A DNA stretch of 64,000 nucleotides, taken from positions 124,001 to 188,000 of the forward strand of contig CAMCUB010000002.1 of the NCBI GenBank assembly GCA_945878845.1. Direction: 5' to 3'. Numbering within the stretch: position 1 is the stretch's first letter; the number at the start of each line of letters is the position of its first letter. The DNA is from Erythrobacter sanguineus. Its GTDB lineage: Bacteria; Pseudomonadota; Alphaproteobacteria; Sphingomonadales; Sphingomonadaceae. The notes beneath the pieces are model-generated. The model was given only the letters and a program-made list of their open reading frames with translations, did not search any database and had not been told where the DNA came from. Position numbers and translations under genes: made by a program. This document shows positions 1 through 64,000 of this stretch, one piece after another.

Positions 1-1
1 G

Positions 2-715
2 CTCGAGGCTCCCGGCAGCCTCACTTTCGAGATGTGCGATGTGCCGCTGCTGGCGAGCATTGCCCGCGAGGCGGGCGCGGTGACGCTGATCGACAACACC
101 TGGGCCAGCCCCTTGGGGTTCGCCGCGCTGGAGCATGGCTGCGACATCGTGATGATGAGCCTGTCGAAGCATGTCGGCGGCCATTCCGACCTGATGATGG
201 GCTCTGCGAGTGCGGGCAAGCGCTGGTATGCGGCGCTGCGGCGGGTCAGCCACGAGCTTGGCCAAGTGGTCTCGCCCGACGATGCCGCGTTGGCGGCGCG
301 TGGGCTGAGGACGATGGGCGTGCGGCTGGCGGCGCAGACCACGGCAGCGCTGCGGGTGGCCGAATGGCTCGAGGCCCAGCCGCAGGTCGCCCGCGTGCTG
401 TGCCCGCTGCTCCCCTCCGACCCCGGCCATGCGCTGTGGAAGCGCGACTTCACCGGCGGCTGCGGCCTGTTCGCCTTCGCGCTGGCGAGCGACGATCCGG
501 CGGCCTCGGCGCGGGTGGCGGACGCGCTGGCGCTGTTCGGGATCGGCTATTCCTGGGGCGGCTTCGAGAGCCTTGCGCTGCCGATCACCCCGCAGACCTA
601 TCGTTCCTGCATGCCCTGTCCAACCGGCGGCGCGCCCGCGCTGCGGCTGTCGATCGGGCTTGAGGATGCTGACGACCTGATCGCCGATCTCGCCCAAGCT
701 CTGGCGCTGGTGTGA
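2..715 (+). CDS. metC: Cystathionine beta-lyase, PLP-dependent (5' end outside window)
   Basis: C-terminal 237 residues of a Cys/Met-metabolism PLP enzyme; the frame is open from the first bases, so the start lies upstream. Family role: beta-elimination of cystathionine to homocysteine, pyruvate and ammonia in methionine synthesis. The visible segment has the PLP-binding neighbourhood IDNTWASP and then SLSKHVGGHSD, whose Lys (codon 167-169) should form the Schiff base. The C-terminal part has the GYSWGGFESL and RLSIGLED stretches usual for this fold. A gamma-lyase or gamma-synthase cannot be fully excluded from a fragment, but the GYSWGGFESL form fits the beta-lyases of alphaproteobacteria. 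The stop overlaps the start of the mscS-like gene, so the two are probably cotranscribed. Confidence 0.88.
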   Translation, partial: LEAPGSLTFEMCDVPLLASIAREAGAVTLIDNTWASPLGFAALEHGCDIVMMSLSKHVGGHSDLMMGSASAGKRWYAALRRVSHELGQVVSPDDAALAARGLRTMGVRLAAQTTAALRVAEWLEAQPQVARVLCPLLPSDPGHALWKRDFTGGCGLFAFALASDDPAASARVADALALFGIGYSWGGFESLALPITPQTYRSCMPCPTGGAPALRLSIGLEDADDLIADLAQALALV

Positions 716-1689
716 TGGCCGCCGACACCGTCAGCGGCGCCGACGGCCTGCGTGCGGACATCGCCGAGCGCTCGCAGACCATCGGCGGGATCGTCAACCG
801 ACTCGATTCCTTCGCGATCGAGCTCGGCGACTGGCGGGTGTCGGCCTTCGACGTGATCTTTACGGTCAGCGCGATCCTGCTGGTGCTCGCCGCCGCGATG
901 CTCGCCACCCGCCTGACCCGCGCCGCCCTGCGCCGGGTCAAGGCGCTCGACGGGACGCAGGCGGTGCTCGCCGAGAAGCTCGCGACCATCGTGATCTGGG
1001 TGATGACCTTCCTGATCGGGGTCGACCTGATCGGCATTGACCTCACCGCGCTGACGGTGTTTTCGGGCGCCTTCGGGCTCGCCATCGGGTTCGGGTTGCA
1101 GAAGACCTTCGGCAACCTCATCGCCGGGATCATCCTGCTGCTCGACAAGTCGATCAAGCCCGGCGACGTGATCGCGGTCGCCGACCAGAGCGGGCAGCAG
1201 ACCTTCGGCCAAATCCGCCGCATCGGCATCCGCGCGGTCTCGGTGACGACGCGCGACGAGCGGGAGTATCTGATTCCCAACGAGAACCTGATGGTTAATC
1301 AGGTCGAAAACTGGTCCTATTCCTCGCGCAATGTGCGCATCCAGGTGCAGGTGGGGATCGCCTACGACAGCGACATGGAACTGGCCGAACGGCTGATGCT
1401 CGAGGCCGCGCGGGCGGCGAAGCGGGTGCTCGCAACCCCGCCGCCCACCGTCTGGTGGAGCGGGTTCGGCGAGAATTCGGTCGATTTCACCATCCACTGC
1501 TGGATCAACGATCCCGAGGACGGGGTCGGCAACGTCAAGAGCGATGTCCTGAAGCACCTGTGGGCGCTGTTCAAGGAGCACGGGGTGGAGCTGCCCTTCC
1601 CCCAGCGCGACCTCAATCTACAGCAGAGCGAGGCGCTCGACAGGGTGATCGCCGCGCTGGGCGAGCGCACCGTCCAGCCCCCGCAATAG
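715..1689 (+). CDS. MscS-family mechanosensitive ion channel
   Basis: Small-conductance mechanosensitive channel of the inner membrane, 324 aa, expected to release solutes on hypo-osmotic shock. Hydrophobic segments appear near residues 45-65, 85-105 and 110-145. The last holds the pore-helix signature (FGLAIGFGLQKTFGNLIAG), followed by the beta-domain segment KPGDVIAVADQ and an alpha/beta cytoplasmic domain ending near residue 320. The ATG at 715 overlaps the metC stop (TGATG); an in-frame GTG one codon earlier (712) is possible. Length matches short MscS proteins. Linkage to methionine metabolism seems positional only. A 67-bp gap separates it from cobA. Confidence 0.9.
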   Translation: MAADTVSGADGLRADIAERSQTIGGIVNRLDSFAIELGDWRVSAFDVIFTVSAILLVLAAAMLATRLTRAALRRVKALDGTQAVLAEKLATIVIWVMTFLIGVDLIGIDLTALTVFSGAFGLAIGFGLQKTFGNLIAGIILLLDKSIKPGDVIAVADQSGQQTFGQIRRIGIRAVSVTTRDEREYLIPNENLMVNQVENWSYSSRNVRIQVQVGIAYDSDMELAERLMLEAARAAKRVLATPPPTVWWSGFGENSVDFTIHCWINDPEDGVGNVKSDVLKHLWALFKEHGVELPFPQRDLNLQQSEALDRVIAALGERTVQPPQ

Positions 1690-1756
1690 CTCAGCTACGC
1701 GCCCGCCAATCCATTCTCGCTGGAACGGATCGCGCGGCTCGCCCATTTGCGGATCC

Positions 1757-2584
1757 ATGACGCACGTGGGCACCATCTATCTCGTCGGCGCGGGGCCGGG
1801 TCCGGTGGACCTGCTGACCCTGCGCGCCGCGCGCCTGATCGCGGACGCGCGGGTGATCGTCCATGACGGTCTGATCGGGCCCGATATCCTGAGCCTTGCC
1901 CGCCCGGACGCGCGGCTGATCTCGGTCGCCAAGCAGCGCGCGCGCCACACCATGCCGCAGGAGGAGATCAACGCCCTGCTGGTGCGCGAGGCTCTGGCGG
2001 GCCATGACGTGGTGCGGCTCAAGGGCGGCGATCCCTTCATCTTCGGGCGCGGCGGCGAGGAAGCCGAGGATGCGCGTGCGGCGGGCGTTCCCGTCGAAGT
2101 CGTCCCCGGAATTTCTGCGGCGAACGGCGCGGCCGCCGCCTCGCAAATCGCCCTCACCCACCGCGACGCCTCGAGCATCGTCTCCTTCGTCGCGGGCCAG
2201 TGCAAGGGCCTTGCGGAACAGGACTGGTCGGGCCTTGCCGGCAAGGGCCGCACGCTGGTCATCTACATGGGCGTCTCCACCGCCGCCGCCATTTCGGAGA
2301 AGCTGATGGCCGACGGCCTCGCCCCCGACATGGCCGTTGCCGTGATCGAAAACGCCGCGCGCCCCGAGATGCGGGTGCTGCGAGGCCTGCTCGCCGGGCT
2401 TCCTGAACTGGTGGAGCGAGAGGGCGTGAAGAGCCCCGCCCTCATCGTCATTGGCGAAGTGACCGCGCGCCTGTCCCGTCATCCTGACGCAAGTCAGGAT
2501 CGGGTCGAGCTTGGCGCCTTGCTGCAAGCGGTCCCGGGTCAAGCCCGGGATGACGGGCGCTTTTTCGGAGAGATCAAGCCATGA
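1757..2584 (+). CDS. cobA: Uroporphyrinogen-III C-methyltransferase with repeat-derived C-terminal tail
   Basis: SAM-dependent methylation of uroporphyrinogen III to precorrin-2, the entry to siroheme for the sulfite reductase encoded downstream (and to B12). Seen: the N-terminal YLVGAGPG signature (residues 8-15), the VHDGLIGPDIL segment, and the RLKGGDPFIFGRGGEEAE motif near residues 90-107. The methyltransferase core ends near residue 238; the last ~37 residues are encoded by a palindromic repeat (2475-2557) read through in frame. No CysG-type dehydrogenase/ferrochelatase domain is fused, so that step must be encoded elsewhere. The stop overlaps the next start by 4 nt (ATGA), consistent with translational coupling in a sulfate-assimilation operon. 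Confidence 0.93.
   Translation: MTHVGTIYLVGAGPGPVDLLTLRAARLIADARVIVHDGLIGPDILSLARPDARLISVAKQRARHTMPQEEINALLVREALAGHDVVRLKGGDPFIFGRGGEEAEDARAAGVPVEVVPGISAANGAAAASQIALTHRDASSIVSFVAGQCKGLAEQDWSGLAGKGRTLVIYMGVSTAAAISEKLMADGLAPDMAVAVIENAARPEMRVLRGLLAGLPELVEREGVKSPALIVIGEVTARLSRHPDASQDRVELGALLQAVPGQARDDGRFFGEIKP
2475..2557. repeat. Palindromic repeat (CCCGGG family) inside the 3' end of cobA
   Basis: An 83-bp element bounded by a 10-bp inverted repeat, CCCGTCATCC at 2475-2484 and GGATGACGGG at 2548-2557. It contains two internal hairpins: ATCCTGAC-gcaa-GTCAGGAT (2481-2500) and CCCGGG-tcaag-CCCGGG (2533-2549). It lies wholly within the cobA reading frame and encodes the non-conserved tail. Related elements are at 6185, 42100, 46027 and 46436. 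Confidence 0.85.
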
Positions 2585-2880
2585 AAATCCTCACCGGCAA
2601 CGACCTGCGCTCGGGCGCTGTCACCTGGTGGAACGGCACCGGCTGGTCGCTGTTCGTCGACGATGCCGTGGACGTCGGCGAGGACGCCGAGGAAATCCTC
2701 GCCCGCGAGGAAGCTGCGCGCCGCGTCAACGTGCCCTATGCCATTGAGGCCACCATCGACGCCGCGGGCCATGTCCGCCCCGCACACATCAAGGACCGGG
2801 TGCGCGCACTCGGCCCCACCGTCCGCCGCGACCTTGCCGTGCCGACCGCGAACAAGACCGGCTGGGACTGGGTGATCTGA
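2581..2880 (+). CDS. DUF2849 domain protein of the sulfite-reduction operon
   Basis: A 99-aa soluble protein matching DUF2849, a family that in alphaproteobacteria travels with siroheme and sulfite/nitrite reductase genes. The N-terminal MKILTGNDLRSGAVTWW segment, a WSLFVDDA stretch and a run of alternating acidic and basic residues are visible. There are no cysteines, membrane segments or signal peptide. Biochemical function is unknown; the conserved placement between cobA and cysI suggests an accessory role in siroheme or reductase maturation (inference). Start and stop both overlap neighbouring genes, so it is translated as part of the operon. Confidence 0.85.
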   Translation: MKILTGNDLRSGAVTWWNGTGWSLFVDDAVDVGEDAEEILAREEAARRVNVPYAIEATIDAAGHVRPAHIKDRVRALGPTVRRDLAVPTANKTGWDWVI

Positions 2881-3329
2881 TGCGCGCCGCCGTCGCCCTT
2901 GCTCTGGCCTGCACCGCCGCGCCGCTCGCCGCCGAAGCCCCGCCTGCACCTGCGCCCGCGCCCGCCCTGACGCCCGACCGGACCACAGCGTCGGTCGAGT
3001 GGACCAGGCTCAAGGCCAAGCCCGGCGAGCGCGCCAATCTCGCCAACTTCATCATCGCCAACTGGTTCGCGATGGACAGGAAGGCGACGGAACAGGGATT
3101 GATCACCTCCTATCGTCTGGTCTCCAGCATCGATCCGGGGGGCTCGTGGGATCTGCTGGTCGAAGTCGGCTACCCGACCCTCGTCGGCTACGACCATCCT
3201 GAGACACGCGAAGCTTTCGAAGCGATCCGCGCCGCCCACACCACGATCCCGATCAAGGGCAAGACCCTCTACGATCTCGGCACCGTCCTCGGCACCGAGC
3301 GTGTTGTTGTTCTGAATGGAACCCGCTGA
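2880..3329 (+). CDS. Small exported protein of unknown function within the sulfate operon
   Basis: A 149-aa product with a short hydrophobic N-terminus (MRAAVALALACTAAPLAAEA), apparently a cleavable signal peptide ending near residue 18, then an Ala/Pro-rich linker and a compact alpha/beta region of about 110 residues (WTRLKAKPGERANLANFI ... WDLLVEVGYPTLVGYDH). I recognise no catalytic motif or known family; the pattern could be a dimeric alpha-beta barrel-like fold (weak inference). It overlaps both neighbours by 1 nt (TGATG), so it is firmly embedded between DUF2849 and the cytoplasmic reductase. An exported protein there is unexpected. Confidence 0.75.
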   Translation: MRAAVALALACTAAPLAAEAPPAPAPAPALTPDRTTASVEWTRLKAKPGERANLANFIIANWFAMDRKATEQGLITSYRLVSSIDPGGSWDLLVEVGYPTLVGYDHPETREAFEAIRAAHTTIPIKGKTLYDLGTVLGTERVVVLNGTR

Positions 3330-4957
3330 TGTATCGTTATGACCAATACGACCAGGCCATGGTCGACGCCCGCGTCGAGGAATTCCGCGATCAGGCCCGT
3401 CGCCGCTTGGAAGGCAAGCTGACCGAGGACCAGTTCAAGCCGCTGCGGCTGATGAACGGGCTCTACTTGCAGCTCCACGCCTATATGCTGCGCGTCGCCA
3501 TCCCCTATGGCACGCTCGACGCGCGCCAGATGGAGATGCTCGCCGACATCGCCGACAAGTATGATCGCGGCTACGGGCACTTCACCACCCGCCAGAACAT
3601 CCAGTACAACTGGATCAAGCTGGAGGATTGCGCCGACGCGCTCGCGGACCTCGCCACGGTCGAGATGCACGCGATCCAGACCAGCGGCAATTGCATCCGC
3701 AACATCAGCGCCGATCACTTCGCGGGCGCGGCCGCTGACGAGGTGGTCGACCCGCGCCCCTATGCCGAACTGATGCGCCAGTGGTCGAGCTTCCACCCGG
3801 AGTTCACCTACTTGCCGCGCAAGTTCAAGATCGCGGTGATCGCGTCCGAAAAGGACCGCGCGGCGATGCGGCTGCACGATATCGGCGTGCGGATCGTCAA
3901 GCGTGACGGCGAGGTCGGCGCGGAATTCTACGCCGGCGGCGGCATGGGCCGCACGCCGATGATCGCCCCGCTGATCCGCGAGTTCGTGCCGATCGATCAG
4001 ATGATCACCTATGCCGAGGCGTGCCTGCGGGTCTACAACCGCTACGGGCGGCGCGACAACAAGTACAAGGCGCGGATCAAGATCCTCGTCCATGAGCTTG
4101 GCGCGGCGGAATATATCCGCCAGGTCGAGGAAGAATTCGCCCATATGCTGACCGTCGGCGTCGAGCCCCCGCGCGAGGAGCTGGCGCGGATTGCGGAATA
4201 TTTCGCCCCGCCCGCCTTTGTCGACGGACCCAAGACCGTGGACCGCTCGGATCCCGATTTCGCGCTCTGGGTGGACCGCAATACCCACCGCCACAAGCAC
4301 GACGCCTATGTCTCGGCGGTGATCAGCCTCAAGCCCGCTGGCGGCATCCCGGGCGATGCGACCTCCGAACAGATGCGCCTCGTCGCCAAGCTCGCGCGCG
4401 AATATTCCTTCGACGAGCTGCGGGTGATGCACACCCAGAACCTGCTGCTGCCCCACGTGCGGATCGCGGACCTGCACGCGCTGTGGACCGCGCTCGACGA
4501 GGCGGGGCTCGGCAGCCCCAACATGGACACGATCGAGGACATCATCGCCTGCCCGGGCCTCGACTATTGCTCGCTCGCCAACGCCCGCTCGATCCCGCTT
4601 GCCCAGCGCATTTCCGAGCGCTTCGCCGCAACCGGCCGCACCGCAGTGGTCGGCGACTTGAAGCTGAAGATCTCCGGCTGCATCAACGCCTGCGGGCACC
4701 ACCATGCGGGCCACATCGGCATCCTTGGCGTCGACAAGAAGGGCAAGGAGAACTTCCAGCTCTCGCTCGGCGGATCGGAGGCCGAAGACGTTAGCCTCGC
4801 CAAGATTACCGGCCCCGGCTTCGACGAGGACGGCGTGATCGCCGCGGTCGAGAAGGTCACCGACGTCTATCTCGAAGCCCGCACCGAGGGGGAGCGCTTC
4901 CTCGATACCTACCGCCGCATCGGCATGGATCCGTTCAAGGAGGCGCTTTATGGCTGA
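3329..4957 (+). CDS. cysI: Sulfite/nitrite reductase hemoprotein, siroheme and 4Fe-4S
   Basis: A 542-aa assimilatory reductase hemoprotein. The siroheme/4Fe-4S ligand signature is present as CPGLDYC (CX5C) and CINAC (CX3C), near residues 407-413 and 450-454, followed by GHHHAGHIG. The two ferredoxin-like half domains are visible: an N-terminal GHFTTRQNIQYNW region and a middle HRHKHDAYVSAVISLK region. Family role: six-electron reduction of sulfite to sulfide (or nitrite to ammonia); the cysH gene nearby favours sulfite. No CysJ flavoprotein gene is in the window, so a ferredoxin-type donor is likely (inference). It overlaps both its upstream and downstream neighbours. Confidence 0.93.
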   Translation: MYRYDQYDQAMVDARVEEFRDQARRRLEGKLTEDQFKPLRLMNGLYLQLHAYMLRVAIPYGTLDARQMEMLADIADKYDRGYGHFTTRQNIQYNWIKLEDCADALADLATVEMHAIQTSGNCIRNISADHFAGAAADEVVDPRPYAELMRQWSSFHPEFTYLPRKFKIAVIASEKDRAAMRLHDIGVRIVKRDGEVGAEFYAGGGMGRTPMIAPLIREFVPIDQMITYAEACLRVYNRYGRRDNKYKARIKILVHELGAAEYIRQVEEEFAHMLTVGVEPPREELARIAEYFAPPAFVDGPKTVDRSDPDFALWVDRNTHRHKHDAYVSAVISLKPAGGIPGDATSEQMRLVAKLAREYSFDELRVMHTQNLLLPHVRIADLHALWTALDEAGLGSPNMDTIEDIIACPGLDYCSLANARSIPLAQRISERFAATGRTAVVGDLKLKISGCINACGHHHAGHIGILGVDKKGKENFQLSLGGSEAEDVSLAKITGPGFDEDGVIAAVEKVTDVYLEARTEGERFLDTYRRIGMDPFKEALYG

Positions 4958-5405
4958 TAACCTTGGGACGAGCCCCGACGAAGTGCAGTTCCGCTTCCGC
5001 GACGACGAGCCGGTCGATCACGCCACCGTGACCGTCGACGCCTGCTGCGACCAGACCAACGCCACTGCGGTTCGCATCGAGCCGGGCGACGATGCGCGGG
5101 TGCTGCTGCCGTTCCTCGATCGGCTTGCGCTGGTCGAGGTCAACTTCCCCGCCTTCGGCGACGGTCGCGGCTATTCCTCGGCGCGGATCCTGCGCGAGGC
5201 AGGCTACACCGGCGAGCTGCGCGCGGTCGGCGCGGTGCTGATCGACCAGCTCTCGCATATGCGCCGCTGCGGTTTCGACAGCTTCGCCCCCGACAAGCGC
5301 CTCGACGAGGAGGACGCCGCGCGCGCCTTCGCGACGTGGGAGAATGTCTACCAGCGTGCTGCGGACGCGCGGCGCACCATTGCGGACAAGCGCCATGAAG
5401 CCTGA
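4950..5405 (+). CDS. DUF934 domain protein, sulfite-reductase partner
   Basis: A 151-aa protein of the DUF934 family, regularly found between the sulfite-reductase hemoprotein and cysH in proteobacteria. Seen: the FPAFGDGRGYSSARILRE core followed by YTGELRAVGAVLIDQL and a conserved MRRCGFDSF motif, all typical of the family. It is soluble, with no signal peptide. Function is not established; proposals that it aids reductase electron transfer or assembly rest on gene neighbourhood. It overlaps cysI by 8 nt and cysH by 11 nt. Confidence 0.87.
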   Translation: MADNLGTSPDEVQFRFRDDEPVDHATVTVDACCDQTNATAVRIEPGDDARVLLPFLDRLALVEVNFPAFGDGRGYSSARILREAGYTGELRAVGAVLIDQLSHMRRCGFDSFAPDKRLDEEDAARAFATWENVYQRAADARRTIADKRHEA

Positions 5406-6180
5406 CGTTTCGATTGCCAAGATCGGCATGATCGCCCGCACCCCCGACGTGCTCGACCTCGCGCCGCGCTTTACCGAACATGACGCGGTGCGCCTCAACC
5501 GCCTGTTCCGTGGCAGCTCCACGCAGGAGATGCTCGAAAGCGTGATCCGCGATGGGCTCGCGGGTGATCTCGCTGTCGTCTCAAGCTTCGGCGCGGAGAG
5601 CGCGGTGCTGCTGCATCTGGTCGCCAGCGTCGACGCCCGCGTGCCGGTGCTGTTCCTCGACACGGGCAAGCATTTCCCCGAAACGCTCGCCTACCGCGAC
5701 CTGCTGGTGGAGCGCCTCGGCCTCAATCTGGTGGTGCTGACCCCCGACCCGGAGGACCTCGCCAAGAAGGACGAGACCGGCCTGCGCTGGTCCTACGATC
5801 CCGACGGGTGCTGCGAGATCCGCAAGGTCAAGCCGCTGGAAAAGGCGCTCGCAGGGTTCGATGCGAGCTTCACCGGGCGCAAGGCCTTCCAGGCCAAGAC
5901 CCGCGCCAACCTGCCGCGCTTCGAGCTCGACACCTCGGACTGTGCCGGGCGGCTCAAGATCAACCCGCTGATCGACTGGACCGCGGCCGACATCAACGCC
6001 TGGTTCGAGACGCACGACCTCCCCCGCCACCCGCTGATCGCAGCGGGCTACCCCTCGATCGGCTGCTCGCCCTGCACCACGCAGGTCGCCGAGGGCGAAG
6101 ACCCGCGCTCGGGCCGCTGGAAGGGCTGGGACAAGACCGAATGCGGCATCCACAAGCCGGGCGAAGAGCCGTTTCTCTAA
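5395..6180 (+). CDS. cysH: Adenylyl-/phosphoadenylyl-sulfate reductase, 4Fe-4S type
   Basis: Reduces APS (or PAPS) to sulfite with thioredoxin, feeding the reductase upstream. A 261-aa form starting at the ATG at 5395, which overlaps the DUF934 stop, is preferred over the longer 5344 start. Seen: the SSFGAESAVLLHL PP-loop-like nucleotide motif, LFLDTGKHFPETL, the paired cysteines DGCCEIRK, the CSPC pair, and the C-terminal catalytic ECGIH motif. The CC...CXXC set marks the 4Fe-4S cluster version, which usually prefers APS. Last gene of the operon; a palindromic repeat lies immediately downstream. Confidence 0.92.
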   Translation: MKPDVSIAKIGMIARTPDVLDLAPRFTEHDAVRLNRLFRGSSTQEMLESVIRDGLAGDLAVVSSFGAESAVLLHLVASVDARVPVLFLDTGKHFPETLAYRDLLVERLGLNLVVLTPDPEDLAKKDETGLRWSYDPDGCCEIRKVKPLEKALAGFDASFTGRKAFQAKTRANLPRFELDTSDCAGRLKINPLIDWTAADINAWFETHDLPRHPLIAAGYPSIGCSPCTTQVAEGEDPRSGRWKGWDKTECGIHKPGEEPFL

Positions 6181-6184
6181 CTCC

Positions 6185-6264
6185 GTCGTCCCGGACTTGA
6201 TCCGGGACCGCTATCTGCCAAGCGCCACGGTTCGCGCGATCCCGGGTCGAGCCCGGGAGGACAG
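6185..6264. repeat. Palindromic repeat between convergent cysH and epimerase genes
   Basis: An 80-bp copy of the CCCGGG-type element. Outer arms GTCGTCCCGG (from 6185) and CCGGGAGGAC (to 6264) pair with one mismatch. Each half is itself a hairpin: TCCCGGACTTGATCCGGGA, then TCCCGGGTCGAGCCCGGGA. It fills the gap between two convergent genes, where it may act as a bidirectional terminator or mRNA stabiliser (inference). Confidence 0.8.
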
Positions 6265-6272
6265 AATGGGCG

Positions 6273-7190
6273 CTAGACCCAGCCCTCGCGCTTGTACCAC
6301 TCGGCGGTCGCCTTCAGGCCCTCCTCGCCGCCGATCTTCGGCTGCCACAGGCCCGGCGGCGGCTTGCGGTCGAAGCGGGCGACCCAGTTGGGGTGGGCCA
6401 TGTAGCCGACGCGGTCGGCGGTGAGCTTGGCCTTGTCTCCGCGCATCCGGCGGTCGGCGGCAGCGGCGGCATCGAGCACCTTGCGCGGCAGGTGCGGGGC
6501 GAAGACGACGCGCCGCCCCATCGCCCGGCCGATCGCGGCGGCGAGTTCCTTGTGGCTCCACCCACCCTCGCGGCCATCATCCGGCTCGTAGAGCTTCCTG
6601 CGGGTCGGCGCGGCATTGCTCGCAGCCAGCGCGACCAGCAGCGTCGCAAGGTCATCGGCATGGATGATCGAGGTCGCGCCCCCCGGCGGCAGCGGCACGA
6701 CGCCCCACTTGGCGGCGCGGAACAGGTCGAGCATGTCGATATCGCGCGGGCCATAGACCGCGGGCGGGCGCACCGTGGTCCAGTCGAGCGGGCTCGCCTC
6801 GACCAGCCCCTCGGCCTGCGCCTTGGAGGCGCCATAGACGGACAGCTCGGGCTTGCGGGCGGAGAGCGAGGAGACGAACACCAGCCGCTTGACCCCCGCA
6901 TCCTTCATCGCCGCCAGAACATTGGCGGTGCCGGTGACGTTCGCAGCCTCGAACTGCGCCGGATCAGGCGTGTTGGTGAGCCCCGCGACATGCACCACCG
7001 CGTCCGCACCCTGCACCAGCGAGGCGAGCGCTGGCTCGTCCGCAAGATCACCGCGCACCCACTCCACCCCGGCACGCGGGGCCTGCTCGCGGCGGGCGAG
7101 CGCCCGCACGCTGTGGCCCTGCTTCAGCGCCTCGTTCAGCACGGCACTGCCGACGAAGCCGGTCGCGCCGGTGATCGCAAGGACGCTCAC
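6273..7190 (-). CDS. NAD(P)-binding SDR/epimerase-like protein
   Basis: A 305-aa extended or atypical short-chain dehydrogenase with an N-terminal Rossmann motif ITGATGFVGSAV, a GDL segment at the end of beta-3, the VVHVAGL stretch, and a YGASK catalytic Tyr-X3-Lys. A VRPPAVYGPRD motif follows, as in NAD-dependent epimerase/dehydratases and NDUFA9-like proteins. Substrate cannot be told from sequence. The GTG start overlaps the proB stop, so it is read through from obg-proB. A 'complex I intermediate-associated' type function is possible but unsupported here. Confidence 0.85.
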   Translation of the reverse strand: MSVLAITGATGFVGSAVLNEALKQGHSVRALARREQAPRAGVEWVRGDLADEPALASLVQGADAVVHVAGLTNTPDPAQFEAANVTGTANVLAAMKDAGVKRLVFVSSLSARKPELSVYGASKAQAEGLVEASPLDWTTVRPPAVYGPRDIDMLDLFRAAKWGVVPLPPGGATSIIHADDLATLLVALAASNAAPTRRKLYEPDDGREGGWSHKELAAAIGRAMGRRVVFAPHLPRKVLDAAAAADRRMRGDKAKLTADRVGYMAHPNWVARFDRKPPPGLWQPKIGGEEGLKATAEWYKREGWV

Positions 7191-8305
7191 AGCAGCACCA
7201 TGTGGTCGCGGTGGATTACGCAGGAGCGCGGGGCGTAGCCGAGGCGCTCGGCCTGCTCCTCGGCGCGGCGGCCGGCGATCAGCTGGATTTCTGCGGCGTC
7301 ATACTCGGCGAGGCCCTGTGCGAGGCGCTCGCCGCGCAGGCTCAGCACGCTGACCAGATCGCCGCGCCGGAACTGGCCTGAAACGCCCACCACGCCTGCC
7401 GCCAGCAGGCTCGCGCCGCCCTTCAGCGCCTCGGCGCAGCCCTTGTCGACGCGCAGCTCTCCGGCAGGGGCAAGCCGTCCGCCGAGCCACGCCTTCCTCG
7501 CCGAGGCAGCGCTGACGGGCAAGAACAGCGTCCCCGTCCCCGCGCCAAGAGCATGCGCGATGGGCGCGTCATGCGTGCCGTTGAGGATACCGAGCGCAAT
7601 CCCGGCGCGCGTCGCGATCTGCGCGGCTTGCAGCTTGGAGACCATGCCGCCTGACCCGAGGCCCGATGACGAGGCCCCGCTCGCCATCGCCATGACCTCG
7701 GGCGTCACCGCGTCCACCACCGGGATCAGCGTCGCGCCATCCTCGCGCGGGTCGCGGTCATAGAGCCCGTCAACGTCAGAGAGCAGCAGCACCACATCGG
7801 CATTGGCCGCCTGCGCGACGCGCGCGGCCAAGCGGTCATTGTCGCCGAACCGGATTTCCTCGGTGGCGACCGAATCGTTCTCGTTGATGACCGGGATCAC
7901 CCCGGCGTCCAGCAGCCGGTCGAGCGTCGCCGCGGCATTGAGATAGCGCCGCCGGTCCTCGAGATCGCCGAGCGTCAGCAGCATCTGCGCCGCGGTAATG
8001 CCATGCGCCCACAGCGCCCGGCTCCACAGGTCGGCGAGTGCGATCTGGCCCACGGCAGCGGCGGCCTGCGCGTCGGCGAGGCTCCCGCGCCCGCCCTTCG
8101 GCAGCCCCATCCGCGCCGCGCCCAGCGCAATCGCGCCCGAGCTCACCACGATCACCTGCGCGCCCGCCTGCCGCAACATTGCCAGATCGCCCGCCATGCG
8201 GGTCAGCCACGCCTCGCGCGGCGCGCCGCCGCCGACCAGCAGCGCGGAGCCAATCTTGACCACGATCCGCCGCGCGGCGGTGATGTCCGACAGGCGGGTC
8301 AGCAT
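7187..8305 (-). CDS. proB: Glutamate 5-kinase
   Basis: First step of proline synthesis: ATP-dependent phosphorylation of glutamate. 372 aa, close to the usual ~370. Seen: N-terminal RRIVVKIGSALLV amino-acid-kinase start, SSGAIALG, the NENDSVATEEIRFGDNDRLAA motif (substrate/nucleotide loop), LLSDVDGLYD, and a C-terminal PUA domain from about residue 280. The start at 8305 was chosen because upstream in-frame sequence is antisense to obg and has no kinase similarity; it lies 7 bp after the obg stop. proC is about 7 kb away on the same strand. Confidence 0.94.
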   Translation of the reverse strand: MLTRLSDITAARRIVVKIGSALLVGGGAPREAWLTRMAGDLAMLRQAGAQVIVVSSGAIALGAARMGLPKGGRGSLADAQAAAAVGQIALADLWSRALWAHGITAAQMLLTLGDLEDRRRYLNAAATLDRLLDAGVIPVINENDSVATEEIRFGDNDRLAARVAQAANADVVLLLSDVDGLYDRDPREDGATLIPVVDAVTPEVMAMASGASSSGLGSGGMVSKLQAAQIATRAGIALGILNGTHDAPIAHALGAGTGTLFLPVSAASARKAWLGGRLAPAGELRVDKGCAEALKGGASLLAAGVVGVSGQFRRGDLVSVLSLRGERLAQGLAEYDAAEIQLIAGRRAEEQAERLGYAPRSCVIHRDHMVLL

Positions 8306-8312
8306 GGGCGAG

Positions 8313-9377
8313 TTACAGCGGCGACCAATCGGGTTCGTCGGCCTCGTCCTCGACCTCGACCGTCTTGGTCTCAGTCGAGGTGCGATCGGGCAGGTAGCCG
8401 AGCACCGCGTCGAGCAGTTCGGGGATGCCAGCGCCGGTCGCGCCCGACACCGCGAAGACCTTGTCCGCGCCCGCGTCCAGCAGTTCGCCGCGATAGGCCT
8501 CGACCAGTTCGGCGTCGGCAAGGTCGAGCTTGTTGAGCACCACCAGCCGCGCCTTGTCCTCAAGGCCCGCGCCGTAAGCGGCGAGCTCTTCCTCGACGAT
8601 GCGCATCGCTTCGGCGGGGTCAGCGTCTTCGGTGCCGGTGATGTCGATGAGGTGGATCAGCACCCGGCAGCGCTCGATATGCCCGAGGAAGCGGTCACCG
8701 ATCCCGGCGCCCTCGGCCGCGCCCTCGATCAGCCCGGGAATGTCGGCGAGCACGAATTCGCGGCCCTTGTGGCGCACGACCCCGAGCTTGGGCACGAGCG
8801 TCGTGAAGGCATAGTCCCCCACCTTGGCCTGCGCGTTGGAGACCGCATTGATGAAGGTCGATTTGCCCGCATTGGGCATGCCGACCAGGCCGACATCGGC
8901 GAGCAGCTTCAATCGCAGCCACACCCAAGCCTCTTGGCCCGGAATGCCATCCTGGTGCTGACGCGGGGCGCGGTTGGTCGAGGTCTTGTAGGAGGCATTG
9001 CCGCGCCCGCCCATCCCGCCTTCGAGGAACACGATCTGCTGACCGACCTCGGTGAAGTCGGCGAGCACTTCCTCCTTGTCCTCGGACAGGATCTGCGTGC
9101 CGACCGGCACCTTGATGACCAGCGGCTTGGCCGAAGCGCCGGTGCGGTCCTTGCCCATCCCGTGCTGCCCGCGCGGGGCCTTGAAGTGCTGCGAATAGCG
9201 GAAGTCGATCAGCGTGTTGAGGCCGGCGACGGCTTCGAACACGATGTCGCCGCCGCGCCCGCCGTTACCGCCGTCGGGGCCGCCATATTCGACGTACATC
9301 TCACGCCGGAACGAGACGGCCCCGGGGCCGCCTCCGCCGGACTTCACATAGATCTTGGCTTGGTCGAGGAAATGCAT
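8313..9377 (-). CDS. obg: Obg/CgtA ribosome-assembly GTPase
   Basis: Essential GTPase acting in 50S subunit maturation and stress signalling. 354 aa. The N-terminal Obg domain shows the glycine-rich repeats (GGGGPGAVSFRRE, GGPDGGNGGRGGD). The G domain from about residue 160 has GMPNAGKSTF (G1), FTTLVP (G2), DIPGLIEGA (G3), NKLD (G4) and SGATGAG (G5). The C-terminus ends in a short acidic tail with no long OCT domain, common in alphaproteobacteria. Located directly upstream of proB; a structured repeat (9435-9529) separates it from the TonB receptor gene. Confidence 0.95.
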   Translation of the reverse strand: MHFLDQAKIYVKSGGGGPGAVSFRREMYVEYGGPDGGNGGRGGDIVFEAVAGLNTLIDFRYSQHFKAPRGQHGMGKDRTGASAKPLVIKVPVGTQILSEDKEEVLADFTEVGQQIVFLEGGMGGRGNASYKTSTNRAPRQHQDGIPGQEAWVWLRLKLLADVGLVGMPNAGKSTFINAVSNAQAKVGDYAFTTLVPKLGVVRHKGREFVLADIPGLIEGAAEGAGIGDRFLGHIERCRVLIHLIDITGTEDADPAEAMRIVEEELAAYGAGLEDKARLVVLNKLDLADAELVEAYRGELLDAGADKVFAVSGATGAGIPELLDAVLGYLPDRTSTETKTVEVEDEADEPDWSPL

Positions 9378-9434
9378 GGCGGCCCCTTAAGCATTTCCTG
9401 CTGCAATTGCGAGGGCTTTGGGCGGCAGTGACCC

Positions 9435-9529
9435 CGGCCCGAAGGGCCGCAAGGCCGAACGGCCGCCCGCAGCGATGCGACCTTCAGGTCGCGTGAGCGA
9501 GGATTTCGCAGCCCGGATGGGCTGCGGAA
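9435..9529. repeat. Multi-hairpin structured repeat, copy 1 (obg / TonB-receptor gap)
   Basis: About 95 nt of ordered hairpins: CGGCCC-gaa-GGGCCG (9435-9449), GGCC-gaac-GGCC (9453-9464), GCGACC-ttca-GGTCGC (9477-9492), and GCAGCCC-ggat-GGGCTGC (9508-9525). Invariant linkers CAAGGCCGAACGGCCGCC and GTGAGCGAGGATTTC join them. It ends 1 nt before the stop codon of the minus-strand TonB receptor gene. A second copy at 58591-58687 has the same linkers but different, still paired, stems. I cannot match it to a named family. Confidence 0.85.
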
Positions 9530-9530
9530 C

Positions 9531-11477
9531 TCAAAAACGCGCTTCCACGCCCACCACCGCCGAGCGGCCCGGCGAGACGAAGCTGAACACCTGCTCGTAT
9601 TCCTCGCCGAGCAGGTTCTCGACGCGGGCGAAGGCGCCGATTTGGTCGGTCAGTTTCACCCGCGCGTTGAAGTTGACGAGGGTGTAATCCTCGAGGCTCA
9701 CCCGCACCGGCACGAAGCTCGGGTCGGTGAAGGCGACGTCGGGCGTCTCGCCATTATAGCGCACGACGAGCGTGGCCGAGGCCCTCTCGCCGGGCGCCTC
9801 CCAGGTCAGCGCCGCGCTGGCGATATGGCGCGGGCGGCGCACTTCCTCGATCCCGTTCTCTTCGGCATCGAGGTAGGAATAGGCCGCATCGAGGCTCCAA
9901 GCGCGGCTCATCCGCGCGGTGATCGCGACTTCGATGCCGCGCTGCTGGCTGGTGGTGGCGCGGTTGGCCGGGGTGGCGATGAAGTTCGGCGGCGGGAAGG
10001 TGGTGAAGATCTCGCCTTCCAGTTCGCTGTCGAAATAGGTGACCGCGAGGCTGGTGGAGCGACCGAACTGCTGGTCGATCCCGACTTCCCAGCCGGTCGA
10101 TTTTTCCGGGCGCAGCGCCGCGTTGCCGATGAAGCGCCCGTCGACGAAGCCGTAGAGCTCGAAGAAGCCGGGGTTCTTGACCCCGCTCCCGCCCGCCGCG
10201 CGCAGCCGCGTGCTTTCGGTGATGCGATAGCCCGCGCCGACCCGGAAGGTGGTCGCGTCCTGGAACAGGTCATTGATGTCGTGGCGGATCGCAGCGGAAA
10301 GGTCGAAGTTCTCACCCCCGTAGCGATATTCGCCGACCAGCCCGAACTGCTCGATCTCGCGCCGGGTGGTGAACCCTCCGCTGCCGGCAAAGGCGTTGCG
10401 GAAACCTTCGACCTCGTAGTCGGCGGCGAAGGTCACGCGGTGCTCGCGCGTGATCTCGAAGGCGCTGACATAGGAGGCCTTGATGCGGTCGCCCTCGCTT
10501 GCCGAAGTCAGGCCGAAGGGACTGTCGGTCTCGCGGTCGACCTGCGCAATCTGGGCGGACAGATCATGGCTCCAGCGGCCCTCAAGCGTGTCGAGCCGCG
10601 CCCCGAGGAGGGCATAGATCGCCTCGTTGGTGAAGGTTACGCCGGGGCTGTCGATGATGAAGCCGAAGGTGGGGCTGGCGATGTCGAAGTCGCTGTCGTT
10701 GGTCTGGCCCTCGGTCCGGATGAAGCGGGCGGCGGCGCGCAATGCGAAGTCCTCGGTCACTTCGACGCTGCCCTTGCCCGCCAGCGTGTAACTGTCGCGC
10801 CCGATGTCGCGGGTACCGCCTCTCGCGTTGGGCTGGCCATCGGTGCTGACGACGACGGCGGAGAGCGCCGCGTCCCAGCCGATGCCGTGGGCGCCATAAC
10901 GCGCCGCGCCGTTTAAGGTGCCTTGCGTGCCGCCTTCGAGCCTTGCGGCAAAGCCCGGAAGGCTGTCGCCCGACGCGCTCTGATAGGCGACCACGCCGCC
11001 GATCGCATCCGAGCCATAGAGCGCCGATTGCGCACCCCGCAGCACCTCGAGCCGCGCGCCGGGCTCGGCTTGCAGCGTGCCGATGTCGAACTCGCCGGCG
11101 AAGGGATCGGAGACCTCGATCCCGTCGACCAGCACGAGAACGTGATTGGCCTCGCTGCCGCGCAAGCGGATCTGGGTCTGGCCCGCAACCCCCGCGACCG
11201 CGACGCCCGGCACATCGCGCAGCACGTCGGCGATGTTGCGGGTCTGGCGCCTGTCGAGATCATCGGCGGTGATGACCGAGACCGAGCCCGGATAGCGCGC
11301 GGGCAGATCGGTCCAGGCGCGGCTGGTGGTGACGATGATGTCGTCACGCGCGGCGATGGTGTAGACCTCGGGCTGTTCGGTTTCATCGCCCTCAGCGCCT
11401 GCGTCCTGCGCCCAAGCGGGCACAGCCCAGACCAGCGCCGCCACCGCAGCGCTTCCCAAAAATGCAAAATTCTTCAC
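9531..11477 (-). CDS. btuB: TonB-dependent vitamin B12 receptor, BtuB-like
   Basis: A 648-aa outer-membrane receptor. Seen: a signal peptide (FLGSAAVAALVWAVPAWAQ), a TonB-box-like IIVTTSR near residue 47, a plug domain (SVSVITADDLDRRQTRNIADVL; LVLVDGIEVSDPF; GAQSALYGSDAIGGVVAY), then a 22-strand-type barrel ending in the terminal aromatic GVEARF. Cobalamin as substrate is inferred from the short BtuB-like length and the cobalamin riboswitch in its leader (11606-11790). The stop is overlapped closely by structured repeat copy 1. Predicted regulation: repression when adenosylcobalamin binds the leader. Confidence 0.9.
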   Translation of the reverse strand: MKNFAFLGSAAVAALVWAVPAWAQDAGAEGDETEQPEVYTIAARDDIIVTTSRAWTDLPARYPGSVSVITADDLDRRQTRNIADVLRDVPGVAVAGVAGQTQIRLRGSEANHVLVLVDGIEVSDPFAGEFDIGTLQAEPGARLEVLRGAQSALYGSDAIGGVVAYQSASGDSLPGFAARLEGGTQGTLNGAARYGAHGIGWDAALSAVVVSTDGQPNARGGTRDIGRDSYTLAGKGSVEVTEDFALRAAARFIRTEGQTNDSDFDIASPTFGFIIDSPGVTFTNEAIYALLGARLDTLEGRWSHDLSAQIAQVDRETDSPFGLTSASEGDRIKASYVSAFEITREHRVTFAADYEVEGFRNAFAGSGGFTTRREIEQFGLVGEYRYGGENFDLSAAIRHDINDLFQDATTFRVGAGYRITESTRLRAAGGSGVKNPGFFELYGFVDGRFIGNAALRPEKSTGWEVGIDQQFGRSTSLAVTYFDSELEGEIFTTFPPPNFIATPANRATTSQQRGIEVAITARMSRAWSLDAAYSYLDAEENGIEEVRRPRHIASAALTWEAPGERASATLVVRYNGETPDVAFTDPSFVPVRVSLEDYTLVNFNARVKLTDQIGAFARVENLLGEEYEQVFSFVSPGRSAVVGVEARF

Positions 11478-11605
11478 GGATTCCTCCCGTCATCAGCAAC
11501 ATGAAGGCCGCGAGGGGATCCCATCCCTCACAGCCCGGTGATGTCGCTCACAACAGAAGTGTTTTTCCGCGCCTGGCCAATCCCTGAGCCAAGCAAAGAG
11601 CGACA

Positions 11606-11790
11606 CGCCCCGGTCGGTCTCCTGGCTCACGGATCAGCATATCCGGTGCTCGCCTTCCCGGAAGCGTCGCTGCTTCCAGTGGCTGCCCCTTTCGGGGCGC
11701 GCACCGCATACTCACCGCTTACAGTTGCAGGGACAGCTGCGGCATCGAACCGCATTCCCGTTACCTTGGCGCGGGCGGAGGGATAGCGTC
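11606..11790 (-). promoter_or_regulatory. Cobalamin riboswitch upstream of the TonB receptor
   Basis: Read on the minus strand, the region starts with a GGTAACGGGAATGCGGT-like P2/P3 entry. It continues through the CCTGCAACTGTAAGCGG core and the B12-box GCCACTGG (complement near 11676-11684), and ends with GTGAGCCAGGAGACC. These are the conserved blocks of the AdoCbl riboswitch class. It lies 129 nt upstream of the receptor start, the usual placement for transcription or translation control. Confidence 0.95.
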
Positions 11791-11837
11791 AGGCAAAGCT
11801 GACGACAAGGGGTGTAAAGCGAAGGCGCTATCCCGGC

Positions 11838-12761
11838 TTAAGTCTCGCTGCTCGCGATCGCCGCCCGGTAGCGCGACGGCGACATGTCGGTCTGGCGGGA
11901 AAAGGCGGTGCTGAAATGCGCCTTATTCAGGAACCCGCACGCGGCGGCGATGTCGACTATGCTCCGCTCGGTTCCGGCGAGCAGGATCTGGGAGCGGGCG
12001 ATGCGCCAGTAGATGAGATGCTGGCAAGGCGATTTGCCCGTGGCATGCTTGAACACCCTGCCGAAGTGATAGGGAGACAGTTCGGCCACGGCCGCCATGT
12101 CCGCAAGGCCGATCGGATTTGCGAGGTTCTCGTCGACGAAATCGAGCACACGCTTCAGCCGGCTCGGGGCGATCGCCAGCCGCTTCCCGCGCTCGGCGGC
12201 TTCCTGCGTGCTGAAAGACGCCAGATAGCCAGCCAGCGCCCGGCACAGTGTCTCGATGTGACCGGGCTGTTCGACATTGGCGGTGGTGATCTCGTGCTCG
12301 ATCATCTCGAAGATGCTGCACATCTGTTCGTCGTCGGTCATCACGATCGGCGTGAGCGACGCGCCCGTGCCTTCGGGCATCATGTTGGTCAGCCGGCCCG
12401 GCGGAAACAACAGCAGCGACGCGATGTTGGCTTCCATCTTGAAGTGCACCTTGCCGCTGCTACCGGCCGGAATGCACGACAGGCGATTGCCGCAATAGGG
12501 TTCGATGACGTAGCGCACGTCGTTCAAGTCGAGGTTGAAGGTGTGATTGCTGCCGCGGGTCAGCATGATCCCGTCATAGCCGAACCCGGTTATCGCGCCG
12601 TCGGTCCATCCGCCATCGCCCGTTCCGAAATAGCGGGCGAGGATGATGCAGGTTCGCGCGTCATAGATGACGCTGCGCTGGGTCGGCCTGGAAATGTCGA
12701 GCCGGTCGACCTGCTCGGCCCGGCCGTGCGGTGGCACCGACTTTTCGGGCAGCGTCGACAC
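11838..12761 (-). CDS. AraC-family transcriptional regulator
   Basis: A 307-aa regulator with a C-terminal AraC/XylS double helix-turn-helix from about residue 205 (LKRVLDFVDENLANPIGLADMAAVAELSPYHFGRVFKHATGKSP ... IVDIAAACGFLNKAHFSTAFSRQTDMSPSRYR). The N-terminal ~190 residues are a cupin-like sensor region of the kind in AraC_binding/ARID-type regulators; the ligand is unknown. It sits on the same strand just upstream of the cobalamin riboswitch, but nothing ties it to B12. The only M near the start gives full family length, so the start looks sound. Confidence 0.9.
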   Translation of the reverse strand: MSTLPEKSVPPHGRAEQVDRLDISRPTQRSVIYDARTCIILARYFGTGDGGWTDGAITGFGYDGIMLTRGSNHTFNLDLNDVRYVIEPYCGNRLSCIPAGSSGKVHFKMEANIASLLLFPPGRLTNMMPEGTGASLTPIVMTDDEQMCSIFEMIEHEITTANVEQPGHIETLCRALAGYLASFSTQEAAERGKRLAIAPSRLKRVLDFVDENLANPIGLADMAAVAELSPYHFGRVFKHATGKSPCQHLIYWRIARSQILLAGTERSIVDIAAACGFLNKAHFSTAFSRQTDMSPSRYRAAIASSET

Positions 12762-13063
12762 CTTCCTGTTTCACCTTCCCTGCGGAAATCCCCCAAGGCT
12801 GATTGCACTGCTTCCGCTTTCCCGCCAACGATCCGCCGAGAAAAAAGCAAGATTGCTAAAGCGCGCCCACTTGACCACGGATGCTCCGCAAGCAGGAGGG
12901 CGCTGGATTGTTTCGTGAATTTGCCGCTGCCGCGCCGCGGAAGTCTTCGGCCGCTGCGGGCATCCCCAAGCGTCTGGAAGGACCCATGCGCCCCTTGGCT
13001 GACAGCGCGTGATTAGGGATGCGGGATCAGGCCCACCCTCAGGCCGGCCCGCGGAACAAAAAC
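12762..13063. other. Intergenic region without a recognisable gene
   Basis: About 300 bp between the AraC gene and tRNA-Ala. Open frames here are short extensions of antisense frames with no plausible protein. It contains an A-rich patch (near 12838-12855) that may be the AraC-gene promoter and GC-rich sequence before the tRNA. No hairpin with a T-run or repeat copy was seen. Confidence 0.5.
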
Positions 13064-13139
<76 letters not shown>

Positions 13140-13251
13140 GTTCCAGTTTTCGCGCGCCCGGACTGCCCCTCGGGCAGCGGGCGAGCGCGCGCATTAGCGA
13201 GAAGAGGCAAGGCTTGCAACGGCGTTTTTGGGCCGCCGAAGCGCTCCCGTC

Positions 13252-14151
13252 CTACTTGCCGCCGGTGCCTTCGGGCTTGGAGCCGATCGGCTGCACCACC
13301 GGCTGCGAGGTGACGCCTTCGGTCACCGGGATGACCGGCACGGGCAGGCCGGTTACGGGATCGATCACGCTCTGCGCGGCGCCCGGGCCGGGCTCGGGTG
13401 CGAGGCCGGCGCGGTGCTGCTGCACGGCCACCCAGCCGGGCTGCGAGGCGCCGTAGAGCGTCCCCCACTTCGCGTCCCACTCGGCCGAGGCGCGCTGATA
13501 GGCCTCGAAATCGTTGAAGAACTGCTCGAACGGCGTCATCAGCCCGTCGAAATTGGCCTGCGCGAAGGCGAGCGGATCGGTCGGCGGGGTGATCAAGGCA
13601 CGGTTCGCCATGTCGAGCGCGGCGCGGCAGAAGCCGGCGCGGGCGGCGGGCTCGGCAAAGAAGTTGTAGACCTGCGTGGTGTAGCCATCGCGCGCGATGA
13701 ACGCGTCACGCTTGACCTTGAAGCGGCTGGTATAGCTCTTCTCGATCCGGTCGTTGACCGCCTTCAGGCCCCGCACGTTCTTCGTGAGGAAGGCGCGGTA
13801 GCCTTCGAGGATCGGCTCGTATTCGGGCGCGAGGCAGTTCAATGCGGCGACGTTCCAGGCCGAGCGAAGGTTCCAGACCAGCTGGTCGTTCGAGAGGTTG
13901 GAATTGACCGTGATGCGCCGCCCGTCAGGGCCCTTGGCAGGCATGGTCATCACGTAATGCGCGCCGCCCGGCGGGAGCGGGCGATAGGGCACGGCCTCGA
14001 CCACCTGCTGCGGCGGGGGCGGCGGGGGAGGCGGCGGCGGGGGCGGCGGCGGCGCGGGCGTGGCGCAGGCGCCGAGGATCGCGGCGCCGACCGCCAGCGT
14101 GGTGATCGCAAGGCCGAAGGAGGTGCGCGTGGTGGTGGCGGCGGCGCTCAT
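13252..14151 (-). CDS. Polyproline-containing putative lipoprotein
   Basis: A 299-aa product starting at the ATG at 14151; the longer frame to 14202 adds a charged leader that would spoil the signal peptide. Seen: hydrophobic signal (FGLAITTLAVGAAI) and lipobox LGAC with Cys29, then a run of 14 prolines at residues 34-47 (14011-14052), then a ~200-residue mostly helical domain with two scattered cysteines. The C-terminal tail is Pro/Val-rich. I do not recognise the family; orthologues appear to be sphingomonad-type hypothetical proteins (inference). The proline run should make translation EF-P dependent. Confidence 0.82.
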   Translation of the reverse strand: MSAAATTTRTSFGLAITTLAVGAAILGACATPAPPPPPPPPPPPPPPQQVVEAVPYRPLPPGGAHYVMTMPAKGPDGRRITVNSNLSNDQLVWNLRSAWNVAALNCLAPEYEPILEGYRAFLTKNVRGLKAVNDRIEKSYTSRFKVKRDAFIARDGYTTQVYNFFAEPAARAGFCRAALDMANRALITPPTDPLAFAQANFDGLMTPFEQFFNDFEAYQRASAEWDAKWGTLYGASQPGWVAVQQHRAGLAPEPGPGAAQSVIDPVTGLPVPVIPVTEGVTSQPVVQPIGSKPEGTGGK

Positions 14152-14268
14152 CAGGTGTCTCTCTCTCGTGCTGCGGTCTGAAGCTGCCGCGCGGCGCGCC
14201 ACGATGGAGCGGGGCGGCTTGCTCCAGGCTGAAGGCCTCCGCGATAGCCTCCCCGGCTAACAAAGCAA

Positions 14269-14300
14269 ATGCCCGGGACCTATGGAAAGGCCCCGGGCAT
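14269..14300 (-). terminator. Hairpin terminator downstream of the Bax-inhibitor-like gene
   Basis: Nine-bp perfect stem ATGCCCGGG / CCCGGGCAT (14269-14277, 14292-14300), followed on the minus strand by a weak T-rich stretch TTTGCTTTGTT. It lies about 60 bp past the stop of the Bax-inhibitor-1 gene and before the lipoprotein gene. Confidence 0.55.
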
Positions 14301-14360
14301 CCGACATTTCAACATCTGTGCGGCAGGTGGAAGCCCGCCGGGGCTGCTTACTCGCGCCAA

Positions 14361-15140
14361 TTACTCACGGTTCCCGAGCAGACGCAGCAGGTAGATGAAC
14401 AGGTTGATGAAATCGAGGTAGAGCGACAGCGCCCCGTAGATCACCGCACGCCCGGCCATCTCGGTTCCGCGCACATACTGGTACTCGTTCTTCAGGCGCT
14501 GCGTGTCATAGGCGGTGAGGCCCGCGAAGATCAGCACGCCCACCGCGCTGATGACGAAGGTCATCGCGCCCGAGGGGAAGAACATGTTGATGAGGCTCGC
14601 CACGATCAGGCCGATCACGCCCATCAGCAGGAAGCTGCCCCAGCCCGAGATGTCCTTCTTGGTGGTGTAGCCCCACAGCGACAGACCCGCGAACGAAGCG
14701 GCCGCAGCGAAGAAGGCGGTCGCGATCGAGCCGTCGGTATAGCTGGTGAACAGCGTCGAGAACGACAGGCCGAAGGCCACCGCAAACGCCCAGAAGGCGA
14801 CCTGCAGCGTGCCCGCGCTCGCGCGCGCGGCGCCGAACCACCAGAACAGCATGATCGCCAGCGGCGAGAGCATGATAGCGAAGCCCAGCAGGTTCGGCTC
14901 GATGCCGGTGCCCATCGGGGTCACGACCGTGTTGAACGCCATGCCGAACAGCGGCGAATTGGCGAACAGCAGCGCGACGATCGCGGTCAGCAGCACGCCC
15001 GAGGTCATGTAGTTGTAGATCGAGAGCATGTGCTTGCGCAGACCCTCGTCATAGCTCACGCGGCCCGAGACATCGCCTTCGGCGCGCGGCACGGAGTCGA
15101 GGCGCTGCGCATTGCGCGAGGGGTCATTCCAGTCAGCCAT
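14361..15140 (-). CDS. Bax inhibitor-1 / YccA family membrane protein
   Basis: A 259-aa inner-membrane protein with about seven hydrophobic segments from residue 45 to the C-terminus (e.g. SGVLLTAIVALLFA, AIMLSPLAIMLFWWF, VISAVGVLIFAGLTAYDTQ, LYLDFINLFIYLLRLLG). The conserved AYDTQ and LYLDFINLFIYLLR motifs identify the UPF0005/BI-1 (TMBIM) family; bacterial members are proposed pH-gated calcium-leak channels or FtsH-interacting modulators. The soluble N-terminus of ~35 residues is charged. A single gene, followed by its own hairpin. Confidence 0.93.
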   Translation of the reverse strand: MADWNDPSRNAQRLDSVPRAEGDVSGRVSYDEGLRKHMLSIYNYMTSGVLLTAIVALLFANSPLFGMAFNTVVTPMGTGIEPNLLGFAIMLSPLAIMLFWWFGAARASAGTLQVAFWAFAVAFGLSFSTLFTSYTDGSIATAFFAAAASFAGLSLWGYTTKKDISGWGSFLLMGVIGLIVASLINMFFPSGAMTFVISAVGVLIFAGLTAYDTQRLKNEYQYVRGTEMAGRAVIYGALSLYLDFINLFIYLLRLLGNRE

Positions 15141-15283
15141 TGTGGAACCCTTAGCCTTTCCATCATGGAGCGCGGAAACAGCCCGCGCTCTCCAGTCACG
15201 CGAATATCGGGGTTTCCTCGGCGCTTTTCAAGCGAAACCGGATTGCAAAGCGTGCAATTTGTTCAGCTGAACGCTTGTTAATC

Positions 15284-16075
15284 TTAACCGCCCTTTGACA
15301 GGGCCGCGCCCTTGTCGCGCGTGGCGGCGAGCGTGCGGGCCAGAAGGCGGCGCAGCGCGGCGTCCTCGTCGAGCACGTTGAGCCCCTCGCGGGTCATGCC
15401 GCCGGGGCTGGCGACGCGGTCGGCGAGGGTCGCAGGCGAGGCGTCGGAGGCCGCGGCGAGCGCCGATGCGCCCTCTACGGTGGCAAGCGCCAAGGCGGCG
15501 GCGGTGGGCGCGTCGAGCCCGAGATCGGCAGCCGCGCCCGCGAGCGCGTCAATGAAGCGGTAAACGAAGCCCGGCCCCGATCCGGCAAGCGCGGTGACGA
15601 GATCGAACTGCGCCTCGTCCGCAAGCCACACCGCGCTGCCGAGGGAATCGAACAGTTCAAAGGTGGCGGCGCGGGTGTCAGTGTCCAGCCCGCGCTCGGC
15701 GAGGATCACAGGCGACTTGTTGATGCGAGCGGCAAGGTTGGGCATCACCCGGATGTGCGCAGCGCCTTGCGGGAAGGCCGCGGCCAGCTGTTCGAGCATG
15801 ATCCCGGCAAGCAGCGAACAGACCGTCCGCCCCTCGGTCAGGCCCTGCAATGCCGGCCCCAGCACGCCGAGCTGCTGCGGCTTGAACCCGAGCAGCACCG
15901 CGTCATGGCTCCCTGGCACCTCCTCGGCACTGCGGTACAGCGCCACGCCTTCAGGAGCTTCGGCCAGGGCGGGGTCGAGCACGCTGAGGCGCGCCGGATC
16001 CTCGCCCGCCGCCAGCCACCCGGCGAGCATCGCCCCGCCCATGTTGCCGCAGCCGATGATGAGGAGGTGGTCCAT
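15284..16075 (-). CDS. proC: Pyrroline-5-carboxylate reductase
   Basis: Last step of proline synthesis: NAD(P)H-dependent reduction of pyrroline-5-carboxylate. 263 aa, the normal length. Seen: Rossmann motif LLIIGCGNMGGAML (residues 4-17), FKPQQL at the end of the second beta-alpha unit, HIRVMPNLAARI, and the C-terminal signature ASPGGMTREGLNVLDE expected for ProC. The upstream YbjN gene ends 12 bp before the start, suggesting cotranscription. proB lies 7 kb away; proA is not in the window. Confidence 0.94.
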   Translation of the reverse strand: MDHLLIIGCGNMGGAMLAGWLAAGEDPARLSVLDPALAEAPEGVALYRSAEEVPGSHDAVLLGFKPQQLGVLGPALQGLTEGRTVCSLLAGIMLEQLAAAFPQGAAHIRVMPNLAARINKSPVILAERGLDTDTRAATFELFDSLGSAVWLADEAQFDLVTALAGSGPGFVYRFIDALAGAAADLGLDAPTAAALALATVEGASALAAASDASPATLADRVASPGGMTREGLNVLDEDAALRRLLARTLAATRDKGAALSKGG

Positions 16076-16087
16076 CGGAGCGCTGGC

Positions 16088-16579
16088 CTAAGCCTCGCCC
16101 GCCGCGTCGACCATCGCCGCATCCAATGCCGCGCGCGGGCTCTTGCCGCCCCACAGCACGAACTGGAAGGCGGGGTAGAAGCGGTCGCATTCGTCGATCG
16201 CGCTCTCGACCAGCGCCTGCGCCATGTCGAGGCTGAGGCGGCCATGGTCGCCCAGCAGCGCCCCGTGGCGGTAGAGCAGCACGTCGCCGTTCGACCAGAT
16301 GTCGAAATGGCCGAGCCACACCTGCTCGTTGACCAGGCTCAGCAGCTCATAGGCCGCGGCGCGCTTGTCGTCGGTGACGCGGATGTCGGGGAGGCACAGG
16401 AACTGCAGCACGCTGTCCTCGGCCCGCCAGATCGCGCGCAGCTGGTAATTGGCCCAGCTGCCCTGCACCTCGCCGGTCATCTCGTCCTCCGAGACCAGCT
16501 CGCACGGCCAGCCGCGCGCGGCGAACAGGCTGGCGAGCATGTCGACGGGGGCGGCATCGTCCTCGGCGGAATAGTCCAT
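16088..16579 (-). CDS. YbjN domain-containing protein
   Basis: A 163-aa soluble acidic protein of the YbjN family (sensory-transduction-regulator-like fold related to type III chaperones). The segment MLASLFAARGWPCELVSEDEMTGEVQGSW and the downstream VNEQVWLGHFDIWSNGDVLLYRH are family-typical. The start was set at 16579 (MDYSAEDD), with a GAGAG ribosome-binding site ahead of it; 16594 is an alternative. Frames reaching 16789 are low-complexity and unlikely. Function is unknown; linkage to proC in sphingomonads is positional. Confidence 0.86.
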   Translation of the reverse strand: MDYSAEDDAAPVDMLASLFAARGWPCELVSEDEMTGEVQGSWANYQLRAIWRAEDSVLQFLCLPDIRVTDDKRAAAYELLSLVNEQVWLGHFDIWSNGDVLLYRHGALLGDHGRLSLDMAQALVESAIDECDRFYPAFQFVLWGGKSPRAALDAAMVDAAGEA

Positions 16580-16757
16580 GTCAGCGGCTCTCATGGGCGG
16601 TTGCCAAAGCGGTTCAAGGGCGCGGGGTGGAGGGGTTGTTTCACCATCGCGTGGAGGGATGGACGCTTGAGGGCCCGATTGGCAATCGCGCGTTGCCGGG
16701 CGGCTGGGGAGAACCGGACAAGCTTGTGCAAAGCCTGTGCACAGAAACGTTGGCAGG

Positions 16758-18290
16758 CTACTTAAGCGGTTGAACCGCTTCGCCCTCATCGCTCAGCCAC
16801 AGGAACACGTCGAGGCCCTTCTTCTTCAATTCGCGCACCAGCGCCTCGGCCTTGTCGCGGCTGGCGACGGGGCCGACGACGAGGCGGTTGGTCGCCCCCC
16901 AGCGCGCGGTATAGGCCTTGTAGGGCGCGAGCGGCTTGCCCGCTTCCTTGGCTATCCGCCGCCAATCGAAGGCGAGCGCGTCGAGCTTCTTACCGGTCGC
17001 CACCTGCACCCAGACGCGGCTGGGATGGACGGGCTTGGGCGGCTCCTTGGGCTTGGGCTTGGGCTTTTCGGCGGGCTTGGCGGCCACGGGCGGATTCGGC
17101 GGCGGCAGGGACTCGCGCTTCACTTCGATTCGCGAGAGGTCGACCGCATCGCCCGACACCCGCGCATCGGCAGAAGGCGCGCCGAGATCGGCGAAGACAT
17201 CGGCCACCCGCTCGACCGGGCGGGGCGCGGGTAGCGTCGGTGCGAGCGTTGGTGCGGGAGGGGGCGCGGGGGCAGGCGCGGTGGTGACAGCGACTGGAGT
17301 GACCGTCGCCACCCGCGCCGGATCGGGCGCGGCCTGGCTGCCGATTGAAGCCGCCGGAACGGGCGCGGTGTAGACCGTCGTTGTCGGCGGCGGCGTGGGC
17401 ACGGCAGCGGCGACCTGCGCCGGCCGCGCATCAAGCGGCGGGCCAGCGGGCGCGAGGCGGCTGTCGGCGCGCTCCTCGACCGCGAAGCGCGCCAGACGCG
17501 GGTCATCGCGCCCGATATCGGCAGAGCGCGGGAAGATCCCGAGATTGGCCGCGGCCGCCTGCTGCTGCTTGGTGAGGCGCGGCATGTAGCCGAGATAGGG
17601 CACCAGCCGCGTCGCGATGTCGCGCGGCATGACCTGCTCGACGATCGCTGCCGCCCGGTCGCTCTCGCCCATGATCGCAAGGCCGAAGGCGCGGGCGCGC
17701 TGCGCGGCGAGATCGCGGCGGTCGAGCAGCGGGCGCAATGTGTCTTCGAAGCGCGCGGTGTTGCCGGTGATGGCATAGCTCAGCGCCAGCCGCCGCCGCG
17801 CCTCGTCATTGGCGGGATCGAGTTCGAGCGCGCGGGCATAGGCGGCCTGCGCCGCGGTCTGTTCGCCGACCAGATCGAGGCTCAGCGCGCGGTCGGTCAG
17901 CACCGAGCGTTCGTCCGCCCCGGCGGCAAGCGCGCGGTCGAATTGCACCAGCGCCTCGCCCGCGCGGCCCGCGCGCAGGTAGACCGCGCCGAGCCCGAGC
18001 GTGACCTCGGGGTGCCCCGGATCGACCTCCGCCGCGCGTCCGAAAAAGCCGATCGCCGCCTCGAGATCATCGACGCCGAGCGCCGCCTGACCGGCCTCGA
18101 CCAGCGCGGAGCGATCGCGCGGGGACTTGGCCAGCGCGACAAGCGCGCGGTTCAGCCGCTGGACTTCGGGAGACGGCAGCGCCTGCACCACCGGCTGGGA
18201 GACGACCTCCTGCGCCGCCGCTCCGCCCGCAGGCAGCCACGCGGCGCCGAGCACCACAGCACACAGGACAGGGAAGCGCGACACCATCAT
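16758..18290 (-). CDS. TPR- and SPOR-domain periplasmic protein downstream of ftsZ
   Basis: A 510-aa exported protein: signal peptide (VLCAVVLGAAWLPAGGAAAQ), TPR-like helical repeats over about residues 40-230 (e.g. LEAAIGFFGRAAEVDPGHPEVTLGLGAVYLRAGRAGEAL), a Pro/Ala-rich linker (about 290-410), and a C-terminal SPOR domain (RVWVQVATGKKLDALAFDWRRIAKEA ... LVVGPVASRDKAEALVRELKKKGLDVFLW). SPOR domains bind denuded glycan at the septum, so a cell-division role fits its place 65 bp behind ftsZ on the same strand (inference). Confidence 0.9.
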   Translation of the reverse strand: MMVSRFPVLCAVVLGAAWLPAGGAAAQEVVSQPVVQALPSPEVQRLNRALVALAKSPRDRSALVEAGQAALGVDDLEAAIGFFGRAAEVDPGHPEVTLGLGAVYLRAGRAGEALVQFDRALAAGADERSVLTDRALSLDLVGEQTAAQAAYARALELDPANDEARRRLALSYAITGNTARFEDTLRPLLDRRDLAAQRARAFGLAIMGESDRAAAIVEQVMPRDIATRLVPYLGYMPRLTKQQQAAAANLGIFPRSADIGRDDPRLARFAVEERADSRLAPAGPPLDARPAQVAAAVPTPPPTTTVYTAPVPAASIGSQAAPDPARVATVTPVAVTTAPAPAPPPAPTLAPTLPAPRPVERVADVFADLGAPSADARVSGDAVDLSRIEVKRESLPPPNPPVAAKPAEKPKPKPKEPPKPVHPSRVWVQVATGKKLDALAFDWRRIAKEAGKPLAPYKAYTARWGATNRLVVGPVASRDKAEALVRELKKKGLDVFLWLSDEGEAVQPLK

Positions 18291-18355
18291 GCGTGCTCTA
18301 GCAGGCCTTCCGCTGCGGTGAAGCAGGGTTGCGACGCGGCGCGGCGCGCGCGCGG

Positions 18356-20080
18356 TTACTGGTTGTTCTGGCGGCCGAGGAAGCGCGGGATGCTGAGCGC
18401 CGGGCTGTCGTCGCCGTCCTCATCCTCGTCATCGTCACGCGACGTGCTGCGCGACAGGTTGGCCATGCGCTCGAACAGCGTGCTGCCGGCACCGCCGCCG
18501 CCCGCACCATCGCCGCCGGCGTCACCGCCCAGCAGCCCGCGACGCCGTCCGCCGCCGAGCCGCGCCTCGACCGGGCGGTCTTCGGCGGCCAGCCGGTCAG
18601 CGCTAGCGAGGAGATCGTCCTGCGCCGGGCCTTCATCCCCCGGATCGCCATAGGCGGCATAGCCATCATCGAGTTCGAGCGCGTCGTCCGCAGCCGCAGG
18701 CGCCGGGGCGGCGCCATAGCCGCCGGTCTCGTCCGCGCCGCGCAGGCCTGCGAGCGGGTCGACGATCCCGTCGACGTCGTCGTCATATTCGTCGCCATAG
18801 CCGTCACCAGCCTGCATGCCGGTGAGCTCGAACGGCGCAGCCGGCGGGTAACCGGCATCGGCCTCATCCTCGTCCTCGTCCTCGTCCTCGTCGGCCTCGC
18901 CCAGATCGAGCGTGTCGTCCTCGTCATAGTCGCCCGAGGCGCTCGCCGCCGGGCCGCCGAGATCGAAGGTCGGCGCGGGCGCCGGTTCGGGCGCGGCGAC
19001 GGGCGCAGGAGCAACACCGAAGCCGTCATCGTCCGACAATTCGAGCACCGGACGCTTGGGCGCGCGCGCCGCGCCGAGCGAGATCGACTGGGTGCGCTCG
19101 GACTGGCCGATGGCGCTCTGCTCGATCCCGGTGGCGACCACCGAGACGCGGATCTTGCCCTTGAGGTCGGGGTTGAAGGCCGAGCCCCAGATGATGTTCG
19201 CGTCTTCATCCACCAGTTCGCGGATGTGGTTGGCGGCTTCGTCGACCTCGAGCAGGCGCATATCCTCGCCGCCGATGATCGAAATGATGACGCCCTTGGC
19301 GCCCGCCATGCTGACGCCGTCGAGCAGCGGGTTGGCGATCGCCTGTTCGGCAGCGTCAAGCGCGCGGTTCTCGCCCTCGCCCTCACCGGTGCCCATCATC
19401 GCCTTGCCCATTTCGCTCATGACCGAGCGCACGTCGGCAAAGTCGAGGTTGATGAGACCGGGCATGACCATCAGGTCGGTGATCGAGCGCACGCCCTGCT
19501 GGAGCACTTCGTCGGCGAGCTGGAAGGCTTCCTTGAAGGTGGTTTCCGCCTTGGCGACCAGAAACAGGTTCTGGTTGGGAATGACGATCAGCGTGTCGAC
19601 ATGGGCCTGCAGCTCTTCGATGCCCGCTTCGGCCGCACGCATGCGGCGGGTGCCTTCGAACAGGAACGGCTTGGTGACCACGCCCACGGTCAGCACGCCC
19701 ATGCGGCGCGCGGCTTCGGCGAACACGGGCGCAGCGCCGGTGCCGGTGCCCCCGCCCATGCCCGCCGCTATGAAGCACATGTTGACGCCCTCGAGCGCCT
19801 TTTCGATCTCGGCGACGGTTTCCTCCGCCGCAGCCTTGCCCACTTCCGGACGCGCCCCTGCACCGAGGCCGCCAGTGATGTCGGGCCCGAGCTGGATGCG
19901 CTTTTCCGCCGGCGAGGTGCTGAGCGCCTGCGCGTCGGTGTTGGCGACGATGAACTCGACGCCCTCGATCTCGGCCGCGATCATGTTGGCGATCGCGTTG
20001 CCGCCAGCCCCGCCGATACCGATGACGGTAATGCGGGGGCGCAGATCGTCGGTCGCTGCGGGTCCGATATTGATGCTCAT
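18356..20080 (-). CDS. ftsZ: Cell division GTPase FtsZ with long acidic C-terminal linker
   Basis: Tubulin homologue forming the Z ring. 574 aa, longer than the ~380-500 typical. The start at 20080 is set by a strong GGAGGA site and by the N-terminus [17 protein letters not shown]; the in-frame ATG at 20161 gives an unlikely leader. Seen: GIGGAGGNA, the tubulin signature [10 protein letters not shown], and the T7 loop [16 protein letters not shown] ~240-residue disordered linker rich in Asp/Glu/Ala includes an Asp-Glu repeat and leads to the conserved C-terminal peptide IPRFLGRQ, which binds FtsA/ZipA-like partners. Last gene of the dcw cluster. Confidence 0.97.
18864..18893 (-). repeat. Hexanucleotide tandem repeat coding for the FtsZ Asp-Glu run
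   Basis: About five imperfect copies of TCCTCG on the plus strand, encoding alternating Asp and Glu in the FtsZ linker on the minus strand. Such a tract could vary in length by slippage in steps of two residues without shifting the frame. Confidence 0.75.
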
Positions 20081-20257
20081 CAGCTGGTCCTCCGGGCGCA
20101 GGGGCAGGATTTTTTCACCTTTCCTCGCGCATTTATCGTCTGTGACATAAACATCGTTCACATTTTATAGCGGCAAAACCCTTATCCACAGCATCGGCCA
20201 TAGCATCGGGACGCAAAAACCGCACAATGCCAGAGCGTAAAGGGCGCACAAAGCGGC
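20081..20257 (-). promoter_or_regulatory. ftsA-ftsZ gap with a perfect DnaA box; probable ftsZ promoter
   Basis: This 177-bp gap is the widest junction in an otherwise overlapping operon, and it is AT-rich around 20110-20175. It holds TTATCCACA at 20182-20190, an exact match to the high-affinity DnaA-box consensus. Minus-strand TATAAAAT (near 20163-20170) could serve as a -10 element. DnaA activation of ftsZ is established in Caulobacter; a direct role here is inference. Confidence 0.6.
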
Positions 20258-21586
20258 TCAGAAATATTCCTTCAGAGCCCGGAACAACCGCATAACCAGC
20301 GCCCACAAGCCGCTTTCGCGCGAGAAAGCGCGGTAGACTCCGGCGCGTCCTGCGCCCACCGCGCGGATATCGACCGGGTCGTCGGCGGCGTAGAGGCACA
20401 GGCCCGCCAGCGTCGCGAACCCCGGCGCGTGGTGCGCTTCGGGCATGCCGGTGAGCTGCGGCGGGCGGCCGAGCCGCACCGGTTGCCCCAATGCGCCCTG
20501 CATGAAGTCGGCCATTCCTGCAAGTTCGGCCCCGCCGCCCGTGAGCACCACCTGGCCTGCGCGCGGGCCGGCAAAGCCCATGGTCTTGAGCGCCTTGCCG
20601 ACCTCGCCGGTGAGCACGCCCAGTTGCTGGGTAACGACCGCGATCAGCTCGGCGCGCACGATGCGGTTCTTGTCGTCCGCCCCGCGCGCGAGCGGGCCGA
20701 CGGGCGCGCCGCCCTCGCCGCCCTCGCCCGGCCCGCTCACGGGGATAAGCTCGCGGTGATCGGCGGGGCTGGCGACGGCAGAGCCCGCGACGCATTTGAG
20801 CCGCTCGGCTTGGCTGCGGCGGATGCCGAAACTACTGGCGATCGCATCGGTGATCGAGCCCGAACCCATCGGGATCGCGTGGAGCCCGAGCAGCATGCCG
20901 CCCGCAAACACCGCAACATTGGTGATGTCCGCGCCGATCTCGACCAGCGCCACGCCGAGTTCGCGCTCTTCCTGCGTCAGGCAGGCGTGTCCTGCGGCAA
21001 GCGGCGCTGCGACCACGCCCTCGACCTCAAGGTGCGCGTTCTGCACCGCTTCGGTGAGATTGCGGACCGGCGCGCCGTCGGCCAGCATCACGTGGATATC
21101 GACCCCCAGCCGCTCGGCATGAAGCCCGCGCGGGTTGGCGACACCGTGCGCGCCGTCGAGCGTGTAATGCGCAGGCTGGGCGTGGAGCACCTTGCGGCCA
21201 TCGGGCTGGATCATGTCCTGCGCTTCGACCAGCAGCGCCTCGACATCCTCGTCCTCGATCCGCCGTCCGCCGATCTCGATATCGACCGCGACCACATGGC
21301 TGGCGAGCCCGGCCCCGGCGCAGGCGATCCACACGCTCCTGACGGGGGTGCCCGAGGCCTTCTCGGCGCGCTCCACCGCGTCGCGGATCGCATGGGCGGC
21401 GGCGGCCATGTCGGTGACATAGCCGCGCTTGACCCCTGCGCTCGCACGGTGCCCCGAGCCCAGCACCTGCAGGTCGCCGCTCTCGGTCTCGCCCATGATC
21501 ATGGCGCTGATGCGGAAGCTGCCGATATTGACCGCAGCATAGGTGCGCGCGAGGCGGCGTTGGGCAGAGGTAGGCTTGGAGGCCAT
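20258..21586 (-). CDS. ftsA: Cell division protein FtsA
   Basis: Actin-like ATPase that tethers FtsZ filaments to the membrane. 442 aa from the ATG at 21586, which overlaps the ftsQ stop. Seen: phosphate-1 region TYAAVNIGSFRI, the SHM T2-type VWIACAGAGLASH, VEIGADITNVAVF (phosphate 2), VVLTGGGAEL (adenosine motif), and a basic/hydrophobic C-terminal amphipathic helix (LWALVMRLFRALKEYF) for membrane anchoring. An insert rich in Gly (PGEGGEGGAPVG) near residue 310 is unusual but in frame. The frame reaching 21835 is antisense to ftsQ and rejected. Confidence 0.95.
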   Translation of the reverse strand: MASKPTSAQRRLARTYAAVNIGSFRISAMIMGETESGDLQVLGSGHRASAGVKRGYVTDMAAAAHAIRDAVERAEKASGTPVRSVWIACAGAGLASHVVAVDIEIGGRRIEDEDVEALLVEAQDMIQPDGRKVLHAQPAHYTLDGAHGVANPRGLHAERLGVDIHVMLADGAPVRNLTEAVQNAHLEVEGVVAAPLAAGHACLTQEERELGVALVEIGADITNVAVFAGGMLLGLHAIPMGSGSITDAIASSFGIRRSQAERLKCVAGSAVASPADHRELIPVSGPGEGGEGGAPVGPLARGADDKNRIVRAELIAVVTQQLGVLTGEVGKALKTMGFAGPRAGQVVLTGGGAELAGMADFMQGALGQPVRLGRPPQLTGMPEAHHAPGFATLAGLCLYAADDPVDIRAVGAGRAGVYRAFSRESGLWALVMRLFRALKEYF

Positions 21587-22515
21587 CAGGTGGTCTCCCC
21601 CCGCTCTTCCGGACCCGCGACGACCTTGGGCTTGCCGACCGCATCGGGCAGCCGCATGTAGAGCCGCGGCGGCGTGCGCATGTCGAAGGCCAGCACCTTG
21701 CCGCCGAGCAGCCGGTTCTTGCCATCGAGCCGCGCGAATTTCACCAGCGCCGTCGCCGCTTCGACCTCGCCCTCGGGGAGCGCGAGCAGCTGGCCGGTGG
21801 TGAAAGTCAAATTCCAGCGCCGGTTGCCGACCCACTCGGCGGCCTCGACTTTGGGCGCGAGAGCGGGCGCGGCGGCGAGCAGCGTTTCGAGCGCGCGCGC
21901 CTGCTTGCCCGCACCGGGCCCGGCGAGCCGCAGCATGCCCTTGGTCTTTTCGGACGCGACCGGCTCAAGCTCGACCCCGCCTGCGTCGATCAGCATCAGT
22001 CGGTCGGCCTTTTCGAGCACCGCGTGCGGCGTGCGCTCGACGATATCGATGGCGAGGGTATGCGGCAGCTGGATCGAGACGCGCGCGTCCTTGACCCACG
22101 GCAGCGCGCGCAGTTCCTCGCGCAATTTGGCGACATCGACATCGGGCATGGCGCGGTTGCGCTGGGCGAGCGCGCGGGCATAGACCTGCTGCTCGTCCAT
22201 CCGTGAGGTTCCGGTGACGCGCACGTTGCGCACCTCGAAGCCCGCGTCAGCCGCAATCGCGGCAACCTGCGCCTGCGCTAATGCGGGGACGCCGGCGAGG
22301 CTGGCGATCACGGCGGCGATCCCGACGCCGGTGCCGATGATCATGGCGAGCCAGATGCGGCTCCACTGTTCCTCGGTGAAGGGGAGGAAGCCCATGATCC
22401 GGTCGATCACGCCGCTTGCGCCCCGGTGCGCTTTCCTCACAGTGACCGCGCGGCTCTGCGCCTTGGCGGCACGGCGGACGCCGGAGGTTCCGTTACGCCT
22501 GATCTGCTGCGCCAT
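21586..22515 (-). CDS. ftsQ: Cell division protein FtsQ
   Basis: Bitopic divisome protein, 309 aa. Basic cytoplasmic N-terminus of ~55 residues, one membrane helix around residues 55-75 (IWLAMIIGTGVGIAAVIASLA), a POTRA domain (VRNVRVTGTSRMDEQQVYARA ... LPWVKDARVSIQLPHTLAIDIVERTP), and the beta domain following (LMLIDAGGVEL). It bridges FtsL and the cytoplasmic ring in the divisome. It overlaps ddl by 23 nt upstream and ftsA by 1 nt downstream. Confidence 0.94.
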   Translation of the reverse strand: MAQQIRRNGTSGVRRAAKAQSRAVTVRKAHRGASGVIDRIMGFLPFTEEQWSRIWLAMIIGTGVGIAAVIASLAGVPALAQAQVAAIAADAGFEVRNVRVTGTSRMDEQQVYARALAQRNRAMPDVDVAKLREELRALPWVKDARVSIQLPHTLAIDIVERTPHAVLEKADRLMLIDAGGVELEPVASEKTKGMLRLAGPGAGKQARALETLLAAAPALAPKVEAAEWVGNRRWNLTFTTGQLLALPEGEVEAATALVKFARLDGKNRLLGGKVLAFDMRTPPRLYMRLPDAVGKPKVVAGPEERGETT

Positions 22516-23482
22516 GCGTGCCTCCCTGTTTCAGCCCGTGGACCCGAAGCGCCTCGGCGCAGAGCATCTCGACGAGGTCGGCATAAGCGATCCCGCAGCC
22601 GGCCGCCTGTTCGGGGACGAGGCTCAAGGGGGTCATGCCCGGCTGGGTGTTGGTCTCAAGCACGAACAACCCGTCCTCGCCCGCCTCGTCATCCCAGCGG
22701 AAATCGGTGCGGCTGGTGCCGTGGCAGCCGAGCACCTGATGCGCCTTGACCGCATAGGCCTCGCACAGGGCGGTGATTTCGGGCGGCAATTGCGCAGGGA
22801 AGACGTGAAGCGTCTGGCCAGCGGTGTATTTGTGCTCGAAATCGTAGAAGCCGTTCTCGATCACGAGTTCGGTGACGCCCAGCGCGCGCGGGCCATCGGG
22901 GCCGTCGAGCACCGCGGCCGTCAGCTCGCGGCCCTTGATGAAGGGTTCGGCGAGCAGCTCGGCGAATTCCTGCCACGGGCCCTTGGCTTGCGGAGAAATC
23001 GGGTTGCCGACATTGCTGTCCGCGGTGACGATGGCGACGCCGACCGAGGAACCCTCGTTGACGGGCTTCAAGACATAGGGCCGCGGCAGCGGGTCGCGTT
23101 CGTAAAGCTCCTCGCGCGTCACGATCCGCCCGCCCGGCATGGGGATGCCATGCGGCACCAGCGCCTGCTTGGTCAGTTGCTTGTCGATCGCGATCACCGA
23201 GGTGGCGAGGCCCGAATGCGTATAGGCCAGCCCCATCAGGTCGAGCATCCCCTGCACCGTCCCGTCCTCGCCGGGGACGCCATGGAGCGCGTTGAAGACG
23301 ACATCGGGCTTGGCCTCATGGAGCCTGAGCGCAACGTCGCGCCCCATGTCGATCCGCGTGACGCGGTGGCCCTTGCTCTCGAGCGCATCGGCCACACCCG
23401 CGCCGCTGGTGAGCGAGACCTGCCGCTCGTTCGCCCAGCCGCCCATCAGGACTGCAACGTGGAGTTTACCGCGACCGGTCAT
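22493..23482 (-). CDS. ddl: D-alanine--D-alanine ligase
   Basis: ATP-grasp ligase making the D-Ala-D-Ala dipeptide of peptidoglycan. 329 aa. Seen: N-terminal HVAVLMGGWANERQVSL, VFNALHGVPGEDGTVQG, the GSSVGVAIV phosphate loop, and the C-terminal DFRWDDEAGEDGLFVLETNTQPGMT, which holds the Mg2+/ATP ligands. The start overlaps the DUF4262 gene stop by 4 nt (ATGA). Standard dcw position before ftsQ. Confidence 0.96.
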   Translation of the reverse strand: MTGRGKLHVAVLMGGWANERQVSLTSGAGVADALESKGHRVTRIDMGRDVALRLHEAKPDVVFNALHGVPGEDGTVQGMLDLMGLAYTHSGLATSVIAIDKQLTKQALVPHGIPMPGGRIVTREELYERDPLPRPYVLKPVNEGSSVGVAIVTADSNVGNPISPQAKGPWQEFAELLAEPFIKGRELTAAVLDGPDGPRALGVTELVIENGFYDFEHKYTAGQTLHVFPAQLPPEITALCEAYAVKAHQVLGCHGTSRTDFRWDDEAGEDGLFVLETNTQPGMTPLSLVPEQAAGCGIAYADLVEMLCAEALRVHGLKQGGTHGAADQA

Positions 23483-23970
23483 GCAACACTCTCATACAGC
23501 GCAGGCTGCGCATCGATAACATCTTGCGATACGCCTTCGTCCCACGGGAAAAGGCCGCTCGCAGCACCGGGCCATACGATCTGATAGAACCCTTCGACGT
23601 CGAGCCCGCGCTGCGTGCTGTGATACCAGAGGGCCCAGCCGAAGTGTTCGTCGATAGCCTCGCGGCTGCTGCACCATTTCGCGATGCAATCGTGACCTTC
23701 GAGAAGGCCCTGAATGCGCAACCCGTCGCTCAGCTCAAGGCCCTCGCCGCACTGCCGACAGACCTCGTTGATCATGGACTTCATGATCTCCCGGCTCAGC
23801 CCATAGACCAACACTTCAGGCTGTCCGACGCTGACCGGAAACCCGACCGAATATGCGAAATCAGGTTCGTTGCCTTCGTCGTCCCAAACCGCGAGGATAT
23901 GGCATCCATGCTCGGCGATTTCGGCGAGGCACTTCCGCTCTTCCGGATCGAGTGTATCCGCGGTGCTCAC
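23479..23970 (-). CDS. DUF4262 domain protein embedded in the dcw operon between murB and ddl
   Basis: A 163-aa soluble protein. The GTG start at 23970 overlaps the murB stop (GTGA), and its stop overlaps the ddl start (ATGA), so it is translationally coupled to both. The N-terminal two-thirds match the DUF4262 pattern: LAEIAEHGCHILAV, FAYSVGFPVSVGQPEVLVYGL, then IMKSMINEV and LLEGHDC. Five cysteines are present. Function is unknown. It is not a standard division or peptidoglycan gene; coupling predicts expression in step with the cell-wall enzymes (inference). Base composition matches the neighbours, apart from slightly lower GC. Confidence 0.88.
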   Translation of the reverse strand: MSTADTLDPEERKCLAEIAEHGCHILAVWDDEGNEPDFAYSVGFPVSVGQPEVLVYGLSREIMKSMINEVCRQCGEGLELSDGLRIQGLLEGHDCIAKWCSSREAIDEHFGWALWYHSTQRGLDVEGFYQIVWPGAASGLFPWDEGVSQDVIDAQPALYESVA

Positions 23971-24932
23971 GGCCGCCCCACCCGCTGAATTTCCCACTCG
24001 AGGCTCACGCCAGTTGCAGCGTAGACCTTGTCGCGCACCATTTCGCCCAGGCCTTCGATGTCGGCGCTGGTGGCGGTGCCGGTGTTGATGAGGAAGTTGG
24101 TGTGCTTTTCGGAGACCTGCGCGCCGCCGAGGGTGAGGCCCCGGCAGCCGGCGCGGTCGACCAGCTCCCAGGCCTTGTGGCCCTCGGGGTTCTTGAAGGT
24201 CGATCCGCCGGTCTTGGTGCGCAAGGGCTGCGAGGCTTCGCGCGCGGCGGCGATGCGGTCCATCTCCGCGCCGATGTCGGCAGGCTCGCCCGGATGCCCG
24301 CGGAAGTGCGCCGAAACAACAATCGCACCATCGGGCAGGGCCGAGTGGCGGTAGGAGTAATCGAGTTCCTCGGCGTTCAGCGTGATGAAGCTGCCGTCGG
24401 TGAGGATCACCGCGCAGTCGAGCAGCACATCGGCGACTTCGCGCCCGTAAGCGCCGCCGTTCATGCGCACGAAGCCGCCGACCGTGCCGGGGATGCCGCG
24501 CAGGAATTCCAATCCCGCGATGCCGAGGTCGCGCGCGGTCGAAGCGACCAGAATGCCGCTCGCCCCGCCCCCGCAGGTGAGTTCCAGTTCGCCGGTGTGC
24601 TCGACCTTGGCGAAGCTCTTGCCGAGCCGCACCACCACGCCGGGCACCCCGCCGTCGCGCACGATCATGTTCGAGCCGAGGCCCAGCGCCATCACCGGGA
24701 TCTCGCCGTCGAGCCGTTCGAGGAAGGCCTTGAGGTCGTCCATGTCGGCAGGCTCGAACAGCCAGTCGGCCGGGCCGCCGGTCTTGAACCACGTATAGGG
24801 CGCGAGCGGGGCCTTGCAAGTGAGCTTGCCGCGGATGCCGTCAAGCGGCACGGGCGCGGCGACGGCACCCTCGACCGCGCAGGTGGGCGCGCTGCCGCTG
24901 TCGGAGTGATGGGTGTCGCCCGGCTGGTTCAT
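23967..24932 (-). CDS. murB: UDP-N-acetylenolpyruvoylglucosamine reductase
   Basis: FAD-dependent NADPH reductase completing UDP-MurNAc. 321 aa from the ATG at 24932, which overlaps the murC stop. Seen: [16 protein letters not shown] (FAD entry), [12 protein letters not shown] (FAD phosphate binding), [15 protein letters not shown], the catalytic [10 protein letters not shown] with active-site Ser, and [14 protein letters not shown] with the terminal loop typical of type I/IIb enzymes. The N-terminal ~30 residues (His/Ser/Ala-rich) are extra to the core. Confidence 0.96.
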
Positions 24933-26365
24933 GCCGCCTGCGCCTCCCAGCTGGCGGTGATCGCAGGCGCGAGGCCCGCGGCCCACTTGGTGATGTCGCC
25001 CGCGCCGAGGCATACCACGAGATCGCCCGGCTGCACTTCGCGGCTGAGCGTTTCCGCAAGCGCCTCGGCCCCCGCGATCTCGCGCGCCGCCCGGTGCCCG
25101 CGCGCCTTCATGCCCGCGACCAGCGCGGCGTGGTCAACGCCCTCGATCGGCTCCTCGCCCGCGGGGTAGACCGGGGCGACATAGGCGATGTCGGCGTCGT
25201 CGAAGCACGACTGGAAGTCGTTCATCAGGTCCTTGAGGCGGCTGTAGCGGTGCGGCTGAGCGACCGCGATCACGCGGCCACCGGCGGCCACCGCCTCGCG
25301 CGCGGCGCTGAGCACGGCGCGGATTTCGACCGGGTGGTGGGCGTAGTCGTCGATCACCGCGACCTTGCCGCCCGCCAGCTCGACCGTGCCGACCCGGGTG
25401 AAGCGCCGCCGCACCCCGCCGAAGCGGGCAAAGCCGGTGCGGATCACTTCGTCCGAGCAGCCCATCTCGATCGCGACCGCAATCGCGGCGAGCGCGTTCT
25501 GGACGTTGTGGCGCCCCGGCATGGGCAGGTGGACGCCCTCGATCCGGCGATCCTCGAGTCCGCGCTGGCGCACGATCACGTCGAAGCGGTTGCCCCCGTC
25601 CTCCGAGGCGATGTTGACCCCGCATATGTCGGCCTGGAGCGAGAAGCCGTAGGTCACCACCTTGCGGTCACGCACCTCGCCGATCACCGCCTGCACCACC
25701 GGATGGTCGACGCACAGCACCGCCGCGCCGTAGAAGGGGACGTTGTGGATGAACTCGACGAAAGCTTCCTTCACCCCGTCGAAGTCGCCGTAGTGATCCA
25801 AGTGCTCCGGATCGATATTGGTGACGACCGCGATAGTCCCATCGAGGCGAAGGAAGCTGCCGTCGCTCTCGTCGGCTTCCACGACCATCCAGTCAGAGTC
25901 GCCGAGGCGGGCGTTGGAGCCATATTGCTCGATGATCCCGCCGTTGATGACCGTGGGGTCGATCCCGCCCGCATCCAATAGCGTCGCGATCATGCTGGTC
26001 GTGGTGGTCTTGCCGTGGGTGCCCGCCACCGCAACGGTGGACTTGAGCCGCATCAGCTCGGCGAGCATTTCGGCGCGGCGCACCACGGGTACGCGGGCTT
26101 CAAGCGCGGCGGCGACTTCGGGGTTGGTGCGGCGCACGGCAGTCGAGGTGACGACCACTGCTACGCCATCAACATTCTCGGCACGGTGGCCGACATGGAC
26201 GGTGATCCCGCGCGCGCGCAGCCGCTCGACGCTCGCGCTTTCGGCGATGTCCGAGCCCTGCACGCTGTAGCCCAGATTGTGCATCACCTCGGCGATGCCC
26301 GACATGCCGATCCCGCCGATGCCGACGAAATGGATGATGCCGATATCGGTGCCGACGCCCTTCAT
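24929..26365 (-). CDS. murC: UDP-N-acetylmuramate--L-alanine ligase
   Basis: Adds L-Ala to UDP-MurNAc with ATP. 478 aa, typical. Seen: N-terminal [23 protein letters not shown] (UDP-binding Rossmann-like domain), the P-loop [13 protein letters not shown] near residue 115, [20 protein letters not shown], and the C-terminal [10 protein letters not shown] motif. It overlaps murG upstream and murB downstream by 4 nt each. Cytoplasmic. Confidence 0.97.
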
Positions 26366-27585
26366 TGATCAACCTTATCCTTGGCAGCCTTGCGCGGCGC
26401 GGTCTGAGGGCGGGTGGCAGCATGTGCGGCCCGCGGGGACGCCTCGCCGACGCGGATCACGTCCATCAGATCGATCCCGCTCATGCTCTCGACCAGATCG
26501 GCCAAGTCCTTCGCCGCATCGGGCCGCCCGCAATTGAACGCGCAGTGCGCGGCGTTGGCGAGGCTCTGCGGGTTCATCGCCATGGCCTGGATCTGCTTGG
26601 CGAGCTCCTTGGGCTGGAACGCGTCCTGCCGCACCATCCGCGCGCCGCCGGCTTTGACCATCTCGCGGGTGTTGACCGCCTGGTGATCGTCGGTGGCGAT
26701 GGGTAGCGGCACGAGGATCGCCGGACGGCCCACGGCAGTCAGCTCGGCAATGGTCGATGCGCCCGCGCGGCCGATGAACAGGTGCGCGTCGGCCAGCCGT
26801 TCGTGCATATCCTCGAAATAGGTGCCGAGTTCGGCGGGAATGTCATGCTCGGCATAGCGTTTGCGCACCGCCTCGAGGTCTTCGGCGCGGCATTGCTGGG
26901 TGACCTGCAACCGCTGACGCAGCGCGGGCGGGAGCATGGCGAGGCCATCGGGCACGATCTGCGACAGGATGCTCGCGCCTTGGCTGCCGCCGGTGACGAG
27001 GATGCGCAGCAGGCTCTCGTCGGTGAAGGCGGGGAAATCCGACGCGCGCAGCGCCAGCACCTCGGCGCGCACCGGGTTGCCGACGAGGTGGACCTTGGCC
27101 GCGTGCTTGGGGCTGAGGCGCTCGACAGTCTCATAGGAGGTCGCGATCGCATTGACCCGGCCCGCCAGCAGCCGGTTGACGCGGCCCAAGACCGCGTTCT
27201 GCTCGTGGACGATGCTCGGCAGCTTGGCCGCGGTGGCGGCGAGCAGCGCAGGCAAGGCAGGATAGCCGCCGAAGCCGATGATCGCGGAAGGCTGAAAGTG
27301 CTCGAACAGCCGCAGCGCCATCGCCCGGCCCTCCATCACCGCGCGCACACCCGCGACCCAGCCGAGCGGGTTCTTGCCGAAGCGGCCGGCGGGCAGGACA
27401 TGCGCGGTCAGGAAATCGGGCTTGCCGGGGATGTTCGCCCCGCGCTCGTCAGTGATCAGCGCGACGTGGTGGCCGCGCTGGTGGAGCTCGGTCGCGAGCG
27501 CGAAGGCGGGGATCAGGTGGCCGCCCGTGCCGCCCGCAGCGAGCACGAAGTGGCGGGAAGCGCCGGTTGGGGTCGGACTGGTCAT
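26362..27585 (-). CDS. murG: UDP-GlcNAc:lipid-I GlcNAc transferase
   Basis: GT-B glycosyltransferase forming lipid II at the inner face of the membrane. 407 aa from the ATG at 27585, overlapping the ftsW stop; longer open frames upstream are antisense-like. Seen: N-terminal [52 protein letters not shown], and [24 protein letters not shown] with the UDP-GlcNAc-binding region. The C-terminal ~45 residues (Ala/Pro/Lys-rich) extend beyond the usual ~360-residue core. Confidence 0.95.
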
Positions 27586-28814
27586 GCGCTCGCATCCTTG
27601 CGTTCGATCAGGTCGCGCAAGCTCCCGCCCTCGCGCGCGAGGAACGGATTGCGCCGGGTGATCGCCAGCAATAGCCCAAGCGTGAAGCACACCGCCAGTG
27701 TCGATGAGCCGCCGTAGGAAATCAGCGGCAGGGTCATGCCCTTGGAGGGGAACAGCTTGAGGTTGACGAGGATGTTGATGAAGGCCTGCCCGCCGAACTG
27801 GGTGACGAGGCCCGCCGCGGCGAGCAGCGCGAAGAGGTTGTCCTCGCCGGTCAGCCGCAGCAGCGCGCGCATCACCAGCGCGCAGTAGAGCATGACGATG
27901 ATCCCGCAGGTGATCAGCCCGAACTCCTCGCCGATCACCGAGAAGATGTAATCGGTATGCGCCTCGGGCAGGTTCATCTTGCGCACGCCGAGCCATAGCC
28001 CCGCGCCGGTCCAGCCGCCTGCGGTGATGGTGCGCTGGGCAAGGTCGACCTGATCGAACGCCGTGCCGCCGCCGAGGAAGCCGTCAATGCGATGGCGGGC
28101 ATTGTCGTAGAGCAGGTAGGCGAGCGTGAGCGCCCCCGCGCCGCCGCCGATCAGGGCCGCGATGCGCTGCCATTGCATCCCCGCCAGCAGCACCAGAACC
28201 AGCCAAATTCCGCCGAACAGGATCGCATCACCAAGGTTCGGCTGGAGCATCAGCAGCGCGGCAATCAAGCCGAAGAAGCCGGTGACGAACAGGATCACCG
28301 GCAGGCCGGGATCGCGCAGCCGCCAGCTGAGGATCCACGCGCAGATGATCGCGAAGCCCGGCTTCAAAAACTCGGAGGGCTGCAGGCTCATGCCGACATT
28401 GATCCAGCGCCGTGCGCCGTTCTTCTCTTCGCCGATGAAGGGCACCACGAAGAGCAGCGCCAGCATCACCGCGCCGACCATGATGCCGAGGCGGCGCGCC
28501 TGGTCGCGATTAAGGAAGCTGAGGCCGATCATCAGGCACAGTCCCATCGCCTGAAAGACGATGTGGCGGCGGAAGAACATGAGGTCCGGCACCCGCTCCT
28601 TGGCGGTCGAGAGCATGTCGGCGCTCGCCGGAGAGGCGGCGGCGACCGCGACGATACCGAGCGCCATGAGGAGGCCGATCAGCAGCAGCAGCAGCTTGTC
28701 GATCTCGCGCCACCAGATGCGCACCGAATCCCGCCAACGGCGCTGGACAGGCACGGGCGGCAGATAGGCGCCGGGACCGCGCGCAGGGGTGGGAGAATAG
28801 GCGGGTGCGCTCAT
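27582..28814 (-). CDS. ftsW: Septal peptidoglycan glycosyltransferase FtsW
   Basis: SEDS-family polymerase working with FtsI at the septum. 410 aa with about ten hydrophobic helices. Seen: the RRHIVFQAMGLCLMIGLSFL region, NVGMSLQPSEFLKPGFAII, GLWLGVRKMNLPEAHTDYIFSVIGEEFGL (including the catalytic-loop region), and the C-terminal MTLPLISYGGSSTLAVC motif of SEDS proteins. It overlaps murD and murG by 4 nt. RodA is the paralogue, but position in dcw identifies FtsW. Confidence 0.95.
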   Translation of the reverse strand: MSAPAYSPTPARGPGAYLPPVPVQRRWRDSVRIWWREIDKLLLLLIGLLMALGIVAVAAASPASADMLSTAKERVPDLMFFRRHIVFQAMGLCLMIGLSFLNRDQARRLGIMVGAVMLALLFVVPFIGEEKNGARRWINVGMSLQPSEFLKPGFAIICAWILSWRLRDPGLPVILFVTGFFGLIAALLMLQPNLGDAILFGGIWLVLVLLAGMQWQRIAALIGGGAGALTLAYLLYDNARHRIDGFLGGGTAFDQVDLAQRTITAGGWTGAGLWLGVRKMNLPEAHTDYIFSVIGEEFGLITCGIIVMLYCALVMRALLRLTGEDNLFALLAAAGLVTQFGGQAFINILVNLKLFPSKGMTLPLISYGGSSTLAVCFTLGLLLAITRRNPFLAREGGSLRDLIERKDASA

Positions 28815-30181
28815 AGCAGGACGCTTCCCTCACCGGTCTCGCCACAGGTATCGCAGCCGGTGATCGCGCCGACCATCTGGCGGAAGTGGTGCCCGCGCTT
28901 CTCGTAATCGCGGAACTGGTCGTAGGAGGCGCAGGCCGGGCTGAGCAGGACGACATCGCCCGGATGGGCGGCCTCGGCCGCGCGGCGCACCGCTTCGCTG
29001 ATGAGCTCGCAGCGCTCGACCCTGACCTGTCCTTCGAGCAGATCGGCGAACATCGGACCGGCCTCGCCCACGGTGTAGGCGGCAGCGATGTTGGCGAGGT
29101 GATCGGCGCAGGCACCGAGCCCGTCTTCCTTGGGCAGCCCGCCGACGATCCAGTGGAGGCGCGGGGCGCCCGCATTGATGGCAGGTTCCGGCGGGAAAGC
29201 GGCGAGCGCGGGGGCGGCGGAGGCGGCGTTGGTTGCCTTGCTGTCGTTGATGTAGATGACGCCGCCGGTCTCGCAGACGCGCTCCATGCGGTGCGGGAGG
29301 CCGCGATAGGAGGCAAGGCCCTGCGCAATCTGCGCGTCGCCAAGGCCGAGCTGGCGGCAGATCGCAACCGCGACCGCGGCGTTCTGGGCATTGTGCGGGC
29401 CCGCTAGCGAGGGCGAGCGCCCTTCGGCCAGACCCGCCGCATCGAGATCGCCGGACTTCACCCGCACCGGCGCGCGCCCTTCCGCGGCCAGCCGCTCGGC
29501 GATGGCGGTGGTGGGCGCGTCCTCGTCGCAGATGATCGCCGTGCCGCTCTCCTGCATCTGGAACAGGCGCTCCTTGGAGGCGGCATAGGCGGCGAAATCG
29601 GCGTAGCGATCCAAGTGATCCGGCGTGATGTTGGTCAGCGCGGCGATGTCGCAATCGAGCGTGAAGGTGAGGTCGATCTGGAAGCTCGACAGCTCGAGCA
29701 CATAGACGCCCCCTTCGGGCAGCGCCTCCTGCCCGAGGATCGGATCGCCGATATTCCCGCCCATCACGCTCGGAACCCCTGCGGTGTGCAGGATGTGGTG
29801 GACGAGCGCGGTGGTGGTCGACTTGCCGTTGGTGCCGGTGATGCCGACCACCTTGTGCAGCGGCAGGCTCGCGCGCGCGGCGGCGAACAGCTCGATATCG
29901 CCGATCACGGGCAGACCATATTGCCACACATGCGGCCCGATCGGGTGGTTGTTGAGCGGCACGCCGGGCGAGACCACGACGCCCGCAAAGCCGGTCAGAT
30001 CAAGCTCGAGCGGATCGATCAGCCGGCAGCGCCCCTCAAACGGTTCGCGCGCATGCGGCTGGCGGTCCCAGGCGATCACCTCTGCCCCGCTCGCCAGCAG
30101 CGCCTCGGCCGCCGCCGCGCCCGAACGGGCGAGGCCGAGGACCGCGTAACGCTTGCCCTTGAAGGCGGGGGAGGTGATCAC
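28811..30181 (-). CDS. murD: UDP-N-acetylmuramoylalanine--D-glutamate ligase
   Basis: Adds D-Glu to UDP-MurNAc-L-Ala. 456 aa. Seen: N-terminal YAVLGLARSGAAAAEALLASG, VVSPGVPL, the P-loop GITGTNGKSTTTALVHHIL near residue 114, LELSSFQID, ITPDHLDRY, INDSKATN, and a C-terminal LLSPACASYDQFRDYEKRG motif. All are canonical for MurD. 16 bp separate it from mraY, and it overlaps ftsW. Confidence 0.96.
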   Translation of the reverse strand: MITSPAFKGKRYAVLGLARSGAAAAEALLASGAEVIAWDRQPHAREPFEGRCRLIDPLELDLTGFAGVVVSPGVPLNNHPIGPHVWQYGLPVIGDIELFAAARASLPLHKVVGITGTNGKSTTTALVHHILHTAGVPSVMGGNIGDPILGQEALPEGGVYVLELSSFQIDLTFTLDCDIAALTNITPDHLDRYADFAAYAASKERLFQMQESGTAIICDEDAPTTAIAERLAAEGRAPVRVKSGDLDAAGLAEGRSPSLAGPHNAQNAAVAVAICRQLGLGDAQIAQGLASYRGLPHRMERVCETGGVIYINDSKATNAASAAPALAAFPPEPAINAGAPRLHWIVGGLPKEDGLGACADHLANIAAAYTVGEAGPMFADLLEGQVRVERCELISEAVRRAAEAAHPGDVVLLSPACASYDQFRDYEKRGHHFRQMVGAITGCDTCGETGEGSVLL

Positions 30182-30197
30182 GCGAGCAAGCCCCTCC

Positions 30198-31268
30198 CTA
30201 TCGCAGCTTCAGAGTGGAAAGCCCGATCAGCGCAAGCACGATGGCGATGATCCAGAAGCGGATCACGACCTTGCTCTCGCTCCAGCCGAGCTGTTCGAAG
30301 TGATGGTGGATGGGGGCCATCTTGAAGACCCGCTTGCCGGTGCGCTTGAACCAGAAGACCTGAACGATGACGCTCACGGCCTCGAGCACGAACAGCCCGC
30401 CGACGATGCCGAGCACGACTTCATGGTGCGAAGCGACCGCAATCGCGCCCAGCGCGCCGCCCAAGGCGAGGCTGCCGGTGTCGCCCATGAACACCGCGGC
30501 GGGCGGCGCGTTGAACCACAGGAAGGCAAGGCCAGCGCCCATAATGGCCGCGCAGAAGATCGCCAGCTCGCCCGCGCCCGGCACATGCGGGATGCCGAGA
30601 TAGGTCGAAAAGTCCGCCCGCCCGGCCAGATAGGCGATGATCGCGAAGGTTCCGGCCGCGATGATCACGGGCATGATCGCAAGGCCATCGAGGCCGTCGG
30701 TGAGGTTCACCGCATTGCCCGCGCCCACGATCACGAAGGCAGCAAAGACATAATAGGCCGGCCCCAGCGGGATGCTCACCCCGGTGAGAAAGGGCAGGTA
30801 GAGGTTGGTGTTGATCTGGCTGACGATCAGATAGCTGGCGATGCCCGCCACAATTAACTCGCCCAGCAGGCGCACCCGCGCCGACACGCCCGCGTGGCTG
30901 TTCTTGGAGACCTTGTCGTAATCGTCGAGGAAGCCGATCACCCCGAAGCCGATCGTCACCGCAAAGCAGGCCCACACGAAGGGGCTGGTGAGGTCCATCC
31001 AGATCAGCAGCGACAGGCTGAGCGAGACGAGGATCATCAGCCCGCCCATCGTCGGCGTGCCGCGCTTGGCGAGGTGCGATTGCGGGCCATCGAGGCGGAT
31101 CGGCTGGCCCTTGCCCTGGCGCACCCGCAGGAAATTGATGAAGCGCTCGCCGATCAGCAGGCCGATCACCAGCGCGGTCATCAGCGTCGCGCCCGCGCGG
31201 AAGCTCTGGTAGCGCACCAGATTGAGGATGCCTTCAAAGCCAAGCCACTCGGCAAGCAGGTAAAGCAT
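30198..31268 (-). CDS. mraY: Phospho-N-acetylmuramoyl-pentapeptide transferase
   Basis: Integral-membrane enzyme producing lipid I. 356 aa with about ten membrane helices. Seen: [34 protein letters not shown] (Asp pair region), [14 protein letters not shown] with the catalytic Asp, and the [21 protein letters not shown] cytoplasmic loop near the C-terminus. Length and motif order match MraY rather than WecA. The leading M is preceded by a 34-bp gap to murF. Confidence 0.97.
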
Positions 31269-31302
31269 TCAGTCGTCCTCTGGCGCGCGCCGCCCGGGCG
31301 GG

Positions 31303-32772
<1,470 letters not shown>

Positions 32773-34242
32773 CTAGCACTGGCCTCCGGCGCATTCGCGC
32801 GCCACTTCGACATCATCGAAGGCTTCGATCCGCATATTTTCTCCAGACCCGAATATTTGACCCTGCTCGTGGCCTTTGCCGGCGATGAGCACAATGTCCC
32901 GCGCCCCGGCTTCCCCGATTGCGGCGGCGATGGCGGCGCGGCGGCCCTCGATTTCGCGGGTGTTGCTCCCCGCCCCCGCCATGATCGCGGCGCGGATGCT
33001 GGCGGGGTCCTCGCTGCGCGGGTTGTCGTCGGTGACGATCGCGATGTCGGCGGCGCGTGCGGCGACTTCGCCCATCTGCGGGCGCTTGCCCGCGTCGCGG
33101 TCCCCGCCCGCGCCGAACACGACGATCAGCTTGCCCCCCTCGGCGACATGCGGGCGCAGCGCGGCAATCGCGGCTTCGAGCGCGTCGGGGGTATGCGCGT
33201 AGTCGACATAGGCGGGCGCGCCTGCCTGATTGAGCGCCGCGCGCTCAAGCCGCCCGCGCACGGGTTGTAGGCGGGTGAGCGCATCGAAGGTGGCGGAGGC
33301 TGACACCCCGGTCGCCATCGCCAGCCCCGCCGAAACCAGCGCGTTCGCCGCCTGATAAGCGCCGATCAGCGGCAGATTGACCTTTCGGACCGTGCCTTCA
33401 TGTTCGATGTGAAGAAGCTGCCCCAACTGCCCGGGTTCGCGCGCGATCAGCTTAAGGAAAGCCCCACCCTCGCCCACCGTGCGCACGTCGAGCCCGCGCG
33501 CCTCAGCCGTTGCAATCGCTTTGGCGGTCCACTCCGACCCGTCGCCTGCATCATGGATGACAGCCGGGCTACCGGGCGCGACGACCTCGGTGAACAGCCG
33601 CATCTTGGCCGCGAAATAGGCCTCCATCGTGCCGTGATAGTCGAGATGGTCGCGGCTGAAATTGGTGAAGGCGCTCGCGGCGACGGTCAGGCCCTCGTTG
33701 CGATACTGGTCGAGCCCGTGGCTCGATGCCTCGTAGGCGACATGGGTCACGCCCTCGCGCGCCAGCCCCGCCATGTTGGCGAGGAAGGTGACGATGTCGG
33801 GGGTGGTGAGCCCGGTCGAGACGCTCCCGTCGGGCGTCGTCACGCCCAGCGTGCCGATGCTCGCCGCGCGCTCGCCCGCCATGCGCCAGATCTGGCGGGT
33901 CATCTCGACGCAGGAGGTCTTGCCGTTGGTCCCCGTCACCGCAACGATGGCGGACGGGTAGGGAGAAAAAAAGCCCGCGGCGAGGCGCGCAAAGGCGCGT
34001 CGGGGGTTGACGTCGGCAAGGTGGTGCGCACCCTCGACGCGGGCTTCGGGACGGGCAACGACGGCAATCGCGCCCGCTCCAACTGCGGCAGGGATGAAAT
34101 CCTCGCCATTGACTGTGGCACCCTGGAAGGCACCGAAAATTGTACCGGGCGCGACCTTGCGGTGATCGATGGCAAAGCCGGTGACGGTCTGGTCACTGTC
34201 ACCCGCCAGCCCCGCCGCGCGCAAGAGTTCGCCGAGCCTCAT
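32773..34242 (-). CDS. murE: UDP-MurNAc-L-Ala-D-Glu--meso-diaminopimelate ligase
   Basis: Adds the third residue of the stem peptide. 489 aa. Seen: DHRKVAPGTIFGAFQGATVNGEDF, P-loop VTGTNGKTSCVEM, EASSHGLDQYR, FTNFSRDHLDYHG, YVDYAHTPDALE, and the specificity motif DNPR (VTDDNPRSEDP), which indicates meso-diaminopimelate instead of lysine. It overlaps ftsI by 4 nt and abuts murF. Confidence 0.96.
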   Translation of the reverse strand: MRLGELLRAAGLAGDSDQTVTGFAIDHRKVAPGTIFGAFQGATVNGEDFIPAAVGAGAIAVVARPEARVEGAHHLADVNPRRAFARLAAGFFSPYPSAIVAVTGTNGKTSCVEMTRQIWRMAGERAASIGTLGVTTPDGSVSTGLTTPDIVTFLANMAGLAREGVTHVAYEASSHGLDQYRNEGLTVAASAFTNFSRDHLDYHGTMEAYFAAKMRLFTEVVAPGSPAVIHDAGDGSEWTAKAIATAEARGLDVRTVGEGGAFLKLIAREPGQLGQLLHIEHEGTVRKVNLPLIGAYQAANALVSAGLAMATGVSASATFDALTRLQPVRGRLERAALNQAGAPAYVDYAHTPDALEAAIAALRPHVAEGGKLIVVFGAGGDRDAGKRPQMGEVAARAADIAIVTDDNPRSEDPASIRAAIMAGAGSNTREIEGRRAAIAAAIGEAGARDIVLIAGKGHEQGQIFGSGENMRIEAFDDVEVARECAGGQC

Positions 34243-35993
34243 TCGCCCTTATCCACCAGATAGCGCAGGTCCGAGATGTCGACATCGCGGCTGTCGTCGG
34301 GCTGCACGCCCAGCATCGGCCCGATGCGCGGTACCAGCTTGCCGACGATCGGCGCCGAGGTGAAGGCCGCGGTGCGCTGGAAGCTCGAGGCCATCGTGCC
34401 CTTGGGCTCGTCGACCACGATCACCACCACATAGCGCGGCGCGTCCATCGGGAAGGCGGCGGCAAAGGAGGAGACCAGCGCGGTCTTGTTATACCCGCCC
34501 ACGCCCGCCTTCTCGGCAGAGCCGGTCTTGCCGCCAACGCGGTAGCCGGGCGGATCGGCGCTCTTGCCGGTGCCATAGAGCGAGATCATCCGCAGCAGCT
34601 GGCGCATCCGCGAGGAGGTCGATTCCTTGAACACCCGGCGGCCGCGCGGCACGTCGGCAGGCGCGAGCTTCATCAGCGTCGAGGGGCGCCAGATCCCGCC
34701 ATTGACCATCGCGGCGTAGGCGCTCGCCAAGTGCAGCGGGGTGACCGCAAGGCCGTGGCCGAAGCCGACCGTCATGTTGGTGACGCGGCTCCAGGCACCC
34801 TGCGGCCAGATCGGCTTGCCCTTGGCGGGGAGTTCGATGAACGGGCGGCGGTCCATGCCCAGATCAATCATCGCGCGGCGCAGGCGTTCCGGGCCCATTT
34901 CATCGGCGACCCGCGCGGTGACGGTGTTGGAGGAATGGACCAGCGCCTGCGGCACGTTGAGGGTCGGCCCCATCTCGTGCGAATCCTTGATCATGCGGCT
35001 GCCCACCGGCACCGGCGTGGCGTTCCACTGGCGGCCGAGATCGCGCACCACGCCCGCATCGATCGCAGCGGCGACGGTCAGCGGCTTGAAGGTCGAGCCC
35101 AGTTCATAGACCCCGTTGGTAGCGCGGTTGAAGACGTTGATCGCCCCGCTTGCACCTGCGGTGTTGGGATCGAATTCGGGCAGGGAGGCCATCGCCATCA
35201 CCTCGCCAGTCTCGACATCGAGCACGATCCCCGCCGCGCCCAGCGCATTGGTCGCGAGCATGCCCTTGCGCAGCTCGTCCTCGAGCGCGCCCTGCACGCG
35301 CACGTCGATCGACAGCGCGACCGGCTCCATGCGCTTGTCGGGGTGGCTGAGGTCCTTCTCGAGCACCTGCTCCATGCCCAGCTGTCCGCCCTTGTCTTCG
35401 ACCACATAGCCCAGCACATGCGCGGCCAGCGTGCCCTGCGGGTAGTAACGATCGGTCTCGCGCGGGATCTCGAGTGCGATTTCGCCGAGGGCGAAGACGC
35501 GGTTGGCCTCCTCGGGCAGCAGGCGGCGGCGCAGGTAGCCGGGGTCGCCCGAGGCGAGGCGCTTGGCCATGCGCGCCTCGTCGATATCGGGGAAAATCTC
35601 TTTCAGCGCGCGCGCCACTTCCTGCGGAGAGCGCACCAGCGGGCTGCCGCTATCGCCCATCGCCTTGGGGTTGAACCACATGGCATAGGCCGGAAAGGCG
35701 CGCGCCAGCGGAGCGCCGTTGCGATCGGTGATCTCGCCGCGCGGGGGCAGCAGTGCTTCTTCAAGGCTGGTGCGCTGCGGGGCGTTACCGCCAAGGCCGA
35801 GCGTGGCGATCCGCAGCAGCGCGATCAGCGCCACCGCGCCGAACCCGCCGAGCAGCCACAGCACGCGCAGCCGCGCCGACCACAGCATCTGAGCGCGCAG
35901 GCCCGCGCCCGGCAGGCGGCCAGCGGGGATGACGGGGGTTGCGGCGTGAGCGCCGCTCAGCGGGGCGGCAAGACGTGCCGCCAGCGCGTTCAT
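34239..35993 (-). CDS. ftsI: Septal peptidoglycan transpeptidase FtsI (PBP3)
   Basis: Class B penicillin-binding protein, 584 aa. One N-terminal membrane helix (about residues 40-65, LRVLWLLGGFGAVALIALLRIATLG), pedestal domain with RGEITDRNGAPLA, and a transpeptidase domain with the active-site STFK (GSTFKPLTVAAAIDAG, about residue 303), SSN (VHSSNTVTARVADEMG) and KTG (GGKTGSAEKAG). Acts with FtsW; beta-lactam target. It overlaps ftsL and murE by 4 nt. Confidence 0.96.
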   Translation of the reverse strand: MNALAARLAAPLSGAHAATPVIPAGRLPGAGLRAQMLWSARLRVLWLLGGFGAVALIALLRIATLGLGGNAPQRTSLEEALLPPRGEITDRNGAPLARAFPAYAMWFNPKAMGDSGSPLVRSPQEVARALKEIFPDIDEARMAKRLASGDPGYLRRRLLPEEANRVFALGEIALEIPRETDRYYPQGTLAAHVLGYVVEDKGGQLGMEQVLEKDLSHPDKRMEPVALSIDVRVQGALEDELRKGMLATNALGAAGIVLDVETGEVMAMASLPEFDPNTAGASGAINVFNRATNGVYELGSTFKPLTVAAAIDAGVVRDLGRQWNATPVPVGSRMIKDSHEMGPTLNVPQALVHSSNTVTARVADEMGPERLRRAMIDLGMDRRPFIELPAKGKPIWPQGAWSRVTNMTVGFGHGLAVTPLHLASAYAAMVNGGIWRPSTLMKLAPADVPRGRRVFKESTSSRMRQLLRMISLYGTGKSADPPGYRVGGKTGSAEKAGVGGYNKTALVSSFAAAFPMDAPRYVVVIVVDEPKGTMASSFQRTAAFTSAPIVGKLVPRIGPMLGVQPDDSRDVDISDLRYLVDKGE

Positions 35994-36559
35994 TCTCCGG
36001 TTCCCTTCGCTGCAGCGGCAGGCTTGCCCTTGCGGGCCGGAGTCTCGGCGCGCGCCGGACGGATCGGCGAGGCCTCGATCAGGAAGTCCCCGAAGGCATC
36101 GGCAAACACTGCGCCCGCATCCTTCTCGGCCGCAGCCGAGGCGAGCGTCACCTTCTCGCCCGAGACCGGCGAGCGCATCGGCGCGTCAGCCGCGGCGGCC
36201 CGTGCGGCGTCAGCGTCGGCATCGGCGCTGGCGAGGCGGATCGGCGAAGGCGCATCGGGCCCGCGCACCTCGCCAAGGCTCGCCAGCTGGCGCTCGCCAT
36301 CGAGGAACTGCCCGGCGCGCGGCGCGGAATAGCCGAATTCGACCGCGTTCCATTCGGCCAGCTGGCGCTGGCTGGCGCGGGTCTCGAACTCGGTTTCAAG
36401 CAGGATGGTCTCGCGCTGGAGCGCAATCAGCTGGCGTTCCGCGAGCAGCACTTCGCTGCGCACCGCGTGGACCTTGAAGCTCAGCACCACCACGGCCGCA
36501 AAGCAGATCGCGAGGACGGCAGCCCAGCCGAGCGAACGGGCTTGAGTGCTGGTCATCAT
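35990..36559 (-). CDS. ftsL: Cell division protein FtsL-like
   Basis: 189 aa, placed between rsmH and ftsI where FtsL belongs. One N-terminal membrane helix (about residues 10-28, [20 protein letters not shown]), followed by a short heptad-like coiled segment ([35 protein letters not shown]), as in FtsL/DivIC-like proteins, with the 'WN..EFGY' ending. The remaining ~100 residues are an Ala/Asp-rich disordered tail not seen in short FtsL proteins. Sequence is weakly conserved, so the call relies on topology and position. Confidence 0.85.
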
Positions 36560-37500
36560 GCGGCGAGACTCCTCGGCAGCGCGCCGGTGCGGGTGGCATG
36601 GCGCAGGGTGGACGAACGGGCGCGCGGGTTGCGGTCAATCTCGGCCTCGGAAGGACGGATAGCCTTGGACACTTGCGCGAAGGTGGGGGGCGGCCCCGGG
36701 ATTTCCCCGGGCAGGTGGCGCGAGACCGAGCGGCCCGCGCCGCTGGCAGCCTTGAAGAACTGCTTGACGATGCGGTCCTCGAGGCTGTGGAAGCTGACCA
36801 CGGCGAGCACACCGCCTTCGCCCAGCAGCGCCTCGGCGGCGGCCAGCCCGGCTTCGAGCTCGCCCAACTCGTCGTTCACATGGATGCGCAAGGCCTGAAA
36901 AGTGCGGGTCGCGGGGTCCTTCTTGTCATGCGGCTTGTGGCCCAGCGCGCGGCGCACCAGGCGGGCAAGCTCGCCGGTCGTCGACAGCGGGCGCGCGGCG
37001 ACAATCGCGCGCGCGACGCGGCGCGACTGGCGCTCTTCGCCGTAATTGTAGAGCACGTTGGCAATCGCTTCCTCATCGGCAGTGTTGAGGAAATCGGCGG
37101 CGCTCTCGCCCGCCTGGCTCATGCGCATGTCGAGCGGGCCGTCATGCATGAAGGCAAAGCCCCGCTCGCCCTGATCGAGCTGCATCGACGAAACGCCGAT
37201 ATCCATGACCACGGCATCGACCTGGGGCACGCCCATGCGCCGCATCTCGTGACACATCATCGAAAAGCGGTGGGGGTGCAGCGAAAGGCGGCCCTTGTAA
37301 TGCGCCTCGAGGGCGGCACCTTGTTCGATGGCATAGGGATCGCGGTCGAAGGCATAGACCCGCGCGCCCGCCTCCAGCAGAGCGACGGAATAGCCGCCCG
37401 CGCCGAAGGTCGCATCGACGATGGTCATGCCGGGGCGCGGCGCGAGCGCGGCCACGACTTCATCGAGCAGCACGGGGATATGGGGCGCGGACTGGGTCAT
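36556..37500 (-). CDS. rsmH: 16S rRNA (cytosine-1402-N4) methyltransferase
   Basis: SAM-dependent methylation of C1402 in 16S rRNA (formerly MraW). 314 aa from the ATG at 37500, overlapping the mraZ stop. Seen: [28 protein letters not shown] (SAM motif I), [41 protein letters not shown] and [14 protein letters not shown]. All are RsmH signatures in order. The longer frame to 37599 lies in mraZ and is rejected. Confidence 0.97.
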
Positions 37501-37994
37501 TCGCCGCCCCCCTTTTTCGCGCTCGCCATCAGGCGCGCGCAGGCAGCCTGCGCGCTCTTCCATTCGGGGCCCATCTGCTTCAGCTGTTCGGGCGCCCACA
37601 CGAAGAAGAACCGCCCCGAGCCCTGAAAATAGAGCCCGCTTTCGACCTTGCCGAGATCGCGCAGATATTCGGGCATGACGAAGCGGCCGCTGTCGTCAAA
37701 CGGCAGCTGCTCGAAGCCGAACAGCTGGGCGGCGCGCACGTCGCGGTCGAAATCGGCGTTCTTCATTTCGCGCGCCGCTGCGGCTTCCTCGTCAAGCTCG
37801 CTGTGGAGCTCCTCGATGCGCGACAGGCCGAAGCCCATGAGGCAATCATACTTGGCATGGGCGGACAGGCACAGCGTGCGGGCCCCGCCCGAGCTTTCCT
37901 TCACCGCCTTGCGGAAGGCCGGAGGAAGGACAAAGCGGCCCTTGTCGCCCGCAGGCGACCAGGCTTGGCCACTATATCCCAAAAAAGCAGACAC
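37497..37994 (-). CDS. mraZ: Transcriptional regulator MraZ
   Basis: First gene of the dcw operon, 165 aa with two SpoVT-AbrB-like halves: [15 protein letters not shown] (about residues 18-32) and [16 protein letters not shown] (about 100-115). MraZ binds G-rich repeats ahead of its own gene and represses dcw in E. coli. A matching 10-bp-periodic G-run array lies at 38188-38221, about 200 bp upstream. The C-terminus is basic. Confidence 0.94.
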
Positions 37995-38072
37995 GGGCCT
38001 GCGTTCCCCTCTAACCCCTTGCGGACGCAGCCTTCCGGCCTGCCCGCGCCAAAGACGCGCTCAATTCCCCCG

Positions 38073-38156
38073 GACATGCCTTCCCCGTCCCGGCCGCACG
38101 CATGCGAGCAGGTCGTCCGGCCCCCACCGGGCGGACGCGAGACATACGGGCATGTC
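38073..38156 (-). promoter_or_regulatory. Candidate structured leader upstream of mraZ
   Basis: Long-range inverted repeat GACATGCC (38073-38080) / GGCATGTC (38149-38156) enclosing a local hairpin GTCCG...CGGAC (38115-38136) and the palindrome CGCATGCG (38099-38106). It lies between the putative operator and the mraZ start, in a leader of ~190 nt with no gene. Significance is unproven in such GC-rich sequence. Confidence 0.4.
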
Positions 38157-38187
38157 TGATGGACCCCGGTCATATCGGGAGAGAGTT

Positions 38188-38221
38188 GGGGATGGAAGGG
38201 ATTTTTCGGGGATTTTACGGG
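38188..38221 (-). promoter_or_regulatory. Putative MraZ operator / dcw promoter region
   Basis: Four G-runs on the plus strand start at 38188, 38198, 38208 and 38219 (GGGGATGGAA, GGGATTTTTC, GGGGATTTTA, then CGGGA), giving helical-turn periodicity. They are embedded in the most AT-rich patch of the area (38200-38260). MraZ is known to bind tandem TGGGN repeats with the same 10-bp spacing. The minus strand also carries TAAAAT, a possible -10 element. Confidence 0.6.
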
Positions 38222-38407
38222 AAAAGTAGTTATCTTATTGATCTAACGTTCTTTTCTTTCACCCCTTAGGTCATTCGCCATAGTAGCTTCCCCCGCCAAA
38301 CCCCTGATTTTCGCGGAACAAACCGTGGCCTTCCCGCAATTTCCCGCGCCCGCGCGATCGCGACTCCGGCCGCTCCCGCATTTTCCCCAATGCGCACCCA
38401 TGCCGAC

Positions 38408-39187
38408 TCATCCCAGCACCGCTGCGACCAGCGCGCGCAAAGTCGCCGCGCCCTCGCCCGCGAGTTCGGGATGCTCGAACAGGGCAGCGTCGGCGATCAG
38501 GGTCACCTCGCCCTTGCCGACCACGCACCGCGCCGCCGCGCCGCCTGCCAGCAAAGTGCAGGCGGCAGCGGCGGGATCGATTATGGCGACCTCTCCCGCC
38601 AGCACAAGCGGGAGCGCAGTCTCGACTAGCGCCTGCTCAGTGACGCCGTCGCCCTGCGCCTCGTCGAACCGCACCGCCAGCCCCCAGCGCGCCGCCACCG
38701 GCGGGATCAGCGCAGAATCCGCCGGACGGCGCGGATCGCCGAGCGGCAGGTCATATTCCCCCGTCAGCGCCGGATCGAGCGCCAGCAGCAACCGCCCTCC
38801 GCCGCGCACCCACGCATCGAGCGCGACATTGTCCGCTGGCGACAGCCCGCGCGGCTGGATCACCGCCAGCCGCGTCAGCCCCGCCAGCGGATCGGTCGCG
38901 GGGGCATCGGCGGTGAGGCCGGGGATCGGGGCGAGGCTGTCGAGCGGCTCGAGCACATAGGCCGCTTCGAGCGCGGTACGCTGCCACGGCGGCGGCGCGC
39001 GGCCGGACGCGATCTCCTCAACGCCTGCACCGAGCGGCCAGTAGAGCGGCAGGCTGGTCATCAGCCCGAGCTTTTCGCGCAGGCCTGCGCCTTCAGGCGC
39101 AGCAGATTGGGCGGGCACGCCGTCGCACCCGGCCGCCAGCAGCCCGAGCAGCGCGGCGGCGAGCGCGCTAGTTCTGCGGCGCGGCAT
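38408..39187 (-). CDS. Putative lipoprotein with GldG/ABC-auxiliary-like domain
   Basis: 259 aa from the ATG at 39187 (MPRRRTSALAAALLGLLAAGCDG); lipobox LAAGC gives Cys at residue 21. The rest resembles the GldG-type ABC_transp_aux domain: LTRLAVIQPRGLSPADNVALDAWVRGGGRLLLALDPALTGEYDLPLGDPRRP, then a PVAARWGLAVRFDE block and VVGKGEVTLIADAALFEHPEL. Such domains accompany gliding/ABC export systems, but no ABC genes are nearby. It overlaps the upstream gene by 20 nt. The much longer frame to 39499 is out-of-frame antisense material. Confidence 0.75.
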   Translation of the reverse strand: MPRRRTSALAAALLGLLAAGCDGVPAQSAAPEGAGLREKLGLMTSLPLYWPLGAGVEEIASGRAPPPWQRTALEAAYVLEPLDSLAPIPGLTADAPATDPLAGLTRLAVIQPRGLSPADNVALDAWVRGGGRLLLALDPALTGEYDLPLGDPRRPADSALIPPVAARWGLAVRFDEAQGDGVTEQALVETALPLVLAGEVAIIDPAAAACTLLAGGAAARCVVGKGEVTLIADAALFEHPELAGEGAATLRALVAAVLG

Positions 39188-39587
39188 TGCCCGCGGGGCG
39201 CTGGCCCGGAGCGGGCAGGTCGAGCGGCTTGACGCTGGGCGAAGGGCTCGGCTCGGCGGCGATGTCGGGCACCACGCCCGCATCGGCGAGCGGATTGGCC
39301 TGCGCGGGCGCGGCGCTCGGTTCGGTGGTGGGCGCGGCCTCGGGCACGGCGAGCTTGTCGTTGCGCTCGGCCTGACCGCCGATGATGCTGGCAAGGCCGA
39401 CCAGCAGCACCATCGATCCGATCCCGAACACCCCCACCTGCAAACGCTGCATCGCCTCGGCCCGCACGGTCGAGGGCGGCGGCAGGTCGTCGGGCTCACC
39501 GGCCAGTTCGCCCGGCGCCAGGGCGGGCCGGAACAGGCTGCGCTGGTTCATCCGCCGCATCCGTTCACGCCACGACAGCCTGCTCAT
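39168..39587 (-). CDS. Small single-span membrane protein, unknown function
   Basis: 139 aa, starting at the ATG at 39587 that overlaps the cysK stop by 4 nt. Basic N-terminus (SRLSWRERMRRMNQRS), one membrane helix at about residues 57-76 (VGVFGIGSMVLLVGLASIIGG), and a Pro/Ala/Glu-rich disordered periplasmic tail. No known domain recognised. Coupled to cysK upstream and to the GldG-like lipoprotein downstream, suggesting a three-gene unit. Confidence 0.75.
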   Translation of the reverse strand: MSRLSWRERMRRMNQRSLFRPALAPGELAGEPDDLPPPSTVRAEAMQRLQVGVFGIGSMVLLVGLASIIGGQAERNDKLAVPEAAPTTEPSAAPAQANPLADAGVVPDIAAEPSPSPSVKPLDLPAPGQRPAGNAAPQN

Positions 39588-40606
39588 GCCGCAACCTCCT
39601 GCTTCAGCCAGCCGAAGGCCGGCAGGCCCTTGGAGGCGAGCCATTCGGGGTTGTAGAGGGTGGAGAGATAGCGGAAGCCGGTGTCGCACAGGATGGTGAC
39701 GACCTGCGGATTAGGCCGCCCTTCCGCCACCAGTTCCTTGCCCAGCGCGACCGCGCCTGCGACATTGATGCCGGACGAGAGGCCGAGGCACAGCCCCTCT
39801 TCCTTGAGCAGCCGCGCGACCCATTCGAGGCCCTCTTCGTCGCTGATACGGTACTGCGTGTCGATCACCGCACCTTCGAGATTGGCGGTGATCCGCCCCT
39901 GCCCGATCCCTTCCGCGACTGAAGACCCCTCGGCCTTCAGCTCGCCGTGGGCATAGTAATTGTAGAGCGCCGCGCCGTGGGGGTCGGTCAGCGCGATGCG
40001 GATGTTCTCGTCGAAGGCCTTGAGGCCGAGCCCGACGCCCGCGATCGTCCCACCGGTGCCAGCGGCGCAGGTGAAGCCGTCGACCCGCCCGCCGAGCTGC
40101 TCCCAGATCTCCGGCGCGGTGCCCTCGATATGGGCGCGGCGGTTGGCGATGTTGTCGAACTGGTTGGCCCACACCGCGCCGGGCGTCTCCTGCGCGATGC
40201 GGCGAGAGGTGTGGACGAAATGCCCTGCGTCGGCGAACTTGGTCGGCGGCACCAGCACCAGCTCTGCGCCCAATGCCCGCAGCGTGTCCATCTTCTCTTT
40301 GGACTGGTTGTCGGGCATGACGATGATCGTCTTGTAGCCGCGCGCATTCGCCACCAGCGCGATGCCGATCCCGGTATTGCCGGCCGTCCCCTCGACCACC
40401 GTGCCGCCCGGCTTGAGCTCGCCGCTGCTTTCCGCATCGCGGATGATCCACAGCGCCGCGCGGTCCTTCACCGAGGAGCCCGGGTTGGCGAATTCGCACT
40501 TGCCGTAGATGTCGCAGCCCGCCGCTTCGCTGGGCCCGGCGAGGCGGACGATGGGGGTATTGCCGATCAGGGCGAGCGTGTCGCCGAAGGGACGGGTAAT
40601 GTTCAT
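39584..40606 (-). CDS. cysK: Cysteine synthase A-type PLP enzyme
   Basis: O-acetylserine + sulfide to cysteine, the end point of the sulfate pathway encoded at 1.8-6.2 kb. 340 aa from the ATG at 40606 (MNITRPFGDTLALIGNTPIVRL). Seen: the PLP lysine in GSSVKDRAALWII, EGTAGNTGIGIALVANARGY (substrate loop), GTGGTIAGVGLGLK (PLP phosphate loop) and GLSSGINVAGAVALG. Slightly longer than classic CysK (~320 aa). It could be a cystathionine beta-synthase-like homologue, but there are no CBS domains. Confidence 0.93.
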   Translation of the reverse strand: MNITRPFGDTLALIGNTPIVRLAGPSEAAGCDIYGKCEFANPGSSVKDRAALWIIRDAESSGELKPGGTVVEGTAGNTGIGIALVANARGYKTIIVMPDNQSKEKMDTLRALGAELVLVPPTKFADAGHFVHTSRRIAQETPGAVWANQFDNIANRRAHIEGTAPEIWEQLGGRVDGFTCAAGTGGTIAGVGLGLKAFDENIRIALTDPHGAALYNYYAHGELKAEGSSVAEGIGQGRITANLEGAVIDTQYRISDEEGLEWVARLLKEEGLCLGLSSGINVAGAVALGKELVAEGRPNPQVVTILCDTGFRYLSTLYNPEWLASKGLPAFGWLKQEVAA

Positions 40607-40654
40607 GGGGCAAGAGTTAGGCGTTCGGGCTCCGGCCCGCAACGGCGAAGTCCT

Positions 40655-41026
40655 TCAGGTCAGCGCCAGCACCGCGTCGATCACCGTGCCTTCGGCGATC
40701 TTTTCGGCTTTGCGCACCATCGCTTTCACGGGCAGCAGCCAGCCGCCATGCGCCTTGGAGGGGAACAGCGAGGTGCGCCATGTCGTGCCGCCGATCGTCG
40801 CCTCGACATAGACCGAGCCCCAGGCGGCCGCGTTCACCGCCGAAGCGCGGATCGCGCTCGCGGTCTCGCCGTCGATGGTGAGGAAATACCACGCGGCCTT
40901 GGCGGGCTCGCCGTCCGCGCCGCGCCACAGCCACACGGGTCCGCGCACCGGCCACGGGCCAGCAGCTTGGCCCTCGGCCGCTACCCCCAGGTCGTCGCGC
41001 AGGAAACGGGCGAGGTCAGCGTCCAC
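40655..41026 (-). CDS. DUF1905 domain protein
   Basis: 123-aa soluble protein. The core (WYFLTIDGETASAIRASAV, WGSVYVEATIGGTTWRTSLFPS, GWLLPVKAMVRKAEKIAEGTVIDAVLAL) fits DUF1905, a small beta-barrel-like family often fused to or near YdeI-like proteins. No enzymatic motif; function unknown. Minus strand, between ferredoxin and cysK, with no overlaps. Confidence 0.82.
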   Translation of the reverse strand: MDADLARFLRDDLGVAAEGQAAGPWPVRGPVWLWRGADGEPAKAAWYFLTIDGETASAIRASAVNAAAWGSVYVEATIGGTTWRTSLFPSKAHGGWLLPVKAMVRKAEKIAEGTVIDAVLALT

Positions 41027-41050
41027 GGCCCGATCCTGCGCGCGGCCTGA

Positions 41051-41368
41051 TCAATCTTCCGGGGCGATGGTGACGTGGAGGCCATCCAGATCCGCGGTGA
41101 AGGGGATCTGGCACGACAGGCGCGAGGTTTCCGCGCGGTGATCGGAGGACTCCAGCAGATCGTCCTCGTCCTCGCTCATCTTCGGCAGCTTGTCGGCGAA
41201 GGCCGGATCGACCACCACGTGGCAGGTCGCGCAGGAGCAGCACCCGCCGCACAGCGCCAGCAGCTCGTCGAACCCGTTGTCGCGGATCGCTTCCATCACG
41301 GTCAGGCCATCGCTGACCTCGATCTCGCTGGTGGCGCCGGCGCGGTTGGTGACGACCAGTCTGGGCAT
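41051..41368 (-). CDS. 2Fe-2S ferredoxin, adrenodoxin type
   Basis: 105 aa from the ATG at 41368. Cluster ligands are visible as [10 protein letters not shown] (CX5CX2C, about residues 39-47, with an extra Cys inside) and a later C in RLSCQIPF, the adrenodoxin/ISC-ferredoxin spacing. The segment [19 protein letters not shown] is family-typical. Expected to carry single electrons to P450s, Fe-S assembly, or possibly the sulfite reductase (inference). Divergent from the glycosylase gene. Confidence 0.93.
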
Positions 41369-41460
41369 GGAACGGAATTCCTTTTCGGCTATTGGGCGCA
41401 AGAAGCTGCGCTGTGAGAGGCTCGAGGGCGCTGCTAAGGTAGTCTCGGCCGCAAGGCAAG

Positions 41461-42093
41461 ATGAGGAAAGTGGCAGTGGGACTGACAGCGGAAAAATTGC
41501 GTGAGGACCTCGATGCCGTGGCGGCGCGCGAGCCGCGATTGGCGGCGGAACTGGCGCGGATCGGCTATCCCGAACCGCGCCTCAGGTCGCGCGGCTACAA
41601 GACGCTGCTGCGCACCATCGTCGGCCAGCAGGTCTCGGTCGCGGCCGCCGCCTCGATGTGGGGCAAGCTCGAGGCCGAGCTGGGCGCGGAGTTCACGCCC
41701 GCGTGCCTGCTGAAGCGCGACTTCGATGCCCTGCGCGCCTGCGGGTTGTCACGCCAGAAGCAGGGCTATGCGCGGTCCTTGTGCGAGCTTGTCGAGGCAG
41801 GCGAACTCGATTTCGAGGGGCTTCCGGCGGACGACGAGGAAGCCATCGAGCTCCTCACCCGCATCAAGGGCATCGGCCGCTGGTCGGCGGAGATTTATCT
41901 GCTGTTCGCAGAAGGTCGCCCCGACATCTGGCCCGCGGGCGACCTTGCGGTGCAGGAGGGGGTGAAGCGGCTGCTCGAGCTGGAAGAGCGCCCGGCGGAA
42001 AAGGCGACCCGCGCGCTGGCGGAAAGCTGGTCGCCGCAGCGCGGGGCGATGGCGATTTTTACGTGGCATTTTTACGCCAATCCGGCGCTTTAG
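41461..42093 (+). CDS. alkA: DNA-3-methyladenine glycosylase II, AlkA-like
   Basis: 210-aa HhH-GPD base-excision glycosylase without the N-terminal AlkA domain. Seen: [22 protein letters not shown], the helix-hairpin-helix [18 protein letters not shown], and the catalytic Asp in [16 protein letters not shown], then the terminal helix W.P.RG ([16 protein letters not shown]). Removes alkylated purines. Monocistronic; a palindromic repeat starts just after the stop. Confidence 0.92.
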
Positions 42094-42099
42094 CTTTCC

Positions 42100-42190
42100 G
42101 CCTTCCCGGGCTTGACCCGGGACCCCGCTTTCTTTGAAACGAGGCAGAGCAGAAGGTAGCGGGGCGCCGGACCACGTCCGGTGAGACGAA
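42100..42190. repeat. Palindromic CCCGGG-family repeat, diverged copy
   Basis: Left half TTCCCGGGCTTGACCCGGGA then ACCCCGCTTTCTT; the right half returns with AGAAGGTAGCGGGG and the smaller hairpin GGACCACGTCC. Inner arms ACCCCGCT and AGCGGGG pair. It lies in the 209-bp gap between alkA and the SDR gene. The left half matches the copies at 46027 and 46436; the right half has decayed. Confidence 0.65.
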
Positions 42191-42302
42191 GTTGGGGAAT
42201 TGGACAAGCCGCCTCTTGTAAAATGCCGCACTCTGCCTGCTGACAAGCCTGTCAGTCCGCTCTAGACGGGTTGCAAATAGCAATCGGGAAGAGGGAACCC
42301 CC

Positions 42303-43112
42303 ATGGCACAACGCAGCATCTTCATCACCGGCGGCGGCTCCGGCATCGGGCGCGCCACCGCGCTGCATTTCGCGGCCAAGGGCTGGTTCGTCGGGGTCGC
42401 CGACATCAGCGAGGCCGGGATGGCCGAGACCCTCTCGCTGATCGCTGGCGAGGCCAAGTGGGCGGGCCGCCTCGACGTGCGCGACCGGGCGGCGTGGGAC
42501 GAGGCGCTGACCGCCTTCGCCGCTGCCGCCGGAGGCCGGATCGACGCGATGGTCAACAATGCCGGGATCGGCACCGGAGGTCCGCTCGCCGAGCTTTCCA
42601 AGGACGAGATCGACGCCTGCCTCGACATTAATCTGCGCGGAGTGCTCTACGGCGCGCAGGCGGTCTATCCCTACCTCAAGGCGAGCGGCCCGGGATCGGC
42701 GCTGATCAATATCGCCAGCGCGGCGGGCCTCACCGGCGGCAGCGGGATGAGCGTCTATTCCGCCACCAAGTTCGGGGTGCGCGGGATCGCCGAGAGCCTC
42801 GATGCCGAATGGGCGCCCGACGGGATCACGGTCGCCTCGATCTGCCCGAGCTTCATCGACACCCCTCTGCTCGACGGTACCGGCAACCGCAACACCAACG
42901 AGAACATCCGCACCCGCGTCACCGCCGCCGGGCTCGAGATCACGCCGGTCGAGGACGTGGCCGCGACGATCTGGAACGCGGTCCACGGGCACGAGCTGCA
43001 CTACCTCGTCGGCAAGACCGCGCGCAGCCTCGCCTTCGCCAAGCGCTGGATGCCGGGCAAGGTGCGCAAGCAGCAGCGCGCGGCGGGGCGGCAGGGCTTG
43101 CTGGGGAAGTAA
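42303..43112 (+). CDS. Short-chain dehydrogenase/reductase
   Basis: 269-aa classical SDR. Seen: FITGGGSGIGRATALHF (NAD(P) motif TGxxxGIG, residues 8-24), NNAGIGTG, the catalytic Ser/Tyr/Lys as INIASAAGL and YSATKFGVRGI. It ends with a basic tail (FAKRWMPGKVRKQQRAAGRQ) that could bind membrane. Asp at the end of beta-2 (VGVADISEAG) favours NAD over NADP. Substrate unknown. Good ribosome-binding site (GGGAAGAGGG) ahead of the ATG. Convergent with the next gene. Confidence 0.92.
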   Translation: MAQRSIFITGGGSGIGRATALHFAAKGWFVGVADISEAGMAETLSLIAGEAKWAGRLDVRDRAAWDEALTAFAAAAGGRIDAMVNNAGIGTGGPLAELSKDEIDACLDINLRGVLYGAQAVYPYLKASGPGSALINIASAAGLTGGSGMSVYSATKFGVRGIAESLDAEWAPDGITVASICPSFIDTPLLDGTGNRNTNENIRTRVTAAGLEITPVEDVAATIWNAVHGHELHYLVGKTARSLAFAKRWMPGKVRKQQRAAGRQGLLGK

Positions 43113-43129
43113 CGCCCCGGATTATTTGC

Positions 43130-43726
43130 TCAGGGGTTGAAAATTATCTCGCTGCCGCATCGGGTCTCCGGCTCGGCCAGACGCGTGCGGTATTCTTGAT
43201 AAACCGACCCCATCCGCGCCGCACCGGTTTCGATTGTGGGGCGCGGGACGGTGAACTGCTCAATCACAGCCTGCTTTTGGTCGTAGAAGGTGACCGTCAG
43301 TTCCTCGGCGCCCTCGATCATCGCATGCACCTCGTCAGCCTTGAAGCGGGCAATGCCGTAAAACCCTTTGCTGCGCGACACTTCCTGAGGCGCAAGCACC
43401 CGCTCACCAGCGGCCAGCCGCGCCCATAACCTGCCGTTGGTCCGTCTGGTCTTGGGCGAGACGATGAAGGAATTGTTCGACCAGCGCGAGAATGCCCCCT
43501 CTTCCTCGAAATGGTACCGGTCGTGCTCGTCATAGATGTGGGAATAGATCGCGACGCTGGCCCGGTCTGGCAGCCAATGCGTCCAGCGCACGGAGTACCG
43601 GTCGGCGTTCCACAAATCGCTCGGCTCGCGCACTTCGACATCGCAGACCCGATCCACCTTTAGGTCCTGTGCCTGCACGGCAGAGCCGCCCAGCAGCAAT
43701 AGCAGCACGAGCGCGGTGCGCTTCAT
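43130..43726 (-). CDS. Secreted protein of unknown function
   Basis: 198 aa with a clear signal peptide (MKRTALVLLLLLGGSAVQAQ). The mature part has two cysteines, one at each end (VCDVEVRE; RCGSEIIF), which could form a disulfide, and a beta-rich pattern (ASVAIYSHIYDEHDRYHFEEEGAFSRWSNNSFIVS). No family recognised. The stop lies 17 bp from the convergent SDR gene; the start is 1 bp from the phhB stop, so the two are probably cotranscribed. Confidence 0.78.
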   Translation of the reverse strand: MKRTALVLLLLLGGSAVQAQDLKVDRVCDVEVREPSDLWNADRYSVRWTHWLPDRASVAIYSHIYDEHDRYHFEEEGAFSRWSNNSFIVSPKTRRTNGRLWARLAAGERVLAPQEVSRSKGFYGIARFKADEVHAMIEGAEELTVTFYDQKQAVIEQFTVPRPTIETGAARMGSVYQEYRTRLAEPETRCGSEIIFNP

Positions 43727-43727
43727 T

Positions 43728-44027
43728 TCACACCAGCGCGTCGATCGCGGCGGCGAGCTTCGCGTCGCGCGCTGACAGCCCCCCGCTCTCCCCTGCATCA
43801 TGGGTGGTGAGCGTCACCTCGACGCGGTTGTAGACGTTGAACCACTCGGGGTGGTGGTCCTGCGTCTCGGCCAGCAGGGCTACGCGGCTCATGAAGCCCC
43901 AGCTTTCCGAGAAATCCTTGAAGCGGAAGGTCCGCGCGATCGCCTTGCCCTCGCGCGCCAGCGTCCATTCCGGGTGCGCGGCGAGCAGCGCGGCAGCTTC
44001 GTCGGCAGTGAGTTCGGGGACGGACAT
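43728..44027 (-). CDS. phhB: 4a-hydroxytetrahydrobiopterin dehydratase
   Basis: Pterin-4a-carbinolamine dehydratase, 99 aa, the normal length. The family motif is present as [18 protein letters not shown], with the catalytic HHPEW histidines. It recycles the pterin cofactor of aromatic amino-acid hydroxylases or moonlights in molybdopterin-type pathways. Start at 44027 ([15 protein letters not shown]). Divergent from ccmA, 54 bp apart. Confidence 0.93.
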
Positions 44028-44081
44028 GGGGGGCTCCGGCATGAGGGATCGCTTGTTTGCGCAAGGCCTTTTCCCTAACGC

Positions 44082-44708
44082 ATGGCGCCAATGCAAGCGA
44101 CCTTCTCCTTCCTCGCCGCCGAAAACCTCGCCTGCCGGCGCGGGGATCGGCTGCTGTTCCGCAAGCTCTCGTTCCGGCTGGAAGCGGGTGCGGCGTGCCA
44201 TGTCACGGGGGCCAACGGCGCGGGCAAGACGACCCTGCTCCGCGCGCTGGCGGGGCTGACGACGCCCTATGCAGGCGAGGTGCAACGCAAAGGCGCGCTG
44301 GATTTGGTGGACGAGCGCACCGGGCTCGATCCCGATCTGCCCTTGGGCAAGGCGCTGGCGTTCTGGGCAAAGATCGACCTCGACAGCCCCATGATGTTTG
44401 ACGCCTATTGCGAGCGGCTTGGCCTTAACAACCTGCTCGATGTGCCGATGCGCTACCTTTCGACCGGGCAGAAAAAGCGCGCGGCGCTCGCCCGGATGAT
44501 GATCTGGGGCGCGGACATATGGCTGCTGGACGAGCCGCTCTCCGGCCTCGACACCGCCAGCCAGGCCCTCGTGAGCGAGCTCGTGCGCGAGCACTGCAGC
44601 TATTACGGCATCGCGCTGATCGCCTCGCACCAGCCGCTCGATGTGCCGGGGATGACGAGCTTTGCGATCGAGAATTTCGCGCCCTCCGACGCAGAGGAGG
44701 AAGAATGA
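44082..44708 (+). CDS. ccmA: Heme exporter ATP-binding protein CcmA
   Basis: ATPase of the CcmABCD system for cytochrome c maturation. 208 aa. Seen: Walker [17 protein letters not shown] (about residue 43), signature [14 protein letters not shown], Walker [13 protein letters not shown], and the H-loop ASHQP. Short CcmA length and the immediate ccmB partner, whose start overlaps this stop (ATGA), identify it over other ABC ATPases. A second start codon (M4) would also fit. Confidence 0.94.
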
Positions 44709-45355
44709 TCCTCGCCCTGCTCCGCCGCGATCTGGCGCAATTCTTCCCTTTCACCGGCAGCGGGGCGGCGCTGCCGACCGTGTTCTTCGTCGCCGTCGCG
44801 ATGCTGTTTCCCTTCGCGGTCGGGCCCGACGCGAACCTGCTCGCCAAGACCGGCGGCGGGGTGGTGTGGATCGCGGCGCTGCTGGCGGCGATCCTGCCTT
44901 TGGAAAAGCTGGTGGCGCGGGACATTGCGCTCGGCTTCTTCGACCAGCTCAAGCTGCGCGGGGCTACGGAAGAGGCGATGATGGCGGTGCGCCTGCTCGC
45001 CCATTGGCTGAGCTTCGGCCCGCCGCTGCTGCTGGCGACCTTCCCGGCGGCCGCGCTGCTCAAGATCGAGGGTGAGAGCTTTTCCATACTCCTCCTCGGC
45101 CTGCTGGCGGGCACGCCGGGCCTTGCCGCCATCGGGTTGATGATCGCCGCGCTGACCGCGAGCTTGCGCGCAGGCGCGGCGCTTTCGGGGCTGCTGCTCA
45201 TCCCGCTCGCCCTCCCGATCCTGATTTTCGGCGCGGGCGCGCTCGCCCGGGCGGATCCGGTGAGCCTCGGCTTCGTTGGAGCAATAAGCCTCGGGCTGGT
45301 GGCCATCGCGCCGTTTGCTGCCGGGGCCGCGATCCGCGCTGCCAGAGAAAACTAG
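44705..45355 (+). CDS. ccmB: Heme exporter permease CcmB
   Basis: 216-aa inner-membrane protein with six hydrophobic helices. Seen: the N-terminal [54 protein letters not shown], and [19 protein letters not shown], which match CcmB (the LARRDL and PL..L..D motifs). Expected to form the ABC module with CcmA that releases CcmE-bound heme. Start overlaps ccmA; stop overlaps the next gene. ccmC, usually next, is absent here. Confidence 0.93.
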
Positions 45356-46017
45356 TGAGAGCACCCGAGAGCCACACCCGCGGGCACCTGCTGATGGGAC
45401 GCATCGCGATTGCGCTACTCGCCTTCACGCTGTTCGCCTTTACGCTGAAGGCGGTGGCGCATCCGCAGGTGCAGGCGCGCTATACCCCGCTGGTGGTGTT
45501 CCACGCCGGGAGCATGATCGCCTGGCTGATTTTGCTCGCGAGCCAGAGTTTCCTCGCGGCCAAATACCGCCTCGCCGCCCACCGCGCGACGGGGCGCGCC
45601 TCGATCGCCCTCGTCGCAGCGATGCTGGTTAGCGGCGGGGTGATCTCGTGGCGCATCGGGCTGGAGCTGGGGCGACCCGAGGTGACGGTGGTGAACCTTG
45701 CCGCCTTCGCGACCTTCATCCCGCTCTATTTCGCCGCAATCCACTTCGCCAGCCGCCGCGACATCGCCGCCCACCGGCAAGCGATGCTGATCGCGACGCT
45801 GGCACTGATGACCCCGGCCTATGCCCGCGTGGTGCAGGTCCTCGGCCTGCCCGATCCGCTCGCGATTGCAGTGCAGGTGCCGATCACGGTGCTAGTGTCG
45901 GCAGGCTATGACTGGGTGCTGCACGGGCGGGTGACGCGGCCGGTGCTGGCGATGCTGGGGTTTTCGGTCGGGCTGGTGGTGGTGATGAGCGCTGTCCTGG
46001 CGGTGTTGTTTTTGTGA
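45355..46017 (+). CDS. Multi-span membrane protein of unknown function after ccmB
   Basis: 220 aa with a GTG start overlapping the ccmB stop (TAGTG); ATG at 45394 is an alternative. About six or seven helices are visible (RIAIALLAFTLFAFTLKAV, LVVFHAGSMIAWLILLASQSF, IALVAAMLVSGGVI, VVNLAAFATFIPLYFAAIHF, MLIATLALMTPAYARVV, VLAMLGFSVGLVVVMSAVLAVLFL). It lacks the WWD motif of CcmC/CcmF heme handlers, so it is not a replacement by sequence. Several His (HAG, HFASRRD, AAHR) might ligate heme (speculative). Confidence 0.78.
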   Translation: MRAPESHTRGHLLMGRIAIALLAFTLFAFTLKAVAHPQVQARYTPLVVFHAGSMIAWLILLASQSFLAAKYRLAAHRATGRASIALVAAMLVSGGVISWRIGLELGRPEVTVVNLAAFATFIPLYFAAIHFASRRDIAAHRQAMLIATLALMTPAYARVVQVLGLPDPLAIAVQVPITVLVSAGYDWVLHGRVTRPVLAMLGFSVGLVVVMSAVLAVLFL

Positions 46018-46026
46018 CCTGGGACA

Positions 46027-46112
46027 GCGGGGGCCCGGGGCAGACCCGGGGCGAGGAAGAAGGATAGTTCAATCCCCGTCCCCCGTCCCGGGCTTGACCC
46101 GGGACCCCGCTC
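46027..46112. repeat. Palindromic CCCGGG-family repeat, left of the GIY-YIG gene
   Basis: An 86-bp element with ~14-bp outer inverted arms, AGCGGGGGCCCGGG and CCCGGGACCCCGCT (one mismatch). The right half has the family hairpin CCCGGG-cttga-CCCGGG. It ends 16 bp before the GIY-YIG start codon. A sister copy lies at 46436, 8 bp after that gene's stop. Confidence 0.8.
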
Positions 46113-46128
46113 ACTTTTAACTCCCTCA

Positions 46129-46428
46129 ATGGAAAGAGAAACCCGAGGCGGTTGGGTCTACATTATGACGAACCGCTATCGCGGGACGCTTTATGTCGGT
46201 TCAACGAGCGATCTGGCCGCACGTGTCTTCCAGCACCGCGAAGGACGCGGTTCGGAGTTCTGCGCCGAACATGGGCTGACCCGGCTGGTTTGGGCTGAAA
46301 GAGCGGACAGCATCGTCGACGCAAAGCACCATGAGAAACGCCTGAAGCGATGGCACCGGGATTGGAAAATCGCGCTGATCGAAAAGACCAATCCCAATCG
46401 GGATGACTTGTTCGATCAGCTGATCTGA
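46129..46428 (+). CDS. Small GIY-YIG nuclease-fold protein flanked by repeats
   Basis: 99 aa. The GIY-YIG core is visible as WVYIMTN (residues 9-15) and LYVGST (21-26), with the conserved Arg in LAARVFQHR (29-37) and the acidic/basic helix HHEKRLKRWHRDWK (67-80). This is the single-domain YhbQ/endonuclease-like class common and multi-copy in sphingomonads. No DNA-binding extension is fused. The gene is isolated between palindromic elements and is of lower GC than its neighbours, consistent with mobility (inference). Confidence 0.88.
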   Translation: MERETRGGWVYIMTNRYRGTLYVGSTSDLAARVFQHREGRGSEFCAEHGLTRLVWAERADSIVDAKHHEKRLKRWHRDWKIALIEKTNPNRDDLFDQLI

Positions 46429-46435
46429 CAACCAA

Positions 46436-46517
46436 TTCCCGCCCCGGGCTTGATTTGGGCAGCGATCTTCTTTCCGCCAGCAAGAAAGCTGGGTCCCGGG
46501 TCAAGCCCGGGACGGGG
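46436..46517. repeat. Palindromic CCCGGG-family repeat, right of the GIY-YIG gene
   Basis: An 82-bp element with arms CCCGCCCCGGGCTTGA and TCAAGCCCGGGACGGGG (near-perfect inverted). The core contains TTCTTTCC...AAGAAAGC. It ends 2 bp before the stop codon of the minus-strand map gene and begins 8 bp after the GIY-YIG stop, so it could terminate both transcripts. Confidence 0.82.
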
Positions 46518-46519
46518 AG

Positions 46520-47347
46520 TTAGATATACGGCGGACAATCCCGCCCGGTCGGGCTCTTGGTGAAAATTTCGTTCCCCGTTTCGGTGATCGCGATCGAATG
46601 CTCGAACTGCGCGGAGAGCGATTTGTCGCGCGTCACCGCGGTCCAGCCGTCGCCCAGCACCTTGGCCCAGGGCTTGCCGAGGTTGATCATCGGCTCGATG
46701 GTGAAGAACATGCCCGGACGCAGCTCCGGTCCGGTGCCCGCGCGGGCGGCGTGGACGACTTCGGGGGCGTCGTGGAACAGCTTGCCGAGGCCGTGGCCGC
46801 AGAACTCGCGCACCACGCCGTAGCGGAACTGGTTCGCGTGCGCCTCGATCGCCGCGCCGATGTCGCCCAGCCGCGCGCCGGGCTTGGCAGCCTGGATGCC
46901 GAGCATCAGGCATTCATAGGTCACCTCGACCAGCTTCCTCGCCTTCAAGGACGGCTCGCCCGCATAGAACATGCGGCTCGTGTCGCCATGCCAGCCGTCG
47001 ACCAGCGGGGTGACGTCGATGTTCAGAATGTCGCCATCCTTCAGCACCTTTTCGCCCGGAATCCCGTGGCAGATCACATGGTTGATCGAGATGCAGCTCG
47101 AATGCGCATAGCCGCGATAGCCCAGCGTTGCGGGGATCGCACCGGCATCGAGCATCATCCCGCGGATCGCATCGTCGAGCGCGCCGGTGGTCACCCCCGG
47201 CTTGACCATATCGGCCAGCGCATCGAGGATTTCGGCGGCGAGGCGCCCGGCTTTCCGCATCCCCTCGAACCCTTCAGGGGTGTGGAGCTTGATGGAGCCA
47301 TCGCGGTAGACGGTCGTATCGCCGTCAACGAGTTGATAATCGTGCAT
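46520..47347 (-). CDS. map: Methionine aminopeptidase, type I
   Basis: Removes N-terminal Met. 275 aa from the ATG at 47347. Seen: HTPEGFEGMRKAGRLAAEIL, the metal ligands in ISINHVICHGIPG, LNIDVTPLVDGWHGDTSRMF (two Asp), GHGLGKLFHDAPEV (His), FTIEPMINLG (Glu) and the last Glu in SAQFEHSIAITETGNEIF. The N-terminus carries ~25 extra residues. The stop abuts the repeat at 46436-46517. Confidence 0.95.
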   Translation of the reverse strand: MHDYQLVDGDTTVYRDGSIKLHTPEGFEGMRKAGRLAAEILDALADMVKPGVTTGALDDAIRGMMLDAGAIPATLGYRGYAHSSCISINHVICHGIPGEKVLKDGDILNIDVTPLVDGWHGDTSRMFYAGEPSLKARKLVEVTYECLMLGIQAAKPGARLGDIGAAIEAHANQFRYGVVREFCGHGLGKLFHDAPEVVHAARAGTGPELRPGMFFTIEPMINLGKPWAKVLGDGWTAVTRDKSLSAQFEHSIAITETGNEIFTKSPTGRDCPPYI

Positions 47348-47379
47348 GGCGCCTACATAGCGCGCCCGCGTCCGAAATG

Positions 47380-48192
47380 CTACTTCCCGAGCATGAAGGC
47401 CGCCCTGTAACGGGGCTTGACTGCGGCCAGCACCGCCGGGGTCACTGGCAGCGTCACCTCGTAGACCCCTTCGGCATAGGAGCCTGCCACATAGGGCGCG
47501 GCGATCAGCTGGATTCGGTCGAAGCTCTTTCCGTCGGACGATGAGGGCAGCACCACCAGATCGTCGACCGGCGGGCATGGGAAGATGCCGTCATCCTCGA
47601 TCATGGCGCTTGCCTCCTCGCCCAGCCGCTCGGCGCGTTCCGCCTTCAGCGCAGCGCACCACCCCTCGCCCAGCGCGGTTTGCAGTGCCGCTTTGGAGAG
47701 GACCATCGTATTGGAATCAAACACTTTTCTAGCTTTCCGATCCCACACCAGCGCGTCAAATTCGGTGTTGCCATGCGCTCCGCCGCTGTAGACGTAGCGG
47801 CTGCCTTGCAGCACCAGTAAGCGCGGCGTGTCGGCGATCACAGACCAGTCGCGGGTCAGATCGCGGTTGCAGCCGAAGCAGCCCTCGGCATCGGCATAGG
47901 TAAGACCTTCGCGGAAGTCGTCCTTCTGCTCTGCGAGGCTTTCCGCGCGGTCGGCGGTGAAGCGGCGGACCAGCGCGGGGACGGCGGCGACCTCGGCGGG
48001 CCAGGTGTAGCTGAATTCGCGGACGACCTCGGACCCGGCCACGGTGCGCGTCTCGCTGTCGGTGAATATAACGGTGCCGGGCGGCGGCGCAGGCGGGGGC
48101 GCGGCTTCTTCCGCCTGCGCGGCGGCGGGCGCGGCGCTGGCGAGCGTGGCTGCCAGCAGCAGCGCGCCCGCAACCACTCGCCAATGTTTCAT
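47380..48192 (-). CDS. Exported DUF3298/PdaC-like domain protein
   Basis: 270 aa with a signal peptide (MKHWRVVAGALLLAATLASAAPAAAQ); an ATG three codons upstream (48201) is possible. The conserved YSGGAHGN motif and the C-terminal DRIQLIAAPYVAGSYAEGVYEVTLPVT segment match the DUF3298/DUF4163 (RsiV/PdaC-type) fold, which in other proteins binds lysozyme or accompanies deacetylase domains. There is a CFGC pair (about residue 110). Alone here, with no anti-sigma part. Function unknown. Confidence 0.82.
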   Translation of the reverse strand: MKHWRVVAGALLLAATLASAAPAAAQAEEAAPPPAPPPGTVIFTDSETRTVAGSEVVREFSYTWPAEVAAVPALVRRFTADRAESLAEQKDDFREGLTYADAEGCFGCNRDLTRDWSVIADTPRLLVLQGSRYVYSGGAHGNTEFDALVWDRKARKVFDSNTMVLSKAALQTALGEGWCAALKAERAERLGEEASAMIEDDGIFPCPPVDDLVVLPSSSDGKSFDRIQLIAAPYVAGSYAEGVYEVTLPVTPAVLAAVKPRYRAAFMLGK

Positions 48193-48283
48193 TTGGAACA
48201 TTTCGCGAACATTTATCCACCCTCTCCCTCGCCCGGCCCGAATCTGCTGGTGACATCGGGGCGGGCGCGATTATGGAACGCGA

Positions 48284-49699
48284 ATGCATGAAGCCAAAGC
48301 CCTGATCCGCCCTGACCGCGGCGAGCCCGCTGTCGCCATCCACCTCGTAAACAAGGATGGCTTCGAAGCCTTCGCCAAGGCGCTCTCGCCCGTCCAGCGC
48401 GCTGCCCTTGCCGCGCAGAAGTTCGAGGGCGGCGGCTATCAGACCGCGATCCTCCCCGATGGCGACGGGTGGCTAGCCGTCGGCGGCGTCGCGAACCCTG
48501 AGAGCCTGTCCGCGTGGTGCCTCGCCAAGCTCGCCGAGGAACTGCCCGAGGGGGTCTATCGGGTGGCAAACGCCGAGCCCGGCCCGGCAATGTTCGGCTG
48601 GATCACCGGCCAATACCGCTTCACCCGCTACAAAAGCGAGGACAACGCCGGGGGGCGGGGGGCGCAGGGCCCGCGCGTTCTGCTGACCGGGCAGGTCGGG
48701 CAGATTGAAGGCTATGCATCTGAAGCAGAAGCAGAATGTCTACTGCGCGACCTCGTCAACGCGCCGCCCGAGGACATGGGACCAGCCGCTCTGGAGGCCG
48801 AGTGCTCCGCCCTCGCCAAGGCGCACAAGGCCGAGCTTACCGTGGTGCGCGGCGACGCGCTCGAGCAGGACTATCCGATGGTCCACGCCGTCGGGCGCGC
48901 GGCGGCGCGGCATCATGCGCCGCGGCTGATGCACCTAACCTGGGGCGATCCGGCGCATCCGGTGCTGGCGGTGGTCGGCAAGGGGGTGTGCTTCGACAGC
49001 GGGGGGCTCGACATCAAGCCGGGCTCGGGCATGCGGCTGATGAAGAAAGACATGGGCGGCGCGGCCCATGCCATCGCGCTGGCGGGGCTGATCATGGGCG
49101 CGCGGCTGAAGGTGCGGCTGCATCTGCTGATCCCGGCGGTCGAGAACGCCATCTCCGGCAATGCCTTCCGCCCGGGCGATATCCTCAGGACGCGGAAGGG
49201 TCTGACGGTCGAGATCGACAACACCGATGCCGAAGGGCGCTTGATCCTTGGCGACGCGCTGACCCGCGCCTCGGAAGAGGAGCCCGATCTGATCGTCGAC
49301 TTCGCCACGCTGACCGGCGCGGCGCGGGTGGCGCTCGGGCCTGATCTGCCTGCGCTGTTCGCCCGGCGTGACGAGACCGCCGAGGCCTTCCTCGCCGCGG
49401 GCCGCGCCAATGACGACGCGGCGTGGCGCTTGCCGCTGCACGAGGCCTACCGCGAATACCTCGCCTCCGACGTTGCCGACATGGCGAACTCGGCGCCCAA
49501 TCCCTTTGCCGGGGCGAGCGTGGCGGGGCTGTTCCTCGACCGCTTTGTGGGAGCCAAGGAAGACGGAACCCCCATCGACTGGGTGCATTTCGACACCTTT
49601 GCCTGGACCCCCGCCCCCAAACCCGGCCGCGCGCGCGGCGGGCGCGGGCTGGGCCTGCGCGCCAGCTGGCACGCGATCCGCGCAAGATACGCCGCCTGA
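48284..49699 (+). CDS. Leucyl aminopeptidase family (M17)
   Basis: 471-aa cytosolic metallo-aminopeptidase. The C-terminal catalytic domain has VGKGVCFDSGGLDIKPGSGMRLMKKDMGGAA (metal-binding Lys and Asp) and the M17 signature NTDAEGRLILGDAL. The N-terminal domain (~residues 1-160) is divergent. Shorter N-terminal domain than PepA, in the alphaproteobacterial 'leucyl aminopeptidase family' subgroup. Two promoter-proximal ATGs nearby; start at 48284 supported by the reading-frame length. Confidence 0.93.
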   Translation: MHEAKALIRPDRGEPAVAIHLVNKDGFEAFAKALSPVQRAALAAQKFEGGGYQTAILPDGDGWLAVGGVANPESLSAWCLAKLAEELPEGVYRVANAEPGPAMFGWITGQYRFTRYKSEDNAGGRGAQGPRVLLTGQVGQIEGYASEAEAECLLRDLVNAPPEDMGPAALEAECSALAKAHKAELTVVRGDALEQDYPMVHAVGRAAARHHAPRLMHLTWGDPAHPVLAVVGKGVCFDSGGLDIKPGSGMRLMKKDMGGAAHAIALAGLIMGARLKVRLHLLIPAVENAISGNAFRPGDILRTRKGLTVEIDNTDAEGRLILGDALTRASEEEPDLIVDFATLTGAARVALGPDLPALFARRDETAEAFLAAGRANDDAAWRLPLHEAYREYLASDVADMANSAPNPFAGASVAGLFLDRFVGAKEDGTPIDWVHFDTFAWTPAPKPGRARGGRGLGLRASWHAIRARYAA

Positions 49700-49786
49700 G
49701 CTTGCTCCAGAGCCGACTTGCCGCTAACGGGCCTGCCACGCTGGGCTTGGGGAGAGGCTACGGCGGCACCAGTATCGGGAAGCCAG

Positions 49787-50152
49787 ATGAGCGGCGCGAC
49801 GCGCAACCTTAGTGACTATGCCGTGCCGGCGGGCGTGCTGGGCCTCAAGGGCCCGGTCGAAAAGCCCGCGCCCGGCACGCTGCCCCTGCGCGGAGATCTT
49901 GCGCACATGGCGCTCGCAGGCACGCATCTGGCCGCGCATTACGTCATCCCCCATATCCACGCTGTCGGCGAGGCGGGCGCAGGTCTGCGGTTGAACCCGC
50001 GCGCCGATGCCGAGGTCTTCGCAACGCTCGCTCCCGGAAGCCGGTTCGAGCTGCTCGATGTGGCGGGCGAATGGGTGTGGGGCTGCCCCGGCCCGCAAGG
50101 CCCCGCCGGGTGGTGCCGGGCGAGCGACCTCGCTCCCGCAGACGACGCCTGA
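49787..50152 (+). CDS. SH3-domain protein lacking the usual NlpC/P60 domain
   Basis: 121 aa from the ATG at 49787 (site GGGAAG ahead); the longer 49718 start is disfavoured. Residues ~35-115 resemble the N-terminal bacterial SH3 domain of C40 (NlpC/P60) peptidases: LAHMALAGTHLAAHYVIPHIHAV, LRLNPRADAEVFATLAPGSRFELLDVAGEWVWG, GWCRASDL. No signal peptide. The catalytic C40 Cys/His domain, usually fused or following, is absent: the next gene is argC, 4 bp on. Either a truncated relative or a stand-alone binding protein. Confidence 0.7.
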   Translation: MSGATRNLSDYAVPAGVLGLKGPVEKPAPGTLPLRGDLAHMALAGTHLAAHYVIPHIHAVGEAGAGLRLNPRADAEVFATLAPGSRFELLDVAGEWVWGCPGPQGPAGWCRASDLAPADDA

Positions 50153-50155
50153 GCC

Positions 50156-51085
50156 GTGGCAATCCGGCTGTTCATCGACGGCGCGGCCGGGACGACCGGC
50201 CTCGAAATCCGCGAGCGGTTGCAGGGGCGTAGCGAGTTTGAATTGCTGGTGCTGGACGACGCCCAGCGCAAGGACGAGAGCGCCCGCCGCGATGCGCTCC
50301 ATGCCGCCAACATCGCGATCCTGTGCCTACCGGACGAAGCCGCGAAGGAGGCGGTAAAGCTAGCCGAAGGCTCCGGCACACGCATCATCGACGCTTCCAG
50401 CGCGCACCGCGTGGCCGAGGGCTGGACCTATGGCTTTCCCGAGCTGATCGGGCATGAAGCCATCGCCAATGCCCGTTACGTGAGCAATCCCGGGTGTTAC
50501 CCCACCGGCTTCCTCGCGCTGGTTGCTCCGCTGGTGCGCGCTGGCCTGCTGCCTGCTGACTTCCCCTACACTGTTAACGCGGTGAGCGGCTATTCGGGCG
50601 GCGGCAACGCGTTGATCGACCGCTTCGCGGCCGATCCCGATATCGCCTTCCGCGCCTATGGCCTCGCCATGGGTCACAAGCATCTGCCCGAGATGCAGGC
50701 CAATGCGGGGCTCGCCCATGCGCCGGTGTTCTCGCCCGCGGTCATCCCCGCGCATCGCGGCATGGTGGTCGACGTGCCATTGCCGCTCGCGGCGCTTCCC
50801 GACAGCCCGCGCGCCGAGGCGCTGCACGTAGCGCTTGCGGGTTTTTATGCCGGCAGCCCTTTCGTGACGCTCGCGCCCTTGGAGCCCGTTCCTGGCGAGT
50901 TGCTGCTGCTGAAGTCGGCCGCGCCGTGGGACGGCCTTGCGCTTCACGTCTGCCCTTCAGCCGACGGCTCGCAGGCCCGCTTGATCGCCCTCCTCGACAA
51001 CCTCGGCAAGGGCGCATCGGGCGCCGCGATCCAGAACCTTAACATCATGTGCGGCTTGCCCGAGACTACGGGACTTCGCCTGTAA
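50156..51085 (+). CDS. argC: N-acetyl-gamma-glutamyl-phosphate reductase, short type
   Basis: NADPH reduction step of arginine synthesis. 309 aa, GTG start. Seen: FIDGAAGTTGLEIRERL (nucleotide-binding turn), the active-site Cys in VSNPGCYPTGFLAL, and the NAVSGYSGGG and MGHKHLPEM (catalytic His) segments. The length marks the short, type 2 ArgC of alphaproteobacteria, not the ~345-aa form. Directly downstream of the SH3 gene by 3 bp. Confidence 0.94.
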   Translation: MAIRLFIDGAAGTTGLEIRERLQGRSEFELLVLDDAQRKDESARRDALHAANIAILCLPDEAAKEAVKLAEGSGTRIIDASSAHRVAEGWTYGFPELIGHEAIANARYVSNPGCYPTGFLALVAPLVRAGLLPADFPYTVNAVSGYSGGGNALIDRFAADPDIAFRAYGLAMGHKHLPEMQANAGLAHAPVFSPAVIPAHRGMVVDVPLPLAALPDSPRAEALHVALAGFYAGSPFVTLAPLEPVPGELLLLKSAAPWDGLALHVCPSADGSQARLIALLDNLGKGASGAAIQNLNIMCGLPETTGLRL

Positions 51086-51177
51086 CCGCGTCAAGCAATG
51101 CTTAAAATTTAGGCATGGTGCGATCAGATGCTGTGCACCATTGCGCAGCGCACCATAATGTTGCTAACCGCCCGTGA

Positions 51178-51657
<480 letters not shown>

Positions 51658-51720
51658 TTTTCCACCCTCTCCTGCCCGCCAATCGCGGCGGGCCACACAT
51701 AAACCGGAGGCAATACCGAA

Positions 51721-53130
51721 ATGTCGAAAGCAAAAGACGTCCTGAAGAAGATCAAGGACGAGGAAATCGAGTGGGTCGATCTGCGCTTCACCGATCCCAA
51801 GGGCAAGTGGCAGCACCTCACCATGGTCGCCGGCGTGATGGGCGAAGATGAGCTCGAAGACGGTCTGATGTTCGACGGTTCGTCGATCGCCGGCTGGAAG
51901 GCGATCAACGAATCCGACATGATCCTGAAGCCCGATCTTTCGGAAGTCTGGCTCGATCCCTTCAGCGCCACCCCGATGCTGATCATCAACTGCGACATCG
52001 TCGAGCCTTCGACCGGTGACTGGTACAGCCGCGATCCGCGCACCACGGCCAAGCGCGCCGAGGCCTTCCTCAAGTCGACCGGCATCGGTGACACCGTCTA
52101 TGTCGGTCCGGAAGCCGAGTTCTTCATGTTCGACGACGTGCGCTTCGAGGACGGCTATGCCGGCTCGGGCTTCTCGATCGACGATATCGAACTGCCGACC
52201 AACACCGCCAAGGAATACGAGCAGGGCAACATGGCCCACCGTCCGCGCGCCAAGGGCGGTTACTTCCCCGTCGCGCCGGTCGACTCTGCGGTCGACATCC
52301 GCGGCGAAATGGTCTCGACCATGCTTGAGATGGGCCTACCCTGCGACAAGCACCACCACGAAGTCGCCGCCGCTCAGCACGAGCTCGGCCTGACCTTCGG
52401 CACGCTGGTGCAGACCGCTGACCGCATGCAGATCTACAAGTATGTCGTGCACCAGGTCGCCCATGCCTATGGCAAGACCGCGACCTTCATGCCCAAGCCG
52501 ATCAAGCAGGATAACGGCTCGGGGATGCACACCCACATCTCGATCTGGAAGGATGGCAAGCCGATGTTTGCCGGCAATGAATATGCCGGCCTGTCGGAAA
52601 TGTGCCTCTATTTCATCGGCGGCGTGATCAAGCACGCCAAGGCGCTGAACGCCTTCACCAACCCGACCACCAACAGCTACAAGCGTCTGGTGCCGGGCTT
52701 CGAAGCGCCGGTGCTGCTGGCCTATTCGGCACGCAACCGTTCGGCTTCGTGCCGCATTCCCTACGGCAGCGGCGACAAGGCCAAGCGCGTGGAATTCCGC
52801 TTCCCCGATGCGATGGCCAACCCCTACCTGTGCTACTCGGCGCTGCTGATGGCGGGTCTCGACGGGATCGAGAACAAGATCCACCCCGGCGAGGCGATGG
52901 ACAAGAACCTCTACGATCTGCCGCCGGCCGAACTCGCCGAAGTGCCGACCGTGTGCGGTTCGCTCCGCGAAGCGCTCGACAGCCTGGCCGCCGACCACGA
53001 GTTCCTGCTCAAGGGCGACGTGTTCACCAAGGACCAGATCGAAGCCTATGCCGAGCTGAAGTGGGAAGAGGTGATCCGCACCGAAACCACTCCGTGCCCG
53101 GTCGAATTCGACATGTACTACTCGATGTAA
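51721..53130 (+). CDS. glnA: Glutamine synthetase, type I
   Basis: Forms glutamine from glutamate, ammonia and ATP. 469 aa, canonical. Seen: [42 protein letters not shown], the [18 protein letters not shown] metal/ATP segment, and the adenylylation site NLYDLPP at Tyr398 (52912-52914). A 63-bp gap follows glnB, with the leader AACCGGAGG as ribosome-binding site. Followed by a strong terminator at 53188. Confidence 0.97.
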
Positions 53131-53187
53131 TCGCTGGCATGGCCGGGCGTCTGCGGTGTCCGGCCAGCCGCTCTGGCATCCAGCAAG

Positions 53188-53216
53188 AAGGCCCGGGAGA
53201 CCCCCGGGCCTTTTTT
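53188..53216 (+). terminator. Intrinsic terminator after glnA
   Basis: Stem AAGGCCCGGG / CCCGGGCC separated by AGACC, followed by TTTTTT (53211-53216). Ideal Rho-independent form; ends the glnBA operon. Confidence 0.92.
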
Positions 53217-53448
53217 GTTGGGGTCTTCAAGGCGGCGTTGTCATCCCCGAAGCGGTACGACGGCACTGCGATCCGCAGGATGAATGTCGGATACCCGCAA
53301 TTCCTTGCTAGGCGCTGACACATTTGTGCAACAGTGAGATACATTTGCAGACACACTCGCAAAGCCCAATTGTCGGAACCGCTTGAGCGGTCCTAGGATG
53401 CGGCCAGCCGGTCGATCCCGCGACCGAAATCCATTGGAGAGAACGCCC
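53217..53448 (+). promoter_or_regulatory. Upstream region of the autotransporter gene
   Basis: Remaining intergenic DNA with a locally AT-rich stretch (53315-53375) likely to hold the promoter. It contains two ACATTTG repeats spaced ~21 bp (53321 and 53342), the first in CACATTTGTG, and the palindrome ACCGCT-tg-AGCGGT at 53378-53391. No ORF of substance. Regulation unknown. Confidence 0.4.
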
Positions 53449-56400
53449 ATGAAGTCGTTGTCAGCCCCGCGCCGCCAGTTCCTGGCGGGCTCGGCCCTAG
53501 CCGCACTTGCGATCGCCGCTGTTGCCACCCCTGCCCACGCCATCGTTCCCAATGAGACCACCAATTCCAACGCGATCGTCGACACCGATGACGAATTTCG
53601 CGGCGTCGGCATGTTCTTCCGCGCCGACGGCTTCATTTGCACCGGCACGCTGATCAACCCGCGCACCGTCATCTTCGCCGCGCACTGCGTCAACGACGTG
53701 CCGGAAGAGGCCTACAACGCCGACGGCATCCCGGCCGCCTTCTCGTTCAACGTCAACGCGCTGCCCGGTTTCCAGAACTGGTTCGCCAACAATTTCCAGT
53801 CGAACCCGAACCTTGCGGTCTACAACATCAGCCGCGTGTTCTATGATCAGCGCTCGCTGGAGGACATCGGCGGGCTCGGCTTCATTCAGGCCGACATCGC
53901 GCTCGCCGCGCTCGACACTCCGGCGGTCGGCATTCCGACCTGGGCGCTGCTGTTCAGCACCCTGCCTGCGCCCGAGAGCATCGATCCGGTGACCGGCACG
54001 GGCTACCACGTCAATCTCGTCGGCTACGGCCGGACGGGCAACGCCACGCAGGGCCCGCTCGGCGGTGCCGACTTCCGCCGCCGCGCGGCCGAGAACATGC
54101 TCGGCGGGTTCTTCTCGCTCGATGACCAGGACAATGTCCTGTTCGGCCCCGGGCCCGATGCGTTCCCGAACAACCTCTACCAGTTCGACTTCGATTCGCA
54201 GAACCGCGTGCCGTTCCGCGACATCAACGTCCACCGCGACGACGCCCTGCCCAACGAAGGCACCACCGCTGGCGGGGACTCGGGCGGTCCGCTGATCCTC
54301 GATGCGGCGAACAACACCCTCTCGAACGAGGATCTGGTGATCGGCGTGCTGTCGGGCGGTTCGCGCTTCTTCGGCAGCCAGCCGTTCAGCTCGATCGGCA
54401 CCACCAGCTTCTACCAGCCGCTCTCGCTCTACTGGCAGTATATCGCCGCCACCAACCCCTACCGCTATGTCGGCACGGTCGCTGGCAACGGCAACTGGGA
54501 AGACCCGACCCGCTGGGTGACGCTGCTCGATCCCGGTTACCGCGTGATCAATGAACAGGGTCAGGTGGTGAACGGCTTGCCGACCACGCCGGAACTCGGC
54601 CCGGACGGCAGGGACGGCGATTTCGGCCAGATCTGCGCCGAATTCGAAGATGTGGGTGACGGCTGCATCGACACGGCGACCGGCGATTTCATCGACACCG
54701 GCCCGCCGCAGGAGCCCGGTCGCGGCGTCTCCAACGGCCGCGAGCAGGTCTCGCTCGAGGCGATCGGCGGCGAAGGGGCGACCTTCAACCTCGCCGCTGT
54801 CGCCAACGGCGAAGGCACCGCGACCACCACAACCACCACGACCGGCCCGCGTGAAGCGCTGGTCTCGGAAGTCGCTGCGCAGGCGGAAGGGGCCACCCTG
54901 CCCGCACCGACCCTCGCCAACGGCCTGCCGGGCGCGACGGGCTTCGTCGCCAACAACGTCGATGCGGTGACCACCGAGACGACCCGCGTCGATCCGCGCT
55001 ACTATGACGTGACCCTGAGCCAGACCGGCACCACCACGCTGAGCAGCGAAGTGACCATCGACAAGCTGACCGTGCGCGGGGCCGCCGGCCTCACCGTGGC
55101 CGCTACGGGCGACCTCACCTCGCTGATCGACATCAACCAGTTCGGCGGTGTCGTGAACGTCAACGGCAACCTCACCTCGGTGGGCGACTACACGCTGTTC
55201 GCCGGGATGCTGAGCGGCACCGGCACGGTCACCACGCCGTTCCTGACCAGCGTCACCGGGGTGTTCTCGCCCGCGACGATGGGCACCACCGGCACCCTGT
55301 CGATCGACGGCAGCCTGGTGATGTCCTCGGGCTCGACCTTCCTCGTCGATCTCGGCACCGGCACCGCCTCCGATCGCCTCGCGGTCACCGGCGTGGCAAA
55401 TGTCGGCGGCATCGTGAGCATCGGCACCGGCGTGACCCAGCGGGTCAACGGCCAGGGCCAGCGCTACACCATCCTCACCGCAGCAGAAGGCGTCACCGGC
55501 ACCTTCACCTCGCGCGCGCTCTCGCCGATCCTGAGCCAGAACTTCATCTATCAGGCGAACGCGGTCCTCATGGAGGTCAACGCGGCGAGCTACAGCACCG
55601 TCATCAACGCCAATGATCCGGTGCAGGTCGCCTATGCCCGACTGTTCGACCAGAACCGTTCGAACGGCGCGCTGAGCACGCTCTACGCGCTCGACTTCGC
55701 CTCGACCGACACGATCCGCGGCACCTTCCAGCAGCTCGCGCCGGTCAACGAACAGGCGGTGCGCTCGCTTTCGGCGCAGTCGATCAACCTGCTGCAGAAC
55801 CTCAACGATGCGCGCCTGCGCGAATCGAACCGGGACGGCGCCGGCGGCAAGATCGCCGTCACCGGTCGCCCGCTCGATCTGGCGCAGGCGGGCCTTGCCC
55901 CGGGCCTGCAGTCGCTCGGCGGCGGTGCCCTGATGGCGGCGCAGGAAGGCGCGGGCGAGACCGAGATGGTCGAGGCGGATCTGCCGGACAATGTCGCGGT
56001 GTTCCTCTCGGGCGGCTATATCTCGGGTGATGCGGTCTCGCTCCCGGGCTACACCGCCGGAACCCAGGTCGCCGGGCAGTTCCTCGCCGACACCACCGAC
56101 TATTCGGGCTGGTACCTGTCGGGCGGCATGGAGTTCTTCCTCGGTGACAACACGATGGTGGGCATCGCGGGTCACTACGTCACGCTCGACGCCGATGTGC
56201 CGCTGAACCAGCAGGTCCAGAACGACACCTATGGTGCCTCGCTCTACATGCGGCAGGACTTCGACAGCGGTCTGGTGATCGACGGCCAGGTCACGCTCGC
56301 CAGCATCGGCTTCGACACGAGCCGGACGGTGAACTTCCTCAACACCCCGCAGACGCTCGAATCGGCCTCGGACAACCTGCTGTTCACGGGCGCGCTCGGG

Positions 56401-56841
56401 GTCTCCTACGACCTCGAGACCTCGCTGGGCACGATCTCGCCGGGGATCGAGGCGCGCTATGCTAGCATCGACTTCGAGCGCACCCAGGAAACCGGCGGCA
56501 CGCTGGCGCTCAGCTTCGACCGCCAGGCCTACAAGAGCACGCAGCTGCGCGGCGGGTTCGACTGGGAGAAGCAGGGCAAGTCGGTGACCTTCAACGCCAA
56601 TGCCCAGATCGTGCGCGAGCTCGAGCAGGGTCCGAGCGTTCTGGGTGCGAACTTCGTCGCAGGCACCGGGGCAGGCGTGTCCTTCGCGCTCGGCGCCAAC
56701 GACCGCACCTGGGGCGAAGTGGGCATCAGCGCCACGATCGATGCAGGGGCGCTTGATCTCGGCATGGCGCTCGATTCGACCGTCGCCCGCAGCGATGCCA
56801 ATGCTCAGGTGATCCGCGGCACCGCGACCTATCGCTTCTGA
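53449..56841 (+). CDS. Autotransporter with trypsin-like serine protease passenger
   Basis: 1130 aa from the ATG at 53449 (GGAGAGAA site ahead; the 53383 start is rejected). Signal peptide to about residue 31 (AHA cleavage), notable for a twin-arginine-like PRRQFLAG. The S1 protease domain shows His79 (AAHC), Asp149 (QADIAL) and Ser278 (GGDSGGP). A Thr/Gly-rich beta-helix-like passenger follows (~470-720, with a left-handed TGTTGTLSIDGSL pattern), then a C-terminal autotransporter barrel (~850-1130) ending in the aromatic TATYRF. Presumably cell-surface or secreted; substrate unknown. Bidirectional terminator follows. Confidence 0.92.
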   Translation: MKSLSAPRRQFLAGSALAALAIAAVATPAHAIVPNETTNSNAIVDTDDEFRGVGMFFRADGFICTGTLINPRTVIFAAHCVNDVPEEAYNADGIPAAFSFNVNALPGFQNWFANNFQSNPNLAVYNISRVFYDQRSLEDIGGLGFIQADIALAALDTPAVGIPTWALLFSTLPAPESIDPVTGTGYHVNLVGYGRTGNATQGPLGGADFRRRAAENMLGGFFSLDDQDNVLFGPGPDAFPNNLYQFDFDSQNRVPFRDINVHRDDALPNEGTTAGGDSGGPLILDAANNTLSNEDLVIGVLSGGSRFFGSQPFSSIGTTSFYQPLSLYWQYIAATNPYRYVGTVAGNGNWEDPTRWVTLLDPGYRVINEQGQVVNGLPTTPELGPDGRDGDFGQICAEFEDVGDGCIDTATGDFIDTGPPQEPGRGVSNGREQVSLEAIGGEGATFNLAAVANGEGTATTTTTTTGPREALVSEVAAQAEGATLPAPTLANGLPGATGFVANNVDAVTTETTRVDPRYYDVTLSQTGTTTLSSEVTIDKLTVRGAAGLTVAATGDLTSLIDINQFGGVVNVNGNLTSVGDYTLFAGMLSGTGTVTTPFLTSVTGVFSPATMGTTGTLSIDGSLVMSSGSTFLVDLGTGTASDRLAVTGVANVGGIVSIGTGVTQRVNGQGQRYTILTAAEGVTGTFTSRALSPILSQNFIYQANAVLMEVNAASYSTVINANDPVQVAYARLFDQNRSNGALSTLYALDFASTDTIRGTFQQLAPVNEQAVRSLSAQSINLLQNLNDARLRESNRDGAGGKIAVTGRPLDLAQAGLAPGLQSLGGGALMAAQEGAGETEMVEADLPDNVAVFLSGGYISGDAVSLPGYTAGTQVAGQFLADTTDYSGWYLSGGMEFFLGDNTMVGIAGHYVTLDADVPLNQQVQNDTYGASLYMRQDFDSGLVIDGQVTLASIGFDTSRTVNFLNTPQTLESASDNLLFTGALGVSYDLETSLGTISPGIEARYASIDFERTQETGGTLALSFDRQAYKSTQLRGGFDWEKQGKSVTFNANAQIVRELEQGPSVLGANFVAGTGAGVSFALGANDRTWGEVGISATIDAGALDLGMALDSTVARSDANAQVIRGTATYRF

Positions 56842-56863
56842 TCACCGGCTCCGGCCAGAATAA

Positions 56864-56900
56864 AAAACGGGGCGCCCGCCAGCCGGCGGGCGCCCCTTTT
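56864..56900. terminator. Bidirectional intrinsic terminator
   Basis: Perfect 12-bp stem GGGGCGCCCGCC / GGCGGGCGCCCC with loop AGCC, flanked by AAAAA on the left and TTTT on the right, so it works for both the autotransporter (plus) and the membrane protein gene (minus). Confidence 0.93.
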
Positions 56901-56921
56901 CTTTGCGCCTTGCGGGCTCGC

Positions 56922-57593
56922 TCAGCGCGGCGCCAGCATCCCGCGCCGCCCGGTGGCGACGAAGCTCGCCACCAGCACCAGCACGTGGAACAGCGTGAGC
57001 AGATCGAGCGGTGCAGGGGCCGCAGCGTAGCCGAGGTGCGCGAGCATCGCCCACAGGCCGACCACCACCAGCACCATGGCGTAGCCGACCGCGCTCGCTT
57101 CAAGGTTGACCGCACGCATCAGCTCGTCGCACTGGCGATAGATCACCACCGACATGCCGACGCTGGTCACCATGCCGCCCGCGCCCAGCATCAGCGCCAA
57201 GGCCTGCGGCACAGGGCCCTCGGGAGCCGCCAGCGCGAGGGCGATGAGGCTCAACCCGTTCAGCACCATTCCGGCGCCCGACCAGGTCAGCACCTTCTTC
57301 TGCTCGCGCAATTCGTCGGCATCCTCGACATTGAGGAACCGCGCGCCGACCTTGGGGCTCGCCGTGCCGAGCCCGACACCGAGGCCGATGACGATGTAGA
57401 GCACCCCCACCAGTGCCGCGATGGTGGCGGACTTGCCGAGCCCGCCGATCGCGGGACTGTCGATGAACTGCAAAGCCGCCATCGATGCGGCAAAGCCCAC
57501 CACCCCGCCAAGCAAGGCGGGGATCAGCATCTTCTTCACCCATTTCGGGGTTTCGGGGCGCTCGCTATCAGGGAATTTTTCGTCGGTCATCAT
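56922..57593 (-). CDS. Six-helix membrane protein paired with the XRE regulator
   Basis: 223 aa from the ATG at 57593, overlapping the regulator stop (ATGA). About six hydrophobic segments (MLIPALLGGVVGFAASMAAL, IAALVGVLYIVIGLGVGLG, WSGAGMVLNGLSLIALALA, ALALMLGAGGMVTSVGMSVVIY, AVGYAMVLVVVGLWAMLAHLG, LFHVLVLVASFVA). No transporter or enzyme motif; N-terminus soluble and acidic. Coupled to a small HTH protein in the arrangement seen for DUF2178-like/DUF3021-like membrane partners. Function unknown. Confidence 0.82.
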   Translation of the reverse strand: MMTDEKFPDSERPETPKWVKKMLIPALLGGVVGFAASMAALQFIDSPAIGGLGKSATIAALVGVLYIVIGLGVGLGTASPKVGARFLNVEDADELREQKKVLTWSGAGMVLNGLSLIALALAAPEGPVPQALALMLGAGGMVTSVGMSVVIYRQCDELMRAVNLEASAVGYAMVLVVVGLWAMLAHLGYAAAPAPLDLLTLFHVLVLVASFVATGRRGMLAPR

Positions 57594-57796
57594 TCTACAG
57601 GCTCCCAGTGATCGATGAACAGATCCGGCACCGCCACCCCGAACAGGCGCGCCATGCGCAGCGCCAGGGGGAGCGAGGGATCGTATTTGTCGGTCTCGAC
57701 CGCATTGATCGTCTGCCGCGACACGCCGAGCCGCCGGGCAAGCTCGCCCTGGCTCCAACCCTGCTCATCGCGGTATTGTTTCAGACGGTTTTCCAC
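57590..57796 (-). CDS. XRE/Cro-CI type transcriptional regulator
   Basis: 68-aa single-domain HTH_3 regulator from the GTG at 57796 (GGAAGCG site ahead); the TTG at 57877 gives an unlikely extension into the operator area. Seen: NRLKQYRDEQGWSQGELARRLGVSRQTINAVETDKYDPSLPLALRMARLFGV, the full HTH core, ending with a short DLFIDHWEPVE tail. Typical of the compact regulators that autoregulate and control an adjoining membrane protein. Three palindromes upstream are probable operators. Confidence 0.9.
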   Translation of the reverse strand: MENRLKQYRDEQGWSQGELARRLGVSRQTINAVETDKYDPSLPLALRMARLFGVAVPDLFIDHWEPVE

Positions 57797-57872
57797 GTTC
57801 GCTTCCGACTTCAAGTTGTTGATCTGCCTTTCGGCCCCGGGGTGGGTCGCGATCCGAATCGCCCCGCTGCCT

Positions 57873-57922
57873 GACAAGACCTCTTTACAGACAAGAACTC
57901 TTGTCAGTCAAGAGCTCTTGTC
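57873..57922 (-). promoter_or_regulatory. Three tandem palindromic operators upstream of the XRE gene
   Basis: 16-bp sites at 57873-57888 (GACAAGACCTCTTTAC, degenerate), 57890-57905 (GACAAGAACTCTTGTC, arms perfect) and 57907-57922 (GTCAAGAGCTCTTGTC, with perfect CAAGAGCTCTTG). Centres are spaced exactly 17 bp apart. Position 77-126 bp before the GTG fits autoregulatory binding. Confidence 0.75.
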
Positions 57923-58013
57923 ACCCCTTCCTGCACGCGTCTGCACGAAACCATTTTCCTACTCGCGCAAAACGTGCTGAATCGCTGGGCCTCACGCATC
58001 ACAGGAGGCCTCC

Positions 58014-58580
58014 ATGCTCACTCCGCACTCGACCAAGCTGCTCGCGCTGATGCGGCGGCTTGCCGCCCTGCCTGCCGTTCCGCGCGCGCCCTCCACCCGC
58101 AATGTCGGCGCGGCGGGCGTCGCCTTGATCAAGCGCTTCGAGGGCTGCGCGCGGCTGCGCGGCGACGGGACGGTCGAGGCCTATCCCGACCCCGGCACGG
58201 GCGGCGAGCCCTGGACCATCGGCTGGGGCGCCACCGGCCGCGATGACTTCAACGGCGCGCGCATCGGCCCCGGCACGCGCTGGACGCAGGCGCAGTGCGA
58301 TGCTCGCCTTGCCGCAGACCTCGTTCGCTATGCCGCCGACGTCGCCGCGGTGATCGGGCCTGCGCTGACCACACAGAGCCAGTTCGATGCGATGGTCAGC
58401 TTCCACTACAACACCGGCGCGATCCGCACCGCGACGCTGACCAAGAAGCACATCGCGGGCGACTACGCGGGCGCCGCGCACGAATTCTCGCGCTGGACGC
58501 GCGCGGGTGGGCGGGTGTTGCAGGGCCTCGTGCGCCGCCGCGCAGCGGAGGCGGAACTCTATACCAGCGATAGTGGCTAG
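58014..58580 (+). CDS. GH24 lysozyme (phage-type endolysin fold)
   Basis: 188 aa. Catalytic Glu43 in IKRFEGCARL, followed by YPDPGTGGEPWTIGWGAT with the Asp and Thr68 expected of the E-D-T triad. The C-terminal helical half (QSQFDAMVSFHYNTGAI ... EFSRWTRAGGRVLQGLVRRRAAE) completes the T4-lysozyme-like fold. No signal peptide or SAR-like anchor is evident; an amphipathic N-terminal ~28 residues precede the domain. No phage genes surround it. A structured repeat starts 10 bp after the stop. Confidence 0.92.
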   Translation: MLTPHSTKLLALMRRLAALPAVPRAPSTRNVGAAGVALIKRFEGCARLRGDGTVEAYPDPGTGGEPWTIGWGATGRDDFNGARIGPGTRWTQAQCDARLAADLVRYAADVAAVIGPALTTQSQFDAMVSFHYNTGAIRTATLTKKHIAGDYAGAAHEFSRWTRAGGRVLQGLVRRRAAEAELYTSDSG

Positions 58581-58590
58581 CGCCGTCCAT

Positions 58591-58687
58591 CGGCGGCGCA
58601 GCCGCCGCAAGGCCGAACGGCCGCCCGCAGCGATGCGGCCGTCAGGCCGCGTGAGCGAGGATTTCGCGCGCCGGAGGCGTGCGGAAA
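58591..58687. repeat. Multi-hairpin structured repeat, copy 2 (lysozyme / tamB gap)
   Basis: Same ordered architecture as at 9435: CGGCGG-cgcag-CCGCCG (58591-58607), GGCC-gaac-GGCC (58611-58622), GCGGCC-gtca-GGCCGC (58635-58650) and GCGCGCC-gga-GGCGTGC (58666-58682). The linkers between stems 1 and 3 and between stems 3 and 4 are identical to copy 1, while the stems are re-paired. It lies between convergent 3' ends (lysozyme plus, tamB minus). Confidence 0.85.
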
Positions 58688-58697
58688 CAAAGAGTCC

Positions 58698-61600
58698 TCA
58701 ATAATCCCGGCTAACCTGCACCAGCACCGAATCGCGCCCGATAGTCGACACCGTGCCGAGCAGCGCCAGCCAGCTGGTGATGCGGTATTCGACCTGGGTC
58801 GCGCTGTAGCCGCGGCCATCGGTGATCAGTTCGACATAGATCTGGCGGGTGATGTTCTTGCCGATCGCGATCCCGGTCTGCCGCCCGGTCAGCGGGTCGG
58901 CGCTGACGATGCGCAGCTGGTCGAGCCCGATCGTGCGTCGCAGGCTCCCGATCGGATCGAGGCCCCCGCCCCCGCCCTGCAGCGCCGCCAGCGCCGCCGC
59001 CAGCTGCACCGCGTCGGTCGCCGAGAGTGACGTGACCGATCCGCCGAACAGCAGCCGCGCGAGAATCTCCTCCTCGGGCAGCGAGGGATCGCTCGAAAAG
59101 GCGATGCTCGGCGCCTGCGCGTTGCCGGTGATCGCGATATCGACATTGGTCCCGTTCTTGGCGGTCTCGGCGAGGATATCGAGCCGCGGGTTGATCGGCT
59201 CGTTGACGTCGAACAGGATCCGCCCGCGGGTGAGGTCGAAGCGGGTGCCGGCGAAGGTGTAGTCGCCGCGCACCAGCCGCGCGGTGCCGCCGATGCGCGG
59301 ATCGGCGACCGTGCCGCGCAGCGCGATATCGATGCCCCACTCGCTGTCGAGCCCCAGCCCTTCGACCGCGACTCGCCCCGGGGCCGAGGCGTTGACGAGA
59401 TAGCGCCACGTCGCATCGCGGCCCGAGGCCTGGGCACGCCCACGCCCGTCCTCGCCATTGATCTCGCGCGTGGCGATACGCGGCAGGGCGCGGTCCTCGG
59501 CGGCGTTGCCCAGCGCCCAGCTTGCACGGTCGACCGTGACGCGCCCGGCAATCGTGCCGCCGATGCCGTTGGAGATGATCCGCAAGGGGCCGGTGATGGT
59601 CGCCTCGAGCCCGTCGGCGTCGAGCAGCCGCGCATTCCTCACTGCCGCGCGCAGATCGAGCACCGGCCCGCGCGCTCGGCTCATCTGCGCAAGGTCAACC
59701 GTGCCGCTGCCGCTGACCGTGCCGCCGCCCCCGGTCTGCCCGGCAAAGCTCGCCAGTTCGAGCCGCGATCCGGCGAACCTCCCCCGCGCCTTCACCGCGG
59801 TGATGCGGGTGCCGGTGAGCGCGCTCTGCACCGTCAGATTATCGCTCGCAAGATTGCCGGTGATGCGCGGATCGGCGAGCGTGCCGGTCGCGCGCGCGTC
59901 GATCCGTACCGGGCCGGCAAGGTCGAAGGCCTCGACCGCGGCGAGGCGCCACAGCGTCTCGGCCGCCCCGTCGAAGACCAGCCGCGCGCCGAGGCGTCCG
60001 CGCATCACGCGGTCGCCGAGCGCGCCGTCAGGGGCAAGGCCGAGCACCGCGAGCGAGACGTCGCCGCGCCGCTCCTCGCCCTCGAACAGGCGCGCCGCGG
60101 CGGTCAGGCGGTCGGCGCAGAGGTCAACCACGCCGAACACGTTCACGGGCTTGGACGAGAGCACCAGCCCCGCCCGGCTGAAGCGCTCGATCCGCCCGCG
60201 CGCGCGCGCCGTCGGTGCCTCGCGGCCCGCTTGGCGATAGTCGATGATCCCGGTCAGCCGCCCACCAAGGCCAAGGTCCGCGCCCGCCAGATCGAGCAGC
60301 CGCAGCGGCATCTTCGAAAGCTGGAGGTTGAGCACCGTGGAACCGCCGCCGAAGCTGCCCTCGGCGATGGCGAAACCGCCGCCGAAGCCGATCTGGGTCG
60401 GCGCGAGGCTCCAGCCGCCGCTCTCCTGCGACGTCAGCACCGCGCGGCGCGGCATGGTGATTTCGGCATTGCCATATTGCCCGCGCGCGGCCGCCGCGAT
60501 CTGGTTCGGCGCAACATTGGCGTCGAAATTGAGCGCGAAGCGGTCCGCGCGCCGCCCCGAGACTTGCCCCGTGACCTTGCCCCGCCCGTTGGCGACCGCC
60601 GCCTTGGCAGTGAGGTTGGCAAGGTAGAGCCCGCCATATTCGAAACCGCTCGCGATGATGTCGGCATCGACGGTGGCGCTGCCATCGGCATAGCGCCCGG
60701 TCGCGTCGATATCGGCCCGCGCGATGGTGATCGGCGTCGCCCCGCCGAAGCTCGCATTGCGCGCAGCGAGATCGACCGCGAACCCGATCGCGCCCCCACC
60801 TTGCGGCCGGAAAGCGAGCGTGCCGTTCACCCCGCCGCCCGCCAGACTGAGGTCGCCCGAGACGCCTTCCTCGAGCAGCAGGACCTCGCCCGTCACGTTG
60901 GTGCGGTAGACGTTGAGCCGGTTGATCGCGACACGGGTCGGCGCATTCTCGGGCAGGAACAGCTCGAGCGCGCCGTCGAATTCACCGAGTGTCGATTGGC
61001 CGGAAACATCGAGGCCGAAGCCCTCCTCGCTGGGCGCGAGCGCGATGCGGACATCCTTCAGCCCCGCCGCCGGATAGGGATCGGCGAGCACCAGCACGCC
61101 GCGCGGGCCGTCGCCTGCGATCTCGGCATCGAAGCGGAACGGCCCGTATTGCGCCTGCCGCCCGCTGCCGGCGAGCACGGTGCGGGTCACCCCGCCGCCG
61201 GTCACCACCTTGCTGTCGAGCCGCGCGGTCAGACGCGGCGCGGTGACGGTGGTGTTGCGGAAGATGATCGGCTGGCCCGCCCCCATGCCAAGCTCGCCCT
61301 TGAAGCGCACCTGTGGCCCTGCGAGGTTGACGATGGTGGCGTTGCCGATCCGGCTCAGCACGCCTGCAAGATTGGCGCGCAGGCTCCACGGCACGGCGGG
61401 GCCGAATTTGGCGAGAATCTTGGCGTTGGCGGTCACCTCGCCCGCGCCTTCGACACGCAGGCGGCTGGCGGTCACTGGCCCGGCGATGGCATAGGCGCCC
61501 GCGGGGATATCGCCCTGCAGGCTGAGCTCGGCGTCCAGCCCGGGAAAGGCGATCTCGGTTCGGTCGGCAGCGAGTGCGCCCTTGGCGAAATCATAGGTCA

Positions 61601-62927
61601 GCAGGCCGCTCGCGCGCCCCTTCACCAGCCGCGGATCGGCCTGGGCGATGCCGGTCGTCACGGCTTGCGCGGTGAGAGCGAGCGGCAGGCTCAGCACCGA
61701 TCCCTCGAGCCGCGCGCTGCCCTCCTGCGCAAGGCCGGTCGCCGTCACGCCCGAGGAAAGCAGCCGCGCGACAGCGATCTCGTGCTTGATGCCGAGGTCG
61801 TCGAACGCCCCTGTCAGGCTGGCAACGAGCGTCCCGCCCTCGATCCGCAGGTTCTGCCCGAACAGATCGGGATTGCGCAGCGCAAGCCGCACCCGCGCGC
61901 CATCGACCACCTTGTCGGCAAGGTCAGCCCCGCCGCTGACCCGCGCATCGAGACCGTCCGAGACCGCGGCGGCGCGGCCCTCGATCACGCTGTCCACGAG
62001 CGTGAAGCTGGCGGCAAGCGCGGTGGTCTCGCCCAGCGCGCGGCCGATCAGAGTTTCGGACCCGAACAGGCTGCGCCATTCGCCCAGCACGCCGTAGCGG
62101 CCCGCGTCATTGGTAATGCGGAAGGCGGCGACCCGCTGGTCATCGGTGCCGATCGCCCGCGCCACCGCCGCGCCGCGCCAGCGCTTCCATGTGCCATCGC
62201 CGACAATCCGCGCCGAATAGCCCCGCTCGAGCTTCGCCAGCCCAGCCAGCACCCCGCCCGCCGGGGCGAGCGCATCGCCCGAAAGATCGAACCGGTCGCC
62301 ATCGGGCTCGGCATCGAGCAGCAGCGCGAAGCGGTCCTGCGCCCCCAACCGCGCATTCGCGTCGATCAGCGCGCGGCCTTCGCGGATATCGACCCTGGCG
62401 GTGAGGTTCGCCCGCTCGTCACGCGGCGTGGCGAGGCCCTTGGCGATGGTCAGGTCCTCGATCACCAGCTTGTCGATGCGGATGTCGAAATTGGGCAGCA
62501 GCGGGGCATCGGGATCGCCGGGGAGCAACTCCGGCAGCCGCGCGAGCCGCCCGCGCCGCGCCGTGACCTCGCGGATGTCGAGCCCGCTCCACAGCCACTT
62601 CAGCGGCCGCCAGTCGAGCTGCACTTCGGGGATGGTGAGGAAGGCGCCCTTGGGATCGCTCACCGTCACTTGCCGCAGCACCGCCTGCCCATAAATATCG
62701 CCTTCGATCCGCCCGACGGTGAAGCGCAGACCCGAAGCGGGCGCGGCCGCCGCAATCTGGTCGGCGATGAAGCGCTTGCCGATCGGGGTGGCAAAGAACA
62801 GCGCGGCCAGCAGGAAGGGGGCGAGCAGCAGGCCCAGCGCCCAGCCCGCGCGCTTGCTCCAGCGGCGTCCACGCGAAGCCTTGCGCGGCGGCGTCGCTGC
62901 GCCGGTCTCCACCCCCACCTCCGCCAT
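58698..62927 (-). CDS. tamB: Translocation/assembly module protein TamB
   Basis: 1409-aa AsmA-like inner-membrane-anchored bridge protein (DUF490). N-terminal membrane helix at about residues 28-50 (GWALGLLLAPFLLAALFFATPIG), a long beta-rich repeat region, and the conserved C-terminal DUF490 block (DYTFAGTRFDLTRGRILFDVNEPINPRLDI ... PSLPEEEILARLLFGGSV), ending in a barrel-compatible ..VLVQVSRDY. Partners with TamA in outer-membrane protein or lipid transport. ATG overlaps the tamA stop by 1 nt; ~35 bp of structured repeat separate its stop from lysozyme. Confidence 0.95.
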   Translation of the reverse strand: MAEVGVETGAATPPRKASRGRRWSKRAGWALGLLLAPFLLAALFFATPIGKRFIADQIAAAAPASGLRFTVGRIEGDIYGQAVLRQVTVSDPKGAFLTIPEVQLDWRPLKWLWSGLDIREVTARRGRLARLPELLPGDPDAPLLPNFDIRIDKLVIEDLTIAKGLATPRDERANLTARVDIREGRALIDANARLGAQDRFALLLDAEPDGDRFDLSGDALAPAGGVLAGLAKLERGYSARIVGDGTWKRWRGAAVARAIGTDDQRVAAFRITNDAGRYGVLGEWRSLFGSETLIGRALGETTALAASFTLVDSVIEGRAAAVSDGLDARVSGGADLADKVVDGARVRLALRNPDLFGQNLRIEGGTLVASLTGAFDDLGIKHEIAVARLLSSGVTATGLAQEGSARLEGSVLSLPLALTAQAVTTGIAQADPRLVKGRASGLLTYDFAKGALAADRTEIAFPGLDAELSLQGDIPAGAYAIAGPVTASRLRVEGAGEVTANAKILAKFGPAVPWSLRANLAGVLSRIGNATIVNLAGPQVRFKGELGMGAGQPIIFRNTTVTAPRLTARLDSKVVTGGGVTRTVLAGSGRQAQYGPFRFDAEIAGDGPRGVLVLADPYPAAGLKDVRIALAPSEEGFGLDVSGQSTLGEFDGALELFLPENAPTRVAINRLNVYRTNVTGEVLLLEEGVSGDLSLAGGGVNGTLAFRPQGGGAIGFAVDLAARNASFGGATPITIARADIDATGRYADGSATVDADIIASGFEYGGLYLANLTAKAAVANGRGKVTGQVSGRRADRFALNFDANVAPNQIAAAARGQYGNAEITMPRRAVLTSQESGGWSLAPTQIGFGGGFAIAEGSFGGGSTVLNLQLSKMPLRLLDLAGADLGLGGRLTGIIDYRQAGREAPTARARGRIERFSRAGLVLSSKPVNVFGVVDLCADRLTAAARLFEGEERRGDVSLAVLGLAPDGALGDRVMRGRLGARLVFDGAAETLWRLAAVEAFDLAGPVRIDARATGTLADPRITGNLASDNLTVQSALTGTRITAVKARGRFAGSRLELASFAGQTGGGGTVSGSGTVDLAQMSRARGPVLDLRAAVRNARLLDADGLEATITGPLRIISNGIGGTIAGRVTVDRASWALGNAAEDRALPRIATREINGEDGRGRAQASGRDATWRYLVNASAPGRVAVEGLGLDSEWGIDIALRGTVADPRIGGTARLVRGDYTFAGTRFDLTRGRILFDVNEPINPRLDILAETAKNGTNVDIAITGNAQAPSIAFSSDPSLPEEEILARLLFGGSVTSLSATDAVQLAAALAALQGGGGGLDPIGSLRRTIGLDQLRIVSADPLTGRQTGIAIGKNITRQIYVELITDGRGYSATQVEYRITSWLALLGTVSTIGRDSVLVQVSRDY

Positions 62928-64000
62928 CAGAACGCCTGCCCCAGGCTGACATAGACCACCACCGGGCTATCGAATTCGGTCTTGTTGAGCGGGGCGGCGA
63001 CATCGACGCGGATCGGGCCGAAGGTGGTCTTGTAGCGGATGCCGATGCCGGCGCCCCAGCGGATGTCGCCGAAGGTCGGGCTCGAGCCGCGGCTCACCGA
63101 ACCGGCATCGACAAAGGGCACGACCTCGATCGCGCCCGCGAACAGCGGGGTCGGGATGCGCGCTTCGGCGGAGAATTCGACCAGCGAGGCACCGCCAGTG
63201 GGATTGCCGAGCGTGTCGCGCGGGCCGACGCCCTGGAACCCGTAGCCGCGCACCGAGGCCCCGCCGCCGCCATAAAGCCGGCGCGAGGGCGCGATGTCAT
63301 CGATTCCCGCGCCCTGGATCGTCGCCGCGCGCACGCGGCCTGCGAGCACCAGATCGCCCAGCGACTGATAGTAGCTCGCATCGCCCTGCGCGCGCAGGTA
63401 GAAGCTTTGCGCCCCGCCCTGCCGCGAGACCTCGGGGGCGAGGAACAGGGTCGCGCGCCAGCCCTCGCTCGGGTCGAGCAGATCGTCGCTCTCGTCGAGG
63501 GTCACGCTGCCGAACAGCCCGCCGATCAGATAGGCCTGACGCGGCACCTCGAAACCGGGCGCGGTGCGGATATTGCGGTTGCGCTCGTCGGTGTAGATCA
63601 CCTCGCCGCCGATCTGCCAGCTGACCGGCTTCTGGAACAGGATGTTCGAGACCTTCTCGAAGGTCGCGCGCACCCCGCCCCCGCGCGAATCCACCGCCTG
63701 GGTGGTGATGTCGCTGGCAAACAGGTCAACGGTCAGCACCTGATCGCGGCCGAGGAAGTTGTTGCGGCGCACGCCGACACTGCCGAGCATCTCGCGCGTG
63801 CCGAGGATGCCGCGCAGCCGCAGCGTGCCTTCGGGCGGGAACATGTTGCGGTGCTCCCAGCGCCCCTCGAGCTTGAAGCCGTCCTCGGTGCCGTAACCGA
63901 TCGCGCCCGCGATGGTGCGCAAGGGTGCCCGCTCCATTGCGACGTCGAGCGCGACCTCGCCCGGCTGGCCCGCGGTGGGCGCGCGGGTCTCGCGCGGGGT
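62927..64000 (-). CDS. tamA: Outer-membrane protein TamA/BamA family (5' end outside window)
   Basis: The C-terminal ~357 residues of an Omp85-type protein; the frame continues past the window edge, so the N-terminal POTRA domains are not seen. Seen: beta-barrel strands (e.g. TVDLFASDITTQAVD, LYGGGGASVRGYGFQGVGPRD with the L6 RGY-type motif) and the terminal VVVYVSLGQAF. It is immediately ahead of tamB, whose start overlaps this stop, which assigns it to TamA over BamA. Confidence 0.92.
   Translation of the reverse strand, partial: TPRETRAPTAGQPGEVALDVAMERAPLRTIAGAIGYGTEDGFKLEGRWEHRNMFPPEGTLRLRGILGTREMLGSVGVRRNNFLGRDQVLTVDLFASDITTQAVDSRGGGVRATFEKVSNILFQKPVSWQIGGEVIYTDERNRNIRTAPGFEVPRQAYLIGGLFGSVTLDESDDLLDPSEGWRATLFLAPEVSRQGGAQSFYLRAQGDASYYQSLGDLVLAGRVRAATIQGAGIDDIAPSRRLYGGGGASVRGYGFQGVGPRDTLGNPTGGASLVEFSAEARIPTPLFAGAIEVVPFVDAGSVSRGSSPTFGDIRWGAGIGIRYKTTFGPIRVDVAAPLNKTEFDSPVVVYVSLGQAF

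Follow-up and report, generated by a model that had tools for sequence, protein, structure and literature searches.

A chain of four hairpins joined by invariant linkers occurs twice in the window, the stretch of 64,000 nucleotides of Erythrobacter sanguineus analysed here, and recurs in this and related genomes. We interpret it as a dispersed REP/BIME-like repeat whose working form would be the + strand folded as single-stranded DNA (ssDNA) into a chain of mini-hairpins, and we give this reading a probability of about one half. The arguments for it are covariation of the stems, the class of loops found on the + strand, DNA folding energies, an excess of G.T wobbles in H4 and the wobbles of '-E-' copies, together with a REP-like gene context, head-to-head mates, traits published for REPs and REPINs, unit-wise differences between hairpins and a loop switch.

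Organization of the two copies in the window

On the + strand, each element reads H1 - CAAG - H2 - CCCGCAG - H3 - GAGGA - H4 over about 95 nucleotides, copy 1 spanning 9435-9530 and copy 2 58591-58697. The general plan of the family (+) is a variable H1 stem, CAAG, H2 (xxCGAACGyy), CGCCCGCAG, an H3 cassette of several classes, GAGGA, H4 with a variable stem and a GGAN loop, and an A-rich tail. The parts and their flanking genes are listed below, with the basis of each assignment in brackets.

8313-9377, - strand: obg, flank of copy 1 (gene calls)
9435-9449, + strand: copy 1 H1, CGGCCC (GAA) GGGCCG, a GNA loop (sequence, fold)
9450-9453, + strand: copy 1 linker CAAG (sequence; conserved among aligned copies)
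9454-9463, + strand: copy 1 H2, GCC (GAAC) GGC (sequence; both variable pairs covary)
9464-9472, + strand: copy 1 linker CGCCCGCAG, in which CCCGC pairs with GCG-A-GG in the + fold (sequence, fold)
9473-9498, + strand: copy 1 H3 cassette, class a, hairpin GCGACC (TTCA) GGTCGC (sequence, fold)
9499-9507, + strand: copy 1 linker GAGGA, then TTTC (sequence; [CG]GAGGA kept across the family)
9508-9525, + strand: copy 1 H4, GCAGCCC (GGAT) GGGCTGC (sequence, covariation)
9526-9533, + strand: copy 1 tail GGAAC and the stop codon (TCA on +) of the minus-strand TonB-dependent receptor gene (sequence, gene calls)
9531-11477, - strand: TonB-dependent receptor gene, flank of copy 1 (gene calls)
58014-58580, + strand: lysozyme-like gene, convergent partner at copy 2 (gene calls)
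58591-58607, + strand: copy 2 H1, CGGCGGC (GCA) GCCGCCG, a GNA loop (sequence, fold)
58608-58611, + strand: copy 2 linker CAAG (sequence)
58612-58621, + strand: copy 2 H2, GCC (GAAC) GGC (sequence)
58622-58630, + strand: copy 2 linker CGCCCGCAG (sequence, fold)
58631-58656, + strand: copy 2 H3 cassette, class a, hairpin GCGGCC (GTCA) GGCCGC, a GNNA loop (sequence, fold)
58657-58665, + strand: copy 2 linker GAGGA, then TTTC (sequence)
58666-58682, + strand: copy 2 H4, GCGCGCC (GGA) GGCGTGC, one G.T pair, a GNA loop (sequence, fold)
58683-58700, + strand: copy 2 A-rich tail and the stop codon (TCA on +, 58698-58700) of the minus-strand TamB-like gene (sequence, gene calls)
58698-62927, - strand: TamB-like gene, convergent partner at copy 2 (gene calls)

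The first-pass annotation had described two distant elements with invariant linkers, and both linkers indeed recur exactly, the first at 9450-9467 and 58608-58625 and the second at 9493-9507 and 58651-58665; chance would yield 0.40 and 2.33 matches per window, respectively, at up to three mismatches, and the four observed matches have none. The stem changes it listed are present too: H1 is re-paired (CGGCCC/GGGCCG versus CGGCGGC/GCCGCCG), H3 changes an A:T to a G:C pair (GCGACC/GGTCGC versus GCGGCC/GGCCGC) and H4 flips pairs (GCAGCCC/GGGCTGC versus GCGCGCC/GGCGTGC), to which we add a G.T wobble at pair 3 of copy 2. In the RNA fold of the + strand, the linkers of both copies are not merely unpaired, as CCCGC pairs with GCG-A-GG and encloses H3. 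The z-scores of the RNA fold are -3.67 (copy 1) and -2.64 (copy 2) on the + strand, and -2.46 and -1.66 on the - strand. As to the outer pairs of class-a H3 cassettes, one non-Watson-Crick pair (C.A, T.G or G.T) is usually kept, and both are fully paired in 11 of 78.

Family size and taxonomic range

A BLAST search of the E. sanguineus genome (G000; 3,218,910 bases, 57 contigs) with the copy-1 region gives 44 matches at E<=1, some full and others partial; the core is matched 36 times when up to two mismatches are allowed, and the reversed pattern used as a control 0 times. Collecting copies for a covariation test and scanning related Sphingomonadales had been proposed at first pass. We gathered 321 copies, mostly from Erythrobacter-type Sphingomonadales, whose covarying pairs go beyond a phylogenetic null (see below), and the strict core pattern occurs in at least 33 of 396 genomes of the order and at least 3 of 385 genomes of the class, all three in the window's own family. 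These presence counts are lower bounds because genomes with another H2 loop are missed: G177 and G448, which have the GACC loop, give 0 strict matches but 29 and 37, respectively, at up to two mismatches. A scan of named genomes returned at least 111 stretches; among the 80 listed, most come from Erythrobacter and related genera, and further titles among the matches listed are Woodsholea maritima, Glycocaulis profundi, Halovulum marinum and an Acidobacteriaceae MAG. Copies inspected in Woodsholea and Glycocaulis are shorter (H1-H2-CCCGCAGCGAAGCGAGGA), with no evident H4.

Since a single core pattern served to find the copies, part of the conservation of CAAG..CCGCAG follows from the search itself. 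The [CG]GAGGA motif lies outside that pattern; 292 of 321 copies have it within 95 nucleotides downstream of the core, versus 20 and 29 of 303 for two control windows.

Rfam has no match at either element at the gathering threshold; at a lax threshold, the best score for copy 1 is 16.7 bits versus a gathering value of 49, which is nothing meaningful. Plasmid and phage collections contain no match to copy 1. The family is not described in the open-licence PMC papers that we searched, and the part of the RepRanger article cited here (PMC12306157) counts generic REPs in Erythrobacter cryptus and names no such family.

Placement relative to genes

Both neighbours of copy 1 are on the minus strand, with the start of obg on one side and the stop codon of the TonB-dependent receptor gene on the other; gene calls agree with the first-pass placement between obg and the stop of a minus-strand gene. 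Copy 2 lies between the convergent lysozyme-like and TamB-like genes. Upstream of the TonB-dependent receptor gene abutting copy 1 there is a cobalamin riboswitch (RF00174, 84.7 bits; 11595-11783, - strand), which suggests that this gene encodes a B12 receptor.

With genes called by an in-house codon scorer, 127 of the 321 copies lie between convergent genes and 17 between divergent ones, 94 are '-E-' and 60 '+E+', 17 are at a contig edge and 6 are within a called gene; 298 of 321 are intergenic with both neighbours called. When the gene on the tail side is on the minus strand and H4 could be parsed, the end of H4 is 0-20 nucleotides from the stop codon in 121 of 168 copies. The element is mostly found directly after a gene, antisense to that gene. 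An inverted mate is present upstream in 80 of 298 copies; these head-to-head mates (for instance upstream of loci L003, L011, L099 and L206) often have a variant core, such as CGAGCGCACGGCGCGAGCCGCAG, which marks a second subfamily. At two other loci (L050 and L085), the copy is directly upstream of a sequence that reads, by eye, like a tRNA gene.

An RNA element would also fit this placement, immediately downstream of stop codons and between genes that converge or run in the same direction. It could be a structured 3' UTR or an antisense RNA, acting by protecting mRNA ends, stalling ribosomes at the stop codon or limiting antisense transcription. The + strand folds well as RNA and tolerates G.T wobbles. 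However, the favoured strand is antisense to the gene that the tail abuts, and neither window copy has a terminator-like site (G+C-rich hairpin plus T run; 0 around copies 1 and 2, the two copies scanned) or a sigma-70-like promoter site around it. A GGA-loop RNA would call for CsrA, and the gene (PF02599) was not found in the E. sanguineus genome (0 matches), on which ground we rejected a CsrA-type RNA. With the loop and energy data given below, we consider an RNA element rather unlikely.

Covariation of the stems

In a set of 61 class-a copies, 10 of 21 tested pairs lie above every value obtained from 100 tree-simulated alignments with independent sites. These ten comprise five pairs in H4, two each in H1 and H2 and one in H3; the best other column pair has E=1.7. 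Among the remaining tested pairs, several are nearly invariant and two outer H3 pairs are variable without covariation. Because the H1 and H4 arms of this set were placed by best pairing (as in the H1-wobble, swapped-arm and part of the orthologue analyses), we redid the H2/H4 test with motif anchors only. The 210 distinct sequences used there (75 of 321 copies are without the motif) give E<0.01 for both H2 pairs and two H4 pairs; of the other H4 pairs, one has E of 0.01 and three 0.05-0.07, the best other pair having 1.4. RNAalifold, run on 64 copies, yields 23 pairs, 12 of them with two-sided changes. P-values are optimistic, since related copies were treated as independent. A constraint on stem pairing is supported by this covariation above the tree-simulated null; the linkers and loops, for their part, are conserved.

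Which molecule folds?

Is the constrained fold that of an RNA or of the + strand itself? The first-pass annotation had left the choice between RNA and folded single-stranded DNA, and the loops, the energies and the fourth base of the H4 loop fit the DNA option better. GNAB loops are one of the DNA mini-hairpin types. GNA and GNNA loops form extraordinarily stable DNA mini-hairpins according to the cited part of PMC4686876; the same loop class dominates H1 and H3, and GCGAAGC is found in short H3 cassettes, although the published hairpins were studied as synthetic oligonucleotides and not as a genomic repeat family. Among distinct hairpins closed by C-G in 292 copies, 111 of 237 have a GNA, GNNA or GNAB loop on the + strand and 8 have the mirror loop (59 versus 6 when H4 is left out), compared with 32 versus 24 of 407 in flanking DNA. 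The fourth base of the H4 loop (n=101) is G in 53, T in 37, C in 9 and A in 2; A at this position makes an RNA-type GNRA loop, so that the RNA type is rare. With DNA energy parameters, the + strand is favoured in 153 and the - strand in 42 of 198 copies; with RNA parameters the figures are 94 and 100 of 198, without strand preference. Both the DNA-type loops and these RNA energies speak against an RNA element.

Wobble pairs point the same way in part. G.T outnumbers A.C by 22 to 5 in motif-anchored H4 stems (17 to 5 by distinct stem), by 32 to 16 in H1 (including 16 to 4 at the three outer conserved pairs) and by 9 to 3 in class-a H3, whereas a swapped-arm control for H1 gives 19 to 21. There is no such bias in H2 (5 to 5), and the unfiltered count for H2 and H4 together is even (37 to 37). 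In the 94 '-E-' copies, the + strand is not transcribed by the flanking genes, and the ratio there is 6 to 1. Taken together, these data describe a DNA-like fold specific to one strand. One point tells against the loop argument: G448 and G177 have fixed a GACC loop, which is outside the GNA, GNNA and GNAB classes.

We saw no replication-strand bias: across four genomes out of the six in which relaxed core matches had been located, the folding strand is on the lagging-strand template at 35 places and on the leading-strand template at 42, a count for which 105 of 109 places were typed (one chance-looking place per genome was left out), 28 of the 105 were skipped as near the origin or terminus, and origins were taken from weak GC skew, poorest for G345.

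Hairpins differ as units at inherited sites

Both flanks match between loci in 58 groups of orthologous sites, where site and orientation are kept and modules differ. Over 281 orthologous comparisons, which are non-independent within a site (mean flank identity about 85% in a subset of 201 pairs), the 6-nucleotide H1 arm is identical in 57% versus 11% of random pairs, and the H4 arm in 29% versus 3%. H2 is unchanged in 140 of these 281 comparisons, differs at one pair in 38 and at both pairs in 71, and is unpaired in 32; 22 of 51 sites are mixed for H2, showing two-pair differences alone at 11, one-pair differences alone at 9 and both kinds at 2, and 23 of 51 carry more than one H3 class. Stepwise compensation alone would yield mainly one-pair differences, hence the differences between copies are not all stepwise. 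The first-pass idea that paired changes betray a selected structure therefore holds as regards covariation above the null, but not as regards a purely stepwise compensation. H3 class changes and two-pair H2 differences at orthologous sites suggest that hairpins may be replaced as units. Module identity within genomes shows no significant excess over that between genomes (H1 p 0.58, H2 0.39, H3 0.12, H4 0.15) and, as it is not clearly higher within a genome, whole-stem conversion is not favoured. H2, H3 class and H1 are statistically associated, ancestry being uncorrected.

Unit-wise differences would also be expected of neutral palindromes, in which template switching during replication copies one arm onto the other, yielding two-sided changes at once and keeping stems paired without structural selection. 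This model, however, predicts no strand asymmetry of loops, contrary to the 111 versus 8 observed, and it leaves unexplained both the placement at stop codons and the retention, in 292 of 321 copies, of a [CG]GAGGA linker that the search pattern did not include. We regard it as improbable.

A single letter of the H2 loop distinguishes some genomes. CGACCG is present in 29 of 30 copies of G448 (CGACTG in 1) and in 26 of 28 copies of G177 (CGACTG in 2), CGAACG being absent from both; G447 has CGACCG in 6 of 7. The E. sanguineus genome has CGAACG in 29 of 33 and no CGACCG. Loops are mixed, CGAACG versus CGACCG, in G228 (24 versus 8 of 36), G418 (16 versus 7 of 28) and G003 (14 versus 3 of 17). 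For G448 and G177 together, 41 copies have orthologous copies elsewhere (neighbours at one site counted apart); in the 103 resulting comparisons, CGACCG faces CGAACG in 80 and CGACCG is on both sides in 9. One H2 loop letter is switched at dozens of inherited sites in these two genomes, through one event or more to go by a weakly supported single-gene tree.

At the copy-1 site, G177 and three other genomes have the element, and the relative G445, whose obg region is 93% identical, has other DNA with another palindrome. Tandem copies also occur.

Relation to known repeats

At first pass, the element could not be placed in a named RNA, REP or BIME family. This stands for family membership: there is no Rfam match, GTAG and CGTC tags were not seen and the E. 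sanguineus genome has no Y1 transposase; but the context and the head-to-head pairing are REP-like. GTAG is not among the conserved positions of 64 aligned copies, nor in the flank or tail consensus, and the Y1 transposase/RAYT (PF01797) gives 0 matches in the E. sanguineus genome and is present in 10 of 61 genomes. We did not find the CGTC tag, an 8-9 bp stem with A-T first pairs or a CCA-type tail; other conserved sequence follows H4 and H1. On the other hand, the element shares with GTAG REPs, REPINs and BIMEs an extragenic placement at gene ends with inverted units, and with CGTC REPs a position near ORF 3' ends, head-to-head dimers and the lack of a dedicated transposase. The element works like a REP, but neither the tags of the GTAG and CGTC superfamilies nor, in the E. 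sanguineus genome, the GTAG transposase was found.

The part of PMC3733652 cited here presents CGTC REPs as common in alphaproteobacteria and without a dedicated transposase, and places both CGTC and GTAG REPs at up to 20 bp from ORF ends, with head-to-head dimers. Like these CGTC palindromes, the present element is extragenic and found at ORF 3' ends, usually where the two genes converge or point the same way. However, the same source describes a single 8-9 bp stem with an unpaired CGTC tag and a CCA-type tail, unlike the H1-H4 chain with its H3 cassette, invariant linkers and hypervariable stems. Likenesses to the GTAG REPs, BIMEs and REPINs with RAYT/TnpAREP, as far as the cited parts of PMC3116915 and PMC8266576 go, are the folded ssDNA, stems that are permissive in some systems, recognized loops, bulges and tags, mosaic or inverted units, and compensatory changes: in characterized REPs, some stems are structural whereas loops, bulges and tags are read (PMC8266576), and compensatory changes are reported in REPINs (PMC3116915). 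Unlike GTAG REPs, the present element shows no GTAG tag or (in the E. sanguineus genome) Y1 transposase, has several hairpins per unit, and its sites are largely kept between species.

Could this still be one of the known REP superfamilies (GTAG/RAYT or CGTC), with its parts unusually arranged? Gene context, head-to-head dimers and the lack of a dedicated transposase are as in the CGTC REPs of the cited part of PMC3733652. However, the unit is a chain of three or four hairpins and not one palindrome of 20-40 bp, the GTAG tag, the CGTC tag with CCA tail and the first A-T pairs were all not seen, and palindromes resembling CGTC REPs sit elsewhere in the window; we therefore think such membership highly improbable. 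These palindromes match CCCGGGCTTGACCCGGGA at up to two mismatches, six times in the window for 0.21 expected by chance at up to three mismatches, and resemble the alphaproteobacterial CGTC-type REPs of the same cited part (PMC3733652), as judged without their tags:

2532-2549, 6190-6207, 6240-6257, 42105-42122, 46087-46104 and 46494-46511: copies of the CCCGGGCTTGACCCGGGA palindrome

A REP-like palindrome is also found inside the H3 cassette in 5 of 292 copies (L195, L285, L314, L176 and L070), so that H3 may serve other repeats as an insertion site.

Integron attC sites likewise lie after stop codons and act as a folded strand in which structure matters more than sequence; each is one long imperfect hairpin with defined, conserved end boxes, and an integron integrase goes with them. 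Compared by description, they resemble the present element in position and in the folded strand.

A proposed folded ssDNA repeat

In the folded-ssDNA reading, a putative protein or process that meets ssDNA would recognize loops and linkers, while the stems would need only to pair. The element may have spread along with such a factor, and by now most copies would be inherited where they stand. If copies recombine or switch templates with one another, using the linkers as anchors, hairpins could be swapped as units and core changes carried from copy to copy. The position after genes may be tolerated or useful, as proposed for other REPs.

Several observations go against this reading. No factor emerged from the analysis, the Y1 transposase is missing from the E. 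sanguineus genome and the replication-strand bias is absent; wobbles are even in H2 and in the unfiltered H2 and H4 count, and the H1 bias is located at conserved outer pairs. In addition, the GACC loop is outside the stable loop classes, the outer H3 pairs do not covary and H2 loops are mixed in G228, G418 and G003.

More tentatively, the family could represent a new class of chromosomal ssDNA element: an array of three or four hairpins with ultra-stable DNA mini-hairpin loops, its loops and linkers read by a putative protein, cassette-swapped hairpins and a loop rewritten jointly at dozens of sites, recognizer and sites co-evolving. Whatever its class, the family supplies many natural copies with which constraint on RNA and on ssDNA can be distinguished by sequence alone, through loop class and strand. 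Species share dispersed sites by inheritance, yet the hairpins at these sites differ as units and one loop letter has changed at dozens of them together. This makes it testable what reads folded ssDNA at gene ends in these bacteria, and how short dispersed repeats stay alike without being copied whole.
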